Of a DNA stretch of 64,000 bases, positions 1 through 64,000 are shown piece after piece. Numbering within the stretch: the first letter of the stretch is position 1; the number at the start of each line of letters is the position of its first letter. The notes under the pieces were generated by a model. That model was not told the DNA's origin. It did not search any database and worked only from the letters and a program-made list of their open reading frames with translations. The stretch comes from Oceanobacillus sp. FSL K6-2867 (lineage in GTDB: Bacteria > Bacillota > Bacilli > Bacillales > Amphibacillaceae): positions 62,001 through 126,000 of the forward strand of contig NZ_CP150144.1 in assembly GCF_037963145.1 (NCBI RefSeq). Reading direction: 5' to 3'. Made by a program: the position numbers and the translations under genes.

Positions 1-28
1 ACAAGCTATCTGTTTTTGTTATACTCAT
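1..28 (-). CDS. 5' end of a SAM-riboswitch-controlled gene (partial)
   Basis: Only the first nine codons are visible, reading M-S-I-T-K-T-D-S-L from an ATG at 28, with a GGGAG ribosome-binding site about 8 bases upstream; the gene leaves the window at base 1. The product cannot be identified. The SAM-I riboswitch and intrinsic terminator directly upstream imply a role in methionine, cysteine or SAM metabolism or in methionine transport. That functional class is inferred only from the regulator. Confidence 0.6.
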
Positions 29-115
29 TTTCTTCGCTCCCTTTTTCAATTTAAATTTACCTATTCATCGAAATATAATTTTTCCTATCATATTACTTGC
101 CTTTAAAGTAAATTA

Positions 116-144
116 AAAACCTCTTCCGATGAGGAAGAGGTTTT
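116..144 (-). terminator. SAM riboswitch expression-platform terminator
   Basis: Hairpin with arms at 120-126 and 134-140 (CCTCTTC/GAAGAGG), flanked by A4 and T4. On the minus strand it ends in a U tract, between the SAM-I aptamer and the start codon at 28. This fits transcription attenuation when SAM is bound. Confidence 0.85.
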
Positions 145-151
145 ATATCTC

Positions 152-262
152 TAATCTCATCTTTCAAGCATATGCTTGCTGGAATTAGCACCTTGTTACA
201 TTTTGGTAACGGTTGCTGCAGGATCATAGGACCAGTTCCTCCCCTGACTCTTGATAAGAAAA
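152..262 (-). promoter_or_regulatory. SAM-I (S-box) riboswitch aptamer
   Basis: Read on the minus strand, the S-box consensus blocks appear in order: CTTATCAAGAG (P1 and start), GAGGAACTGGTCCTATGAT, CAGCAACC, a variable hairpin, AAGGTGCTAATTCC, and the closing GATGAGA that re-forms P1. Size and block order match the SAM-I class. A terminator follows at 116-144, so SAM binding should stop transcription into the minus-strand gene beginning at 28. The downstream gene is outside the window, so the target is unknown. Confidence 0.95.
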
Positions 263-291
263 ATCATATTCAATTTGTAGGAATTGTTCAC

Positions 292-320
292 ATCATACAC
301 CGGGCAATAGAACTTGTCAA
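292..320 (-). promoter_or_regulatory. Sigma-A promoter of the SAM riboswitch transcript
   Basis: On the minus strand, TTGACA (315-320) and TATGAT (292-297) are separated by exactly 17 bases. The predicted transcription start lies about 25 bases before the S-box aptamer. Confidence 0.8.
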
Positions 321-453
321 CTATATTTTTTGAATTTACTACAAAAGTTAGATATATGATGTCGATTAACGTTCCTTTGTCCTATTTACCCGCTTTTTAC
401 TGAAACGAGTTGATTCCAAAATGCTATGCAGAAAGCTTATTCTTATCTAAATC

Positions 454-766
454 CTATGCAGCCCCAATAATCCAATACTCTTGTACTACTGCATCATCCT
501 TTGCCTTGAATATATCAACACCATTAAAGATCCCTATTCAATTCAAAACAGCCACGATCTGTTGTGTTTCTGTTTTTCACAGTTCCCGCATACATACCAG
601 CAAGAATAGTACCCACACAGTGCGCTCCTTCTTTATCTTGACAATGCAGTTTGTTACTTCTAGCGATAAGTTATTGTGTCTGTAAAAACCGCCAGCTGTA
701 TGTAATTCTGATAGGATGCATCAGGGTTTTAATCGTTTCTCTAATATCAAATAAAATCGTTTTCAT
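454..766 (-). pseudogene. Degenerate gene remnant, possibly SnoaL/NTF2-like
   Basis: No intact ORF of useful size exists here on either strand, but the minus strand shows coding-like pieces in different frames. An ATG at 766 opens M-K-T-I-L-F-D-I-R and runs about 30 codons to a stop. The same frame reopens to about 540, and a shifted frame then ends with FNGVDIFKAKDDAVV-EYW before TAG at 454. That last piece resembles the C-terminal VDIFRVxDGKIVEHWD pattern of SnoaL/NTF2-like proteins. The interpretation as a frameshifted relic rests on this short resemblance. The family name is tentative. Nothing further was seen at 767-873 apart from the sigK ribosome-binding site. Confidence 0.3.
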
Positions 767-873
767 AATTAATTATCTGGGACAGACACGAATCTCCTTA
801 CTGCTTCATAAAGATGTTATATAGGCAAAAGCCCATTCTTGAAGCAGATTGTTCTTTAGGAGGTGACCTGAGT

Positions 874-1578
874 TTGTCCGGGATTCTATCTGTGCTTGCT
901 CTTCTAATTAAGGAAGCCCTCTTTTTCGTTTCTTATGTAAAAAATCATGCATTCCCGCAACCATTACCCCCTGATGAAGAAGCGAAATACATTGAGGAAA
1001 TGCAAAATGGAAACGAAACAGCTAGAAACAAACTGATTGAACATAATTTAAGACTTGTTGCTCACATTGTAAAAAAGTTTGAAAATACTGGTGAGGATAT
1101 GGAAGATTTGATTTCCATTGGAACAATCGGTCTTATAAAAGGGGTTGAAAGCTTCTCTACAAATAAGGGAACGAAATTGGCAACATATGCTGCTCGTTGT
1201 ATAGAAAACGAAATATTGATGCATCTGCGTGCATTGAAAAAGGTGAAAAAAGATGTTTCATTACACGATCCAATTGGCCAGGACAAAGAAGGCAATGAAA
1301 TCAGCTTAATTGATATACTCGAAGCAGAGAATGATAATGTAATTGAATACATCCAATTGAATATGGAAATCGCCAAAATGCAAAAATATTTTTCTGTACT
1401 CGATAAACGAGAACGGGAAGTGATTATTTATCGCTATGGATTAAATGACTATAATGAAATGACACAGCGAGAAATTGCAAAAAAATTGAATATATCGCGC
1501 AGCTATGTATCACGAATTGAGAAAAGAGCCCTTATGAAGGTGTTTCATGAGTACTATCGAAAGGAGCGAAATAATTAG
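874..1578 (+). CDS. sigK: RNA polymerase sporulation sigma factor SigK (pro-sigma-K)
   Basis: Late mother-cell sigma factor, 234 residues, for coat and cortex genes. I place the start at a TTG (874), 7 bases after a perfect AGGAGGTGA (858-866), not at the in-frame ATG at 814. This gives a 20-residue hydrophobic pro-sequence ending FFVS, then [11 protein letters not shown], aligning with the B. subtilis SpoIVFB cleavage site. Region 2 carries [30 protein letters not shown] residues, with [22 protein letters not shown] for -10 recognition and DNA melting. Region 4 has [24 protein letters not shown], the helix-turn-helix. The gene is uninterrupted, unlike B. subtilis 168 where the skin element splits it. 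It converges with mtnN across a shared terminator. No clear sigma-E or sigma-K promoter was found upstream. Confidence 0.97.
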
Positions 1579-1596
1579 GTTAATTTACAAGTTATC

Positions 1597-1639
1597 AAAA
1601 AGCCCAGAAACATGAATTTATCATTGTCTCTGGGCTTTT
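1597..1639. terminator. Bidirectional terminator between sigK and mtnN
   Basis: Arms AAAAAGCCCAGA (1597-1608) and TCTGGGCTTTT (1629-1639) form a strong stem with A and T tracts on both sides. It can end sigK on plus and mtnN on minus. Confidence 0.9.
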
Positions 1640-1660
1640 GCTTTTCTTATAATTGTTTTT

Positions 1661-2350
1661 TTATATGCTTTTGACTACAGCAATAATTAGTTGTGCTGCA
1701 TTTTTAGCGGCCGTTTCAAGAAATTGATCAAACGAGATGGATGATTTTTTTCCTGCAATATCAGATAGTGCGCGAATAATAACAAATGGCTTGTTGTACT
1801 GATGACAAACCTGAGCAACAGCTGCTGCTTCCATCTCTGAGGCCAGCATTGTCGGGAATTTACCATGAACAAACGCAACACGTTCGGGATCTTCCATAAA
1901 CGAATCTCCAGTCGCAATAATTCCTTGCTCACAATTTATATCCATATTTTTTACTGCAGCAACTGCTTTTTCAACCAGCGTTTTATCTGCTTCGTACATT
2001 GGAGGCATTCCAGGAACCTGTCCATATTCATAATTAAAGGCAGTTACATCAACATCATGATGGACAACCTCAGTCGAAATAATGATGTCTCCTACTTCCA
2101 GATTACTAGCAAAGCCGCCAGCAGACCCAGTGTTGATAACATGTGTTGGCGTGAACCGTTCGTGCATGACGGTAGTAGCCATTGCCGCATTCACTTTCCC
2201 AATCCCTGATTTTAACAAAACAACAGATTTATCCTGTAATTTCCCTTGAACAAATAAGCAATTTGCTACCGTTTGTTCTTGTTTTTCTGTCATCTGATCC
2301 AATAATAGCGCAACTTCTTCATCCATTGCACCAATAATTCCGATTGTCAT
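1661..2350 (-). CDS. mtnN: 5'-methylthioadenosine/S-adenosylhomocysteine nucleosidase
   Basis: Cytoplasmic hydrolase cleaving methylthioadenosine and S-adenosylhomocysteine to adenine plus the thioribosyl sugar, feeding methionine salvage and the activated methyl cycle. The 229 residues are the normal family length. The opening [12 protein letters not shown] places the catalytic acid at Glu12. The [11 protein letters not shown] motif (nucleoside-binding Glu) and RALSDIAG (catalytic Asp) lie near the C-terminus, and TGDSF sits in between. GGAGGATG precedes the ATG. It lies 24 bases downstream of yrrS on the same strand, as in B. subtilis where yrrS and mtnN are close neighbours, so they are probably co-transcribed. 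The SAM-riboswitch gene at the window edge is a separate unit. Confidence 0.97.
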
Positions 2351-2374
2351 ACTACATCCTCCATCAATCCGCTG

Positions 2375-3037
2375 TTATTTTTTATCATTTTCAATTAGTA
2401 TTTCAACCTTTGTAGGCTGCCATCCTTCATTATCTACCCATGTTAAGAAAACTCGATATACTTCCGTTTCTGCTGTGTCAGATACAGTAGCTACTACCTT
2501 TTGATCGCCACCATTTTCAATCCACCATTCAACCATATTATCTTCGTTTAAACCAGTAGCTTGTGTAATCGCTTTTCTCATTTCATTACGATCTTGTGAA
2601 CCATCGTCATAATTTGTCGTATGTGGACCTTCTTGTTCTGTTCCAACAGGTGACCAATCTCCAGTATATGCTTCTGCAACATTGCCATCTGAGGGTTCAG
2701 CAGGCTCTGTTTCGATTTCCTCATCAGCATCATTTTCTTCATTCTCTTCATTTTCAGCTTCCTCGTCAGAAGCTAAATCATTGTCGCTTTCTTCCTGTTC
2801 AGGATTATCACTTTCAGCTTCCTCCTTATTCTCTTCCGTAATTAGAAAATCTGAGGATTCATTTTCATTATTTCCTGTTTGCTTTTCCGTTTCATCATTT
2901 CCGCCGCCAAATAACCACATACCAAGCAATATGATGATAAGGAGTGCGCCAGCGATAAGGAAAATGGAAATTAATTTTGTATTTTTTCTGCGTTTTTCAA
3001 ATTTGTTTAATCGTGAATGTTTATCTGATTCGCTCAT
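2375..3037 (-). CDS. yrrS: YrrS-like DUF1510 membrane protein
   Basis: A 220-residue single-pass protein: charged N-terminus, one membrane helix at about 23-44 (ISIFLIAGALLIIILLGMWLF), a very acidic low-complexity linker rich in Glu, Asp and Asn, and a conserved C-terminal DUF1510 domain (EAYTGDWSPVGTEQ onward) that should lie outside the membrane. The B. subtilis homologue is a forespore-expressed gene beside pbpI; no penicillin-binding-protein gene follows here. A ribosome-binding site AAGGGGG precedes the ATG. About 170 bases upstream on the minus strand is GCATA, 15 bases, then TACTATAATA (3178-3204), a weak sigma-F/G-like match that I do not call as a promoter. Molecular function is unknown. 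Confidence 0.85.
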   Translation of the reverse strand: MSESDKHSRLNKFEKRRKNTKLISIFLIAGALLIIILLGMWLFGGGNDETEKQTGNNENESSDFLITEENKEEAESDNPEQEESDNDLASDEEAENEENEENDADEEIETEPAEPSDGNVAEAYTGDWSPVGTEQEGPHTTNYDDGSQDRNEMRKAITQATGLNEDNMVEWWIENGGDQKVVATVSDTAETEVYRVFLTWVDNEGWQPTKVEILIENDKK

Positions 3038-3062
3038 TTTATTTCCCCCTTCCTAAAAATAC

Positions 3063-3163
3063 ATGTTCAAAAATAGAATAACATAAAATTACGAGGTAAA
3101 ACGGGGATTCCTTTCCTCTATTAACGGGAAGCCCATTATGTCATTTAGTAGTTTTTTGAACAT
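3063..3163. repeat. Candidate MITE-like element with 11-bp terminal inverted repeats
   Basis: The ends are perfect 11-bp inverted repeats, ATGTTCAAAAA (3063-3073) and TTTTTGAACAT (3153-3163), bounding about 101 bases with no ORF. The GTTCAAAAA terminus resembles the end of the larger element at 52652-52826 in this window. No target-site duplication is obvious. It sits in the leader region upstream of yrrS. Confidence 0.45.
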
Positions 3164-3226
3164 CACCTATCTCTATTATAGTATCATAACACAGATAATA
3201 TGCTGATTCATCTATCCATGCAATTA

Positions 3227-3484
3227 CTATTTACTTCTGCGATTCTTATGCTTGTAATAGCGTCTTTGATAGCTATTTCTTTTGTACTTTGGACCGATAA
3301 AAACACCTACTAAAATGATTCCAATAATGATAGGTATACCGAAAGCTATTCCTGTGGCAGCACCTGCACTATCAATTATACCAGTATCGAGTAATAAGTC
3401 GCTTGTGAATTCTATAGCAGCTAATATAGCTTTTAGAATTGCGTCTATTACGTTTCCAATATATTCGCCAATCTGGTTCACCAT
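3227..3484 (-). CDS. Small membrane protein, paralogue of the gene at 3763-4005
   Basis: An 85-residue protein with no function I recognise. It has an amphipathic N-terminal half (about 1-33), a LLLDTGIIDSAGAATG segment, one strongly hydrophobic helix (about 45-64, ending in GPKYKR) and a very basic Lys/Arg/Tyr/His-rich tail. The DTGI-DS...AT...GPKYKR core is shared with the 80-residue neighbour upstream (KTGIVDS...AT...GPIRR), so the two look like a diverged tandem duplication. AGGAG lies 6 bases before the ATG. It is the last gene of the pilus block. Confidence 0.65.
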   Translation of the reverse strand: MVNQIGEYIGNVIDAILKAILAAIEFTSDLLLDTGIIDSAGAATGIAFGIPIIIGIILVGVFIGPKYKRNSYQRRYYKHKNRRSK

Positions 3485-3762
3485 GTACCACTCCTAAAAA
3501 AATTGCTTTCCATACATATGGATTCACTTTAACGCACCGATTTATGTTGGTAGTTTCATTTTCTATTCCTAAACCTTGTACCTACCTCCTCAATGTAAAA
3601 GATAGGTAATTACTTATTATCCACAAATTTTCAAGATCCTCCGTTTCTTAGTCGATTGATTCAATATCTGATTTTTTTCATCTTTAGCCAAATCATCGTC
3701 TTTTTCAATTAGCTTTTCACTTTTAAATATGCTGAAGTTAGAAGCTTTTTGTTACCATTCAA
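3485..3762. other. Intergenic gap between the two small membrane genes
   Basis: No gene is supported. On the minus strand a frame is open from about 3751 to a stop at 3617 and would encode a charged stretch (SEKLIEKDDDLAKDEKN), but it has no start codon or ribosome-binding site. It may be decayed coding sequence or chance. No terminator is obvious. Confidence 0.4.
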
Positions 3763-4005
3763 TCAATTCGATCCATACGTTCTTCGTATTGGACCCCATA
3801 TCCACCCTATCAATATCAGGAAGATACCTAACACCACTAAAATCGGTATAACAGTAGCTGTTGTAACACTGTCAACAATTCCAGTTTTAAGCAATAAATC
3901 TCTAAAGAATATAATCACCCAGATTGCTGACCCAATTATAAATCGATAGATTAACTCAACAATACCTTCTAGAAAATCAATTATCGGTGCGAAAAAATTG
4001 GCCAT
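3763..4005 (-). CDS. Small membrane protein at the end of the pilus/signalling cluster
   Basis: An 80-residue protein with two hydrophobic stretches (about 18-38 and 49-69), a KTGIVDSVTTAT linker and a GPIRR basic end. It is paralogous to the 85-residue protein downstream. AAAGGAGGG precedes the ATG by 6 bases. A perfect 12-bp hairpin (4052-4080) separates it from the EssB-like gene, so the two small genes may form their own transcript. The function is unknown. A membrane partner of the pilus or signalling proteins is a guess from position. Confidence 0.65.
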   Translation of the reverse strand: MANFFAPIIDFLEGIVELIYRFIIGSAIWVIIFFRDLLLKTGIVDSVTTATVIPILVVLGIFLILIGWIWGPIRRTYGSN

Positions 4006-4051
4006 TATATCCCTCCTTTATATATAGGTCATATTCTCTTCTAAATAAATT

Positions 4052-4080
4052 AAGCTGTATAATGCAATATTATACAGCTT
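4052..4080 (-). terminator. Perfect hairpin downstream of the EssB-like gene
   Basis: Arms AAGCTGTATAAT (4052-4063) and ATTATACAGCTT (4069-4080) pair without mismatch. On the minus strand they are followed by AATTTATTT, a poor U tract. This may be a weak or attenuating terminator, or a processing site, between the EssB-like gene and the small membrane genes. Confidence 0.5.
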
Positions 4081-4129
4081 TCTTGATGTATGAGGACCAA
4101 TTTACTCAGTAAAAATTCAAATTTATACA

Positions 4130-5506
4130 TTAATTAAGATCGTCAATCTGTTCATCAATTTTATCGATTGCCTTTTCTTTTTCATCATCATCAAGATCAT
4201 CATTTGCTTTCATCAGCTTTTTTTCTTTTTTAAGTGCTGAAATATGAAGCTTTGTATTATCAAGATCTTTTGCTAGTTTAATTGCTTCCTCTGTATTGTC
4301 TAGTTGTATGTAACTTCTAGCCGCTAATAACTTTGCACGTTTATTATCGGTTAGATCATCATAAAGTGTTACAACTTCCTCGTAGGCTTCATTGATCCAA
4401 GCTTTTTCAATTTGTACCACAGCCAAACTTGATTCAATTCCTAAAATCGCCTTTTTTGCCTTATCTGAGTTCTTTGCAACAAGTGCTTTTATAACCTCTT
4501 TATGATATGCTTCTCCCAGGTCAGCTGCAGCTGTAAGACTTTTAACAGTATCTAATTCAATATATTGTTCCATTAATGTATGCTCTGCACTTTCATCCAG
4601 TTGATTAGCTGATTCAAATTGCGTAATCGCTTCTTCGGTATCTCCTACAATCGTAGAACGATATGCATGCATAATTGTTCGGTTATCATCAAGCAACTGC
4701 TGAAGCTCTTTATTTTTTTCTGTTAGCATTTCGATATTTTCCTCAGACTTCTGTTCTTCTTCTGCACCAGCAGAATTTACTTCTTTATTAAGTGGCACAA
4801 CTTGGATCACATATATGACAAGCATTCCAACTATAAGACCGATGAGCACCCCAGACAAGAGTGTCATTTTTTTATTCGGGTTTTGGGCTGGTTCAGTCTG
4901 TTTCTTAATTGATGTTGGTGTAGGTGTATTACGTGCTGTGTGAATGATTTGATTTAGATCACGAATGGAGTTTACGTGTCGAATACTTTTTGCAATCGGT
5001 TCATTAAATTTCAGTTCCGATTTTTCATTCATATCATTAAAATTATAGGTACTGTAAAAATATAGCAATACCCGCTTCAGTTCTTTTAAGAGCTCAGATG
5101 TATTCATTTCCTCTTTAGGAAAAACAGAACGAATTCCTCGATGAGCAAATTTAATATCCCCCTCTGGATTCATATAAATGTTTTCAGGATGAATCAGTGT
5201 TGTATATTGTGTACCAATTAAGCTTTCCACCATCAGCATGTTCGTTGCTGCTTTTTGCTTTAATTTATTGGATGCTTGCTTGTATTCTTTTATTTTTTTG
5301 TAATTTCCTTCTTTTTTATAAAAAATACGTATGACCTGTTGATCCACCATATAATGCTGACATTCAAAAAACAAAGGATCCTTTCGTTTCAATTCTTCAA
5401 GCTGCTCTGCCTCTACTAAATTCGTTTCCGCTATTGGAATTTCATATACGACGACATCATCTTTTTCTTCGATTATTCCAAATTGCAGATTCTGTTGATC
5501 TGGCAT
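4130..5506 (-). CDS. EssB/YukC-like membrane pseudokinase
   Basis: 458 residues, close to B. subtilis YukC. The N-terminal ~200 residues resemble the EssB/YukC pseudokinase fold: KDPLFFECQHYMVDQQVIRIFY, then LIHPENIYMNPEGDIKFAHRG (about 104-124), the HPEN...RG signature of that family. No lysine/HRD/DFG kinase set is present. One membrane helix follows (about 214-237), then a coiled coil (250-275) and a helical, TPR-like acidic C-terminus that would be extracytoplasmic if oriented as in EssB. EssB is known as an essential membrane part of Firmicutes type VII secretion. Here no ESX ATPase or WXG100 gene is visible, and it follows FHA, PP2C and kinase genes in a Tad pilus cluster. AGGAGGGG precedes the ATG. 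Family assignment is by motif reading only. Confidence 0.75.
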   Translation of the reverse strand: MPDQQNLQFGIIEEKDDVVVYEIPIAETNLVEAEQLEELKRKDPLFFECQHYMVDQQVIRIFYKKEGNYKKIKEYKQASNKLKQKAATNMLMVESLIGTQYTTLIHPENIYMNPEGDIKFAHRGIRSVFPKEEMNTSELLKELKRVLLYFYSTYNFNDMNEKSELKFNEPIAKSIRHVNSIRDLNQIIHTARNTPTPTSIKKQTEPAQNPNKKMTLLSGVLIGLIVGMLVIYVIQVVPLNKEVNSAGAEEEQKSEENIEMLTEKNKELQQLLDDNRTIMHAYRSTIVGDTEEAITQFESANQLDESAEHTLMEQYIELDTVKSLTAAADLGEAYHKEVIKALVAKNSDKAKKAILGIESSLAVVQIEKAWINEAYEEVVTLYDDLTDNKRAKLLAARSYIQLDNTEEAIKLAKDLDNTKLHISALKKEKKLMKANDDLDDDEKEKAIDKIDEQIDDLN

Positions 5507-5530
5507 GGATTTCCCCTCCTATTATTAAGA

Positions 5531-6439
5531 TTAGATGAATGAAAAGACAATGTAACCAATCAATACAATGGATATGGATATAATTGAAATAGGTCGGAGC
5601 AACGTCCAATCCCACTTTCGATTTTGCTTTTTTTCCCATTCTTCTTTTGCCTTCAGCATCAATATCTTTGCTTCTCGTGCATCTTGAAGTCGATTCTCAG
5701 GCTCTAGTTCAACTAAATGCGTAACACATTTATCAAGACTTTTTGGAAGTCTTTTATGTAATTGTTTGATTGGCTTTTGAGCAATATAGACATATTTCCC
5801 TTGGGATAATAAGTAATATATAAGTGCTCCGAGTGAAAATAAATCGGTACGTGTATCGGTTTGCTTTTTTTCAAATTGCTCTGGTGCCGCAAAACCAACC
5901 GTGCCAACTTGAACGGTGTCCTTCATCCGACCTTGCTGAAACCTCCTTGCAATTCCAAAATCAATCAGCTTTATCTCTCTATCCTTGTTGATCATAATAT
6001 TTCCTGGTTTTATATCTCGATAAATTATAGGATATGGTTTTTGTGTATGTAAATAGTGAAGTACATCGCAAAGCTGTACGCCGACTTTGATGATAGTGTC
6101 TAGTGGCAATTGATTATTGTATAGCTGAAAATAATCCGATAATGACACTGCATCGATGTATTCCTGTACGAGGAAAAAATAATCCGCTGTTGAGAAAAAA
6201 TCAACGACACGCGGCAAGTTAAGATGTTCTAATTCACTCAGCAGCTTTGTTTCGTCAATTAACTTGGCTGCTAGTTTACTTTCCATATTTGTAATCTTTA
6301 CCGCCCACCGCCGATTAGTATCGTTCACTTCCTCAACGAAATAAACTTCTGACATACCGCCTGAAGCAATATGTGAGAGAACGTGGTATTTTCCATTTAA
6401 AATATCACCTTTTTTTATATGGATATTATGTTTATTCAT
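5531..6439 (-). CDS. Membrane-anchored serine/threonine protein kinase
   Basis: Hanks-type kinase of 302 residues from the ATG at 6439, chosen for GAGGTG 7 bases upstream; a GTG at 6460 overlapping the phosphatase stop is the alternative. The active set looks complete: glycine loop ASGGMSEVY (25-33), WAVK lysine 48, catalytic loop YRDIKPGN (140-147, Tyr in place of His), DFG (160-162), and an activation segment ending VGTVGFAAPEQF. After the kinase domain comes a short charged linker and one C-terminal membrane helix (about 278-302) with no extracellular sensor, so it is a tail-anchored cytoplasmic kinase. It sits between a PP2C phosphatase and an EssB-like protein. The upstream FHA protein is the obvious phospho-dependent partner (inference). 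Confidence 0.92.
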   Translation of the reverse strand: MNKHNIHIKKGDILNGKYHVLSHIASGGMSEVYFVEEVNDTNRRWAVKITNMESKLAAKLIDETKLLSELEHLNLPRVVDFFSTADYFFLVQEYIDAVSLSDYFQLYNNQLPLDTIIKVGVQLCDVLHYLHTQKPYPIIYRDIKPGNIMINKDREIKLIDFGIARRFQQGRMKDTVQVGTVGFAAPEQFEKKQTDTRTDLFSLGALIYYLLSQGKYVYIAQKPIKQLHKRLPKSLDKCVTHLVELEPENRLQDAREAKILMLKAKEEWEKKQNRKWDWTLLRPISIISISIVLIGYIVFSFI

Positions 6440-6456
6440 TACAAACACCTCGTCTA

Positions 6457-7401
6457 TCACATTTTGTTTCCTTTTAAGAAGGAAAAGAGCCCCTTCTTTT
6501 CCATTGTATGTTCTGTATTTACATATAGGTTGCGAATGAGCATAAGCGTAATATTATCATTTGCATCGGAAAAATTAGAGAAATTAATTAAGTAATCACA
6601 GATTGCTTGAAGATTGGTATACTCTTTTTCTAAGCTAACAAGCATATTCTTAATTTCTTCATTGGAAAACAATGAGTAAAACCCATCACTGCAAACTAGA
6701 AATAGATCACTTGCTTGATAATCCCCTTTATGGCTATACATATCAATCGTATTTTCAATTCCAAGACATTGTGTAAGTACATGTCGTTTTGGATGGTTTC
6801 TTGCCTCTTCTTCACTTAATGCCCCTTTTGTTACTTGTACCTGCACCCAAGAGTGATCTTCTGTTAGCTTTAAAAGCTCGGGTTTTGTTTCAAGAATTTC
6901 AGTATGCTGTTCCTCTAATAAATTCGACAGATATTGCTCGTTCATAGTTTCCTGTTGAAAATATTGCTGAAGACCGTAATTCCAATTTTTCATATGATAG
7001 ATTCTGCTGTCTCCTATATGAAGTACTGCATAAGATCCTTGATACATTACAAGCATTGAAAGTGTCGTACCCATTTTCTTCCCTGTTTGCTGTGATAAAG
7101 CTTGAATTCCTTTATTGATTTGCTGCAATGTATGTTCTGTTTCTTTTAAAACACGATCAATCGTATCTTTTCTTTTAACTAGTTTTGGTATCCGCTTTTT
7201 CCACCATTTCTCGAGCTCTTCTATCGCAAATCGACTTGCAATGTCGCCAATTTCATAGCCGCCCATGCCATCAGCCACAACAAATAATGCTATTTCGTTT
7301 CCATTAAAATCTTTCTCCATCAAATGTAAATAGGAATCTTCATTTTTATTTTTTTTCATACCTTGGTGTGTAGCTACACCAGTTTGCCAGTTTCTGCTCA
7401 T
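6457..7401 (-). CDS. PP2C-family serine/threonine phosphatase
   Basis: Metal-dependent phosphatase of 314 residues from the ATG at 7401, which overlaps the FHA-gene stop in an ATGA; the longer GTG at 7416 lacks a good ribosome-binding site. Motifs in order: KNEDS, VVADGMGGYEIGD, GTTLSML, HIGDSRIYHM, LTEDHSW, HVLTQCLG, VCSDGFYSLF and ANDNITLMLIR, which supply the Asp metal ligands. About 45 extra residues sit between GDSRIYHM and LTEDHSW. It should oppose the kinase encoded immediately downstream, with which it overlaps by 0-4 bases depending on start. FHA-PP2C-kinase triads are known for type VI secretion and other envelope machines; the substrate here is unknown. Confidence 0.93.
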   Translation of the reverse strand: MSRNWQTGVATHQGMKKNKNEDSYLHLMEKDFNGNEIALFVVADGMGGYEIGDIASRFAIEELEKWWKKRIPKLVKRKDTIDRVLKETEHTLQQINKGIQALSQQTGKKMGTTLSMLVMYQGSYAVLHIGDSRIYHMKNWNYGLQQYFQQETMNEQYLSNLLEEQHTEILETKPELLKLTEDHSWVQVQVTKGALSEEEARNHPKRHVLTQCLGIENTIDMYSHKGDYQASDLFLVCSDGFYSLFSNEEIKNMLVSLEKEYTNLQAICDYLINFSNFSDANDNITLMLIRNLYVNTEHTMEKKGLFSFLKGNKM

Positions 7402-8903
7402 TGTGGACTGCTCCACTTAAATGTATAGTGTGCTTTCCCAAGTTCAAATTCATCATCTTCTTTTAATGCGTAGACTTTGTATGGAACCATTGGTGCTCCA
7501 TTTAATTTAGATCCATTCTTCGAACCTAAATCCTTAATACCAAAGCTTGAGCTATCAATTTTAATAATTTCAGCATGGATTCTTGAAACCCCAACAGCGG
7601 TATCAGGGTTGTCAACTGCCTCTTCGTTTCTGCCAATTAAGAAGTTATTTTTATTGATTGCAATCGTCTGTGGTGCTTCATCTGCTGTCGTCCGTATAAG
7701 TGTAGCCGAAACATCAACTTCCTTCTCCATTGTAGCAACGGAAAGATTAGACTCTTCCTCTAGAAGCACTGTATCTTCATTATCTGCAACTAATAAAGTT
7801 GTATCTGATTGCGTTGCAGCAAGTGATGTAGCATTTGATGGTCTAAATTGTGTTTGATATTGCTGTTTCGGTATTTGTACATTAAATTGTTGCTGCTTTT
7901 GTCTTAATTTTTGTTCAGGTTTTGGTTGTTTAGTTACCGATTTTTCCAGTGTCTGTGGTAGTTCTGTCTCAACCTTAGTAACTCCTGGTCGCCAGATTTT
8001 CCAAAATACCAATACGGCTACCATGACAACAACTGTTAAAATACTGCTTGTTACCAGTACCGTTGGATTTCTATACATGTCGTAAAACTTCCAAATCAGT
8101 GCTATCGCTAGTAATGAGCCCATGACAAGATATACTTTCGTTCTTGAGGTCAGAGGCGGTAGCTTCTTTTTTACCTTTTTCTTTGTCATACTTTGGCTGC
8201 CAGCTACAATCGGTTCTGGATGTGACTGAACTGCTGTGTTTTGATTTTCCGTAAAGTTGCCTTCCATCTGATTGTCATTTGTATATTCATGATTTGAATA
8301 CATTTGGTTGACATTAGATCGAAGTGAGATCAATTCTAATAATAATGTTTTTAATCCACTTAAACTAAAGGATTCGTTTTTGATGTAGTTCAAAATACTT
8401 TTAAATTCATTTCCTTGCAGTCCGTCAATTTCACCAGCAACGTCTGTTAGAAGTTTTTTCATGTCTTCTGTTACACTATTCGTTTTCTCAAGATCGATAA
8501 CTGGTATATAGGTCAGATATACATCACTCGGATTTTGCCCGATAAATAGAAATTCCATTTGTAAGATATAATTTTTCTGATCAAGCATATAAGAGCTTGC
8601 TTCCTCAAGTGTATTAATAAGGGAAAGAAATAATTGATAATAATCATTCATCGTAGCCTTGTTATCACGCAAGTAGGAAATTAACTTTTGCTTCGAATTA
8701 ATATCATAATGAAGCTTCGTAACCAAATCGATATTCTCCAATGACATTGGCAGCATATGTGGTATTCGATTAGACTGAATCATCTTTATTTGAACAGCGT
8801 TTAAGTTGTCTGCCGTTAATTTCTTATTGTCTTTTTTAGAAAAGACGATTGATTGACCATTTTGGGTCGAATAATCATACTCCAAATTGTAGATTGTTCC
8901 CAT
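7398..8903 (-). CDS. DUF6382/FHA-domain membrane protein
   Basis: A 501-residue protein. Residues 1-200 look like the DUF6382 domain (YNLEYDY..., YLRDNKA, MLDQKNYIL, VYLTYIPV), which resembles the EssB/YukC N-terminal fold. A linker leads to two membrane helices (about 257-273 and 281-301), a Gln-rich and acidic linker, and a C-terminal FHA domain (about 416-495) with LIGRN, VSRIHAEI and DLGSKNGSKLNG, the phosphothreonine-binding residues. The FHA end should face the cytoplasm. AGGAGG precedes the ATG. The next genes encode the phosphatase and kinase, so it is probably the phospho-reader coupling them to the pilus membrane machine (inference). Confidence 0.88.
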   Translation of the reverse strand: MGTIYNLEYDYSTQNGQSIVFSKKDNKKLTADNLNAVQIKMIQSNRIPHMLPMSLENIDLVTKLHYDINSKQKLISYLRDNKATMNDYYQLFLSLINTLEEASSYMLDQKNYILQMEFLFIGQNPSDVYLTYIPVIDLEKTNSVTEDMKKLLTDVAGEIDGLQGNEFKSILNYIKNESFSLSGLKTLLLELISLRSNVNQMYSNHEYTNDNQMEGNFTENQNTAVQSHPEPIVAGSQSMTKKKVKKKLPPLTSRTKVYLVMGSLLAIALIWKFYDMYRNPTVLVTSSILTVVVMVAVLVFWKIWRPGVTKVETELPQTLEKSVTKQPKPEQKLRQKQQQFNVQIPKQQYQTQFRPSNATSLAATQSDTTLLVADNEDTVLLEEESNLSVATMEKEVDVSATLIRTTADEAPQTIAINKNNFLIGRNEEAVDNPDTAVGVSRIHAEIIKIDSSSFGIKDLGSKNGSKLNGAPMVPYKVYALKEDDEFELGKAHYTFKWSSPQ

Positions 8904-8968
8904 TTTTCTTCCTCCTAGACGAATATGTACTAATTAAAAATGAATAAATGATCGTTTTCCAGATAGCC

Positions 8969-9487
8969 TTAAAAGAACGCGTAATAATAAACTGCAATAA
9001 TTGCCGGGGCAACAGCATACATAAAGGGGAAACGCGTTGCTTTTGTTACTTTATATTCTTCCAGTTTCCTAAAATCCCGGGATAATAAAGAACCGAAAAG
9101 TTGAAAAACAGCAATTGTTAATTTTTTCATGATTGTTTTTGTAGATAATAGAATAATAATAGCTAGAATACCTGCAAAAAAGATGGAATACATCATGATA
9201 TATAAGACCATTTTCACACCAACAAAAGCCCCAATAGCAGCGAATAATTTAACATCACCCGCACCAATTGCCTTAAATACATAAAGGATTAGGAAAATGC
9301 CACCGCCTACCAATAAACCAAAAAATGCAAATAGAATCCCGTTTATTCCATCTGCAATCAGATGATACACAACTCCTACAGCCATCCCGCCAGCAGTAAG
9401 CCAGTTGGGAAGTTTGTGATACTTAACGTCTGTTATAAAAGCAATAATTACTAAAACAAATAAAAGATAATCGTAAATCTCAAGCAT
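8969..9487 (-). CDS. Type IV prepilin peptidase (TadV/CpaA-like)
   Basis: Membrane aspartyl protease of 172 residues that removes prepilin leader peptides. The ATG at 9487 follows AAGGGAG; the longer ORF would overlap the upstream TadE gene. It is polytopic, with the two catalytic aspartates at FITDVKYHKLPNW (Asp20) and GAGDVK (Asp78). It lacks the N-terminal methyltransferase domain, as usual for A24-family TadV. Expected substrates are the Flp pilin (14479) and the two TadE-like pseudopilins (9501 and 13815) in the same cluster. Confidence 0.93.
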   Translation of the reverse strand: MLEIYDYLLFVLVIIAFITDVKYHKLPNWLTAGGMAVGVVYHLIADGINGILFAFFGLLVGGGIFLILYVFKAIGAGDVKLFAAIGAFVGVKMVLYIMMYSIFFAGILAIIILLSTKTIMKKLTIAVFQLFGSLLSRDFRKLEEYKVTKATRFPFMYAVAPAIIAVYYYAFF

Positions 9488-9500
9488 TTCCTGCTCCCTT

Positions 9501-10094
9501 CTAGGCACCTGCCCAAAGCCGTTCATAGGAGGTTTTCTTTAAAATAATCGTTCGATTCACAAATGGAAAATTGATATCTACTTCATAGCTTGCATTAATT
9601 TCAAGATACGCTCCGCTTCCTGTGAATGATGTTGGTGTAACTACCTGATCAACTGTCAGTTTAGCTGGATCAAAAAACTCTCCTCCAGTCTTCGCGCTGA
9701 ATTTTTCACGTAAAATTGGTTCAATAACACTTGCGGTAAAGGAATTTAAATATCCATGCGGATCGATTTCAACACCAAGGTAGTCCATCCCCTCTTTAAA
9801 TAAGTCTGCTGCGATCTCAGGAGTAATACCAACTTGATCCGCACCAGTGGACTCTAATAACCCGCTGAATTTACTTTCAGCTAAATCCGTTATGCCAGTA
9901 ACCGCAATTTCAGCAGGATAAGCATGGGTGACAATCACCTCATTTGTTTCGGCAAGGGACTGATAGAGCGCCATGTCTGCAATACCAATTCGTATAATAT
10001 TAGCTAGAAATACGATGAATAACATGAAAAAAGGTAATATCATAGCAGCTTCCAGTGTCAGACTACCTTTTTCATTTTTCATAAATCGTCTCAA
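9501..10094 (-). CDS. TadE-like pseudopilin (second copy)
   Basis: 197 residues from a TTG with GGAGGGG 7 bases upstream. It has a short basic leader, then NEKG^SLTLEA: a class III signal with cleavage after Gly10 and Glu at +5, followed by one hydrophobic helix (AAMILPFFMLFIVFLANII). The rest is an extracytoplasmic alpha/beta region ending FVNRTIILKKTSYERLW, as in TadE families. It should be processed by the peptidase encoded just downstream and act as a minor pilin. Gene order places it after the two DUF4352 lipoprotein genes. Confidence 0.85.
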   Translation of the reverse strand: MRRFMKNEKGSLTLEAAMILPFFMLFIVFLANIIRIGIADMALYQSLAETNEVIVTHAYPAEIAVTGITDLAESKFSGLLESTGADQVGITPEIAADLFKEGMDYLGVEIDPHGYLNSFTASVIEPILREKFSAKTGGEFFDPAKLTVDQVVTPTSFTGSGAYLEINASYEVDINFPFVNRTIILKKTSYERLWAGA

Positions 10095-10118
10095 GTGATC
10101 CCCTCCATGCCTAAGCCT

Positions 10119-10745
10119 TTAGTTTGCTTCTGTTGCATCAAATTCCCATGTCAATTTACTCTCGTAATCTTCAAATCCAAAATAAATAATATACGTATCT
10201 ACTTCATAGTCTGCATTCAACACTACATTTCCAGTTCGCTCTTCTCCAGGCTCAGTTGGGGGCTGTTTATTCATGGCTTCATCAATAACAATGGACGTGT
10301 CTCCTCTTCCTAGTAACTCCCCAGCATTTGCAAAACCATCATTCTCAATCTTATCTCGATCTTCACCAGCAACGATGTCAGGATAAGCAAACCCTTGACC
10401 TGGGATACCAACTTCTCCATGATTTTTCATCGTAAAGTTTCCAATAACAAAAACGTTGTCTTCGGAATTATGACCTAGTGGTCGTTGATCACCAATTTCA
10501 GGTGTAATTTCAACAGAATTTAGTGTGATCTCTAATATATTTCTATTAGCCCAATCAATAACCCACCCTGTTTCACCAATAGATAGTCCTAATTGGTCTT
10601 TAATTCTTAATGGGTCTTCCCTTTCGACTAATTCTTCTGGGACTGGGATTGACTCTGCTTCCTCGTCATTTTCATCAGCTCCACAAGCTGCTAGCATTGT
10701 AATTCCAATTATAAGTAGTAGTATGAAGCGGAACTTTTTACACAT
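10119..10745 (-). CDS. DUF4352-like lipoprotein in the pilus cluster
   Basis: 208 residues from the ATG at 10745 (GGAGG 8 bases upstream). Type II signal peptide with lipobox MLAAC and the lipidated Cys at 21, a short acidic linker, then one globular domain with an LSIGETGWVIDWANRNILEIT opening and VIGNFTMKNHGE. This opening and the IGNF-KNHG pattern fit DUF4352-type immunoglobulin-like domains of Firmicutes surface lipoproteins. It is related to the lipoprotein gene directly upstream. Position between TadG-like and TadE genes suggests an outer-surface assembly or anchoring role, which is not proven. A TACTGCACG hairpin lies between the two lipoprotein genes. Confidence 0.7.
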   Translation of the reverse strand: MCKKFRFILLLIIGITMLAACGADENDEEAESIPVPEELVEREDPLRIKDQLGLSIGETGWVIDWANRNILEITLNSVEITPEIGDQRPLGHNSEDNVFVIGNFTMKNHGEVGIPGQGFAYPDIVAGEDRDKIENDGFANAGELLGRGDTSIVIDEAMNKQPPTEPGEERTGNVVLNADYEVDTYIIYFGFEDYESKLTWEFDATEAN

Positions 10746-10850
10746 TGCAAATACCTCCACTCTATATTCATTTTTTATTTAGCATGTTTCTATATGTACT
10801 AATGGATTTAATAATATTATCGATAATTTGGACTAAAAGTTTTATGTATG

Positions 10851-10883
10851 TACTGCACGCTCTATAAAAAGAAACGTGCAGTA
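10851..10883. repeat. Hairpin between the two lipoprotein genes
   Basis: Inverted repeat TACTGCACG (10851-10859) and CGTGCAGTA (10875-10883), 9 bp with a 15-base loop. There is no good T tract on either strand, so it may be an mRNA stability or attenuation hairpin inside the operon, not a full terminator. Confidence 0.45.
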
Positions 10884-10905
10884 TGTTTGTTGATTTAAAT
10901 TGAAA

Positions 10906-11568
10906 TTACTCTGCTTCTTCCGCTGGAATAACCCAAGTTACTTGGTTACTTGATCCTGAACCAGCAATACCTGTTCGAAGACGGAAGTAATAATTTTCTC
11001 CTTCATATATCTCTGTAACAAATTGACCTGATACTTCTTCACCAGGAGCTAGTTCGCCCGTCATTTCTTCGACACTATCAAAGCTCTCCGCATAATTTTG
11101 GTAACCTGTCATTTCAAGATTATCCGTAACTTCTAAGCCATAAAGTAAATCCTGTACAGATTGTGCATCGTCGCCAGTATTTTTAACGGTTATATCGAGC
11201 AATATATATGCATCTAGTTGAGAAGTATTACCGTCTAGTTCATCTAACACTTGAGCTTCATCCAATGTAATTTCATATGTTGTTAAGTCAGAATCAAATT
11301 TTCCAGTATCTCCAATTGATAAATCTTCTTGATCTTCAGTTCCCGTATTGAATCCGCCACTATTTGAATCATTGTCGGTATCTTCTTCCGTATTTTTTTC
11401 TTCTGTGTTATCCTCTTCTGTTTCGGCAGATTCATTTGTTTCATCATCGTTTGCTTCTGTTGTGCCATTGTCAATTTCTTCGGATGGTTCTGAATCATCA
11501 CTACTACAAGCTCCCAACAATAGAGTACTAATAAACAACACCGCTAATATTTGCAACATTTTTTTCAT
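10906..11568 (-). CDS. DUF4352 lipoprotein in the pilus cluster
   Basis: 220 residues with signal peptide and lipobox LLGAC (Cys21). About 65 residues of acidic Glu/Asp/Thr/Asn-rich spacer follow, then a DUF4352 domain (LSIGDTGKFDSDLTTYEITLD, AYILLDITVKNTGDDAQSV, ELAPGEEVSGQF). DUF4352 domains are extracellular beta-sandwiches. The long spacer would hold the domain away from the membrane. A plain ribosome-binding site (GAGGTGAGAC) lies upstream. Pairing with the similar lipoprotein downstream points to gene duplication. Confidence 0.8.
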   Translation of the reverse strand: MKKMLQILAVLFISTLLLGACSSDDSEPSEEIDNGTTEANDDETNESAETEEDNTEEKNTEEDTDNDSNSGGFNTGTEDQEDLSIGDTGKFDSDLTTYEITLDEAQVLDELDGNTSQLDAYILLDITVKNTGDDAQSVQDLLYGLEVTDNLEMTGYQNYAESFDSVEEMTGELAPGEEVSGQFVTEIYEGENYYFRLRTGIAGSGSSNQVTWVIPAEEAE

Positions 11569-11594
11569 TATGTCTCACCTCTTGTATAAATTTA

Positions 11595-13805
11595 CTAATA
11601 AGCATAGTTTACTTCTTTATCAATATAATAGGTTTTACCCTCTACTCTTCCGCTAAGTGCTCCTGTATGACCAAGCATATCCATAATTCCAGGAATAAAC
11701 CATAACTCAATAGATGTAGTTGCATTTGCTGTAATATAAGTTGATGATTCGGTTAAATCTGCATCTGTTTCATGTTCAAGAACAGCCATCACTCTTTCCG
11801 TTGTTTTTCCTTCAGGATGTGCGAATAAGAATAAACGCAGATGGTCTTTATAAGTCATCTTAGGTTCTGGTTTACCAGGTATTAAATCTACTGCTCTACC
11901 TGCAGTAATAACTCTCATATTCTCAGCCGTCGCAAGAAAAGCATCTGCAAGAGCTGCAACCCAGAAATATGGTCCGAAAATTTTACTTCTTGGCTTCTTA
12001 AGTGCATCCACTAAATTAATCGCGAAACGTAAAGCGAAGATTTCTCCCATGGCTGCCATGTAATTGGCGCCAAATGAATGATGTCCGTATAGGATATATT
12101 CAACCTGATTATTTTCAAATTTGTAACCAGAAGTCCCATCGGTTGGAAATGTGTGATGAGAGAATCGGGTTAAAATGTATTCATTAAAATATAATTCATC
12201 TCTACCTGCAATTAAAAGGTTACCAAGGTTTTCAAATAAAATATCAATAAACCCCATTGCCTGATCTGCCGTCTGATCTTTATCTTCAAGCTCAAACTGT
12301 TCACTGTTGGATTCTACTGCCCCTTCATATTTAACAACAAGGTCTGCTAGCTTCGTATAGATATCTCCGTCACCAGTGATATCATTATAGGCATCACTAA
12401 TTTCATCAATTTGATCCGATAAATCATCTAATGCTTCATCAGCCTCTTCTTCTTTTTCTTCCATTTCTTCATCTTCGAATTCAGCTCTTCCTTCTTCTAA
12501 AAGGTTAATTGCATTGTTTGTATGCTCTTTGGCATTTGAATGATATAACCGAGCATGGTAGATATCACCACTTCTGCCCGTGTCACCAAATTCGTTTTTA
12601 CTTCGGTTTTTAAAGTTACTATCAATATTAGCTTTGATTTCTCCCAATTTAGGATTTAGGCCATTTGTCTGTCCTTCACTCCCTTCCATATCCTCAATGC
12701 CGTCTTCCACTTCTTGAATAACATTTGTTAACATTTCTTGATCAAGTACATAGTCATCTACGGAATCTAATACAGCATCTAATTGTGAGCTATCTCCCGT
12801 ATCAACATCACTTTCATTCTCCGATTGAGCATTATCATAATGTTCTCCCTTGCTATCCTTAGCATTCTCGATCGTTTCACTCACACTATTATTTAGCTCT
12901 TCAGCTTCTTTTAATAGTTCTAACGCATCTTTTAAATCCTGCTCGACACCTTCAGCTATTGGGATAATGTCATTCAAAAGACTGCGGGCATTTTGTTTAA
13001 AGGAATCAGCTTTCTCTTTGTCCTCTTCTTCTTTTTCTAACTCTTCTTCACTCTTTTCATCATCATCATCTGATGGCGGTGATGGATTTTTGGGATACAC
13101 CTTGATATATTCCAGATGCCCATAAAATAAATCCGCGAAATTATTTACTGTTGGATAGGTATTTCTATCAGTTGAACGGATTCTATCCTGAATGGAATCC
13201 AACTTTTCTTTTGCACTTTTTAATAGCTCGATGGCTTCATCTAACTTTTCATCCCTGTTTTTCACGTCTTCTTCGATATCACCGATAATCTCCGTAAGTA
13301 CGGATGCTTTCTCCATGTCATCCGATATTGCTAGAAAACCTTCAATTAGAGCTTCGCCAATCTCTACCGGTGCTTGGTATTTCATTTCCTCCAACACTTG
13401 GTGCTTTAAAATTTCTTTATTGGCGAGCCCTCTATCTAAATTCAACTCCGTTGTTAGCTCACCTTCTTCAGGTACGAGGTTCACAAATTTAAACCCTTCG
13501 CCATCCCCAGGCTGTAAATTCTTTTCGAACACCGTTTTAAAAATGGCATTTGCTTCACTCTGATCGCCATCAAACGCAAATAATCCTTTATCCTGCAAAC
13601 TTTGATGGTACGAAGACATCGTTGAACGCAATGCAACCTTTGCCGCTTGATCTGTCTGGCGCTCTGCTACAATAATACGAGCATAATCAATTAACACTGC
13701 ATTAAAAAAGAAAAGAAGCAGGGTAACGATAATCAGATAAATGGAAACAGCGCCACGATCGTCGACGATGAACTTATGTATAAACTTCTTTATACAATTT
13801 TTCAT
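11595..13805 (-). CDS. Large TadG-like pilus assembly protein (DUF5702-like)
   Basis: 736 residues. The N-terminus has a basic segment and DDRG-AVSIY followed by a membrane helix (about 20-42), like TadE/TadG proteins, but position +5 after the Gly is Tyr instead of Glu, so processing by the prepilin peptidase is doubtful. A long acidic coiled-coil region (about 150-480) is rich in Glu, Asp and Lys. A globular C-terminal third contains YILYGHHSFGANYMAAMGEIFALRFAINL and ends with a beta-rich part. This layout matches large Firmicutes Tad-locus proteins. It probably forms an extracellular scaffold for the pilus (inference). It is followed by the lipoprotein genes and preceded by the first TadE gene with 9 bases between. 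Confidence 0.82.
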   Translation of the reverse strand: MKNCIKKFIHKFIVDDRGAVSIYLIIVTLLLFFFNAVLIDYARIIVAERQTDQAAKVALRSTMSSYHQSLQDKGLFAFDGDQSEANAIFKTVFEKNLQPGDGEGFKFVNLVPEEGELTTELNLDRGLANKEILKHQVLEEMKYQAPVEIGEALIEGFLAISDDMEKASVLTEIIGDIEEDVKNRDEKLDEAIELLKSAKEKLDSIQDRIRSTDRNTYPTVNNFADLFYGHLEYIKVYPKNPSPPSDDDDEKSEEELEKEEEDKEKADSFKQNARSLLNDIIPIAEGVEQDLKDALELLKEAEELNNSVSETIENAKDSKGEHYDNAQSENESDVDTGDSSQLDAVLDSVDDYVLDQEMLTNVIQEVEDGIEDMEGSEGQTNGLNPKLGEIKANIDSNFKNRSKNEFGDTGRSGDIYHARLYHSNAKEHTNNAINLLEEGRAEFEDEEMEEKEEEADEALDDLSDQIDEISDAYNDITGDGDIYTKLADLVVKYEGAVESNSEQFELEDKDQTADQAMGFIDILFENLGNLLIAGRDELYFNEYILTRFSHHTFPTDGTSGYKFENNQVEYILYGHHSFGANYMAAMGEIFALRFAINLVDALKKPRSKIFGPYFWVAALADAFLATAENMRVITAGRAVDLIPGKPEPKMTYKDHLRLFLFAHPEGKTTERVMAVLEHETDADLTESSTYITANATTSIELWFIPGIMDMLGHTGALSGRVEGKTYYIDKEVNYAY

Positions 13806-13814
13806 TTAGCTACC

Positions 13815-14432
13815 CTACTTCCCTTTACTAATAAATTTTTGGATGTGCTGTGCATACTCCATTAATTTCTCGGTACCATAAATGGCAAAATCTGTCGTTC
13901 GAATTACTTCTGCAGGCTCTGATATTGGGTGACTGGCAACTGCTTCAATTTCTGAAATCCCAAATATATTTGCTACAGATGCTGGTAATGCCAGTGATCT
14001 GCTTATTTTTACTTCAACTTCAGGTATTAAAAAATTATTATGAAATTCAATTGTTGCATCATAGCCATTAATTCTGCTCGTTTTTGCAGACACTAAATCA
14101 TTGCCAGGAACGATACCGCCTAGACCAAACTTATCCAAGAAATTATTACCGGTTAAACGCCAATAAAGCCCATCACCATTCATGGTCGTATGCTCAGTCA
14201 TACTAAATTCACCAGTACTAACATCAGCAGAACTATTATTCCAAGAATAGGCCATTGCACTTGCAATCGCATTTGCTTGATATTGTGACGTTACTTTTTC
14301 ATAGATTACAAGACTGAAAAAGATAAAACAAAGGACTAAGATTAGAAGAATTGGAAAGAGCATTGTTGCTTCAATTGTAAAGCTGCCTTTTTCTTCCCGC
14401 TTTAAATCGTCGATCATTTTTCTGTATGACAT
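13815..14432 (-). CDS. TadE-like pseudopilin (first copy)
   Basis: 205 residues. The leader has REEKG^SFTIEA, cleavage after Gly16 with Glu at +5, followed by the TMLFPILLILVLCFIFF helix. The C-terminal domain would be extracytoplasmic and carries no repeats. It lies between the Flp pilin gene and the TadG-like gene, the usual place for a minor pilin. A plausible ribosome-binding site (AAAGGA) precedes the ATG. Confidence 0.88.
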   Translation of the reverse strand: MSYRKMIDDLKREEKGSFTIEATMLFPILLILVLCFIFFSLVIYEKVTSQYQANAIASAMAYSWNNSSADVSTGEFSMTEHTTMNGDGLYWRLTGNNFLDKFGLGGIVPGNDLVSAKTSRINGYDATIEFHNNFLIPEVEVKISRSLALPASVANIFGISEIEAVASHPISEPAEVIRTTDFAIYGTEKLMEYAQHIQKFISKGK

Positions 14433-14478
14433 GATCAGAGTCCTTTCTTAACACATAATCGTCTATCCTTTTTTGTTA

Positions 14479-14670
14479 TTATCCATTTTGTTGGAAATTG
14501 CCAATATTCTCATCACCAAAGTCTAAAAGATCTTTAACCCAACCAATAATTTGATCTCTAAAAAGTAATGCAATTACGACGATAACAGCTATAATTAACA
14601 TAATCTCCAATGTCTGCAATCCTTCTTCATCATTCCAAAAGTTCTTGATCGATTCTTTAAGCATATTCAT
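14479..14670 (-). CDS. Flp-type major pilin
   Basis: A 63-residue type IVb prepilin. Leader MNMLKESIKNFWNDEEG^LQTLE has cleavage after Gly17 and Glu at +5, then a membrane/polymerisation helix (IMLIIAVIVVIALLF) and a short tail. The mature chain is about 46 residues, the normal size for Flp/Flp1-like pilins. AGGAGG lies 8 bases before the ATG. It sits directly after TadC and before TadE, and is probably the main subunit of the fibre. Confidence 0.9.
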   Translation of the reverse strand: MNMLKESIKNFWNDEEGLQTLEIMLIIAVIVVIALLFRDQIIGWVKDLLDFGDENIGNFQQNG

Positions 14671-14718
14671 TTTTTTTCCTCCTAAAAATTCTTTAATTTT
14701 ATATTTTGAAACCTGTAC

Positions 14719-15582
14719 TTACAAAATGGTAAGTGCAGGATAACCAACTATGATCATAACCGCCACAAAGATTAGTATAAGCGGAAATACAAGTTTAGAA
14801 GAAGCCTCTTCACCTTTTGTTTTGGAAATAGCCTTTCGTTTCTCCCATAATTCATGAGACAATTCTCGAAGTGCCAGAATTAAATCATTTCCACCCTTTC
14901 GATAATTCAATAGAACTGTTGTAGTAAAAATAGAAATTTCCTGCACACCGCATTTCTTACTTAAATCATTCAATACTTGATGAAAGGGTTCATTACTTAC
15001 CATTTTATTTACCGTTTCTGTTAATTCTTTAATCAGCGGAGAATTCGGGTCATTTGTTTGTGTAACACATCGGATTAATGCTTGCTGCACCGTTTCCCCT
15101 GCATTGACTAGTAATATAATTTTATTAACAACCTCTGGAAGCTCTGTAAGGATTTTTTCCTTGCGCTCCTTCTCTTGACTAGAGAGTTTGCTGATCATTG
15201 CATACGGAATTAAAACAGTGAATAAAACCCCAACGATAAAGATCGTCACATCTCCCTCAGCCAGCAGGGTGAATAAAAATGTTCCTAATAAGCATACGAG
15301 AGATGTAGAGATTAGTTGTGCGACATACATTCTCGTATGCTGCAGAGCTGTTCTATTGCCATACAAACTAATCATTTTTTGTTGAATTTTCGCAATCTGA
15401 CTGTATAGCCGTTCCATAACTTTTAGATTGTCGATAATGAATAACGACACCGGAGCCATAAACATTAGTGGATAGTCATTTTTAAAATCCTCCAAAACTA
15501 CATCATATTGCTTTCCAACTTTTACAGAAATTCCAAAATAGATAACGATAATTACTAAAGTCAATATCCCATAGACCATCAT
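14719..15582 (-). CDS. TadC-like type II/IV secretion F-domain membrane protein
   Basis: 287 residues, polytopic, with one T2SSF domain (about 120-250) and hydrophobic segments near the N-terminus, at about 90-125 and at the C-terminus. LPEVVNKIILLVNAGETVQQALIRC is the family-typical segment. It pairs with TadB as the inner-membrane platform that couples the ATPase to pilin polymerisation. The AAGGTGTGA ribosome-binding site overlaps the TadB stop codon, so the two genes are translationally close. Confidence 0.92.
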   Translation of the reverse strand: MMVYGILTLVIIVIYFGISVKVGKQYDVVLEDFKNDYPLMFMAPVSLFIIDNLKVMERLYSQIAKIQQKMISLYGNRTALQHTRMYVAQLISTSLVCLLGTFLFTLLAEGDVTIFIVGVLFTVLIPYAMISKLSSQEKERKEKILTELPEVVNKIILLVNAGETVQQALIRCVTQTNDPNSPLIKELTETVNKMVSNEPFHQVLNDLSKKCGVQEISIFTTTVLLNYRKGGNDLILALRELSHELWEKRKAISKTKGEEASSKLVFPLILIFVAVMIIVGYPALTIL

Positions 15583-15588
15583 GCTTCA

Positions 15589-16536
15589 TCACACCTTAAT
15601 ATCCATAATTCGTTGTCCATACCAATAGGAAAATACAAGAATGCCTAAACAAACTGTCATGATTAGCGGACCACCCGAGCTCCAATCATACATTGGGGCT
15701 AAGTAATCCTCTGCACTGTATTTCAATAATAGAATCATTCCTACTGGTGCAACACTTAAAATTCGTGATTCGAATTTCTTTGATGCAATCATGACGGCAA
15801 CTTCCTGCTGAATATCAATTTTTTCACTAATAATATCCGACGTTCTTCGGATAACTTCTACGAGATTCCCACCCGTTCGTTTACATGTAATAAATACATC
15901 CGCAAAATTTTGAATATCTTCCATATCAGAACGGATACTAAAGTCTAAAATTGCATTCTCGATTGTTTCTCCATTCTCAATTCGCCGATTAATAATCTCG
16001 AACTCCTGAATAATTTCAGTATTCGGGTCTGGATACAAAAGGTAAAGATCTGAAACAACTTCCTTAAAGCTATTCTCGATTGACCTACCTGCTGCAAGTG
16101 AGGAGGACAGCGATGCGATTGCTTCTTTAAATTGCAGCTTTAATTTTTCCTTACGTTTTTCCAGGAGTGCTTTTTTCTGGATTTTTGGATAAAATAATCC
16201 AGCAGCTCCTAAAATAATGGCAGCTATAACACTCTCATAAAATAAATAACCTACAAAAGCGAAAAATACGATTGCAATAACTGCATATAAGATATACTCT
16301 TTCATCGAAAGGTGATACTCCGAGTAATCGACAAGATGCGAATCAATTTGCTTATCTGACCGATGACGCATTCGTTCCATAAAGTGCTTCTTTTTTAACT
16401 GTTCCAACTCTGTGTTTTTAGCAACTTCATCTACCAGTTCTGATTGATTTCCCCCTTGTTTCTTTCTTCTCGATACAGCGAATATATACCCTGCTACCAA
16501 AGCAACCAGTAGGATAACTAGAATAATGTCAGTCAT
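15589..16536 (-). CDS. TadB-like type II/IV secretion F-domain membrane protein
   Basis: 315 residues with an N-terminal membrane helix (about 4-21), a basic cytoplasmic segment, two central helices, a T2SSF domain (LKLQFKEAIASLSSSLAAGRSIENSF, about 133-255) and C-terminal helices. This is the standard TadB plan and partner of TadC. It is 4 bases from the upstream ATPase gene, which supports one operon. Confidence 0.93.
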   Translation of the reverse strand: MTDIILVILLVALVAGYIFAVSRRKKQGGNQSELVDEVAKNTELEQLKKKHFMERMRHRSDKQIDSHLVDYSEYHLSMKEYILYAVIAIVFFAFVGYLFYESVIAAIILGAAGLFYPKIQKKALLEKRKEKLKLQFKEAIASLSSSLAAGRSIENSFKEVVSDLYLLYPDPNTEIIQEFEIINRRIENGETIENAILDFSIRSDMEDIQNFADVFITCKRTGGNLVEVIRRTSDIISEKIDIQQEVAVMIASKKFESRILSVAPVGMILLLKYSAEDYLAPMYDWSSGGPLIMTVCLGILVFSYWYGQRIMDIKV

Positions 16537-16540
16537 ACAA

Positions 16541-17785
16541 TCACCCGCTTACCTTTTCTTGAACCACTTCAATACCAGCAAGATTCGCTTTTGATTTGTT
16601 AACCAATGGATTACCCGTAGAAACGAGTTTGCCAATTACTTCTCCATTTTCTTTTTCTCCTTCTTCTACAAACTCATAGAGTGGATTTAAAATGACCTCC
16701 CCATTCTCAACACCTAGCACCTCACTAATAGCAACAACTTTTCTTGAATTATCCCGCAACCGCATTAAGTGAATCATAATATCAATTGCTGAGGAAATTT
16801 GTTTACGAATTACTTCAACCGGCAGGGTCGCACCATTCAGTACCATTGTCTCAAGCCTGCTCAGCATATCTTTTACAGAGTTAGCATGACCGGTAGAAAG
16901 TGAACCATCATGTCCAGTGTTCATCGCTTGCAGCATATCAAGCGCTTCTGCACCACGTACCTCACCGACAATAATTCGATCAGGCCGCATACGTAAGGAA
17001 GATTTGATTAAATCACGAATTGTAATTTCTCCCTTTCCTTCCGTATTCGCATTACGAGTTTCCAAACTGACAAGATTCGGAACATTTTTAATTTGTAATT
17101 CAGCTGAATCCTCAATCGTAATGATTCGTTCGTCTTGTGGAATAAAATTCGATAATACGTTTAGGAATGTTGTTTTTCCCGAGCCAGTACCTCCACCGAT
17201 AAAAATATTATATTTTGATACAACAAGCTTCCTTAGAAATTCTGCTGCTTCTTCTGAAATAGAATCATATTTGATCAAATCTTCAATGAGCAGTGGTTTA
17301 TCTGGGAATTTCCGAATTGTCATTACTGGACCTTTCAATGCAATTGGTGGTAGAACAACATTTACCCTAGATCCGTCTTGTAGTCTAGCATCTACTATTG
17401 GTGAGGATTCATTAACGACCCGATCGACTTTTGATACAATGGATTGAATAATATCCTCCAGCTTTTGCTCACTTTCAAACTGAATATCTACTTGTGTGGT
17501 TGAACCAAATCGTTCGATAAAAATTTCCTTGTGATTATTAATCATAATCTCGGTAATTGTTTTATCATCGATTAATGGTTGAAGTACATCATATCCACGG
17601 AATGAATTATAGATTCGCTCAACTAAGTATTTGATTTCGACAGACTTTAACTGATGTTCTTTCGCATAGTCAAAGACTGCAGCTTCCACATATTCTTTTA
17701 ACTCTTCATTCGTAATCGAGTGCATTAAATCAAGGGTTTCACGAAGCTGCTGAATGAGCCTTTTCACAACTTGTTCCTTATCCAA
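16541..17785 (-). CDS. TadA/CpaF-like pilus assembly ATPase
   Basis: Hexameric secretion ATPase of 414 residues that powers Flp pilus assembly. Start is a TTG with GGAGGGGG nearby, overlapping the TadZ stop. Walker A is GGTGSGKTT (198-206), an IEDSAEL Asp box follows, Walker B is RIIVGEVRG (270-278) and the His box is LSTGHA (296-301). The N-terminal domain holds the EIMINNHKEIFIE segment typical of CpaF proteins. No retraction ATPase is present in the cluster. Confidence 0.96.
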   Translation of the reverse strand: MDKEQVVKRLIQQLRETLDLMHSITNEELKEYVEAAVFDYAKEHQLKSVEIKYLVERIYNSFRGYDVLQPLIDDKTITEIMINNHKEIFIERFGSTTQVDIQFESEQKLEDIIQSIVSKVDRVVNESSPIVDARLQDGSRVNVVLPPIALKGPVMTIRKFPDKPLLIEDLIKYDSISEEAAEFLRKLVVSKYNIFIGGGTGSGKTTFLNVLSNFIPQDERIITIEDSAELQIKNVPNLVSLETRNANTEGKGEITIRDLIKSSLRMRPDRIIVGEVRGAEALDMLQAMNTGHDGSLSTGHANSVKDMLSRLETMVLNGATLPVEVIRKQISSAIDIMIHLMRLRDNSRKVVAISEVLGVENGEVILNPLYEFVEEGEKENGEVIGKLVSTGNPLVNKSKANLAGIEVVQEKVSG

Positions 17786-18905
17786 TGGTAGAAACCCCCT
17801 CCAGTTCGACTAATATCTTATCGTGAATAATGGATTGAAGTTCTTGATTAAATTGCTCATTCCCTAATATTTCGGAACTGGATTTCATCGTTATCCAGTC
17901 TTCTATAAATGGAAGATAGCCTTCAACGGTAACACCATATTCCTCCATCGTACCTATCATTGAGTCAGTATACTTATTTAAAAGTATTGTCAGCTTATCC
18001 TTAACGACGTTCTCCTTACCAATTAACTTCAATTCTTCAGCAAAAAAAGATTTTGTCTTTAATAAACTTTGCACATCATTTGCAATTGGCCAGATGATTT
18101 GGTCGCACTCTTTGATAGCCGCTATATTTCTTTCATGTAAGGAACTATCAAGATCGACAACAATATAATCATAAGCACCAGTTTCAACAATCCCATTAAT
18201 TAATCGCTTTACGTCTGCTTCATTGAATTCAAGTAATTCATCCGCACTAATCGCAATATCGAAATAATCAACCATTGAATAGGCATCGTATTTTTTTAAC
18301 GCTTCAATTTTAGACAAAAGCTGAGGTGATTCTGCTTTTACATAATAAAATATTTGCAGTGACGGATTGTCTTCAGCAGATGTAAAATATAGTCTTGTTG
18401 TATTTAACAGCTCAAGATTTAAATAAAATACTTTTGCATGATTAAGCGCCAACTGTTTACTTAGGTTTGTAGCAATGGTCGTCTTACCACTTCCTCCGAT
18501 TGGAGAATAAACCGATAGAACTTTTGTTTTCTTGCTTCTGGCCAGTAACTTCCCTGCTGACTGATTTCTTTCATAATAGATTGCAAGGATACTGGAAATC
18601 AGCTGATTTAACCGTTGATAACGAAACACCGATTCCATTGAATCCTTGCTTGTCGATAGCTGATCATCTTCGAGTAGAATTGTGCATGTTTCAGGAGCTA
18701 TATCCAGCTTTGGTTCATATAGCTCTGGACTAATTAACAGAATGTCGATTATGTCTCCCTGTCTAAGGTAGGATGCCAGTTTCCCCTGTCCAGAAAAATA
18801 TGTAACGATAAATCGTGACGCTTCCTCTGATGTACGCAAAAAGGCTGATAATGATTCCATATAGCTACTATTATGGTCTGCCACGACAATTCGTATTTTT
18901 TTCAA
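17778..18905 (-). CDS. TadZ/CpaE-like P-loop protein with pseudo-receiver domain
   Basis: First gene of the pilus operon; it places or assembles the pilus machine in related systems. About 375 residues from a TTG at 18905 with GGTGGTGA 5 bases upstream; GTG at 18938 is possible. Residues 1-110 look like a receiver domain (IRIVVADHN) but the phospho-acceptor position reads LLISPEL, with no Asp. The ParA/MinD-type ATPase domain has a GGSGKTT P-loop (about 137-143), YIVVDLDSSLHE (Walker B) and NDVQSLLKTKS. It overlaps TadA by 8 bases. Confidence 0.88.
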   Translation of the reverse strand: MKKIRIVVADHNSSYMESLSAFLRTSEEASRFIVTYFSGQGKLASYLRQGDIIDILLISPELYEPKLDIAPETCTILLEDDQLSTSKDSMESVFRYQRLNQLISSILAIYYERNQSAGKLLARSKKTKVLSVYSPIGGSGKTTIATNLSKQLALNHAKVFYLNLELLNTTRLYFTSAEDNPSLQIFYYVKAESPQLLSKIEALKKYDAYSMVDYFDIAISADELLEFNEADVKRLINGIVETGAYDYIVVDLDSSLHERNIAAIKECDQIIWPIANDVQSLLKTKSFFAEELKLIGKENVVKDKLTILLNKYTDSMIGTMEEYGVTVEGYLPFIEDWITMKSSSEILGNEQFNQELQSIIHDKILVELEGVSTIG

Positions 18906-19508
18906 TTCATTCACCACCACATTATTTAATGCCTTCACTTTTTCTCACATAATATTACTAAAACTGTCACATAATTTTAAGGGGTTTTACCAAAAACAGT
19001 TATATAGTCCTGGTTTAGTTCGGGATTTATCTTGATTTTAAGATAAGGAGATATATTAAATTTAAGACATATCGATTAAATGCATATATTTCCCTTTTAA
19101 AATTAAATAACGTACGTTTATTGACCATTTATTGAATAAAACAAGAAAAAAAAGACTATTTTATTTTGTTTTCAAAAAATATTTCATATTCCGCATTGGA
19201 AAAATAAGGAATTGCATAATCTTATATACGCAGAACTATTTGCCTAGTTAGTGATAATTAGCTGATTTTTTTCGGGAATGTAACAAATATGTAACATAAA
19301 CGACATGTTCTTTAACATTTCATCTCATGCAAAAATCGCTTTTTGACAGTCATTTATAAGAAAATACGTACTCATTAACAATTAAACTTTTTATTCAGTT
19401 AATTTTAAATACCCGAATGTCTTCCGAAATAAACAGTCTATAAGTAGCATCCTAATTCGCTCATCTTATGATAATATGAAAATACTTACATAGATAAAGG
19501 GAGGAAAT
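18906..19508. other. AT-rich divergent intergenic region of the pilus operon and tcaA-like gene
   Basis: About 570 bases without an ORF, between the divergent TadZ and zinc-ribbon genes. TTATCTT and AAGATAA (19027-19046) form a perfect 7-bp inverted repeat with a 6-base loop, a possible operator or hairpin. On plus, TTGACA occurs in TTTTTGACAG near 19342, but no -10 element lies at proper spacing. No convincing sigma-A promoter was found for the pilus operon on minus. The length fits dedicated regulation, which the sequence does not resolve. Confidence 0.5.
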
Positions 19509-20936
19509 ATGTTTATGAAGTGTCCGAATTGCAGCCACAATCTTTCCGGAAAAAAGAAATTCTGTCCGGAATGTGGGGCTAATGTTTCAGAACAAAAAGC
19601 ACCGATAAATAAGAAAAAGTTTCTATTTGTAGGAGCAATTATCGGGGCATTTTTAATTGCAGCTGTCAGTTTGTATGTAGTTGGAAACAAGTCTTTTGGT
19701 ACAGAACAAAGCATATCTGCTTTCGAAGAGGCTGTTGCTAATGAAGATACAGCCAAACTTAAGTCCTTACTCGTTCCAGCTGCTGAGTCATTTGAAATAA
19801 CCGATGAAAATACAAGTGCATTTATCAATTATCTTCATTCTAATCCAGATTCACTAGATGAGCTTACTTCCAGATTTCATAGTCAAGCAGAATTTATCAA
19901 CCAAACCGACGGAAATAATGGTACTGCATACATGGATGATGTTTATGCGACCTTAAACCTTATCCAAGATGGTAAGGCATGGTTATTATTTGATGAATAC
20001 AAGTTTGAAGTTATCCCTGCTATGATCACACTAGGAGCAGAGAATGAAAACATAACATTATCCATAAATGAAGAGGAAGTTGTTACTACAACGGAGGAAC
20101 CCTTTGAAGAGAGCTTCGGTCCATTTATGCCTGGAATATACACTGTTCGCGCTTTATTTGATAATACATATGTAACGACAGAGCAAAGTGGTGAGCTTGA
20201 ACTCTTTAATACTCGCCAGCAAGCAGCGCTGCACAATTTTGATCTTCCACTTGCACCGGTTACCGCACACGCTCTTGAGGACGATTTTACGTTATATATT
20301 AACGATGAGGAATCTGACATTACGATTTCAGAAGGCGAACAATCCATTGGAACCTTTCCAAATGACAGTTCCGTTTCCCTAGATATTAGAAAAGATTATC
20401 CATGGGGAGAGGTAAAGAGTGAAGAGGTTACAATTGAAAGTGACCATGTGAGCTTTAACAAGCTTCATGCGTTAAATGAAGAAGCCCTTCATGCGTTAAT
20501 GGAACAATTGAATGAAACAATTGCACAGTATCAAGTAGCACTTTCTGAAAGAGATGCTTCCCTATTAACTGATGGCATTACAGATAATTTCAAAGAAAGC
20601 TTAGAAGACCAAATTGACGATGTAGAAAAGAAAAAATCAGATTATACCGGAAAACTTGTACACGCTACATTCGATATGTCGAAAGTGAGCGATCCACAAT
20701 TTGATGAAGACCAGGATGCCTATACAATGGAATTTTATGTTCACCATGTTTTCCATGAACCAAACAGCAACCTAGGATGGCTATTACGCGATAATGATGA
20801 GGACCATTACACAAGATCGAGAAAACTAACTGTCATTTATGATGAAGATGCAGGAGAATGGAAACTTGATTCTAATGTAAATGAATACTTTATTATTATT
20901 GATTCTCAAGCTGAGGAATTTGAAATCGACGAGTAA
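19509..20936 (+). CDS. TcaA/YvbJ-like zinc-ribbon membrane protein
   Basis: 475 residues. An N-terminal zinc ribbon (CPNCSHNL...KFCPECG, four cysteines in about 5-24) is followed by a basic stretch, one membrane helix (about 39-58) and a large extracytoplasmic part with three or four domains. The C-terminal NTF2-like domain (HALMEQLNETIAQYQVALSERD onward) is typical of YvbJ/TcaA proteins. TcaA in Staphylococcus links to cell-wall antibiotic response; that role is not shown here. GGGAGG suits either ATG at 19509 or 19515. It is transcribed away from the pilus operon and has its own terminator. Confidence 0.82.
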   Translation: MFMKCPNCSHNLSGKKKFCPECGANVSEQKAPINKKKFLFVGAIIGAFLIAAVSLYVVGNKSFGTEQSISAFEEAVANEDTAKLKSLLVPAAESFEITDENTSAFINYLHSNPDSLDELTSRFHSQAEFINQTDGNNGTAYMDDVYATLNLIQDGKAWLLFDEYKFEVIPAMITLGAENENITLSINEEEVVTTTEEPFEESFGPFMPGIYTVRALFDNTYVTTEQSGELELFNTRQQAALHNFDLPLAPVTAHALEDDFTLYINDEESDITISEGEQSIGTFPNDSSVSLDIRKDYPWGEVKSEEVTIESDHVSFNKLHALNEEALHALMEQLNETIAQYQVALSERDASLLTDGITDNFKESLEDQIDDVEKKKSDYTGKLVHATFDMSKVSDPQFDEDQDAYTMEFYVHHVFHEPNSNLGWLLRDNDEDHYTRSRKLTVIYDEDAGEWKLDSNVNEYFIIIDSQAEEFEIDE

Positions 20937-20941
20937 GGATG

Positions 20942-20999
20942 AAGGGTATCACATGTAAGTATTTAACTTTAACTTAGATGTGACACCCTTTTATTTTTT
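20942..20999 (+). terminator. Terminator of the TcaA-like gene
   Basis: Arms AAGGGTATCACAT (20942-20954) and ATGTGACACCCTT (20978-20990) are followed by TTATTTTTT. Confidence 0.88.
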
Positions 21000-21051
21000 C
21001 CTTTGTATCCTTTGGAGAATAAACATTTTAAACGGAAACAAACTTATTCAA

Positions 21052-21096
21052 TAAAAAATAGTGGGTACCATGTCCATCGAACATCGCGCCCACTAT
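21052..21096 (-). terminator. greA terminator
   Basis: On minus, ATAGTGGGC (21088-21096) pairs with ACCCACTAT (21058-21066) and is followed by a T6 tract. It lies about 25 bases after the greA stop. Confidence 0.85.
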
Positions 21097-21121
21097 CCTT
21101 TTAAAACCGAATTATTAATTA

Positions 21122-21598
21122 CTACTCTACCTTCGTAATCTTAACTTGAATATCGCCACCAGGAGTTGCTACTGCTACTTCTGTTCCAATTTCATGACCT
21201 AATAAGCTCTTTGCCATTGGGGAGTCATTGGAAATCTTCCCTTCAAATGGATCTGCTTCAGCACTTCCAACGATTGTATAGGTTTCTTCATCCCCATCTG
21301 GCAATTCCACAAAGGTTACGGTTTTACCCAATGAAACAATATCTGGATTATCATTATCATTTTCAATGATGACTGCATTTCGAATCATTTTTTCAACTTG
21401 TGTAATACGTTGCTCAACAAAAGCTTGGTCATCTTTTGCTGCATCATACTCGGAGTTCTCAGATAGATCACCAAAATCTCGTGCAACTTTAATTCGTTCC
21501 ACAACTTCTTGACGTCGATCTGTTTTTAAATAATGTAATTCCTTCTCTAACTTATCTTTCCCCTCTTGTGTCATATAATAACTTTTCTCTACAACCAT
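21122..21598 (-). CDS. greA: Transcription elongation factor GreA
   Basis: 158 residues from the ATG at 21598 (AAGGAG 8 bases upstream), matching GreA length; the longer GTG at 21607 is too close to the ribosome-binding site. The coiled-coil N-terminal domain ([19 protein letters not shown]) has the acidic tip region [15 protein letters not shown] used to stimulate transcript cleavage by RNA polymerase. The C-terminal FKBP-like domain ends [10 protein letters not shown]. It resumes the conserved yrr gene order after the pilus block. Confidence 0.98.
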
Positions 21599-21711
21599 TC
21601 CAAACACTCCTTCTTTTCACTATACAAATAAGCGTTAAAGCTTATGCGCTCGCTTAAAAAAATATACTAAAGTTTACTATGGCAGATTTGTAAACGTTTT
21701 TCAATCCTTTT

Positions 21712-22338
21712 TTAATTTTTTGCTAAGATTGTTTCGATTTTAGATGCCATTATATCAATCGCCACATGGTTTTGTCCACCTTCGGGAATTATAATATCTG
21801 CATAGCGTTTTGATGGCTCAATAAATTGCAAATGTGCTGGTCGTACACTATTAATGTACTGGTCGATAACCGAATCTAATGAGCGACCTCTTTCCTTAAT
21901 ATCCCTTAATAACCTGCGAATAATACGAAGATCAGCATCTGTATCTACAAATACTTTAATATCCATTAAGTCAACCAGTCGAGGATCTTCTAAAATTAAT
22001 ATTCCTTCAACAATGATTACTTCCTTCGGCTCTACGTGAATTACTTCATCTGAACGTGTATGGATTTTATAATCATAAACGGGCTTTTCAATCGGTTTAT
22101 GATTCATTAGCTCACGTAAATGCTCAATTAACAAATCATTGTCAAATGCTAATGGATGATCATAATTCGTATTTAATCTTTCCTCTAACGGAAGATGACT
22201 TTGATCTTTATAATAATAGTCTTGTTCAACAACAAGTATCGTCTTGTCTGTAAATCGCTGACAGATGGATCGTGTTACAGAGGTTTTTCCACTGCCACTT
22301 CCACCGGCAACGCCAATAACTACTGGCCTATCCCTCAC
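21712..22338 (-). CDS. udk: Uridine kinase
   Basis: Pyrimidine salvage enzyme phosphorylating uridine and cytidine, 208 residues. P-loop [12 protein letters not shown] (about 9-20), then [27 protein letters not shown] and EGILILED, as in class Udk proteins. Start is a GTG overlapping the trmR stop, with AGAGGTG about 8 bases upstream. As in B. subtilis it precedes greA. Confidence 0.97.
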
Positions 22339-22981
22339 GTAAAAGCACCTCTTCTTCTTTCATTTTATAACTAACTGCTACTCCATCCCCAATCGGCAAA
22401 ATCGATGTTTTGAAATCAGGATGATTCATAAGCATTTTATTGTAATTTCTTATTTTCTCTACCATTTTCTGATAACGTTTTGGCACATCAACAGGATTCG
22501 CAACATATCCTCGGAATAATACATTGTCTGAAATGATCACACTATTAGGGTTTAACATCGGACTTGCTAGTTCAAAAAAGCGCTCATATTGACCTTTTGC
22601 AGCATCAATAAAAATCAAGTCAAACCGCTTCCCTTGATCTGCTAACTCTACCAGCTTATCCAACGCATCACCTTGAATCACGTTAATTTGCTGTTGTTTT
22701 CCTAAAGCTTCAATATTTTTGATTGCTTGCATATAGCGCTGTTCGTCTTTTTCAATAGTTACAATAAACGAATCCGAACTTGCATCTTGCATTCTTAATG
22801 CAGAGTATCCAATTGCTGTACCTATTTCTAGTATATTTTCTGGTCGTGTTAATCGAACGAGCTGTACTACAAAATTCATACCTGCCCGATCCATAATCGG
22901 TACATGATCTGCTTTCGCTTCTGTTTCCAGTCTAGTTATCCAGTCTTCCTGCTCAGGCAGGATACCTGTTAAATAGTTATT
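22328..22981 (-). CDS. trmR: tRNA 5-hydroxyuridine methyltransferase TrmR (YrrM family)
   Basis: SAM-dependent O-methyltransferase; the longest ORF is 222 residues from the ATG at 22996 and the SAM site is [12 protein letters not shown] (family GxxxGYS), with [10 protein letters not shown] as the acidic and metal motif and ISDNVLFRG after it. B. subtilis YrrM/TrmR makes 5-methoxyuridine at tRNA position 34 from 5-hydroxyuridine. Start codon choice is uncertain: the ATG at 22996 has TAGAG upstream and an internal start is also possible. In B. subtilis the hydroxylation genes yrrN and yrrO (trhP) lie between yrrM and udk; here trmR overlaps udk directly and they are absent. The mltG terminator lies upstream. 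Confidence 0.85.
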
Positions 22982-23033
22982 TATTTCTTCATTCATTCTC
23001 TAACCTCTTTATTCGATATACTTATAAAAAATG

Positions 23034-23063
23034 GGAAATGTGAAATAGGTATTTCACATTTCC
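23034..23063 (-). terminator. mltG terminator
   Basis: Arms GGAAATGTGAAATA and TATTTCACATTTCC form a long stem with a 2-3 base loop. On minus it runs into ATTTTTTATA. Confidence 0.85.
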
Positions 23064-23069
23064 GGGTAA

Positions 23070-24188
23070 TTAGTTCATATATTTCTCTTTGTTTTGCAAA
23101 TGCTCCTTATACGTTTCAGCATAATATATATTTCCTTTCTTATCATGCAGGAAATATATATAATCCGTTTTTGCTGGTTCAACAACAGCGCTTAAAGAGT
23201 TTTCTGCGAAATTGGAAATTGGTCCGATTGGCAAGTCTGTGATTTTATATGTGTTGTATGGTGAATCTACTTCTAAATCCTCGTACGTAACAACTTCGTT
23301 ATGCTCTCCTAAAGCATATAAAACGGTAGGATCCGTTTGAAGCGGCATCTCGGCATCCATACGATTATAAAACACCCCGGAAATCTGCTTTCTTTGCTCC
23401 TCGCTTGCCGTTTCTCTTTCGACGAGTGAAGCAAATGTAATAGCTTCATGCACATTAAAGTCTGATTCTTCAATAGCTGGCATATATTTGGATACTACTT
23501 TTTGTGTTTGATCAAGCATTCCCTCAACTATTGATTGAATTGTTGGGGATTCGACATAAAAATCATAAGTTGAAGCAAATAAATAGCCTTCCAATGGAGT
23601 TCTAATATCTGGATCAAGTATTTCATCCGATAAAAGGTCCGGGTAGCGATTCATCAATTCTTTAATATATGACCGATCATTTACAGTTTCGAGAAACTCC
23701 TCTTTCGTAAAATCAAATCGCTTGCTGTATATGTCAGCAATTTGATCAATTGTCAGTCCTTCTGGAATGGTGATGGTATGGACCGCGTCAAGAATTACCC
23801 TTCCATTTTTAAGTGATTCAATAATTTCATCAAACGTCATGGAAGGTGTAAAGGTATATTCTCCCGCTTGAAAATCAGATTCATTTTTAAACTTTACATA
23901 GAATCGGAAAATCTTTCCATCTTTAATTATGCCGTTTTCTTCTAATATTGCACCAATAGTTGAGCTTGAAGAACCAATCGGTATTTCTACGGTAATTTCT
24001 TCTTCGCTGTCTGCATCAACAGGTTCCAGAGCCGATTTTACGTATAAATAACCTGAAATTGCACCAATGGCTAATATCAGGAACAAAGCAACAAGTATAA
24101 TCAAAACAATTTTCCTTACAGTACTTGCTTCTTGGCTTCTGGTAATAAGGTTGTCCTTAAAACTGCCTGATTGTTTCTTTTTGGACAT
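23070..24188 (-). CDS. mltG: Endolytic transglycosylase MltG (YceG/YrrL family)
   Basis: Membrane enzyme that cuts nascent glycan strands during peptidoglycan synthesis; 372 residues from the ATG at 24188 (GGGGG upstream), with a longer ATG at 24206 possible. Basic N-terminus, one membrane helix (about 27-48), a LysM-like subdomain (ITVEIPIGSSSSTIGAILEENGII) and the catalytic YceG domain with FASLVERETASEEQRKQISG, including the active-site Glu, and LQTDPTVLYALG. B. subtilis YrrL holds the same position. An unusual 13-bp inverted repeat spans its promoter and leader. Confidence 0.95.
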   Translation of the reverse strand: MSKKKQSGSFKDNLITRSQEASTVRKIVLIILVALFLILAIGAISGYLYVKSALEPVDADSEEEITVEIPIGSSSSTIGAILEENGIIKDGKIFRFYVKFKNESDFQAGEYTFTPSMTFDEIIESLKNGRVILDAVHTITIPEGLTIDQIADIYSKRFDFTKEEFLETVNDRSYIKELMNRYPDLLSDEILDPDIRTPLEGYLFASTYDFYVESPTIQSIVEGMLDQTQKVVSKYMPAIEESDFNVHEAITFASLVERETASEEQRKQISGVFYNRMDAEMPLQTDPTVLYALGEHNEVVTYEDLEVDSPYNTYKITDLPIGPISNFAENSLSAVVEPAKTDYIYFLHDKKGNIYYAETYKEHLQNKEKYMN

Positions 24189-24205
24189 CCAGTATCCCCC
24201 TTTCA

Positions 24206-24254
24206 TCCGCTATATTATACTAAAAAATGATTTATTTATCCATAATATAGCGGA
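24206..24254. repeat. Perfect 13-bp inverted repeat upstream of mltG
   Basis: TCCGCTATATTAT (24206-24218) and ATAATATAGCGGA (24242-24254) pair perfectly around a 23-base spacer. On minus, the arm next to mltG contains TATAAT at its edge, so the palindrome covers a probable -10 region or the mRNA 5' end just upstream of the ATG at 24188. No T tract follows. It could be an operator or a leader hairpin. Confidence 0.6.
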
Positions 24255-24445
24255 ATTCAACAAAAGCACAAGCGCACATCTAGCGATTTATAAGCTGGTT
24301 CGTTCATTTTAAATTGAATGTAGCTAACAATTTTTAAGATACGACATCTCTTTTTGCTGAATCAAAGTCGCATTAGCTTAATTTTTATTTGCTTAGCTTT
24401 AAGCGATTGTTTCAGTTGCACTTATGCATTCTTCTAGCCAAGCAA

Positions 24446-24479
24446 AGGCTGATGTCAATATTTGACATCAGCCTTATTT
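24446..24479 (+). terminator. Strong hairpin between yrzB and mltG
   Basis: AAGGCTGATGTCAA (24446-24459) and TTGACATCAGCCTT (24461-24474) are followed on plus by ATTTTTAT. The T tract is on the plus side, although the flanking genes are on minus (24495-24776 and mltG). It probably ends the yrzB transcript as an imperfect bidirectional terminator, or belongs to a lost plus-strand unit. Confidence 0.6.
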
Positions 24480-24494
24480 TTATGGAATTACTTA

Positions 24495-24776
24495 TTATGA
24501 TTCATCTTCTTCGTCTGCTAATGTATTTAACATTTCTTCAACGATATCCCATTCCTCATCTGATTCAATCGGGAAAAGTGATAAATCGGTATCGTCTGTT
24601 TCCTCATAGCGAAAAGCATAAACTTCTACTTCATCATCATTTGCTTGTTCAGCAGGGACAACAGCAATATATGTTTGCCCTGTTTCATCAACATCAAATG
24701 TAAACAGGACTTCAAATAAATGTTCTTCCCCATTTTCGTCTGGTATAATAATTCGTTCCTTTTCTTCTAAAGCCAT
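24495..24776 (-). CDS. yrzB: DUF1292 protein (YrzB family)
   Basis: 93 residues, very acidic, with the DUF1292 pattern IIIPDENGEEHLFEVLFTFDVDETG-TYI and YAFRYEE...LSLFPIESDEEWDIVEEMLN. It is soluble, has no signal, and its function is unknown. It lies 12 bases after ruvX in the conserved trio ireB-like, ruvX, yrzB, as in most Bacillaceae. Confidence 0.93.
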   Translation of the reverse strand: MALEEKERIIIPDENGEEHLFEVLFTFDVDETGQTYIAVVPAEQANDDEVEVYAFRYEETDDTDLSLFPIESDEEWDIVEEMLNTLADEEDES

Positions 24777-24788
24777 ACAATCACTCCT

Positions 24789-25202
24789 TTATTTTTGGTC
24801 GAGATAGCCTTGCAGGATCATCACTGCTGCCATTTTATCAATAACTTTTTTCCTCTTTTTTCTGCTCATATCTGCTTCGAGAAGCACGCGTTCCGCTGCG
24901 ATGGTGGAAAGCCTTTCGTCCCACAACTCAGTTGGAATGCCATGTACTTCTTCCAAATGACTTGCGTATCTTTGAGATGCTTCACCACGTTCGCCAATTG
25001 TCCCATTCATATTTTTTGGTAATCCAACAATAGCTTTTCCGATTTCATGGGTTTCTATAATAGACTTTAGTTCAGCATCTGCTGAATAAATATCTGTTTC
25101 ATCCCATTTAATCGTTGTTAAACCTTGCGCTGTCCATCCAAGTGCGTCACTAACTGCTACACCAATCGTTTTTGAACCTACATCTAATCCTACAATTTTC
25201 AT
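24789..25202 (-). CDS. ruvX: Holliday-junction resolvase-like / pre-16S rRNA nuclease (YqgF)
   Basis: 137 residues with an RNase H-like fold: [38 protein letters not shown] and [16 protein letters not shown], with the acidic triad Asp6, Glu and Asp implied. Known as YrrK in B. subtilis and linked to 16S rRNA 5' maturation in E. coli. It is 11 bases downstream of the ireB-like gene and 12 bases upstream of yrzB. Confidence 0.96.
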
Positions 25203-25213
25203 TTACTTATCCT

Positions 25214-25480
25214 TTACTTATCTTTATGCTGTTCCAAATAAAATTTAACCAATTCCTCGATAACCTCATCGCGTTCAACTTTACGAATTAAATTTCTGGC
25301 ATCATTGTATCTTGGAATATATGCCGGATCTCCCGATAATAAATAACCTACTATTTGATTGATCGGATTATATCCTTTTTCTTTCAGAGACTCATGGACC
25401 GTTAGAAGGATATCTTTAATATCCTGATCGAAAGGTTCCTCAGAAAAATTAAATTTCATAGTCTTGTCTATTGAACTCAT
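25214..25480 (-). CDS. IreB-family regulatory protein (YrzL, DUF965)
   Basis: 88 residues, all-helical, matching the family from [16 protein letters not shown] through [20 protein letters not shown]. The N-terminal TMKF threonines are the site that PASTA kinases phosphorylate in the Enterococcus homologue IreB. In this window the only kinase is the pilus-cluster one, which lacks PASTA domains, so there is no reason to link them. It begins the ireB-ruvX-yrzB operon. Confidence 0.93.
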
Positions 25481-25649
25481 TCATGACACCCCGTTCCAAG
25501 TTTGCCTTATAATGCTGCAAATCGTTTATATTTCATATTCTAACATGTTTATACAATTTATTATATCTTTTTACCAAAAAGGATACAAACTCTCGCCACT
25601 TTAAATCAATTTTCCATCTAAATTTGTTAAAGATTTAGATGCCAGCTGC

Positions 25650-28295
25650 TTATGCCTCTTTTACATTTTCAGCAATATAGGTCTTGGCTGCTTCAAGTGC
25701 TTCAGTAATTTTTGCTGGGTCTTTGCCGCCAGCTTGTGCCATATCTGGGCGTCCACCACCGCCGCCGCCACAAATAGCAGCTGCTTGTTTAATTAGATTC
25801 CCGGCATGTAAGCCATGCCCTATTAAATCTTTTGATACACCTGCAGCTAACTGAACCTTTCCGTCATTTTCAGCAGCAAGTAAAATAACGCCTGAATCTA
25901 ACTTCTGTTTTAACTCATCTAACATTTTACGTAACTGATTCATATCTTTTACATTTACCTTTTGAGCTAGAAGGCTTATATCATGGACAGTTTCTATCTT
26001 ATCTAAGATAGAGGCAGCCTCTAAATTGGATAATTTCGCACTCAAGGATTCATTCTCTTTTTGTAATCCTTTAATCTCTTGATGTAATCCTTCAATTCGT
26101 TCAGGAAGCTGCTCTTCTTTTGTTTTGGCAAGTTTTGCGGAGGTGCTCAATATCTCCAATTTATCATTCAGGAATTCATAGGCATGTTTGCTTGTGACAG
26201 CTTCTATTCTTCTTGTACCAGCACCGATACCACTTTCTGACACAATTTTGAATAAGCCAATTTCGGAAGTGTTCGTCACATGGCAACCACCACATAGCTC
26301 TAGACTGTAATCACCAATTTGAACAACTCTTACAACATCGCCATATTTTTCACCAAATAAAGCCATTGCACCCATCTCTTTTGCTTCATCCAGTTTCTTA
26401 TTATCTATAACCAACGCAATGGATTCCCACACTTTTTCATTAACAATATGCTCAATCTCTTTCAGTTCATCTTTTGTAACAGCATTAAAATGGGAGAAAT
26501 CAAAACGTAATCGTTCTGGTGTTACTAATGAACCAGCTTGATTTACATGTGTGCCTAAAACATCCTTCAATGCTTGGTGTAGTAGATGTGTCGCCGTATG
26601 GTTTTTGATGATTGCTGTACGGAAACGTTCATCAACAATTGCTTTTACATTATCACCAATATGAAATTCTCCATCCTTTATTTCAACTCGATGAATATGC
26701 TGACCTTTCGGCGACTTTTGTACATCGAGCACATATGCAGATGCATTTTCTGTATATAGCCAGCCATGGTCTGCAACCTGTCCACCACTTTCTGCATAAA
26801 AAGGTGTCTGATTTAAAAATAATAAAACTTCATCACCCTTTTGTACGGTACCAACAACTTCTTTTCCCCCTATAATTGATGCTATTGTTGTATCTATTTC
26901 TAGCTGCTGATAGCCAATAAATTCACTCTCAATATCAATTTCACTTAAAATTGTATCCTGAACCTGCATAGAATCTACCTTTTGTCTTGCACTTCTTGCA
27001 CGTTCTCGCTGCTTTTCCATTTCTTGCTCATAGCCAGTCTGATCCACTGTAAAGCCTTGCTGTTCTACATATTCTTCAGTCAGCTCTTTCGGGAAGCCGT
27101 ACGTATCATAGAGCCGGAACACTTCTTCACCAGGAAACACCGTATTTCCAGCAGCTTTTTCCCGGTCCATAATGGTGGATAAAATATGCAATCCATCATT
27201 GAGCGTTTCATGGAACCTTTCCTCTTCTACTTTAATAATGTTTTGAATAAACTCTTGTTGGCCCAATACCTCCGGATAGAAATCCTTCATAATATTGCCA
27301 ACAGTATTAACCAGCTCATACATAAACGGTTTCTCAATACCAATTTCTTTAGCAAACCGGACAGCTCTTCGAATTAACCTTCTTAATACATAGCCTCTGC
27401 CTTCATTAGATGGTACTGCCCCATCGCCAATTGCAAAGCTTACCGTACGAATATGGTCAGCGATAACTTTAAATGCCGTATCGCCCGCGTCACTTTTTCC
27501 ATAGGAAGTATTGGCAAGATTTTCTGTTTTTCGGATAATCGGCATAAATAAATCCGTATCAAAATTCGTTGGTACTTGCTGAATGATCGATGTCAAACGT
27601 TCAAGTCCCATGCCTGTATCGATATTTTTCTTTGGCAGCGGTGTATACGTATCATCTGGATTATGATTAAACTGAGAAAATACAAGATTCCATACTTCCA
27701 AATAACGACTATTCTCTCCACCTGGGTAAAGCTCTGGATCATTTGGATCGTTTCCGAATGCCTCACCGCGGTCATAGAAAATTTCCGTATTCGGTCCGCT
27801 AGGTCCCTCCCCAATATCCCAGAAGTTTTCCTCTAAGCGAATAATCCGTTCTTTTGGTATTTGGATCTCATTCAACCATATATCGTAAGCTTCATCATCT
27901 TCTGGATGCACGGTAACAGATAGTAATTCCTTATCAAATCCAATCCATTTCTCATCCGTTAAGAATTCCCACGCCCATTCAATTGCTTCCTTTTTGAAAT
28001 AATCGCCAATGGAGAAATTACCAAGCATTTCAAAAAAAGTGTGGTGTCTTGCTGTGAAACCAACATTTTCAATATCATTTGTTCGTATTGCCTTCTGAGC
28101 ATTCACTATACGCGGATTTTTCGGAATCACCCGACCGTCGAAATATTTCTTTAATGTTGCAACTCCGCTGTTGATCCATAGTAATGTCGGGTCATCGACA
28201 GGCACTAGTGAAGCGCTTGGCTCTACTTGATGTCCTTTCTCTTTAAAAAAATCAATAAATAATTGTCTAATTTCTGCTGAGCTTAATTGTTTCAT
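25650..28295 (-). CDS. alaS: Alanyl-tRNA synthetase
   Basis: 881 residues, standard bacterial length. The class II catalytic core spans the first ~440 residues ([23 protein letters not shown] motif and WNLVFSQFN). The editing domain has [11 protein letters not shown] and [13 protein letters not shown], the zinc/editing His and Cys ligands. The C-Ala domain ends with the glycine-rich [15 protein letters not shown] stretch. It charges tRNA-Ala with editing of Ser and Gly. A T-box leader and a textbook sigma-A promoter lie upstream. Confidence 0.99.
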
Positions 28296-28325
28296 AATTC
28301 ATTCCTCCAAACGTTCTATAAAATT

Positions 28326-28562
28326 AAAAAAATCTCCTCTCTGCATGATTGCAGGGACGAGATTTGTTCGCGGTACCACCCTAATTATGAATGACAAAAT
28401 CATTCATCACTTAAACATGGTAACGGTTTGAGACCGACGGGGATTAACCGTACTCCGGCTTAGCTTTCCATGAGACTATGTTTAGGATTTCTTTCAACCA
28501 AGGAAACCCCTCTCTTTAAACTAGCTGTTCATGTACTTTGTGCCTTCTTTGCGTTTCATATA
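28326..28562 (-). promoter_or_regulatory. T-box leader of alaS
   Basis: The T-box sequence AGGGTGGTACCGCG is exact on minus (28369-28382). A terminator follows: the GAGATTT-side arms around 28330-28365 (AAATCTCGTCCCTGCA... and TGCAGAGAGGAGATT) end in T7. Stem I and the variable hairpins fill 28390-28550. Uncharged tRNA-Ala is the expected ligand; I did not prove the specifier codon. Confidence 0.95.
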
Positions 28563-28575
28563 TTATGATAGCGTA

Positions 28576-28604
28576 ATTATAAGGAACTTTAGTTGCATTG
28601 TCAA
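28576..28604 (-). promoter_or_regulatory. Sigma-A promoter of alaS
   Basis: TTGACA (28599-28604) and TATAAT (28576-28581) on minus, exactly 17 bases apart, both perfect consensus. The -35 overlaps the last codons of the AI-2E transporter gene. Confidence 0.92.
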
Positions 28605-29668
28605 TGATTAGACCGCAGAGAAACAAACTGTACGACAATCACTTTTAAAATCGTTAATGCAGGAACAGCCAATATCATGCCCCACACTCCAAATAATTGA
28701 CCACCCAATAGTAATACAAAGATTATTGCTACGGGATGTATTTTAACCGTTTTCCCCATAATATACGGTGATAAAAGGTTGCCTTCAATTACCTGTATAA
28801 TAAAAATAGCAATAATCACAAATATGACAGTGTTGCCTCCTGTTGTATAGGAAATCATTACCGCAGGGATTGCACCAATGATTGGTCCGAAATACGGAAT
28901 AATATTCGTAACACCCATTACAATCGCTAACAGCAGCGCATAATTAACGTCCAGCAATTTAAAAATTATTAGACATGCAATACTGACAAACAAGCTGACA
29001 ATAAGCTGTCCTCGAATGTATCCGCCAAGTCCTTTATCCACTTCCTTCACTAATTCAGTCGCTTCATCCTTATATTTATGTGGAATAAACCACATAAAAA
29101 AAGATTCGATCTTTACATAATCCTTAATGAAGTAAAAGACTAATACCGGGATAACAGTTATAATGATAATCATGTCAAATATTCTTGTAAAGCCTCCGAC
29201 TAATTTGCCAAGCAAATGATCCAAGGAGATTTCTATTGTTGCTACAAGCTGATCAATTTTGTCATGTACCGTTTCAGGTAAAAACGAAGTATAGCTGTAT
29301 ACTTGATAAATCCAGTTTTCGTACATGTGAATGAATTCAGGCAGATTATCATTAAGATCACGGACTTGATGGACAATAGCAGGATATCCTTTATAAAATA
29401 AATATCCAGCTCCACCGAAGAATACTAAATAGATCAGCAGGATAGAAAGACCTCGATGAATATTCCACTCATGTAATTTTTCCACTAGTGGATGGAGCAA
29501 ATAAGCAATTAATGCAGCAACTATAAAAGGAATAAACAGTTTCCATAAAAATGAAAAAAAGGCTTCGTAATATGGCATTGTTTTTACAAGCAAAAAGGAA
29601 AAAATAAATAAAACAATCCCAATTAATAGCCAATAAAGTAATCGAAAGCGTTTTTTATCCTCAGCCAT
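28601..29668 (-). CDS. AI-2E family transporter (YrrI-like)
   Basis: 355 residues from the ATG at 29668 (GAGGAG 8 bases upstream). Around eight membrane segments in the order typical of the TqsA/PerM family (DUF20), with GLSILLIYLVFFGGAGYLFYKG near the N-terminus and GPIIGAIPAVMISYTTGG and NLLSPYIMGKTVKIHP near the C-terminus. Members export peptides, AI-2 or sodium in different species; the substrate here is unknown. Its C-terminal coding sequence contains the alaS -35 element. Confidence 0.93.
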   Translation of the reverse strand: MAEDKKRFRLLYWLLIGIVLFIFSFLLVKTMPYYEAFFSFLWKLFIPFIVAALIAYLLHPLVEKLHEWNIHRGLSILLIYLVFFGGAGYLFYKGYPAIVHQVRDLNDNLPEFIHMYENWIYQVYSYTSFLPETVHDKIDQLVATIEISLDHLLGKLVGGFTRIFDMIIIITVIPVLVFYFIKDYVKIESFFMWFIPHKYKDEATELVKEVDKGLGGYIRGQLIVSLFVSIACLIIFKLLDVNYALLLAIVMGVTNIIPYFGPIIGAIPAVMISYTTGGNTVIFVIIAIFIIQVIEGNLLSPYIMGKTVKIHPVAIIFVLLLGGQLFGVWGMILAVPALTILKVIVVQFVSLRSNH

Positions 29669-29722
29669 GATAGACACTCCTCGGGCGTATTGTAGTTATC
29701 TCACGTTTCCGGCTGAGAGTGT

Positions 29723-29911
29723 CTATGGTAATCTTCTTTCCTCTTTCGTAAACAAATCATCTAGTGAGCTTAAGCTTCCATCAGCTTCAATTTGATGTAC
29801 CATTAACTCATTGCTTGTCACTGTCATTTCAATAAAGCAGGTCCAGCAATAATAATCCTGTGTACCTATTTTTCCAATATCTCTTCCATTACAATTCGGG
29901 CATCGTAGCAT
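29723..29911 (-). CDS. Small zinc-ribbon protein
   Basis: 62 residues with two cysteine pairs, CPNC near residue 4 and CWTC near residue 22, spaced as a rubredoxin-like knuckle, then an acidic tail. GGAG lies 8 bases before the ATG. It sits between recD2 and the AI-2E transporter gene. I do not recognise a named homologue with confidence, and the function is unknown. Confidence 0.7.
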   Translation of the reverse strand: MLRCPNCNGRDIGKIGTQDYYCWTCFIEMTVTSNELMVHQIEADGSLSSLDDLFTKEERRLP

Positions 29912-29978
29912 GTTTTTAACTCCTTTACGAGTAATACGCTACTATACTTGCCCGCTTCCGTATTTTTTATACGTTTAT

Positions 29979-32297
29979 TCACATGAAATCATATGGTGAG
30001 ATTTCTTCTTCATCTGCTTCTTCCGATTTTTCCACTTTGATATCTTTCATTCTATCACTTAATTGTTCTCTCAGTGACGTATAGCGCTTATTCGTATCCA
30101 TTGTCTGAATACCTTTTAAAAATGCTTGTTTTTCGCCACAAATTATCAAAGACTCTTTGCTTCTTGTAATTGCTGTGTACAGTAAATTTTTTCGCAGCAT
30201 ACGAAAATAGGTCGATACAACAGGAAGGATAACAATCGGAAATTCGCTGCCTTGTGACTTATGAATCGAAATGCAATAAGCATGAGTGAAATTGTTATAA
30301 TTGTTTCGTTCATAGACAACTTCTTTCTCATCGAAACTAATCACAACCTGCTCCACGTTATCTACATTCTCTTCTTCTCGAAAAATAGCAACAACTTCTC
30401 CAATATCGCCATTATAAACGCCATCCTCTGGTTGATTGACAAGCTGAATCACTTTATCCCCTACACGGTAAACAACATCATGGTACTTAACTTCCCGTTT
30501 TGTTTTCGTCTTTGGATTAATTAATTGCTGAAGCTGTTCATTAATCATTGTGATGCCTGCCTGGCTTCGGTACATGGGCGCTAATACTTGAATTTCCATG
30601 GCATCAAGTCCTTTATCCATCGCCTTTTTAAAAATTGATGTTACTACTTGGAGCACTTGCTGTTCATTACAAGCAATAAAACTAAAATCTTTATCATTTT
30701 GTAATGACTGATCTGCCAGCTGATCATTTTTAATCTCATGTGCAAGCTGAATGATTTTTGAACCTTCTTTTTGGCGATATACTTCATTAAGGCGAACAAG
30801 CGGGAGTAAATTACTATTTAATAAATCTGTTAATACTTGACCAGGCCCAACGGATGGCAGCTGATCTTCATCCCCAACTAGCAATACTTGCATTTCATCA
30901 GGAATTGCCTTAAATAAACTATTTGCAAGCCAAATATCAACCATAGAAAACTCATCTACAATAAGAATTTTTCCGGATAGCTGTTCTTGCTCATCCTTGC
31001 TGAATCCATTGCTTCCATTCCAACCAAGGAGTCTGTGAATGGTCAGTGCTGGAAGACCAGTCGACTCATTCAAACGTTTGGCAGCTCTTCCTGTTGGTGC
31101 CGTTAAAACAAATGGAAAATCAGCTGCATCATCATAATCTTTCAAATTAAGGGAAACATCATGAATTACTGAATAAGCTTTTAAAATACCTTTAATCACT
31201 GTTGTTTTTCCGGTTCCGGGACCACCCGTTAAAATCATTACTTTCGAATGCAGCGATTGATTAATTGCCGAAAATTGTTCTTTTCCATAGCTCATTACTT
31301 CCGATTCTTCAATATCACCCGTAATTTTCATCATTTCTGCTAGCGGCGTTTCAACTTTAATAGGCTTTTCCATAATCCGTTTCAAATTCGCTGCAAATCC
31401 ATCCTCAGCATAATAAAGCGAAGGCAAGTATACCTTTGTATCTTTCATGATAACTTTCTTCTCTTTATTCAATTCTTCCATTTGTTCGGTTATGATGCCA
31501 GCTTCTTCGGGATGGATACTAAGAAGCTCCCCAACCTGGTCGATACACATTTCAATGGGAATATATACATGTCCTTCTTGGACACTTTTTTGCAGCATAT
31601 AAATACACCCAGCTCCAATTCGATTTGGGTGTGTCATCGATAACCCATTTTGTCTAGCAATGTCGTCTGCTGTTCGAAAACCAAATCCTTCAATTGCAAA
31701 GACATACTGATATGGATCTTCTTCTAAAACTGCTATAGCTTCATCCTTATATTCTTGATAGATACGCTGCGCTATTTTTAAACCAATACCGTATTTAGCT
31801 AAATAAACTGCTACGTGTTCAAATCCTTGGTTTTCCTGCAAACTAACTGCTAAACGTTCAGCTGTTTCTCTCTTTAATCCTGGCACACCTTGTAAAATAC
31901 TTCCGTCATTTAAAATCTGTGTGATAGCCGTTTCGCCTAGATGTTCAACGATGCGTTCAGCAGTCTTTTTTCCAACACCATAAAAAAGATCACTTGATAA
32001 GTAAGATATTAAACCATCCTTTGAATTTGGTACAACTGTTTTATACGAAGCAACCTTATACTGCAATCCAAATCTGGCATGTCTTTCAAACGTACCATAA
32101 AAGAAATAGGGGGTTTGCTCTTGGAGGTTGGAAAAATAACCTTTAGCAACAATCTCTTTTTCTTTGAAATCTTCATTTGTATCCTGAACCCGGACCTTAA
32201 TGATAGAAAAATGCTCTGCTTCATTATGAAAAATGGTATATAAAATTTCGCCTTTAATATACCCTTGTTCATTCACTGTTTGTTGATCCTGTTCCAT
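29979..32297 (-). CDS. recD2: ATP-dependent RecD2-like DNA helicase
   Basis: 5'-3' helicase of about 772 residues (YrrC), from the ATG at 32297; a GTG at 32312 is the longer alternative. N-terminal OB-like part and helix-hairpin-helix repeats (YGVGKKTAERIVEHLGE, GVPGLKRETAERLA), then Walker A LTGGPGTGKTTVIKGIL, helicase motifs II (ILIVDEFSMVD) and III (VLLVGDEDQLPSVGPGQVLTDLL), and a C-terminal HAYCISIHKSQGSEFPIVIL motif. A role in genome stability without RecBC is known for B. subtilis RecD2. It is 36 bases downstream of the TPR gene. Confidence 0.96.
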   Translation of the reverse strand: MEQDQQTVNEQGYIKGEILYTIFHNEAEHFSIIKVRVQDTNEDFKEKEIVAKGYFSNLQEQTPYFFYGTFERHARFGLQYKVASYKTVVPNSKDGLISYLSSDLFYGVGKKTAERIVEHLGETAITQILNDGSILQGVPGLKRETAERLAVSLQENQGFEHVAVYLAKYGIGLKIAQRIYQEYKDEAIAVLEEDPYQYVFAIEGFGFRTADDIARQNGLSMTHPNRIGAGCIYMLQKSVQEGHVYIPIEMCIDQVGELLSIHPEEAGIITEQMEELNKEKKVIMKDTKVYLPSLYYAEDGFAANLKRIMEKPIKVETPLAEMMKITGDIEESEVMSYGKEQFSAINQSLHSKVMILTGGPGTGKTTVIKGILKAYSVIHDVSLNLKDYDDAADFPFVLTAPTGRAAKRLNESTGLPALTIHRLLGWNGSNGFSKDEQEQLSGKILIVDEFSMVDIWLANSLFKAIPDEMQVLLVGDEDQLPSVGPGQVLTDLLNSNLLPLVRLNEVYRQKEGSKIIQLAHEIKNDQLADQSLQNDKDFSFIACNEQQVLQVVTSIFKKAMDKGLDAMEIQVLAPMYRSQAGITMINEQLQQLINPKTKTKREVKYHDVVYRVGDKVIQLVNQPEDGVYNGDIGEVVAIFREEENVDNVEQVVISFDEKEVVYERNNYNNFTHAYCISIHKSQGSEFPIVILPVVSTYFRMLRKNLLYTAITRSKESLIICGEKQAFLKGIQTMDTNKRYTSLREQLSDRMKDIKVEKSEEADEEEISPYDFM

Positions 32298-32333
32298 TTG
32301 AAACAACCCCACTATCTTTCTTTTGCTCTTTTA

Positions 32334-32999
32334 TCACTTGTTTTCGTTTATAAACTGCTCCACATTTTTCTTACCGTTTAATGCAAGCAGATGATCTGGC
32401 TGTATACGCAGCGCTTCATCAAAATGTTTTAAAGCATCTTGCGCTTCTTCATTAAACAGTGAAATGACACCTAAATTGTAATGGGCATCACTATGCGCTT
32501 GGTTGATTTTAAGTACGCGTTTAAAGATTGCCTCCGCATCAGTTAAACTATCACATTGCGCGAGTGAAAGTCCATATTGGAAAAGCACTTCATCATCATC
32601 CGGGTTAAGTTCGGCTGCACGTAGCAGATAAGGTAATGCAAGACGTGGCTGTTCTTGACTTTGTAATGTTAAGCCAAGCATGAAATAGACATCACTTTCT
32701 TCTAAACCTAACTCAATCGCTTTTTGAAAATTTGTTTGTGCTTTTGATAATGCGGACTGCTCAAAATAAAGATTGCCTAATCCGTAATAAGCTGTTGCAG
32801 CTGTTGGATCTATTTCAACCGCTTTTTCCAAAAAACGCAGTGCACGATCATTTTCATTTACTTGCATTAAAAGATTAGCAAAATTTATATAGCCAACTGC
32901 ATCTTTTGGATTTTGCTCAATGACTTCGTTAAATAGCTTGGCAGCTTCTTCAAATTTACGTTCTTTCATATATTGTATTGCTTGTGCATTTTTGTCCAC
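32334..32999 (-). CDS. TPR-repeat protein (YrrB-like)
   Basis: About 221 residues, essentially all tetratricopeptide repeats (six recognisable: FEEAAKLFNEVIEQNPKDAVG, RALRFLEKAVEIDP, AQTNFQKAIELG, and so on). No signal or membrane segment. Start taken as the GTG at 32999 after AAGGAG; a TTG at 33008 is too close to it. Position between mnmA and recD2 is conserved in Bacillus. A scaffold role is inferred only from the repeats. Confidence 0.85.
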   Translation of the reverse strand: MDKNAQAIQYMKERKFEEAAKLFNEVIEQNPKDAVGYINFANLLMQVNENDRALRFLEKAVEIDPTAATAYYGLGNLYFEQSALSKAQTNFQKAIELGLEESDVYFMLGLTLQSQEQPRLALPYLLRAAELNPDDDEVLFQYGLSLAQCDSLTDAEAIFKRVLKINQAHSDAHYNLGVISLFNEEAQDALKHFDEALRIQPDHLLALNGKKNVEQFINENK

Positions 33000-33018
33000 G
33001 ATTAACAAAACTCCTTAC

Positions 33019-34137
<1,119 letters not shown>

Positions 34138-34184
34138 TCACTATCCTTTATAGAGGTTAAACATTTATCACACATTAACAGGCT

Positions 34185-34335
34185 GTAATACCCCACCACT
34201 AAGTATGGGAAAAGCAAATAAATGGAGGTGGGAAGTTAAGCAGCCCGTAAATTGCTGATTCTGTTCAAGGGCCTGCGGGGCTCCCTTGTTGGGCAAACAT
34301 TCAGTAGGAGTGGAATGTCTCCCCCGCTGAATGGG
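34185..34335. repeat. Palindromic intergenic element between mnmA and the desulfurase gene
   Basis: No ORF of use. Several inverted repeats are nested: CCCCACC...GGTGGG (34192-34231), GGGCCTGCGGGGCTCCC with GCCCGT nearby, and ATTCAG...CTGAAT (34300-34334) enclosing TAGGAG...CTCC. This resembles the structured ends of IS200/IS605-type elements or another structured repeat. No transposase is present. The nature of the element is uncertain. Confidence 0.45.
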
Positions 34336-34343
34336 GTTTCACT

Positions 34344-35486
34344 TTATGCTGTTAATCGTTTGACAATTCGAGAAACACGATTCGCTGCTTCTCTCACATT
34401 TTCCTCTGTATTAAAAATGCCGAAACTGAATCGAACCGAATTGGTCGTACATGGGTTATCTTTTCCAAACATCGCTGTCAATACATGCGACGGCTCTACA
34501 CTTCCTGCGGTACATGCACTGCCACTGGAAGCCGCAATTCCATCTAAGTCGAAATTTGCTAGCAGTGCTTCAACATTTGTTCCCGGAAAGCTAATGTTAA
34601 TAATAGAAGCAACAGATGCTTCCATATCTCCATTCACCTCAAATTGTACTCTATTTTCTTTTAACGTTCGAATAAATAGCTCTTTATATGATTGATACTG
34701 TTCTTTTCTAATTTCCTTATGCTTCATTGCTAGCTCAACAGCTTTTTGAAAACCAAAGGCACCTGCAACATTTTCAGTGCCTGGACGACGTTTACGTTCC
34801 TGCTCTCCACCATGCTGCAAAGATTTCAGCATCACATTTTCGTTGGCATATAGAAAGCCAATCCCTTTGGGACCGTTTATTTTATGTGAAGATACCGTAA
34901 GCATATCAATTCCCATTTCCTTCACATCAATATCAATCAAGCCATATGCTTGTACGGCATCTGTATGAAAATATGCCTGATGCCCCTCTAAAAGTTCTCC
35001 AATTTCTTTAATAGGCTGAATAATTCCCGTCTCATTATTTACAAACATTACCGACACAAGAATCGTATGATCTGTTAATGCATCCTGGACATCTTCAATC
35101 CGTATTTTCCCATTTTTATATACTGGAAGATACGTAACCTCAAATCCATGGCTTTCCAGCTCCTCTGCTGTATGAAGTACCGCATGGTGCTCCTGCACTG
35201 TTGTGATAATATGATTTCCTTTATGCCGATTTGCCAGCGCTGTTCCTAAAAGCGCCAGATTATCCGCTTCTGTTCCGCCGCTTGTAAACGTAATTTCTTT
35301 TTCATTTGCCTGGATGCTTGACGCCATGATACGTCTAGCTTCATCAAGAATCTGGCGTCCTTTTCTTCCAAAAGAATGTACGCTTGATGGGTTTCCGAAA
35401 TTTTCTTTATATACAGGAAGCATTGCTTGAATAACTTCCTCATCCATTGGCGTTGTTGCTGCATGATCCAAATAAATTGGTTCCAT
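34344..35486 (-). CDS. Cysteine desulfurase (YrvO/IscS-like)
   Basis: 380 residues, PLP enzyme of the NifS/IscS type. PLP lysine is in SSHKINGPKG, His in HTDAVQAYG and HHAVLHTAEE, and the catalytic Cys is in SGSACTAGSVEPSHVL near the C-terminus. It supplies persulfide sulfur to MnmA for 2-thiouridine. It follows cymR directly (about 40 bases), as in B. subtilis, and shares its direction. Confidence 0.96.
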   Translation of the reverse strand: MEPIYLDHAATTPMDEEVIQAMLPVYKENFGNPSSVHSFGRKGRQILDEARRIMASSIQANEKEITFTSGGTEADNLALLGTALANRHKGNHIITTVQEHHAVLHTAEELESHGFEVTYLPVYKNGKIRIEDVQDALTDHTILVSVMFVNNETGIIQPIKEIGELLEGHQAYFHTDAVQAYGLIDIDVKEMGIDMLTVSSHKINGPKGIGFLYANENVMLKSLQHGGEQERKRRPGTENVAGAFGFQKAVELAMKHKEIRKEQYQSYKELFIRTLKENRVQFEVNGDMEASVASIINISFPGTNVEALLANFDLDGIAASSGSACTAGSVEPSHVLTAMFGKDNPCTTNSVRFSFGIFNTEENVREAANRVSRIVKRLTA

Positions 35487-35525
35487 AATTTATTTCCTTT
35501 CCTTTATTAATACGGTATGCAATGA

Positions 35526-35945
35526 TTAGATATAAAACATATATGCATCCTGTACTTCATCCTCATCATGATTCGCTAAAGCTTCTAACGTTGTGCTATC
35601 CAAAACATTTTTCACGGCATCACGAATTTGCAACCACAATGCTTGCTGTGCAGGCTTTTCTTCTTCAATTCCTTCCACAATTGTAAGTGGACCTTCCAAA
35701 ACACGGATTACGTCCCCTGCAGTAATTTCCTTAGGTTCCTTTGATAATATATATCCACCGTATGCACCACGGATACTTTTAATCAATCCAGCATTTCGAA
35801 GTGGTGAAGCAAGCTGTTCCAAATAATGCTCCGATAGGTTATTTTCTTGGGCAATTGCCTTTAGCGATAGAGGACCGTCTCCATGCTTTTTTGTTAAAGC
35901 TATCATAATGGTTAAACCATATCTGCCCTTCGTTGAAATTTTCAT
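35526..35945 (-). CDS. cymR: Rrf2-family cysteine metabolism regulator CymR
   Basis: 139 residues, closely matching B. subtilis CymR in length and sequence pattern: MKISTKGRYGLTIMI, LSEHYLEQLASPLRNAGLIKSIRGAYGGY (winged helix) and a tail ending AYMFYI. No Fe-S cysteine cluster is present, as expected for CymR, which senses O-acetylserine via CysK. It precedes the cysteine desulfurase and is divergent from rarA. A minus-strand -10 TATAAT lies near 36000. Confidence 0.96.
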   Translation of the reverse strand: MKISTKGRYGLTIMIALTKKHGDGPLSLKAIAQENNLSEHYLEQLASPLRNAGLIKSIRGAYGGYILSKEPKEITAGDVIRVLEGPLTIVEGIEEEKPAQQALWLQIRDAVKNVLDSTTLEALANHDEDEVQDAYMFYI

Positions 35946-36076
35946 CTATTATGCACCTCTGTTTCTTTCAATCGTCCATTCGTTTATAATATTAGTTATT
36001 ATAGCATGAATGGGGTATGTCTTGCATTTTAGCAATCCTAATACAATTAATTAATTATATATAAAGGGAGATATAA

Positions 36077-37354
36077 ATGAAACAAAAACCTCTCGCATTT
36101 CGAATGAGACCTGAATTAATCACAGACATTATTGGACAAGAACACCTTGTAGGCGAAGGAAAAATCATTAATCGTATGATACGGGCAAATCAATTAGCAT
36201 CGATGATTCTTTTCGGCCCACCAGGAACTGGAAAAACTTCCATGGCATATGCGCTTGCCAAAAGTGTTGGTTTACCAGTTAAAATGCTAAACGCAGTAAC
36301 GGACAAAAAAAAGGATATGGAAATTGTAGTTGAAGAAGCAAAAATGATGGGACAGATTGTCTTAATATTGGATGAAGTACATCGCTTAGATAAAGCAAAG
36401 CAGGATTTCCTGCTTCCTCATTTAGAAAGCAATTTAGTGACATTGATTGGCTGTACAACCAGCAATCCCTATCATTCAATTAATCCAGCAATTCGAAGCA
36501 GGTGTCATCTTTTTGAATTGCATGGATTAACTCCAGAGAATGTAATAACTGCAATTCGCCGTGCTGCAGAGAATAAAGAAAACGGTTATGGAAATCGTGA
36601 TATTGTTATAACGGATTCGGCTATTGATCATATTGCGAATTCAGCCAATGGTGATTTAAGATCTGCATTAAATGGCTTAGAGCTTGCGGTCGCTTCAACG
36701 CCAGAAAACGAAGATAAGCAAATCATCATTAATCTGGATGTGGCTGAAGAATGTATGCAGAAGAAAAGTTTTTCACATGATAAAAATGGTGATGCACACT
36801 ATGACGTGCTCTCAGCTTTTCAAAAATCCATACGTGGCAGTGATGTAAATGCGGCACTCCACTATTTAGGCAGATTAATTGAAGCAGGCGATCTTGATAG
36901 TATTGCACGCCGAATGATTGTCATTGCCTATGAAGATATTGGTCTTGCAAATCCTCAGGCTGGTCCACGTGCTGTGGCAGCAGTTCAAGCTGCAGAAAGA
37001 CTTGGGTTCCCTGAGGCAAGAATTCCATTAGCTGTTGCAATTGTTGAGCTTGCGCTTTCTCCTAAATCCAATACGGCGTATAAAGCACTTGACGCAGCTT
37101 TAACTGACATTCGAAGTGGCAAAAGTGGTGAAATCCCGGCACACTTAAAGGACTCGCATTATGCTGGGGCAGCAAAACTAGGCCGGGGAATTGATTATAA
37201 ATATCCCCATAACTACGATGGTGCTTGGGTTCAGCAACAATATTTACCTGATTCTATCAAAAATAAAAACTACTACCAACCCAAAAACAGCGGTAAATTC
37301 GAACAAGCATTGAAGCAGGTTCATGATAAAATTCAGAGAGAGACTAAAAAGTAA
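36077..37354 (+). CDS. rarA: Replication-associated recombination protein RarA (MgsA/YrvN)
   Basis: AAA+ protein of 425 residues, related to clamp loaders. Walker A FGPPGTGKTSM (50-60), Walker B LILDEVHRLDK, sensor 1 GCTTSNP and sensor 2 NSANGDLRSALNGLE. The C-terminal tetramerisation domain is present (AFQKSIRGSDVNAALHYLGRLIEAGD). It acts at stalled replication forks. GGGAG precedes the ATG by 6 bases. It is divergent from cymR and followed by rsfA on plus. Confidence 0.97.
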   Translation: MKQKPLAFRMRPELITDIIGQEHLVGEGKIINRMIRANQLASMILFGPPGTGKTSMAYALAKSVGLPVKMLNAVTDKKKDMEIVVEEAKMMGQIVLILDEVHRLDKAKQDFLLPHLESNLVTLIGCTTSNPYHSINPAIRSRCHLFELHGLTPENVITAIRRAAENKENGYGNRDIVITDSAIDHIANSANGDLRSALNGLELAVASTPENEDKQIIINLDVAEECMQKKSFSHDKNGDAHYDVLSAFQKSIRGSDVNAALHYLGRLIEAGDLDSIARRMIVIAYEDIGLANPQAGPRAVAAVQAAERLGFPEARIPLAVAIVELALSPKSNTAYKALDAALTDIRSGKSGEIPAHLKDSHYAGAAKLGRGIDYKYPHNYDGAWVQQQYLPDSIKNKNYYQPKNSGKFEQALKQVHDKIQRETKK

Positions 37355-37441
37355 CGAAAAAGAGTTTGTTAAAAGGAGTCCAGTTAAATAACACACCAAA
37401 TTTTTTAGCTGTTCTTTTTTATTTCTCATGCAAACACGTAT

Positions 37442-37471
37442 GTATAATTCCTTTTCTATGCGGTAATAATA
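37442..37471 (+). promoter_or_regulatory. Sigma-F-type promoter of rsfA
   Basis: GTATA (37442-37446), 15 bases, then GGTAATAATA (37462-37471). This matches the forespore sigma-F/G consensus, and rsfA in B. subtilis is transcribed by sigma-F. Confidence 0.75.
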
Positions 37472-37525
37472 GACTTAAAACATTCAATCTATTGTTGTGC
37501 CACTATGAAAAAGGAGTTGAATATA

Positions 37526-38191
37526 TTGGTTAAAGTCAGACAAGATGCTTGGTCACATGAAGATGATTTACTGCTTGCAGAAACAGTACTGCGCCATATT
37601 CGAGAGGGCAGTACACAATTAAATGCATTTGATGAGGTTGGTGACCATTTAAATCGGACTTCTGCAGCTTGCGGTTTTCGCTGGAATGCTGAAGTTAGGT
37701 CAAAATATGAAAGTGCTATTGATCTTGCAAAAAGGCAACGTAAAGAGAAAAAAAGAGCATTATCCTCTGTATCAAAGAAAACAAGCGTTCCTGCTGTTTC
37801 CTTACATTCAGTAAATGAAAAAGCAGAAACAAATCTTGAAACTAATTCTCTTGCTGTAGCTGAAACATCAAGCTTAAGCATTGATAAGGTTATTCAATAC
37901 TTAAAAGAATTAAAAAAAGAATCGAATGCTTCCAATCAATCAAAAGCAGCATTAGAGACACTTGAAAAAGAAAATGTAATGCTAAAATCAAAAGTTCAGG
38001 AACTAGAAAACCAGCTTTCATCTACCGAGGATCAACTGGTTTCAATTCAAGAAGATTACCAGACTTTCATTCAAATTATGGATAGAGCAAGAAAAATGAC
38101 TGTACTTGACGATAAAGACAGTCGTACAGCGCCTGCATTCCGTATGGACAAAAACGGTAACTTGCAGCAATTAGCTCAAGGATCAAATTAA
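37526..38191 (+). CDS. rsfA: Prespore regulator RsfA
   Basis: About 221 residues from a TTG at 37526, 9 bases after AAGGAG; the ATG at 37505 lies before that site. N-terminal Myb/SANT-like domain (RQDAWSHEDDLLLAETVLRHIREG...NRTSAACGFRWNAEVR) and a C-terminal coiled coil (LETLEKENVMLKSKVQELENQLSST). Family members modulate sigma-F genes in the forespore. The sigma-F-type promoter upstream agrees. In B. subtilis rsfA lies elsewhere in the genome, so this location is distinctive. It ends at a strong terminator. Confidence 0.93.
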   Translation: MVKVRQDAWSHEDDLLLAETVLRHIREGSTQLNAFDEVGDHLNRTSAACGFRWNAEVRSKYESAIDLAKRQRKEKKRALSSVSKKTSVPAVSLHSVNEKAETNLETNSLAVAETSSLSIDKVIQYLKELKKESNASNQSKAALETLEKENVMLKSKVQELENQLSSTEDQLVSIQEDYQTFIQIMDRARKMTVLDDKDSRTAPAFRMDKNGNLQQLAQGSN

Positions 38192-38197
38192 TTCTGC

Positions 38198-38236
38198 AAA
38201 GAAAAAAGGAACCTTAAAGGATCCTTTTTTTCTTTG
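38198..38236 (+). terminator. rsfA terminator
   Basis: AAAGAAAAAAGGA and TCCTTTTTTTCTTT form a long A/T-rich stem with G/C at the loop, right after the stop. Confidence 0.85.
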
Positions 38237-38611
38237 TTTTGTGAATGATAAATGCAGAGTACACAATTTCGCATCAGCTAAACTGATCAAGGCGATCATG
38301 CTTTTCATCCTCTATGTATTCGCTCAATCCCGATCGTGCCGTTCTATCATGAGTTTTGATCCCGCTTCAGGCAGGTGGGTGCCCAGTTTTATAGATATCA
38401 TGCTTCCAGGATTTAAAACATAACAAGGCATGCATTCACTATAAAAACATAATCGAGCTCCCAAGTATACAGTTGTTCGGTCAAAATACTTTTAATAGAC
38501 GAACACATCAGGATTGAAACAAAATCATGCTAATTTGCAAATTTATTTTAACATACCAGATGATTTTTTTCAATATTTACAACTATTAAAATCTCAATTT
38601 CTTTATAATAT

Positions 38612-38660
38612 CCTTCCTGGTTTGAAAATGATTTTTTTAGTCATGCTCAAACCGGAAAGG
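38612..38660. repeat. Imperfect inverted repeat
   Basis: CCTTCCTGGTTTGA (38612-38625) pairs with TCAAACCGGAAAGG (38647-38660) in 12 of 14 positions, with an inner ATGA/TCAT. No T tract, so a terminator is unlikely. Confidence 0.5.
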
Positions 38661-38700
38661 ATTGTTTTACTGTCTTTACTGTTAAATTCGAAAGAAACTC

Positions 38701-38839
38701 CGAACTATTGTCAATTATGGCTTGAGCGTATACCCGCTCCGGAAACACATTCCGCTTTTCGCGGGTGTACCCTTAGGTATGCATCCGCCCAAAGTGATCC
38801 CGGACGGCGGGGCTTACTCATACCTTAGCAGTTAGTTCG
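38701..38839. repeat. MITE-like structured repeat
   Basis: CGAACTA (38701-38707) and TAGTTCG (38833-38839) are inverted ends around two nested GC-rich hairpins: GTATACCCGC...GCGGGTGTAC (near 38728-38770) and CTTAGGTATG...CATACCTTAG. The GC content is far above its surroundings. This looks like an intergenic mobile or structured repeat, with no ORF. Confidence 0.5.
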
Positions 38840-38892
38840 AAGTCTATATATTTTGTTTACAAAAATTAATTCCAGTTATCCTAAATTCCTGT

Positions 38893-40668
38893 TTATTTAG
38901 CCGCACTTTTCTCTGAAAGCTTGATTGCTAGTTCATCTAACTGTGCATGACTAACTTCGCTTGGTGCATTTGTCATTAAATCAGATGCAGATGCAGTTTT
39001 CGGGAATAAAATTGTATCTCTAAGATTTGATCTGCCAGCCAGAAGCATAATAATACGGTCAAGCCCGAGTGCTATTCCACCATGGGGGGGTGCACCGTAC
39101 TCTAATGCTTCTAGTAAAAATCCAAATTGTTCTTGAGCTTTTTCTTTTGTGAAGCCTAGCACATTAAACATATGATCTTGCTGTTCTTTCTGATAAATAC
39201 GAATCGACCCTCCGCCTAACTCATATCCATTTAACACGAGATCATAGGCATTTGCTCTGACATTAGCTGGGTCTGTTTCTAATTTATCAAGGTCTTCCTC
39301 AACTGGTGAAGTAAATGGATGATGCGCTGCAAAATATCTGCCTAATTCCTCATCATACTCAAGCAACGGCCAATCTGTTACCCAAAGGAAATTGAATTTG
39401 GATTCATCGATCAGCTTAAGCTGCTTGCCCAGCTTCAGGCGTAATGCTCCTAGACTGTCATATACAACAGATGTTTTATCTGCTACAAATAGGAGCAAAT
39501 CTCCATCTGCTGCTGTTGCTTTTTCCAGAAGTCCCGCTTTTTCATCATCTGTGATAAATTTCGCAATCGGCCCTTTTAATTCGTCTCCTTCTACCTTCAC
39601 CCAAGCAAGCCCTTTTGCACCATAAACTTTGACAAAGTCGGTTAATTTGTCAATATCCTTCCGAGAGTAATTAGCAGCCTCTCCTTTTACATTTAAGAGT
39701 GCAACCTTCCCCCCTGAATCGATTGCTCCCTGGAAGACTTTAAAAGTTGAACCAGCTAATACATCTGAAACATGGATTAATTCAAGTCCAAATCGTGTGT
39801 CTGGTTTATCGGAACCAAAGCGCCCCATTGCTTCATCATATGGCATCCGTTGTAAAGGCAATTCGATATCAATACCTTTTACTTCTTTCATAATCTGCTG
39901 CATCATACTTTCCGTCATTTCCATGATTTCATCACTTGTTAAAAAAGATGTTTCGATATCAATTTGTGTGAATTCCGGCTGTCTATCAGCACGCAAATCC
40001 TCATCACGGAAGCATCGGGCAATTTGATAATACTTTTCAAAACCGCTCATCATAATAAGTTGCTTAAATAACTGTGGTGATTGTGGCAATGCATAAAATT
40101 CACCTGGGTGAACACGACTTGGAACGAGATAATCCCGTGCACCTTCTGGCGTGCTTTTTGTCAAGATTGGTGTTTCCATTTCCAAAAATTCATTGTCATT
40201 CAAGAAGTTACGAATGATTTGTGTTGTTTGGTGACGCAGCTTGAATGTTTCCTGTAATTCATTTCTTCTAAGATCTAAATAACGATATTTTAATCTGATA
40301 TCCTCAGAAACCTCTGTATCGTCTTGAATTGCAAATGGAGGTGTTTTCGATTTATTCAAGATTGCAACGGATCCTGCGAGAACTTCAATTGTTCCAGTCT
40401 TCATATTCGGATTTACAGTCGATTCATTACGTTTAACGACGGTTCCACGAACTTCCAAAACATATTCCGAACGAACCCGTTCCGCAGTTTCTAATGCTTC
40501 TTGTGATTTATCCGGATTAAATACAACTTGGACCACACCTGATTTATCCCGTAAATCAATAAATATCAAACCACCTAAATCACGTCTTTTTTGTACCCAG
40601 CCTTTTAGGAGTACTTCCTGTTCAATCATCGCTTCTGTTAATTTACCTGTATATATTCTTTCGCTCAT
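38893..40668 (-). CDS. aspS: Aspartyl-tRNA synthetase
   Basis: 591 residues. N-terminal OB anticodon-binding domain ([22 protein letters not shown]), class II motifs with [20 protein letters not shown] and [19 protein letters not shown], and the bacterial GAD insertion domain between them. AGGAGG overlaps the end of hisS, with the ATG one base past its stop, so it is translated in the same operon. The hisS T-box controls both. Confidence 0.99.
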
Positions 40669-40669
40669 G

Positions 40670-41953
40670 TTATTTGCCTCCTAAAAGCCTTTTTTGCAAT
40701 TCTTCAATTAAACAATCTATGGATATTTCTGATTGCTGACCAGTTTCCATCTCTTTCAAATTCACAGTTTGCTTTTCCAGCTCTTCTTCACCAAGTACTA
40801 AAACATATTTCGCCTGAAAACGGTCAGCAGCTTTAAATTGTGCTTTCATTTTACGGCCTTGATAGTCTTTATCCACTTGAATTCCATTTGCTCTCAGCTC
40901 ATGCACGAGTCGTGTTGCTTCTTTTTCAACTTGAGATGATCCTGTTGCTACAACAAAGCAGTCAAGGCTTTCATCAATTGGAATTGCAATATTTTCTGCT
41001 TCGAGTGCCATGAGCAAACGCTCAAAACCCATTCCAAAACCTATTCCCGGCGTTTCTGGCCCGCCTAGCTCCTCTATTAAACCATTGTATCTTCCACCAC
41101 CAGCAAGCGTTGTAATTGCACCAAAACCTTCCGCTTCACTCATAATTTCAAATGCTGTATGGTTATAATAATCAAGTCCTCGAACAAGATTTGCATCGAC
41201 AACAAAGTCAATATTCATTAATGTTAAATATTCTTGAACCTGCTCAAAATAGACTTTAGAACTCTCATTCAGATATTCAAGAATAGATGGAGCTGTTTTC
41301 ATTGCTGGGTGATCACGATCTTTTTTACAATCTAATACACGAAGCGGATTTTGCGATAATCGTGTTTGACAATCAGAGCATAGCTCTTCCTTATGCGGCT
41401 GAAAATGGTTTACAAGCGCTTGCCTGTGATTGTCTCTGCTCTCTTTATCTCCAAGTGAGTTAATCACTAATTTTAATGATGTTAATCCGAGCTCTTTATA
41501 CACCGTCATCGCAAGGTCAATCACTTCCGCATCAACAGCTGGATCAGCACTTCCAAGTGCCTCCACACCAAACTGATTCAATTGACGCATTCTGCCTTTT
41601 TGAGGACGCTCATAACGAAACATTTGTGCAAAATAGTAAAGTTTAACCGGTTGGTTTGGATCACCAAATAGTTTATTTTCAACAAAAGCTCTCGATACAG
41701 ATGCAGTACCCTCTGGACGCAGTGTAAGACTTCGGCCTCCACGATCTTCGAAGGTATACATTTCCTTTTGAACAATATCTGTAGAGTCTCCAACTCCACG
41801 CTGGAATACTTCGGTATGTTCAAATAAAGGGGTGCGAATTTCTTTATAATGGAATCGATCGCACACATCTTTAATTTTATTCTCTGCATATTGCCATTTG
41901 GCAGCGTCTTTTGGTAATATATCCACTGTTCCTCTTGGTGCCTTCATACTCAT
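40670..41953 (-). CDS. hisS: Histidyl-tRNA synthetase
   Basis: 427 residues. Class II core with [26 protein letters not shown] and the histidine-specific [14 protein letters not shown], then [14 protein letters not shown], and a C-terminal anticodon-binding domain. AGGGGGT precedes the ATG. Expression is governed by the T-box leader and promoter immediately upstream, and aspS follows at one base. Confidence 0.99.
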
Positions 41954-41995
41954 CTCTAAACCCCCTGCTTCCTAATTCATAATAATAGTATTAAA

Positions 41996-42275
41996 AAAAT
42001 CCCGTCCCTTATATAAAATAAGGGACGGGATTTTTCCCGCGTTGCCACCCTAGTTGATGCTAAATTAATAGCACCCGCTCTTCACAGTTAACGCCTGCAA
42101 AACGTTCATACCTACTCTATTTCGATATAAAACCTCAGGAGCGTCTTTCATTAAGCCATCTGGGAAAATGCTCACAGCCAACGGCATTTTCTCTCTACAC
42201 CAGTGGAACTCAATTACTTTTTCCTTCAACGGTATTTTAATATTATATATTGGAATGTCTATTATATTAAGCGGT
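41996..42275 (-). promoter_or_regulatory. T-box leader of hisS-aspS
   Basis: T-box sequence AGGGTGGCAACGCG is at 42038-42051 on minus. The terminator pairs ATCCCGTCCCTTA with TAAGGGACGGGAT (41996-42034) and ends in T7. Stem I lies between the -10 element and about 42060. Uncharged tRNA-His is the likely ligand; the specifier codon was not fixed by reading. Confidence 0.95.
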
Positions 42276-42292
42276 ACCGAAATGATTGTCAA
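42264..42292 (-). promoter_or_regulatory. Sigma-A promoter of hisS-aspS
   Basis: On minus, TTGACA (42287-42292) and TAATAT (42264-42269) are 17 bases apart. The -35 overlaps the last codons of the small ORF at 42289-42462. Confidence 0.75.
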
Positions 42293-42462
42293 GCTCGATC
42301 CAGCTTTTTCTTTAATAATTTGACATCTTCAATTGCGATACCTAATTCACTTGTCGTTTCCAAATTAGCTCCACTTCCTTCTAAATCAGTAAATCGATGT
42401 AAATCCGCCGATAAGGTATCCTTATGATTTCCAATGTTCCATTGTTTCTCATTCATTCGCAC
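42289..42462 (-). CDS. Small hypothetical protein upstream of hisS
   Basis: 57 residues from a GTG at 42462, 8 bases after AAGGAGG; an ATG at 42480 is closer to the site and unlikely. Contains FTDLEGSGANLETTSELGIAIEDVKLLKKKL, mixed charge, no membrane segment. I do not recognise a family. B. subtilis has a small gene at the equivalent place, which supports it being real. Its end overlaps the hisS -35. Divergent from the amidase gene. Confidence 0.55.
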   Translation of the reverse strand: MRMNEKQWNIGNHKDTLSADLHRFTDLEGSGANLETTSELGIAIEDVKLLKKKLDRA

Positions 42463-42574
42463 AGTAACGTCCTCCTTCATAGCGCATGTAGTCTTTCTCT
42501 AGCTTTGCCTTTAATAGAGTTTTTTATTATACTTGATAAATGAAATAAATTACTTAGGGTTGGGGAGGAACGTC

Positions 42575-43636
42575 GTGCATTCAAGAAAAATTATAATATT
42601 CTTATCTACAGCTATATTTTTCTTGCTATCGGTCCCATTTAGCGTTCATGCTGATGAAGCTATCATAAACGCTTCAAATTTAAATGTACGTAGTGGACCT
42701 GGTACAGATTATGAAAGCATTGGAAGAATCGATACGGGACAAGCATTTACCGTTCTTGAGCAAAAAAACGAGTGGGTGAAAATAGATTTAGGCGACGAAA
42801 CTGGCTGGGTAGCATTGGAATTTGTGACACTTACCGAATCACAATCTAATGGAGCGGAAGAAGAAAGCGAAGTAAATACCGATATGAATACCATCACGAT
42901 CCAACAGGATAATACTCAGCTTCGTGATGGCCCCTCCACTGATAATGCCATAGTACATTTTGCAGATAAAGGTACTGAATTTGACGTTATTTCAGCAACG
43001 AACAATTGGTATGAAGTTGCAAATGACAATGTTACAGGTTTCGTTTTGAAAGGTCTTGTTGAAGATTCTAAAAAAACAAATCCAAACAGCAATATATGGA
43101 AAAATAAAACGATTGTTATCGACGCTGGTCATGGTGGACGTGATGTAGGAGCAATCGGGGCATCAGAAACATATGAAAAAGATATTGCTTATTTAACAGC
43201 ACAAGAGCTTGAAAAGGAACTTTTAGCACTTGGTGCAAATGTACTTCTCACTAGGAAGGAAGATGAATTTATCTCTCTTGCAAGCAGGATCACCTACTCT
43301 AATGTGCTCGATACAGATGCATTTTTAAGCATCCATTATAACAGTACTCCTGAATTTCCAAATGTATCAGGTATTGAAACGTTCTATTATACAGGAAGCG
43401 GTGAAAAACTAGCTGAGAACATTCAACAGGGAATTATAGAAGAATCAGGAGAACGAGACAGAGGAGTTCATGAAGGTGATTTATACGTTATTCGACAGAA
43501 TCTCAAGCCGTCGGTATTGCTGGAATTAGGATTTATTTCAAATCCTGAAAAAGAAGCAAAGCTGCAAACGCAAAGTTATCAGCAACAGCTTGTGCACGGG
43601 ATCATGCAAGGTCTGGGTCAACACTTTGTGGAGTAA
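42575..43636 (+). CDS. N-acetylmuramoyl-L-alanine amidase with SH3b domains (YrvJ-like)
   Basis: Secreted wall hydrolase, 353 residues from a GTG at 42575 with GGGGAGG 6-8 bases upstream. Signal peptide 1-26 ending SVHA, two SH3b wall-binding domains (IINASNLNVRSGPGTDYE, TIQQDNTQLRDGPSTDN), then an Amidase_3 domain with zinc ligands in VIDAGHGGRD, YEKDIAYL and IHYNS, and the catalytic Glu in LLELGFISN. Two SH3b copies compare with more in some homologues. It has its own terminator. Confidence 0.93.
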   Translation: MHSRKIIIFLSTAIFFLLSVPFSVHADEAIINASNLNVRSGPGTDYESIGRIDTGQAFTVLEQKNEWVKIDLGDETGWVALEFVTLTESQSNGAEEESEVNTDMNTITIQQDNTQLRDGPSTDNAIVHFADKGTEFDVISATNNWYEVANDNVTGFVLKGLVEDSKKTNPNSNIWKNKTIVIDAGHGGRDVGAIGASETYEKDIAYLTAQELEKELLALGANVLLTRKEDEFISLASRITYSNVLDTDAFLSIHYNSTPEFPNVSGIETFYYTGSGEKLAENIQQGIIEESGERDRGVHEGDLYVIRQNLKPSVLLELGFISNPEKEAKLQTQSYQQQLVHGIMQGLGQHFVE

Positions 43637-43675
43637 TAAAAATAAGGGAGGCAATCACCCTCCCTTATTTTTATA
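43636..43675. terminator. Bidirectional terminator between the amidase gene and dtd
   Basis: AAAAATAAGGGAGG and CCTCCCTTATTTTT with a short loop. Serves the amidase on plus and dtd on minus. Confidence 0.9.
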
Positions 43676-43682
43676 CGTCCTT

Positions 43683-44129
43683 TTATTTATCCTTGCTATC
43701 AATAATTAATGTAACAGGACCTACATTGGTTAATTGTACATCCATCATGGCACCAAATTTTCCTGTTTCCACTGAAATTCCTTGCTCTTCAATCGATGCA
43801 TTAAAAGCTGTATACAGTTCATTCGCAATTTCTGGCTTCGCAGCCTGTATAAAGCTTGGCCTTCTTCCTTTTCGCGTGTCTCCATAAAGCGTAAACTGAG
43901 AGATCGATAAAATACTTCCATTGACGTCTCTTAATGATAGATTCATTTTTTCATTTTCATCTTCAAACACACGCAAATGAATAATTTTATTTACAAGATA
44001 TTGAATATCCTCCATCGTGTCTTCATGGGTAACTCCAAGTAGTACGACAAACCCATCGGCTATTTTTCCTGCAATTTCGCCGTTTACTGTTACACTGGCA
44101 TCTTTTGCACGTTGTATCACTGCCTTCAT
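43683..44129 (-). CDS. dtd: D-aminoacyl-tRNA deacylase
   Basis: 149 residues from the ATG at 44129 (AAAGGAG 9 bases upstream). The catalytic [17 protein letters not shown] and the proline gate NVGPVTLI of DTD are intact. It removes D-amino acids from tRNA. It follows rel on the same strand with about 35 bases between, as in B. subtilis (yrvI). Confidence 0.97.
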
Positions 44130-44164
44130 TATCAAAAGCTCCTTTAATCAATCACTTCTCCTGA

Positions 44165-46366
44165 TTATTGTACGGTTCGCGTTACTGTATATACATCTCT
44201 TATTTGTTTAATCCGTTCAACAACCTTACGTAAATGTTTTGTATTATGAATGAGTATGGTAATTTGTATGACCACGATTCGATTTCGGTCTGACTTGCCA
44301 TTCACATGGGTCATATTTGTTTTCATCTCATTAACAACTTGAAGAACCTCATTAAGCATACCTCTTCGATCATATCCTGTAATTTGAATATCAACATGGT
44401 ATTGTTTACGGTCTGAGTTTCCTTCTTCCCATTCCACATGCAAATAACGTTCCTTTGCTTCCTCCGTTTGCACATTCGGACAGTCTGAACGGTGTACGGA
44501 TACACCCCTCCCTTTTGTGATATACCCAAGAATATCGTCTCCAGGTACTGGGTTACAGCATTTTGCGAGTCTGACAAGCAGATTATCAACACCTTCTACT
44601 CTTACGCCAGAATCCCTTTTATGCGATCGCTGCGGCTTCGTTTCTGTCTTAACCTCTTCTAAAGTCGCTTCTAAATTTTGTTCCTTTTGTTTTGTTTGTC
44701 TGATTTTTTCGGTGAGTCTTGTAGCAATTAATGCAGCTGTAATACCTTGGTAACCAACTGCTGCATACATATCTTCTTCGCCTGAGAAATTAAATTTATC
44801 AAACACACGCTGCATATTTTCAGGAACAAGCACTTCCTTCGGTTCAATATTTAATGCCCGAATTTCTTTATCGACTGCTTCTTTTCCTTTTATAACATTC
44901 TCATCTCTGCGTTGCTTTTTAAAGAATTGCTTAATTTTACTCTTTGCTTGTGAGGTTTGCGTCATCTTCAGCCAATCCTGTGATGGACCGTAAGAATGCT
45001 TGGATGTCATAACCTCTACAATATCGCCATTTTGCAACTTGTAATCCAGGGGCTCCATTTTCCCATTAATTTTTGCACCAATCGTTTTATTTCCGATCTC
45101 AGTATGGATTTTATATGCAAAATCAAGTGGAATAGAGCCGGATGGAAGTTCAATTACTTCCCCTTTTGGCGTGAAGACATAAACCATATCGGAAAACAAA
45201 TCAATCTTTAAAGATTCAATAAATTCTTCCGCATCATGTGTATCATTTTGCCAATCCAGTATTTCTCTAAACCACGTTAATTTTTCTTCAAATGATTTCT
45301 TTCCGCTCTTTACTTGCTTTCCTTCTTTATACGCCCAATGTGCTGCAATTCCGTACTCTGCGATTTCGTGCATCTCTTTTGTACGAATTTGTACCTCCAG
45401 CGGATCCCCTTTAGGCCCAATCACTGTGGTATGAAGCGATTGATATAAATTTTGCTTCGGCATTGCAATATAATCTTTAAATCGTCCAGGCATCGGTTTC
45501 CAATTTGTATGAATGATTCCTAGAACTGCATAGCAATCCTTAATACTTTCTACAATAATCCGAACAGCTAATAAATCATATATTTCATTGAATTGCTTAT
45601 TTTGCTTGACCATTTTTTGATAAATACTGTAAAGATGTTTTGGGCGACCAGACATCTCCGCTTCAATATTAACATCTTTTAATTCAACTTCTAATTCCCG
45701 GATAACCTCTTTGATGTATGATTCTCGTTCTTCCCGTTTTTGCTTCATTAATTGAACAATACGGTAATATTGTTGTGGGTTTAAATAGCGTAGAGCAGTA
45801 TCCTCTAATTCCCATTTAATAGTTGAAATACCTAAACGATGGGCTAAAGGAGCAAAAATTTCCAGTGTTTCATTAGAAATCCGCCGTTGCTTTTCTGGAG
45901 GAAGGTGCTTTAATGTACGCATATTATGCAGTCTATCTGCAAGTTTAATTAAAATTACTCGAATATCCTTTGCCATTGCAACAAACATTTTACGATGATT
46001 TTCCGCTTGCTGGACTTCCTTCGATTCGTATTTAATTTTACCAAGTTTTGTGACACCATCAACTAGCATGGCAATCTCTAAATTAAATGCTTGCTCTAAA
46101 TCATCAAGCGTTACTTCCGTATCCTCGACAACATCATGCAAAAAACCACCAGCAATTGTTTCTGCATCCATTTCAAGTTGGGTAAGGATACCTGCTACTT
46201 GAACCGGATGAATAATATATGGCTCACCAGATTTCCGAAATTGATCATGATGGGCTTCATTTGCAAAGTCATATGCGCGTTGAATTAAGGCCACATCCTC
46301 AGTAGCTAGATATTTTTTTGCCATATTGATAATGTCATTAATTGTTACATTTTCGTCTTTTGCCAT
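44165..46366 (-). CDS. relA: (p)ppGpp synthetase/hydrolase (Rel)
   Basis: 733 residues from the ATG at 46366 with AAAGGTGA upstream, equal to B. subtilis RelA. HD hydrolase domain (GGFLHDVVEDTEVT), synthetase domain (DRLHNMRTLKHLPP, GRFKDYIAMPKQNLYQSLHTTVIGP), TGS (VYVFTPKGEVIELPSG), a zinc-finger-like CC segment (LAKCCNPVPGDDI) and C-terminal ACT. A bifunctional stringent-response enzyme on ribosomes. Followed by dtd. Confidence 0.98.
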   Translation of the reverse strand: MAKDENVTINDIINMAKKYLATEDVALIQRAYDFANEAHHDQFRKSGEPYIIHPVQVAGILTQLEMDAETIAGGFLHDVVEDTEVTLDDLEQAFNLEIAMLVDGVTKLGKIKYESKEVQQAENHRKMFVAMAKDIRVILIKLADRLHNMRTLKHLPPEKQRRISNETLEIFAPLAHRLGISTIKWELEDTALRYLNPQQYYRIVQLMKQKREERESYIKEVIRELEVELKDVNIEAEMSGRPKHLYSIYQKMVKQNKQFNEIYDLLAVRIIVESIKDCYAVLGIIHTNWKPMPGRFKDYIAMPKQNLYQSLHTTVIGPKGDPLEVQIRTKEMHEIAEYGIAAHWAYKEGKQVKSGKKSFEEKLTWFREILDWQNDTHDAEEFIESLKIDLFSDMVYVFTPKGEVIELPSGSIPLDFAYKIHTEIGNKTIGAKINGKMEPLDYKLQNGDIVEVMTSKHSYGPSQDWLKMTQTSQAKSKIKQFFKKQRRDENVIKGKEAVDKEIRALNIEPKEVLVPENMQRVFDKFNFSGEEDMYAAVGYQGITAALIATRLTEKIRQTKQKEQNLEATLEEVKTETKPQRSHKRDSGVRVEGVDNLLVRLAKCCNPVPGDDILGYITKGRGVSVHRSDCPNVQTEEAKERYLHVEWEEGNSDRKQYHVDIQITGYDRRGMLNEVLQVVNEMKTNMTHVNGKSDRNRIVVIQITILIHNTKHLRKVVERIKQIRDVYTVTRTVQ

Positions 46367-46566
46367 GAAATCACCTTTACTAGCTGTCTGCATTATTTAA
46401 TAATTGCTATTCTTCTACAATGGTAGCACACCGAAACATAAAGTGGAACCTCTCATTGGGTGTGACGATCACACTTCATGCAGAGAGAAAAGTATACGAA
46501 CCACTAAATATTTTTAATTATATGCTTTTCCGTAAAAAGTGTCCATTGTTAAATCTCTATAATAAG

Positions 46567-46600
46567 AGGTCTGACGATAAAAAGACGTCAGACCTTTTTT
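46567..46600. terminator. Terminator downstream of apt
   Basis: AGGTCTGACG and CGTCAGACCT arms with a 9-base loop. The best T tract (T6) is on plus, at the apt stop; minus has CTTATTA. Lies between apt and rel, probably ending apt. Confidence 0.7.
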
Positions 46601-46604
46601 AAAA

Positions 46605-47117
46605 TTAATATGTCATTAATGTTAATACATCATAGTCTTTCAGCTTTTCTTTACCATTTAAATAACTGAGTTCGACTAGGAAGGCACAGCCAACAACGAT
46701 ACCGCCAAGCTCTTCTACTAACTTTATCGTCGCTTCTATTGTTCCGCCAGTTGCAAGCAAATCATCCGTGATTAAAACCCGCTGTCCTGGTTGAATTGCG
46801 TCTTTATGAATGGTTAAAACATTCGTTCCATATTCAAGACCATAGTCCACCTTAATCACTTCACGAGGCAGCTTTCCTTCTTTACGTACAGGAGCAAATC
46901 CTACTTCAAGCGAATAAGAAACTGGGCATCCTACAATAAACCCTCTTGCTTCTGGACCAACCACAATGTCGATCTTTTTTTCCTTCGCGTATGTTACAAT
47001 TTCATCTACTGCAGCCTTATATGCTTTTCCATCAGCCATTAATGGTGTAATATCTTTAAACTTAATTCCTTCTTTTGGCCAATCTTCAACAATTTTTATA
47101 TGTTGCTTATATTCCAT
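46605..47117 (-). CDS. apt: Adenine phosphoribosyltransferase
   Basis: 170 residues, standard length. [26 protein letters not shown] and the PRPP motif [21 protein letters not shown]. It salvages adenine, the product also made by MtnN. Located directly downstream of recJ, as in B. subtilis. Confidence 0.98.
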
Positions 47118-47210
47118 TTACTACTTCCTCCTCGGGGATATCTTAGAAAACTTAGCATTCGCCATGTATTTTGGCGGATGTATCGTTGCACTTATGCAGA
47201 TAGAAAATTG

Positions 47211-49508
47211 TTATACTTTCATTTCTGCCAAGTAATCCATACAGCTCTGTATCCACCTTTTCAATTCTTCATAATTTGAATAGTATAACTGCTTCTCAAT
47301 ATCCGCTCTATTCAACCGTTCCTGATACAGTTTCGAGTCACTTAAATCCTTTTTCATCGGACTCGTTTCCACCTCAATAACTCCATTTTCTATTTTAACA
47401 AATCCTAGTTCAAAAAACACGTTTGAAATAAAGATAATTCGCTCCTTGCTCCAGCCTTTATGATTCATGATGGTTTGAAGCTCGTTTTTTAAATCAAGCA
47501 CTTTTCGTTTTCGCACCAGAGCATAGAACCAAACGAATTCTTCCCTCGTTGGAAAAGCTGATAAGTATGCACTTTCTTCAATATAATAACATGCATATAT
47601 ATTTACTGGCTTTGTTTGCCGAATAATAGCTTTTAATTGTTCAAGGTTAGCTGGCAGATCATAAATATACAGTGTTTGCTTTTCCTCCAATGCTTGAGTA
47701 GGGGCATCAAAGGTGATTTGCTCAATATCTGAATGGATGCGCTGAATTGATTTTGCAATGACCAATGCGTTATCCGTATCAAAAGGAACGGTACGATTCT
47801 TTTTTCCTCTGTAATCAAATAACTGCCATTCATCAATTTTCATATCCTGAATAAGAAACTGCGCTTTGCGATTTCCGTTCCACTCGTTGATACCAAGTTC
47901 CCCAGCTATTGATAGTACTGCGTTTGGCGAAATATACTCGTACAATTCCCCCATGCCAAACCCTATACTATCTAACGACTGACCATCTCTTTTGAATAGA
48001 AGCTTTAGATGATTTTTTGCACTGCCAATCTTTCTGGCATCTGCTGGTACTTCCTTCAATTCAAAAATTGGTTTAGGGTTCTTCATGCCAAATGGTGCGA
48101 GTTTATTAATTTCTTGGACAAGTTCTTCATTAATTTCTTCTGTTTTTAGCTTTGCACTAATTTCAATTTCTTGTTTAAAATCTGATTCGGTTAGCTCTTC
48201 GTTAATAAAGGCGTCTAGCTTCTCTTGTACAAGCGGAAGGTTCTCAATTGGAAATGTCATTCCCGCAGCCTGCGAATGGCCTCCAAAATGAGTAAATAGC
48301 TCTCTAATCCGCATGCCATTTTTGAAAAAATCAAATGCAGGTATACTTCTCGCTGAACCTTTAACAGCATCCGATTCTGGCTTGACTGTTAAGACAATTG
48401 CCGGCCGATCATATTTACGAACTAATTTGGACGCAACAATTCCAAGCACGCCTTCATTCCATCCTTCCTTTGCAACGATAATTACATCATGCATTAAAGT
48501 GGATTCCACAATTTGCTGTGCTTCTTGGAAAATGTCATTTACAATCTTTTTGCGTTCATTATTTATCCCATCTATTTCTTCGGCCATTTCCTGTGCAACT
48601 TCATCATCTTCTGCCAATAATAATTGAACTGCTAAATCTGCATTTTCCAGTCGTCCGACAGCATTAATTCTTGGACCGATCAAGAAACCGACATCTTCCT
48701 CAGTTACATTTCCCTCAATCTTACAAACTCTTTTAAGAGCTTTAATTCCTGGATTTTGAGATATTGTTAATGCATGGAGTCCATAAAATGCAAGTACTCT
48801 ATTTTCATCAACGAGCGGTACAAGATCGGCTATTGTTCCAATTGCTACAAACTCAAGCAAGTGCTTTGGAAAATAGCCAAGCAATGTTTGTGCAAATTTA
48901 AATGCTACACCGACACCTGCAAGCTCGTGAAATGGGTAGCTTTCTGAACACTTCGGATGAATAATTGCATAGCAATCCGGTAATTCTTCCTGTGGCTCAT
49001 GGTGATCCGTAATGATTAAATCGATTCCTAATTCTCGTGCAACTTGCGCTTCGTTAACAGATGCAATTCCCGTATCTACTGTAATAATTAACGTAAACCC
49101 ATTTTCTGCTGCTGCTTTAAACGCAGCTTCATTTGGCCCGTACCCTTCTGTAAAACGGTTTGGTATATAAAAATCACAATTTGCCCCAAGTTCTTCCAAG
49201 GCTTTTATTAGTACTGTAGTTGAACTGACACCATCTGCATCATAATCTCCATAGACTAAAATTTTCTCATCGTTATCTATCGCTTTATGTACACGTGCTG
49301 CAGCAATTTCAATCAAATCAATTTTAATTGGATTGTGTAAATTTTTAGTATCAGGTGATAAAAATTTTCTTGCTTCTTCAATACTTGTAATACCTCTTTG
49401 CTGCAACAGTTGTTTAACGACTGGAGTACCTGCAAACGAATCATCTTCCCAATCCCCTGCTGCTCCGTGTAATGCTGTATATTTCCAAATTGCTTTACTC
49501 TGTAACAT
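47211..49508 (-). CDS. recJ: Single-stranded-DNA-specific exonuclease RecJ
   Basis: 765 residues. DHH motifs: VYGDYDADGVSSTTVL, TVDTGIASV, ITDHHEP, and DHHA1 with GGHSQAAGMTFP. C-terminal extension typical of Bacillus RecJ. A 5'-3' exonuclease in repair. AGGGGTGA lies 4 bases before the ATG. Confidence 0.97.
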   Translation of the reverse strand: MLQSKAIWKYTALHGAAGDWEDDSFAGTPVVKQLLQQRGITSIEEARKFLSPDTKNLHNPIKIDLIEIAAARVHKAIDNDEKILVYGDYDADGVSSTTVLIKALEELGANCDFYIPNRFTEGYGPNEAAFKAAAENGFTLIITVDTGIASVNEAQVARELGIDLIITDHHEPQEELPDCYAIIHPKCSESYPFHELAGVGVAFKFAQTLLGYFPKHLLEFVAIGTIADLVPLVDENRVLAFYGLHALTISQNPGIKALKRVCKIEGNVTEEDVGFLIGPRINAVGRLENADLAVQLLLAEDDEVAQEMAEEIDGINNERKKIVNDIFQEAQQIVESTLMHDVIIVAKEGWNEGVLGIVASKLVRKYDRPAIVLTVKPESDAVKGSARSIPAFDFFKNGMRIRELFTHFGGHSQAAGMTFPIENLPLVQEKLDAFINEELTESDFKQEIEISAKLKTEEINEELVQEINKLAPFGMKNPKPIFELKEVPADARKIGSAKNHLKLLFKRDGQSLDSIGFGMGELYEYISPNAVLSIAGELGINEWNGNRKAQFLIQDMKIDEWQLFDYRGKKNRTVPFDTDNALVIAKSIQRIHSDIEQITFDAPTQALEEKQTLYIYDLPANLEQLKAIIRQTKPVNIYACYYIEESAYLSAFPTREEFVWFYALVRKRKVLDLKNELQTIMNHKGWSKERIIFISNVFFELGFVKIENGVIEVETSPMKKDLSDSKLYQERLNRADIEKQLYYSNYEELKRWIQSCMDYLAEMKV

Positions 49509-49564
49509 GATTTCACCCCTGACTAATCTATTATACTAGAGACCGTCAGGGGTAGCAATTAGAA

Positions 49565-49882
49565 TTATTTTGTTTTCGGTAGATCGCTTCTTTTTTTACG
49601 CTCAATTGTTTGACCATTCTCTTCTAATTTTGCAATCATTTTTGTGTTTTCGGCTTTTAATCTTTTAAGCTCCCGCTGTATACGATAAATTCGTATTGCG
49701 CCTACGGAAGCCGTTATAATCCCGCCCATTAACACAGAAAATAAAATTACAAGTATTAACGGGGATTCCTGTGTCCAGAATAAGTAGTTTACCTCGACAG
49801 CATCCACATTTGTAACAGCAAAGACAGCTACAATAATAACGAAAATAATCGATAAAATAACATAGGTTTGTCCTTTGGTCAT
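49565..49882 (-). CDS. LapA-domain membrane protein (YrvD-like)
   Basis: 105 residues with two membrane helices (about 6-24 and 41-63) joined by NVDAVEVNYLFWTQES, the LapA/DUF1049 pattern, and a basic coiled-coil tail. Between secDF and recJ, as in B. subtilis yrvD. Function is unknown. Confidence 0.88.
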   Translation of the reverse strand: MTKGQTYVILSIIFVIIVAVFAVTNVDAVEVNYLFWTQESPLILVILFSVLMGGIITASVGAIRIYRIQRELKRLKAENTKMIAKLEENGQTIERKKRSDLPKTK

Positions 49883-49948
49883 ATTTATTCCCCTCCTTAA
49901 TTTCTATCTATATTGTTAGAGTACCCTTTTTTCGTATGCTTCAACCAA

Positions 49949-49996
49949 TTAAAAACAGAAATCCCTTGTCTATAAAACAAAGACAAAGAATTCCTG
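49949..49996 (-). terminator. secDF terminator
   Basis: On minus, GAATTCTTTGTCT pairs imperfectly with AGACAAGGGATTTC and is followed by TGTTTTTAATT, right after the secDF stop. Confidence 0.75.
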
Positions 49997-50001
49997 CTCT
50001 A

Positions 50002-52254
50002 TTATACCTGTGGTCCATCTACTGCTTTTTTCTTTGTGAAATCTAGTGGTTTTTGTTTTATCGACTTCCCACGCCATATAAGCCACAGCTGAGAAGCTAA
50101 CAATAAGGAAGAATAAGTTCCTGCAACAAGCCCAATTGCTAATGCAAATGCAAAACTTGCTATGGAGGAAGCCCCGAATACTAAGAATGCAATTACTGCA
50201 ATAATGGTAGTAATCGACGTATTCATCGTTCTTGTAAAGGACTGTATAATACTAGTATTCACGATGTTTGTAAGCTCTTTAAAGGATTTTACACGTTTCT
50301 TTTTACGAATGTTTTCCCGAATACGATCGAAAATAACGATCGTATTATTAATGGAGTATCCAACAATAGTTAAAATTGCAGCAACAATGGTAATATCAAA
50401 TTCGATTTGTGTGACGCTGAATATGGCAAGCATGAAAAACACATCATGTAAAAGTGTCAGTAATGCCGTTATTGCAAAGAAAAGTTCAAATCGAAATGTG
50501 ACGTAAATTATCATGAAGATTGATGCAATCCCAACTGCATAGATAGCATTCTTCACGAGTTCCTGCCCTACAATTGGCGAGACAACGCTTATACTAGGCT
50601 CATGGCCATAGCGTTCATTAAAATAAACGCGAACTTCTTCCGACTCAGTATCTGTTAGGACACTATCAAATCTTGCAACAGCAAGCTCACTGTTTTCACC
50701 GGAAAGGACGATTGATTTAACTTCATGTCCTAGCTCTTTAAATCCTTCTTCTACCTCTTCTTCATTCAGGCTGTTTTCCGAAACAACCTCAACTCTAGAA
50801 CCACTTGTAAAATCAACTCCAGGATTAATCTGAAATACTAAGATACAAATGGAGCCTAAGATGATAAGCACGGATGTTCCGATGAAAAATTTATTACGGT
50901 GCTGCACGAAATTAACTTTCCGGTTAAAAAGAGTTGGTTCAGTTTGCTCATCCGCAATATCTCCTATGTGTTTCTTCCTCACTCCGAACCATGTTTTTCG
51001 TTTTGTAAGGAAACCACTTTGCACCCAGAACCCAAGTAGAATTCTTGTTCCTAGAACAGCTGTTAAAAAGCTGATCAAAATACTAATGATTAACATCGTT
51101 GCAAAGCCTTTTACTGAGCTTGTCCCAAAAATAAACAGTACGACAGCAGCAATAATTGTTGTTAGGTTTGCATCCAGGATGGTCATAAAGGAGCTTTTAT
51201 TGCCTGCTTTAAACGCTGCTTTAACAGATTTTCCGGTTCGTAATTCCTCTTTAATTCGCTCAAAGGTAATAACATTCGCATCAACTGCCATACCAACCCC
51301 TAAAATAAGGGCAGCAATACCGGATAATGTTAAGACACCATTTAATAGCTCAAATACTAATATAACTAAATAAATATAAAATGCTAAGTTAATGGTTGCA
51401 ATGAAGCCTGAGAATCGATAGAAAAACAGCAAGAACAATACGATTAATCCAATTCCGATAGCTCCAGCAAAAATCATTTGGTTCAGCGCCTGCTCTCCAA
51501 ATTGCGCTCCAACTGAAGTTGAGAATATTTCTGTCATATGCACTGGGAGTGAACCGGAATTAATGATATCTGCTAATTGTTTCGCAGATTCAACTGTAAA
51601 ATCACCACTGATCATCACATTTGTTGTATGTAAAGGCTCACTGACATTCGGAGCAGATACAAATTTCGGCTCACTTTTTGATGCTTCTTCTTCATATGAA
51701 TCGCCTTCTTGAAAATCCATCCATATGACAAGCTTGTTGTCAGGAATATTCATTTGGCTAATCTGTGTTGTTACTTCACCAAACTTTGCTGCATCCTTTA
51801 ATTCTAGAGTTACAATTGGAGCATTTGTATTTGGGTCAAAATCCTGCTTAGCACTGCCCTCTTTTACGTCCGTACCATCTAGTAGCTCTTGGTCGTTAAC
51901 ATCTCGAAAGGACAATTGAGCAGAAGTTGACAGCATATCTCTTGCCTCTGACTGGTTTTCAATTCCTGCCAGCTGGACACGAATTCGGTCTTCACCCTCA
52001 ATATCAATAACTGCTTCACTTATTCCTAAACGATTCACACGATCATTTAATGTTTGAACCGTCCCCTCCATTAAGCCTCTCGTTATTTCCTGACTGCTAT
52101 CAACAGGTTCTACTTCATAAAGGACCTCAAATCCACCTTGAAGATCCAAACCAAGATTTATATTTTTTGTAATTCCTGGTACCGTTGTTCCAATCGTGAC
52201 TGCTAAAGCAATAACAACCAGAAAAAAGGCAACGATTCTGCCTCTCTTTTTCAT
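50002..52254 (-). CDS. secDF: Fused protein translocase subunit SecDF
   Basis: 750 residues, twelve membrane helices. The SecD half (NLGLDLQGGFEVLYEV, AAKFGEVTTQISQM, GAQFGEQALNQ, MAVDANVITFERIKEELRTG) and SecF half (NPGVDFTSGSRVEVV, YSINNTIVIFDRIREN) carry the RND-type motifs for proton-driven late protein translocation. A single SecDF polypeptide is typical of Bacillus. It follows comN on minus. Confidence 0.98.
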   Translation of the reverse strand: MKKRGRIVAFFLVVIALAVTIGTTVPGITKNINLGLDLQGGFEVLYEVEPVDSSQEITRGLMEGTVQTLNDRVNRLGISEAVIDIEGEDRIRVQLAGIENQSEARDMLSTSAQLSFRDVNDQELLDGTDVKEGSAKQDFDPNTNAPIVTLELKDAAKFGEVTTQISQMNIPDNKLVIWMDFQEGDSYEEEASKSEPKFVSAPNVSEPLHTTNVMISGDFTVESAKQLADIINSGSLPVHMTEIFSTSVGAQFGEQALNQMIFAGAIGIGLIVLFLLFFYRFSGFIATINLAFYIYLVILVFELLNGVLTLSGIAALILGVGMAVDANVITFERIKEELRTGKSVKAAFKAGNKSSFMTILDANLTTIIAAVVLFIFGTSSVKGFATMLIISILISFLTAVLGTRILLGFWVQSGFLTKRKTWFGVRKKHIGDIADEQTEPTLFNRKVNFVQHRNKFFIGTSVLIILGSICILVFQINPGVDFTSGSRVEVVSENSLNEEEVEEGFKELGHEVKSIVLSGENSELAVARFDSVLTDTESEEVRVYFNERYGHEPSISVVSPIVGQELVKNAIYAVGIASIFMIIYVTFRFELFFAITALLTLLHDVFFMLAIFSVTQIEFDITIVAAILTIVGYSINNTIVIFDRIRENIRKKKRVKSFKELTNIVNTSIIQSFTRTMNTSITTIIAVIAFLVFGASSIASFAFALAIGLVAGTYSSLLLASQLWLIWRGKSIKQKPLDFTKKKAVDGPQV

Positions 52255-52313
52255 TAATTTGGTGCCTCCTTTTATACCAATAACAATTCCGATATGTATA
52301 TGTAAATTTTAGT

Positions 52314-52616
52314 TTATTCTTCTGTCGTATCTTCTGCTCCGGTTAGCGCAGCAATCGAGGCCATCAAATCCTCGTTTTGATAAGAGCTTAATGTTAAATA
52401 GCTTAGGTACGTATTGGATGCCATATGAAAAATATCCTGAACGACTTCATAGATTCGTTTATCAGGTTCACCCTTCCAAACCTTTTTTACAAGACAATTC
52501 CAAACATCATCAGGTGTTGCCTGCGAATATCCCATCATTTCCAGTTCATCCGCTTTACTTTCCAAAGCTGGTTGAACGACCCGCTTCCACTCGTTAACGC
52601 CCTGTATTAATTCCAT
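52314..52616 (-). CDS. comN: Post-transcriptional regulator ComN (YrzD-like)
   Basis: 100 residues, all-helical: WKRVVQPALESKADELEMMGYSQATPDDVWNCLVKKVWK...AS-TYLSYLTLSSY. The B. subtilis ComN controls comE mRNA and localises at poles and septum. Position before secDF is conserved. Name by synteny and family recall. Confidence 0.82.
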   Translation of the reverse strand: MELIQGVNEWKRVVQPALESKADELEMMGYSQATPDDVWNCLVKKVWKGEPDKRIYEVVQDIFHMASNTYLSYLTLSSYQNEDLMASIAALTGAEDTTEE

Positions 52617-52651
52617 GTTATCCCACCAATTCCTATCCTATACTTTTTTAG

Positions 52652-52826
52652 AGGTTGTTCAAAAAGTCAGGTAAAAATGACACACCGAAGGGGACCTACT
52701 GCTAAAACCGCCTACGTCCTGTAGGCAACATAGAAGTCAGCACATCTTGTGTTAGCCCGGTACTGGGAGCTACGCCGCCTCGCCTCAAACTTCTCGGTTC
52801 TTTTTATCCTTCTTTTTCGAACACAC
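52652..52826. repeat. MITE-like element with GTTCAAAAAG-type ends
   Basis: About 175 bases. Left end GAGGTTGTTCAAAAAGTCAG and right end CTTTTTCGAACACAC are imperfect inverted repeats over about 35 bases, and the inner part holds GC-rich palindromes (CCTACGTCCTGTAGG; AGCCCGGTACTGGGAGCT). No ORF. This matches an intergenic repeat type that I recall from halotolerant Bacillaceae, by memory of pattern only. It separates comN from spoVB. Confidence 0.6.
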
Positions 52827-52914
52827 ACTATTAGCTTGTCATGCTTTGTCCACTCTTTAGCATATATATCATTGTATAGTAATTTTTATTATTTGAGAAG
52901 GCGGGTCGATTAAA

Positions 52915-54465
52915 ATGACCAAACAAACATTTTTACAAGGGGCAATCATCTTAATCATTGCTGGAATGATTACTCGCTTTATGGGATTTATTAACCGGAT
53001 TGTCGTTGCAAGACTAATGGGAGAAGAAGGTGTTGGCTTATATATGATGGCTCTTCCAACACTCTTTTTAGTTATGACATTAACACAGCTTGGCTTGCCG
53101 GTTGCAATATCCAAACGTGTAGCCGAGGCAGATGCTGCAAATGACCAGGCAAAAGTAAAAAAAATTGTTGTAATATCGCTCATGATTACTTTTATCTCGA
53201 GTATCGTATTTACAATTGTAATGGCTATTGGCGCACCATACATCGCTTCTACCTTGTTAACGGACAGCCGGGCGATGCTCCCAATTCTCGCAATTAGTCC
53301 TATTATTCCAATCACAGCTATTGCAGCTGTACTGAGGGGCTATTTCCAAGGGAAGCAGAATATGAAGCCGCAAAGTTATGCCCAAGTCATTGAGCAGCTT
53401 GTAAGGATTACCTGTGTTGCGTTTTTCGTAAATCTTTTACTTCCATATGGCATTGAATATGCTGCAGCCGGTGCAATGATCAGTGTCATCATTGGTGAAT
53501 TTATTTCCTTAATGTATATGATCTATTCATTCAAGCGCAAAAAAACATTAAGATTGAGACATCGTTTTTTCTCTTATCTACAATCAAGTAAAAATGTAAT
53601 CAAGGAACTGCTTTCCATTGCTCTACCAAGTATGGGAAGCAGAATGATTGGATCCATCTCTAACTTTTTAGAACCGATCCTCGTTGTTCAAAGCTTAGCA
53701 ATAGCGGGGGTTGCAAGTGCTATAGCCACGAAGCAATATGGAGAACTGACAGGATACGTAATGCCATTGTTATTTCTGCCAACCTTTATTACACATTCTC
53801 TAGCTGTTGCACTTGTACCTTCAATCGCTGAAGCCGAAGCAAAAAAAAATACGTCCTTGATTCATTACCGGATTCACCAATCAATCCGCATCTCATTCGC
53901 ATCTGGAGGTATTTCAACCGTTATCCTATCGATATTTTCCGTACAATTACTTACATATATGTACGGAACAGGGGATGCCAGTCATTACCTAGTTCTGATG
54001 GCCCCATTCTTTTTACTGCATTACATTCAGTCACCGCTTCAAGCTGCACTTCAGGCACTCGACTTAGCTAAGCCTGCCATGTGGAATAGTCTATGTGGAG
54101 TTGCACTAAAATCAGTTGTATTAGTTATCCTCGCCTCCAACCCGAACTTTGGAATAAAGGGGGCTGCAATTGGATTATGTACGGGTGTTGTCTTAGTTAC
54201 ATTATTGCATTTGGCAGTACTGAGAAAAGTAATTAACTATTCTATTCCGCTGATAGATATTTGCAAAATGATTATTCTGCTTGGTTTAACCTGGTTGTTT
54301 GGCAGCTTCCTTAAACGTATCTATGAAACAATGGAACCGCATGTAATTCTTTTCTTATCAGTTTTATTAGTACTCGCAGCCGGTTATATCATTCTTCTAT
54401 TTGTATTAAAATTTATTACAAAGGATGAATTAAGGCAAATACCATTTTTCAATAAAAAGAAATAA
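52915..54465 (+). CDS. spoVB: Stage V sporulation protein B (MOP-family flippase)
   Basis: 516 residues, about 14 membrane helices, polysaccharide/lipid flippase of the MATE/MurJ superfamily, needed for spore cortex. Opening QTFLQGAIILIIAGMITRFMGFINRIVVARLMGEEGVGLY is typical. GAGAAGG lies before the ATG. In the yrv region it follows the comN-secDF block but on plus. No clear sigma-E promoter could be fixed. Confidence 0.96.
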   Translation: MTKQTFLQGAIILIIAGMITRFMGFINRIVVARLMGEEGVGLYMMALPTLFLVMTLTQLGLPVAISKRVAEADAANDQAKVKKIVVISLMITFISSIVFTIVMAIGAPYIASTLLTDSRAMLPILAISPIIPITAIAAVLRGYFQGKQNMKPQSYAQVIEQLVRITCVAFFVNLLLPYGIEYAAAGAMISVIIGEFISLMYMIYSFKRKKTLRLRHRFFSYLQSSKNVIKELLSIALPSMGSRMIGSISNFLEPILVVQSLAIAGVASAIATKQYGELTGYVMPLLFLPTFITHSLAVALVPSIAEAEAKKNTSLIHYRIHQSIRISFASGGISTVILSIFSVQLLTYMYGTGDASHYLVLMAPFFLLHYIQSPLQAALQALDLAKPAMWNSLCGVALKSVVLVILASNPNFGIKGAAIGLCTGVVLVTLLHLAVLRKVINYSIPLIDICKMIILLGLTWLFGSFLKRIYETMEPHVILFLSVLLVLAAGYIILLFVLKFITKDELRQIPFFNKKK

Positions 54466-54500
54466 GAAAAAGACACTTGTTACCGAGTGTCCTTTTCTTA
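54465..54500. terminator. Bidirectional terminator between spoVB and the permease gene
   Basis: AAGAAAAAGACACT and AGTGTCCTTTTCTT around a short loop. It overlaps the end of both converging genes. Confidence 0.85.
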
Positions 54501-55790
54501 TCCCATGTAAGGAACTAAATATCGAATGTAAATATAAACCGTTGAAACAATTAAAGACAGGACGACAATGACAATTCCGTACTTCATAAAGCGCAGAAAG
54601 GAAATTCTCTGTTGATCCGCCTCTGCTAATCCAGCAACAACTACATTAGCTGAAGCACCTACCAGTGTTGCATTCCCGCCTAAACAAGAACCAAGTGCCA
54701 ACGCCCACCAAATCGGATCTAAGTAAACCATTCCATATGTTTCAAATTCGTTGATTACCGGGATCATTGCAGCTACAAAAGGAATATTATCGATGAATCC
54801 CGAAGCTAAACCAGATATCCATAAAATAAGCAGCGTGGTTTCCACATAGTCTCCTTTTGTTGAAACAACAATTAATCTAGCTATTTCATCAATAACACCT
54901 GCATGCTGCAAGCCTCCTACGATTGTGAATAAGCCAATAAAAAAGAATAGTGTTACCCATTCGACCTTTGATAATATCTCTTCCGTTTTTAACTCTTTCT
55001 CTGTAAGCAATAATAATAAAATTGCTCCCGTTAATGCAATTGTGGTCATTTCAATATGCACAATAGCATGTAAAATAAAACCTGTAATTGTCATAAGGAG
55101 AACAGCGACTGATTTATATAGTATAGGAGACCGTACTAGGTTTTCTTTTGCTTCGATGGAAAGAAGCTCGGTTACATTCGGCTGATATGCACGGAGCCTT
55201 TTTTTGAATAAAAGATAACTAATCACAATAAGCAGCATTAATAAAAATAAGGCTACTGGAGCAGTGTGAACGAGAAAATCCAGGAATGTAAAATGCTCTA
55301 CCGCTTGTCCAATCATGATATTCGGCGGATCGCCAATCAGTGTTGCTGTTCCGCCAATATTCGAACTGAAAATAATCATTAATAAGTAAGGAAATGCAGG
55401 GAGCTTCAGAAGCTTTGTTATCTTTAGCATTACCGGAACAAAAATTAAAACCGTTGTTACATTATCCAAAAAGGCAGATCCTATTGCTGTTAGCAAGATT
55501 GATCCGACCAGTAAAAACATTGGATCTCCACGTACACTTTGTGCAAATCGGATAGCTATAAACGTGAACAGGCCTGTCTTTTCTGTAATTGATATCAGCA
55601 CCATCATGGAGAATAGCAATGCGATTGTATTCCAGTCAATATAGTGGAAAAATATATCTTCTGTTGTATAGATTCCTGTTAACAGTAAAAGCGCTCCCCC
55701 CGACAGTGCAGCTGTGGCACGATTAATTCGCTCGGTCATAATAAAGAAGTAACTGACAATAAAGATTATAATTGCAAATATGACATCCAT
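54498..55790 (-). CDS. ArsB/NhaD-type ion permease
   Basis: 430 residues, about eleven membrane helices. Two homologous halves: FLDNVTTVLIFVPVM with GGTATLIGDPPNIMIG, and GFIDNIPFVAAMIPVI with GGNATLVGASANVVVAG, the ion-transport signature of SLC13-like/ArsB-NhaD/P-permeases. The substrate (arsenite, Na+/H+ or another anion) cannot be fixed by sequence. In B. subtilis yrbG lies here. The permease is convergent with spoVB. Confidence 0.9.
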   Translation of the reverse strand: MDVIFAIIIFIVSYFFIMTERINRATAALSGGALLLLTGIYTTEDIFFHYIDWNTIALLFSMMVLISITEKTGLFTFIAIRFAQSVRGDPMFLLVGSILLTAIGSAFLDNVTTVLIFVPVMLKITKLLKLPAFPYLLMIIFSSNIGGTATLIGDPPNIMIGQAVEHFTFLDFLVHTAPVALFLLMLLIVISYLLFKKRLRAYQPNVTELLSIEAKENLVRSPILYKSVAVLLMTITGFILHAIVHIEMTTIALTGAILLLLLTEKELKTEEILSKVEWVTLFFFIGLFTIVGGLQHAGVIDEIARLIVVSTKGDYVETTLLILWISGLASGFIDNIPFVAAMIPVINEFETYGMVYLDPIWWALALGSCLGGNATLVGASANVVVAGLAEADQQRISFLRFMKYGIVIVVLSLIVSTVYIYIRYLVPYMG

Positions 55791-55937
55791 AGCAGCCCTC
55801 TTTCAACATAATTTGTTCACATTAGAAACCTGTCTACTAGCATTGTATGCATGGAAAAATATAAATATTTTCTTCTAAATAAAATTTGTCCGAATAAAAT
55901 GGACATAAGCGGACAATCATGAGAGGAGAGAAGGAAA

Positions 55938-56318
55938 ATGCAAAGAACTCAACTAACTGCATTGTTGTATGGTTGGATCGTAGTATTTGGGATTATTCTG
56001 TTGTCAAGTGTGGTCTTAGCTCTCGTTTTACAATTTACAGCTTTTGATGAGCCTGGATTAAGATGGGCTACATTAATTGTTGGGCTGCTCGCTTTATTTC
56101 TAGGCGGAATTACTGCCGGCGCGAAAGGAAAATCAAAAGGATGGCTGATTGGCGGAACAATTGGTTTAGGATTTACATTATTGATTTTTTTAGTGCAGTA
56201 TTTAGGATACCAGCAAGGATTTTCACTGGAGCAATCACTTCATCATTTAAGCTTTCTAGCTGCTGCATTATTTGGTGGAATTATCGGAGTTAATTTGATT
56301 GGCGGTCAAGTTGAATAA
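55938..56318 (+). CDS. yrzE: YrzE-like TIGR04086 membrane protein
   Basis: 126 residues, four membrane helices (about 10-30, 42-58, 67-85 and 100-120) with GGITAGAKGKSKGWLIGG between the second and third, typical of this Firmicutes family of unknown function. GAGGAGAGAAGG precedes the ATG. The divergent neighbour is the permease gene, and it converges with yajC. Confidence 0.9.
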   Translation: MQRTQLTALLYGWIVVFGIILLSSVVLALVLQFTAFDEPGLRWATLIVGLLALFLGGITAGAKGKSKGWLIGGTIGLGFTLLIFLVQYLGYQQGFSLEQSLHHLSFLAAALFGGIIGVNLIGGQVE

Positions 56319-56339
56319 GTATGCTGTACTGTTAAATTC

Positions 56340-56384
56340 AAATAAAAAGAAGTTAATGCAATTGCATTAACTTCTTTTTATTTT
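56340..56384. terminator. Perfect palindromic terminator after yrzE
   Basis: AATAAAAAGAAGTTAATGCA and its exact complement form a 20-bp arm palindrome with almost no loop, flanked by T-rich sequence on both strands. It can serve yrzE on plus and perhaps yajC on minus. Confidence 0.85.
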
Positions 56385-56491
56385 ATCGTCTCTTATGGAC
56401 CCTTTTATTTAATTCTATGTACGTTCATACATAAAGCATGTATCTGTATAAGCCAAAGACCTATGTTCCTCAGCTTATAACGTGGATACAC

Positions 56492-56764
56492 TTACCCTTG
56501 TTTCACTTCGCGAACTGCTGAACGGTCATACGTAAGCTTTGCACCATCATTCGTAATAAGAACGATTGTACCCTCATCCACTGCATGAACCTTTGCGTGC
56601 AGTCCGCCAATTGTTACGATTTCATCGCCTTTTTGCAGATCACTTTGCATTTCTCTTACTTGCTTCTGACGCTTTTGCTGTGGTCGGATAAGCAGGAAAT
56701 AGAAAATAACAAACATCAAAATAATTGGTGATAATGAAACGAGCATTTCCATGTATATATTCAC
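56492..56764 (-). CDS. yajC: Preprotein translocase subunit YajC
   Basis: 90 residues with one N-terminal membrane helix (about 9-27), RPQQKRQKQV, and the YajC body DLQKGDEIVTIGGLHAKVHAVDEGTIVL. Accessory to SecDF. Situated after tgt as in many bacteria. Confidence 0.97.
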   Translation of the reverse strand: MNIYMEMLVSLSPIILMFVIFYFLLIRPQQKRQKQVREMQSDLQKGDEIVTIGGLHAKVHAVDEGTIVLITNDGAKLTYDRSAVREVKQG

Positions 56765-56783
56765 CCCTTTCTAGTTATAAGAA

Positions 56784-58968
<2,185 letters not shown>

Positions 58969-58989
58969 AATGAAACTCCTTACTGTATC

Positions 58990-59181
58990 TTAACGGAATC
59001 GACCGAAAATGAAAAATAGTAGCGATAAGATTATACTAATTACTATTGATGTCACAATTGGAAAGTACATCGTAAAATTTCCTTTTTTAATCACAATGTC
59101 CCCCGGTAATTTACCAATAAACGTCCAGATTAATCCTATTATGACTAATAGAATACCAATTATGATAAAAAGCTTACCCAT
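58990..59181 (-). CDS. DUF2905 membrane protein
   Basis: 63 residues from the ATG at 59181, 10 bases after GAGG, which itself overlaps the ruvB stop. Two membrane helices (about 3-20 and 38-60) with LPGDIVIKKGNFTMYFPI between, the DUF2905 signature. Unknown function, conserved between ruvB and queA. Confidence 0.92.
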   Translation of the reverse strand: MGKLFIIIGILLVIIGLIWTFIGKLPGDIVIKKGNFTMYFPIVTSIVISIILSLLFFIFGRFR

Positions 59182-59186
59182 ATTTA

Positions 59187-60188
59187 TCATTCCTCATGTT
59201 TTGTAATGCCAAAATGCTGGTAGGCTTTCGCTGTTACGATTCTTCCTCTTGGTGTTCGCTGGATAAATCCAATTTGCAATAAATATGGTTCATAGACATC
59301 CTCAATCGTTTGCGGCTCTTCCCCAATCGTTGCAGCAATTGTATCTAGACCAACCGGGCCTCCACCGAACCCATCAATTATACCTTTTAATAGTTTATGA
59401 TCAATATGATCAAGTCCTGCATCATCTACTTGAAGCATGCCGAGCGCCTGATCTGTTGTTCCTAGCGAGATTTCAGCTTCTCCTTTTACTTGAGAAATAT
59501 CGCGTATTCGTTTAAGCAATCGGTTCGCAATTCGTGGTGTCCCTCTTGATCTCCGCGCTACCTCGATGGCTCCTTCTTTCGTAATTGTCGTGTGGAAAAT
59601 CTCAGCTGTTCGTTCAACAATCGCGCATAGATCTTTCACCTCATAGAACTCCAGTCTGCTTAACACACCAAAACGATCACGGAGTGGTGCTGTCAGTAAT
59701 CCAGCTCGTGTTGTCGCTCCAACAAGCGTAAAAGGCGGTAAATCAATTTTAACCGATCGTGCGCTCGGTCCCGTGCCAATTACAATATCAAGAAAGAAAT
59801 CCTCCATTGCAGAGTACAATACTTCTTCCACAGAACGTGGCAGGCGATGTACTTCATCAATAAATAGTACATCACCAGGCTCAAGCGAAGACAGGATTGC
59901 TGCTAAATCTCCCGCCCGTTCAATTGCAGGACCTGACGTTGAGCGAAAATTAACTTCCATCTCATTTGCAATAATTGCTGCAAGGGTTGTTTTACCAAGC
60001 CCAGGCGGCCCATATAACAAAACGTGATCGAGAGGCTCATTCCGCATTTTAGCAGCTTGAATAAAAATGCTCAAATTCTCTTTCACTTTATCTTGTCCAA
60101 TATACTGCTTTAAACTTACAGGGCGAAGACTCAGTTCAATCGACGTATCCTCTTCTTGTAATTCACCGGTAACCATGCGATCCTCCAT
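59187..60188 (-). CDS. ruvB: Holliday junction branch migration ATPase RuvB
   Basis: 333 residues from the ATG at 60188 (AAAGGTGG 8 bases upstream), as in B. subtilis. Walker [18 protein letters not shown], Walker [14 protein letters not shown], the GATTRAGLL sensor and a C-terminal winged helix with [16 protein letters not shown]. It works with RuvA, coded just upstream. Confidence 0.99.
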
Positions 60189-60204
60189 CTTCGGTCCCAC
60201 CTTT

Positions 60205-60810
60205 CTAATTTCTAACAAGCAGTCCTAATGCTTTTCGAATAATTTCATCTGTGTTGGAAATATTTTCTTTTCTAAGCATTGGCATTACAGTTTTTAATTC
60301 CCGGTCTGTATAGCCTAATGCTTGCAATGCTTCTTCCGCTTCCTTATAAACAAATGCATTCGAGTCTGCTGATGCTGTAACCTGTTCAATCTCGGTTTGA
60401 ATGGAGAATACGGAAGTCAGTTTTCCTTTCAAATCTAAAATAATTTGGCGGGCCGTTTTTTTGCCTACCCCAGGAAACCCAGTCAAAAATTTATCGTCTT
60501 CTCGTTCAATAGCAGCTACAAATTCAGAAATATCGACACTTGCAAGAATTGCAAGCGCACCTTTTGGACCAATGCCAGAAACTGAAATCAGCTTAATAAA
60601 CAAATATTTTTCATCTTCATTTTTAAATCCATACAAGATTTGACTATCTTCACGAACGTGATGGTATGTATGAATAAGTAATTCTTTATTTAATGCTGAC
60701 TGAAATGCAAATGGATTAGCACACAGTATTTCATAGCCTACCCCGTGCACATCAACGACAACCGATTCATCTAACATTGATACAAGCTGACCTTTAATAT
60801 ACGCTATCAT
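60205..60810 (-). CDS. ruvA: Holliday junction DNA helicase subunit RuvA
   Basis: 201 residues. OB domain ([11 protein letters not shown]...[10 protein letters not shown]), helix-hairpin-helix repeats ([32 protein letters not shown]) and domain III ([14 protein letters not shown]). It recognises the junction and loads RuvB. In B. subtilis bofC lies upstream; it is not seen here. Confidence 0.99.
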
Positions 60811-61062
60811 GTAATCATTCCTTTAATTATTTTAACATAAAGCAAGACTTCATTCATTGGGGAGTTTTCCTTTTATCTCCATTGAATGATAGTACCACAA
60901 GAAACTGACCTAATGGTACGAGGAAAATCTGAAATGGTGGTGAGGTGTTTCTGACCACTCTCATTTAATTTATCTCATAATTAATGATCCGTTTATGCGG
61001 AATAAATTGATAACATAAAGATAAACTTCTATTCCTCATCGAAATAGAAGTTTATCACAGAC
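60811..61062. other. Intergenic gap between ruvA and yebC
   Basis: No gene is supported. In B. subtilis bofC occupies the place upstream of ruvA. The stretch holds only the yebC terminator (61019-61057) and no other strong signal. Confidence 0.6.
61019..61057 (-). terminator. yebC terminator
   Basis: On minus, GATAAACTTCTATT and AATAGAAGTTTATC with a 9-base loop, followed by TTTATG. Right after the yebC stop. Confidence 0.82.
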
Positions 61063-61794
61063 TTATTCGGACGTTTCCAAATTGTGATGGATATCCTGAA
61101 CGTCCTCACTCTCTTCTAATGTGTCAAGAAGCGACATCATTTTTTCTTCATCTTCATCCGAAAGTTTGTTATAATTTTGCGGGATTAATGTAACCTCACT
61201 GTCGACAATTTCATAATCGTTTTGCAGAAAATAGTCGACCACTTCCTGATATTGCTCCGGTATGGTGTAAATCTCATATACATCATCATGGGATTCAATA
61301 TCTTCTGCTCCTGCTTCAAGTGCAGCTAGTGTTAACTCATCTTCATCAATCGAGCCATCCTGATTCGCGATTACAATGTAACCTTTTCGGTCAAACATAA
61401 AGGATACACTTCCATTTTCGCCTAAGTTCCCGCCATTCTTCTTAAAAGCATGTCTTACTTCTGCAGCAGCACGGTTTTTATTGTCTGTTAATACGTGCAC
61501 GATAACAGCAACACCACCAGGACCATAACCCTCATACGTGATTTCTTCATAGCTAGCTCCATCAAGTGTGCCTGTTGCCTTTTTAATATTACGCTCAATA
61601 TTATCGTTTGGCATATTATCAGCCTTCGCTTTTTCAACGGCTGTTCGAAGTGCGGCATTAGTATTCAAGTCTGATCCACCTAGTTTTGCCGCTATATAAA
61701 TATCTTTAGCATGTCGCATAAAGACTTTTCCCTTTTTTGCATCTTGTGCATTTTTTCTTCTCTGTATATTTTTCCATTTAGAATGACCAGCCAC
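61063..61794 (-). CDS. YebC/PmpR-family protein (YrbC)
   Basis: 243 residues. [41 protein letters not shown] and [29 protein letters not shown], all YebC signatures. Homologues act as DNA-binding regulators and, in recent work, as ribosome-associated factors easing stalls at proline-rich motifs. Located after the coxA-like gene as in B. subtilis. Confidence 0.96.
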
Positions 61795-61904
61795 TCGGAC
61801 ATTCTCCTCTCTAGAAATTCTTTTCTTACTATATCAAAAAAAGCTGTGCAGGAAAAGAATAAACCATATGGAGGTTGTAGATACAAAATACTTAAAGTGT
61901 ATCT

Positions 61905-62465
61905 TTATTCGTCTTTTAATTGAAATAATTCTTTGATAAACGCTTCTAAATCATCACCATTGTTTTTCGCCTGCAGCCTTGCATCTAGGTTTTTCATACG
62001 GTCCCATTCAATATCATCGGTATATACAATTATTTGCTTATCCGTATTTGGCACAATTTTTCTAACCTCTTCTTTGATATTATGTGAAATATCATGGTTA
62101 AAGTGCTCACGTAGAATGACGGAAACAACAATGCGGTCTTCAGTGGAAGCTGCTTGTGCTTGAATAATATCCTTTTGTTTGCTCAGCTCTTCTGTTATAC
62201 GAGCTGACTCTTCATTTGTAAAGGAATCCGAGTAATGCGCAAAGTCAGACTTGTTAGCTGCTTCTTGCTTACTTTGTGGATATCCGCCTCGCTCGCCAAT
62301 AGATGGCTGTCTGGACTTATACCTATTATTTTCGTCCGTCTCAGGTTCAAAATGAATAGGCTGTACCATGTCACTCTTTTGTTCCTCAGATGTCTCTTGC
62401 CCTGCATTACAGCCTGTAAGAAGTACAACTAAAAAAATCAGGCACATTCCTTTTCTTTTATACAT
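61905..62465 (-). CDS. coxA: YhcN/YlaJ-family sporulation lipoprotein (CoxA-like)
   Basis: 186 residues from the ATG at 62465, the second ATG, 9 bases from GGGAGG; the first ATG at 62471 is too close. Signal peptide with lipobox LLTGC (Cys19), a polar linker, then the YhcN/YlaJ domain (ARITEELSKQKDIIQAQAASTEDRIVVSVI). B. subtilis coxA (yrbB) is a cortex protein located between safA and yrbC, as here except for nadE. A hairpin covers its ribosome-binding site. Confidence 0.85.
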   Translation of the reverse strand: MYKRKGMCLIFLVVLLTGCNAGQETSEEQKSDMVQPIHFEPETDENNRYKSRQPSIGERGGYPQSKQEAANKSDFAHYSDSFTNEESARITEELSKQKDIIQAQAASTEDRIVVSVILREHFNHDISHNIKEEVRKIVPNTDKQIIVYTDDIEWDRMKNLDARLQAKNNGDDLEAFIKELFQLKDE

Positions 62466-62475
62466 AAACATAGAC

Positions 62476-62507
62476 CTCCCTTACAAATAGTTTGTATAAC
62501 GGAGGCC
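62476..62507 (-). promoter_or_regulatory. Hairpin sequestering the coxA ribosome-binding site
   Basis: On minus, CCTCCGTTATACAAA pairs with TTTGTAAGGGAGG, burying the GGGAGG that serves coxA. No T tract, so translational control or a chance structure is possible. Confidence 0.4.
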
Positions 62508-62533
62508 TAATTACACAGTTAAATTAAGGAAAA

Positions 62534-63274
62534 CTATATTCGATTATACTTCGGTAAACTTGTACGTTTGTGGGCACTTCGCTGATGCATTCTTTCAATT
62601 ATTTCCTTATCTGCACTAGCAATATTTTCACCTTTCAAATAGGCGTCAATTACATCATATGAGACACCCATTTCTTTCTCATCTGTCTGGTCTTCCCATA
62701 AATCCGCACTTGGTTTTTTTGCAACCACTTGTTCCGGAACGCCAAGCAGTGTTGCCATTTCTCTGACTTCTGCTTTTGTAAATTCAACAATCGGCAGAAT
62801 ATCTACACCGCCATCGCCATATTTCGTAAAGTATCCAGTATACCATTCTGAAGCATTATCAGTACCTACTACTAAATAATTGTAGTTCGTAGCAATTGTA
62901 TATAATGTACTCATACGCAGTCTTGCTCTTAGATTTGCACCTGCAAGCTGATCATTCGCCGCATTGAACTGCTCCTTTTCATTTAGACGATCCCGAATCT
63001 GCTTATACATGACTTGATGGGTATCTGTTAGATCAATTGTCAGTGAATCGATGGAAGCTTTTTCAATAACATCTCTTGCATCATAAAGATTGGAATCCGA
63101 TGTTTGTATTGGCATCATTACACCGAGAGAGTTATCTGGACAAGCGCGCTTAATTAAATTCGCAACTACAGCCGAATCAAGCCCACCACTTACTCCTACA
63201 AGTAATCCATTCACATGAGCCTGTTTAACCTGCTCTTGTAACCACTCTACAATTTTGTTTATTTCATTTTCCAT
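62534..63274 (-). CDS. nadE: NH3-dependent NAD+ synthetase
   Basis: 246 residues, shorter than B. subtilis NadE (272). PP-loop GVSGGLDSAVVANLIKR (about 27-43), TDNASEWYTGYFTKYGDGGVDILPI and KKPSADLWEDQTDE are typical. It amidates nicotinate adenine dinucleotide to NAD. It lies between safA and coxA homologues, unlike B. subtilis. AAGGAGAG precedes the ATG by 7 bases. Confidence 0.96.
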   Translation of the reverse strand: MENEINKIVEWLQEQVKQAHVNGLLVGVSGGLDSAVVANLIKRACPDNSLGVMMPIQTSDSNLYDARDVIEKASIDSLTIDLTDTHQVMYKQIRDRLNEKEQFNAANDQLAGANLRARLRMSTLYTIATNYNYLVVGTDNASEWYTGYFTKYGDGGVDILPIVEFTKAEVREMATLLGVPEQVVAKKPSADLWEDQTDEKEMGVSYDVIDAYLKGENIASADKEIIERMHQRSAHKRTSLPKYNRI

Positions 63275-63401
63275 GCTAATCTCTCCTTGTAAATAGCCCG
63301 TTTATCCTTTATTCTATCATTAATTTTTCATTTTTCAATTTCGAAAGCCTGCCTTATCAATGAAGCCAAATTTATAATTTGAAATACAGCTTGCAAAAAA
63401 A

Positions 63402-63434
63402 GCAAAATAAAAGAGACGAACTTCATTCGCCTCG
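63402..63434 (-). terminator. Terminator of the safA-like gene
   Basis: GAGACGAAC...TTCGCCTC imperfect stem near 63411-63431, followed on minus by TTTTATTTTG. Confidence 0.7.
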
Positions 63435-63448
63435 TTAGAAAAATATGA

Positions 63449-64000
63449 TTACTCATTATCGTGCTTATTCGTTGGATTAAATTGTGGGAACATAGGTGGT
63501 TTCGGGTAAGTACTACCGTCTGTCTGTAGTCTTTCGAACTGTGGTGGATACATTTGACCAGTTGACAGTGGCTGCGGTTGTATAGCCTTTAATTGCTGAG
63601 TTTCAGGAACCTCTGCTGTACTTGCTGGATAGTAATCCACCAACTCCCTTGATCCACACCCACAATCTGCCATATGGTGGCCCCCATGTTGCCCATGATA
63701 TGGTGGCATAAATTGAGGTGCCATAAATCCTTCATGAGGATGTACACCATGATGATGACAAGGTGATGGCGGGCATGGTGGTGGGCATGGTGGCGGACAA
63801 TGATGAATATAAATTGGAATCATCGGAGGACAACATTGTTGAACTGGATGATGATACATTGGTGCCGGATAATGCATTGGCTCCATCATCGGCAGATGTG
63901 TCGGCTCCATGACTGGTTTCTGTTCAGGGATTGGTTGCTTTACCTCTTTTTTAACCTCTTTTTTAACTTCCTTTTTAGGCGGTTTTACTTCTTGTTTTGG
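63449..64000 (-). CDS. safA: SafA-like spore coat morphogenetic protein, 3' part
   Basis: The last ~183 residues; the reading frame is open from base 64000 and the N-terminus (where SafA has LysM) is outside the window. Visible: Lys/Glu/Val-rich repeats (KKEVKKEV...), then a His/Pro/Cys/Met-rich region with PPCPPPCPP runs and a HHHG cluster, ending with acidic and polar residues. The name comes from synteny (safA, coxA, yrbC order in B. subtilis) and composition. No visible domain proves it. Confidence 0.72.
   Translation of the reverse strand, partial: PKQEVKPPKKEVKKEVKKEVKQPIPEQKPVMEPTHLPMMEPMHYPAPMYHHPVQQCCPPMIPIYIHHCPPPCPPPCPPSPCHHHGVHPHEGFMAPQFMPPYHGQHGGHHMADCGCGSRELVDYYPASTAEVPETQQLKAIQPQPLSTGQMYPPQFERLQTDGSTYPKPPMFPQFNPTNKHDNE

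Follow-up and report, generated by a model that had tools for sequence, protein, structure and literature searches.

The closing gene of a Tad pilus operon in Oceanobacillus sp. FSL K6-2867 encodes a protein of the EssB/YukC family, which we will name EssBL. It is almost certainly a functional and dedicated part of this operon. EssBL belongs as a dedicated part to one Tad pilus lineage in the Oceanobacillus family, the machinery of which is known here from its genes, and its place in the operon is conserved and independent of a type VII secretion system (T7SS). The analyzed stretch of DNA, called the window, comprises 64,000 nucleotides. The fold has been known from T7SSb and a T4SS, and DUF6382-FHA proteins, kinases and phosphatases have been known from T7SS variants. 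A Tad operon that contains an EssB-family protein in the absence of a T7SS is apparently new; our literature search, which was thin on subscription papers and preprints and partly confined to the matches listed, returned no report of such a case.

Sequence and fold of EssBL

EssBL is encoded on the minus strand (4130..5506, ATG start) and consists of 458 amino acids. A sequence-only reading had described an EssB/YukC-like protein with an HPEN...RG signature, one membrane helix and an outer helical domain, and this description was confirmed by alignment, hydropathy and structural modelling. The Pfam model YukC (PF10140) matched with 8.4e-27 and 94.4 bits, well above the gathering cut-off of 27.4. 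The NCBIfam model T7_EssB (TIGR03926) gave 95.3 bits, which is below the equivalog cut-off of 229.75, so EssBL is not assigned as a T7SSb EssB equivalog. Among PDB sequences phmmer found EssB entries 2ynq (1e-5, query residues 380-456) and 4ano (8e-5, query residues 26-178); entry 4ann at 0.14 remained below significance.

The protein is composed of a pseudokinase domain (residues ~1-195), a linker (~196-215), a transmembrane segment (216-234), a long helix (247-286) and a TPR-like helical domain (290-457). The AlphaFold2 model (mean pLDDT 82.9, pTM 0.45) was confident for the kinase-like and the C-terminal helical domains and fell below 50 for residues 193-250, which include the membrane segment. 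Foldseek, the check suggested earlier, returned YukC as the closest structure in the PDB with an alignment covering both domains. EssBL thus exhibits the YukC fold with pseudokinase, one transmembrane helix and outer helical domain, the membrane helix being taken from hydropathy (a single hydrophobic segment) as the model is of low confidence there.

The HPEN motif occupies residues 106-109 and RG residues 123-124. P107, N109, R123, G124 and R126 were invariant across 26 aligned sequences, namely EssBL of the window and 25 of 27 public relatives (P0015 was excluded, and so was P0001, which duplicates the window's protein in shorter form; row P0027 is distant from the others and may be an orphan-type EssB-like protein). 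At fifteen positions conservation reached at least 90% both in the 25 Tad rows and in the 30 T7SSb rows; these include H106, P107, N109, R123, G124, R126 and P238. Aligned by eye, residues 106-126 (HPEN...RGIR) correspond to RDIKPGN...DFG of the adjoining kinase; the proline, the asparagine and one glycine are retained and the catalytic aspartates are gone. EssBL therefore combines degraded kinase motifs with the HPxN...RGxR residues of EssB/YukC proteins and is firmly placed in this family by sequence and fold. The threonine-rich TPTPTS in the linker of the window's EssBL was ruled out as a conserved phosphosite, since it was not conserved in the 26-sequence alignment. Comparison with two close relatives yielded dN/dS values of 0.22 and 0.17; EssBL is under purifying selection.

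With the T7SSb proteins (Bacillus subtilis YukC, PDB 6z0f; EssB of Staphylococcus aureus and Geobacillus) EssBL shares the pseudokinase-membrane-helical plan, the fold, the HPxN...RGxR residues and the proline right after the membrane segment. It differs from T7SSb EssB in its score (95 bits versus an equivalog cut-off of 230), in forming its own clade, in lacking EssC and WXG100 and in its longer outer part, in which helix ~247-286 and helices ~329-383 were unaligned in most T7SSb rows.

The Tad operon and the search for a T7SS

All genes of the operon lie on the minus strand. In 5' to 3' order they encode a TadZ-like ATPase (17778..18938; AAA_31 1.9e-9, TadZ receiver domain 3.8e-4, below its cut-off), the TadA/CpaF motor ATPase (16541..17785; T2SSE 2.6e-60), TadB (15589..16536; T2SSF 3.4e-11), TadC (14719..15582; T2SSF 4.6e-8), a Flp-type pilin candidate of 63 amino acids (14479..14670; an open reading frame named by eye), a TadE-like pseudopilin (13815..14432; 1.6e-4, 22.2 bits, slightly below the cut-off of 22.9), a DUF5702 protein which occupies the place of TadG (11595..13805; 7.6e-13), a DUF4352 lipoprotein-like protein (10906..11568; 3.6e-8), a second lipoprotein-like protein (10119..10760; an open reading frame without Pfam match), a TadE/F-like pseudopilin (9501..10094; recognized by eye from its N-terminal hydrophobic segment, without Pfam match), a type IV prepilin peptidase (A24; 8969..9526; 1.8e-18), a DUF6382-FHA protein (7398..8903; DUF6382 2.6e-24, FHA 2.3e-11), a PP2C-type phosphatase (6457..7416; PP2C_2 4.5e-13, with metal-site motifs), a short Ser/Thr kinase (5531..6460; Pkinase 5.6e-42, catalytic residues intact by motifs) and EssBL. 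The presence of TadA, TadB/TadC, TadZ, prepilin peptidase, TadE and Flp identifies a Tad/Flp operon at the level of genes, as had been proposed, with Flp recognized by eye and TadE and the TadZ receiver domain below cut-off. VirB4/VirD4 conjugation genes were not found among the Tad operon proteins scanned.

The end of the FHA gene and the start of the PP2C gene share 19 bases, those of the PP2C and kinase genes share 4, and EssBL starts 24 bases past the kinase gene. Just 3' of EssBL an AT-rich, terminator-like hairpin of 12 pairs (4052..4080, minus strand) possibly marks the end of the operon; the promoter and terminator scans report consensus matches only. Beyond this hairpin two small membrane proteins are encoded (3763-4005 and 3227-3484), relatives of which were present in 7 and 2 of the 27 loci searched, respectively.

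The kinase carries a C-terminal membrane anchor (residues 291-309 of 309) and no extracytoplasmic domain. The phosphatase scored 190.9 bits against the Stp1 model, for which the cut-off is 230. In the DUF6382-FHA protein a hydrophobic stretch between the two domains was modelled as two helices (mean pLDDT of the model 73.7). An alignment of the window's protein with 31 of 59 relatives, picked for length and spread, showed GR, SRxH and NG of the FHA domain to be invariant within these 32 sequences, and equally T378 and L381 within the otherwise variable linker which precedes the FHA domain. T378 is a candidate self-binding phosphosite; against a role in a switch run by the PP2C-kinase-EssBL trio, it is also kept in the FHA protein P0073, whose locus is devoid of this trio. 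The sequence-only reading had regarded DUF6382 as related to the pseudokinase domain. Both DUF6382 and FHA were confirmed; the evidence for a kinship of DUF6382 with the EssB pseudokinase domain is no more than moderate (comparison of profiles gave P 3e-5 against the pooled EssB family, 0.2 and 0.07 against Tad rows alone; one kinase was among the structure matches of the model).

The absence of an ESX ATPase and of WXG100 proteins, noted before for the cluster, was found to extend to the whole genome (one contig, 4.40 Mb, completeness 100). A genome-wide profile search identified EssBL as the single YukC gene and yielded no WXG100 match. No EssC exceeded the cut-off of 778 bits. Of seven partial matches the best two (129 and 125 bits) are frames of 791 and 764 amino acids which, judged by size, look like FtsK/SpoIIIE; the other five reached at most 33 bits. 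A complete ESX locus elsewhere in the genome was thus looked for and not found, and membership of EssBL in a T7SS encoded elsewhere was rejected on the basis of the YukC, WXG100 and EssC searches.

Distribution, ancestry and kinase pairing

In a survey of 154 genomes of the family, YukC matches formed a canonical class (342-464 bits, whole model) and a low class (40-101 bits). Canonical EssB was present in 59 genomes, a 223-bit fragment in G102 included. The low class was found in 26 genomes, namely 25 with the Tad form and G038, whose gene lies in a conjugation locus (L064) and was excluded from the Tad counts. Three further genomes were dropped: G113 (L066; 26 bits, below the cut-off, a 546-amino-acid frame, sensor-like by eye and judged false), G098 (L065; a broken remnant of a Tad/EssBL operon) and G147 (L081; a remnant by size at the Tad place, counted solely for its canonical EssB). 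At the latter locus a short DUF6382 piece is directly followed by a short C-terminal piece of EssB.

EssBL consequently occurs in 25 of the 154 genomes, representing 13 genera with the window counted. DUF6382-FHA, PP2C, kinase and EssBL genes lie together on one strand in all 24 other Tad-form loci (25 of 25 with the window), and every EssBL of the Tad clade in the survey sits with the Tad operon. TadZ, TadA, TadB and TadC lay within the fetched stretch at 22 of the 24 loci; the other two stretches are short and start at the contig start. Window-type TadA (at least 596 bits; next match 414) was detected in 33 genomes, 24 of which possess EssBL. The one EssBL genome outside this set is G048, in which the contig with EssBL begins partway through the operon. 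The association gave a Fisher P of 1e-19, which is not a true probability because the genomes are related.

T7SS components are rare in these genomes. Canonical EssB was found in 3 of the 25 EssBL genomes versus 56 of the 129 others, and EssC (E <= 1e-50) in 3 of 25. WXG100 matches were obtained in 4 of 25, strong ones in the same three that have EssC and, in the fourth (G088), one match of 29.3 bits (cut-off 27.3) in a 623-amino-acid frame on a different contig. A T7SS is thus present in only three EssBL genomes, and in each of them a separate canonical EssB goes with it. The co-occurrence of EssB-like, DUF6382-FHA and Tad genes, for which a search of relatives had been suggested earlier, was observed. 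The name 'type VII secretion protein EssB/YukC' is given by NCBI to 9 of 27 public relatives, yet EssC at E <= 1e-50 is missing from 22 of the 25 EssBL genomes. A survey of the class (398 genomes, evenly drawn, some family members included) gave matches in 62 genomes, with 641 bits for the window, 567 for G064 and 132 for the next; no Tad operon was present at the 11 lower-scoring loci fetched.

In a tree of 71 proteins, which is quick, unrooted and has long branches and gives no order in which the machines had the module, the 25 Tad rows formed one clade (SH-aLRT 100) apart from 30 T7SSb rows. By this second test, too, EssBL is not a T7SSb equivalog. Six T4SS-linked rows and several orphans were placed elsewhere. 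The earlier description as a T7SS-type module in a pilus machine therefore holds for the EssB/YukC family in a Tad operon and is too narrow in view of the separate clade, the T4SS relatives, the orphans and the fold of TraF. A module shared by envelope machines is the more fitting description of EssBL, and this suggests one adaptor part reused by different cell-surface machines.

EssB-like proteins are also encoded within Bacilli conjugation loci (L064, L117, L119, L120, L122 and L123). Three of these genes directly follow a VirD4-type coupling protein and that of L120 lies ~2.7 kb after one (Pfam); the genes of L064 and L123 are preceded by a VirB4-looking protein (by eye and size). Orphan EssB-like genes in another Bacilli family (L114, L115, L116 and L118) have varied neighbourhoods, some neighbours being by Pfam an iron-sulphur protein, an MFS transporter, a transketolase and a bactofilin. 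No Tad, T7SS or T4SS gene was recognized among their scanned neighbours, and comparison of the four flanks revealed no common neighbour, the only matches being EssB-like and antisense frames.

Window-like kinases in the 154 genomes (E 1e-33 or better) were of two forms. Short kinases (frames of 268-340 amino acids, 0-5 residues past the membrane segment or no such segment found) occurred in exactly the 25 EssBL genomes, and all 25 EssBL loci are paired with one. Long kinases (569-661 amino acids) occurred in 16 genomes; 12 of 13 measured had a membrane segment with 261-354 residues beyond it, one had no membrane call, and the outer part of the one scanned contained TPR matches (Pfam). EssBL was absent from all 15 long-kinase loci fetched, and in the 16th genome, G095, every YukC match sits at its Tad locus. 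EssBL is thus strictly paired with a short kinase without outer domain, although these counts are not independent and reflect few evolutionary events on the FHA tree. In G095 and G100 the long kinase and EssBL are both present, and replacement of EssBL by the long kinase is therefore a tendency and not a rule. An exception among the kinases, which counts against the phospho-switch proposed below, is that of locus L063, where the R of HRD is missing and the glycine loop is unusual.

Of the long-kinase loci, eight (L067-L069, L071-L075) adjoin DUF6382-FHA and Tad genes, TadZ being the sole Tad gene found at L071. Each of them has a pair of PP2C genes as well as a giant frame, at least 1,578 amino acids long, which is cut by the stretch end in seven of the eight; the one complete protein, which was scanned, has 1,977 amino acids with bacterial Ig-like domains. 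G019 and G094, which branch separately within the EssBL portion of the FHA tree, retain Tad and FHA genes at the locus, and the PP2C-kinase-EssBL block is not seen there (in G019 only ~4.4 kb are visible before the contig end). Both carry the PP2C/long-kinase/giant-protein cassette at another place, and EssBL of the Tad kind was found nowhere in either genome (G019 is 92% complete). The pilus may therefore do without EssBL.

Predicted role of EssBL and alternatives

The operon partners make a signalling or regulatory function of EssBL plausible. We infer that an FHA switch controlled by phosphorylation acts on the pilus and that EssBL provides the membrane and outer part for it, together with a face for docking. 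EssBL would act as a scaffold, probably a dimer like YukC. On the outside, its TPR-like domain would contact components of the pilus or receive a signal from the envelope; on the cytoplasmic side, its pseudokinase face would dock on the FHA protein, as YukC contacts the FHA domain of its ATPase YukB according to the available text of PMC13037476. The neighbouring kinase and PP2C would control the phosphorylation state of a threonine that the FHA domain recognizes, the best candidate being T378 of the FHA protein itself, and this state would gate the TadA motor, either in its assembly or in its activity. In sister operons the task shared by short kinase and EssBL would fall to a single longer kinase that has a membrane segment and an outer domain of its own. 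Profile comparison did not support homology between the outer part of the long kinases and that of EssBL (P 0.009, prob 4.5). Taken together, scaffold, FHA docking, T378 switch on TadA and long-kinase equivalence stand at an even chance of being correct in full.

EssBL could instead have a purely structural role in the inner-membrane platform of the Tad pilus, as a TraF-like assembly scaffold, with kinase, PP2C and FHA protein regulating something else, or the pilus by a route other than EssBL. EssB-family proteins serve as hubs for interactions in T7SSb and, probably, in a T4SS, as stated in the accessible parts of PMC12599244 and PMC13037476, and the Tad forms have retained two features that would suit binding, a long helix and a TPR-like domain. 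Against this reading, EssBL tracks the form of the kinase, and at the Tad loci of G019 and G094 it is missing along with PP2C and kinase although Tad and FHA genes are retained. We consider this alternative possible but rather unlikely. Less probable still is that EssBL serves an envelope-stress or surface-sensing pathway which merely shares a transcript with the pilus genes. The kinase/PP2C/FHA cassette does occur away from Tad genes and, as the available text of PMC11217815 describes, in T7SS variants, and EssB-like orphans exist where no machine was recognized; however, no EssBL of the Tad clade was found apart from this Tad operon. A relic or passenger of a lost T7SS without pilus role, as the NCBI names and the frequent canonical EssB of the family might suggest, is very improbable and largely refuted by the separate clade, the place conserved in 24 of 24 further loci, the dN/dS of ~0.2 and the coexistence of EssBL with canonical EssB in three genomes.

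The phospho-switch reading can be extended to a general membrane adaptor made of an EssB-type pseudokinase and an FHA partner across T7SSb, conjugative T4SS and Tad. Here a phospho-switched complex of two pseudokinases (EssBL and DUF6382) with active kinase and PP2C would gate the motor, and short kinase plus EssBL would be the split form of a long receptor. We offer this extension only tentatively and think it less likely to hold than to fail. If this is true, what has been taken as a mark of type VII secretion would be a reusable adaptor instead, the annotation 'type VII secretion protein EssB/YukC' may occur in genomes without any T7SS, and some Gram-positive bacteria would possess Tad pili with a phospho-switch dedicated to them. 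The role of the EssB pseudokinase is testable by comparing long-kinase operons with those encoding short kinase plus EssBL.

Several known systems resemble parts of this arrangement. An EssB-type fold was reported in 2026 for the T4SS protein TraF of plasmid pIP501 (PDB 8cba), and homologs in other T4SSs were not found according to the accessible part of that report (PMC13037476). EssBL has the pseudokinase fold in common with TraF; unlike EssBL, TraF belongs to a conjugation machine, and kinase, PP2C or FHA neighbours are unmentioned in the same part of the report. The mycobacterial MviN pseudokinase-PknB-FhaA system works in a similar way, in that a pseudokinase in the membrane is combined with an active kinase and an FHA protein; the families and the process are different, and the phosphothreonine is located on the pseudokinase tail (PMC12599244, available text), in contrast to the unconserved threonine-rich tail of the window's EssBL.

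A 2024 survey of T7SS variants described DUF6382-FHA proteins, phosphatases and kinases in such systems (PMC11217815, on whose accessible sections the following statements rest). The T7SSe, T7SSf and T7SSj cassettes contain the DUF6382-FHA proteins TseJ and TsfJ and, next to these, TsjJ. Features in common with the EssBL operon are a DUF6382-FHA protein (the TsfJ form with two transmembrane helices) and a PPM phosphatase, and in T7SSe and T7SSj also a membrane kinase, none being found in T7SSf. TsfV of T7SSf is TadZ-like, and T7SSg and T7SSh adjoin Tad genes. T7SSe, T7SSf and T7SSj possess an EssC-type ATPase and WXG100 proteins, whereas the EssBL locus is without both and has an EssB-family protein. 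In four genomes of our family survey (G114, G014, G084 and G097; loci L077-L080) FHA, PP2C and long-kinase genes were grouped near WXG100 genes.
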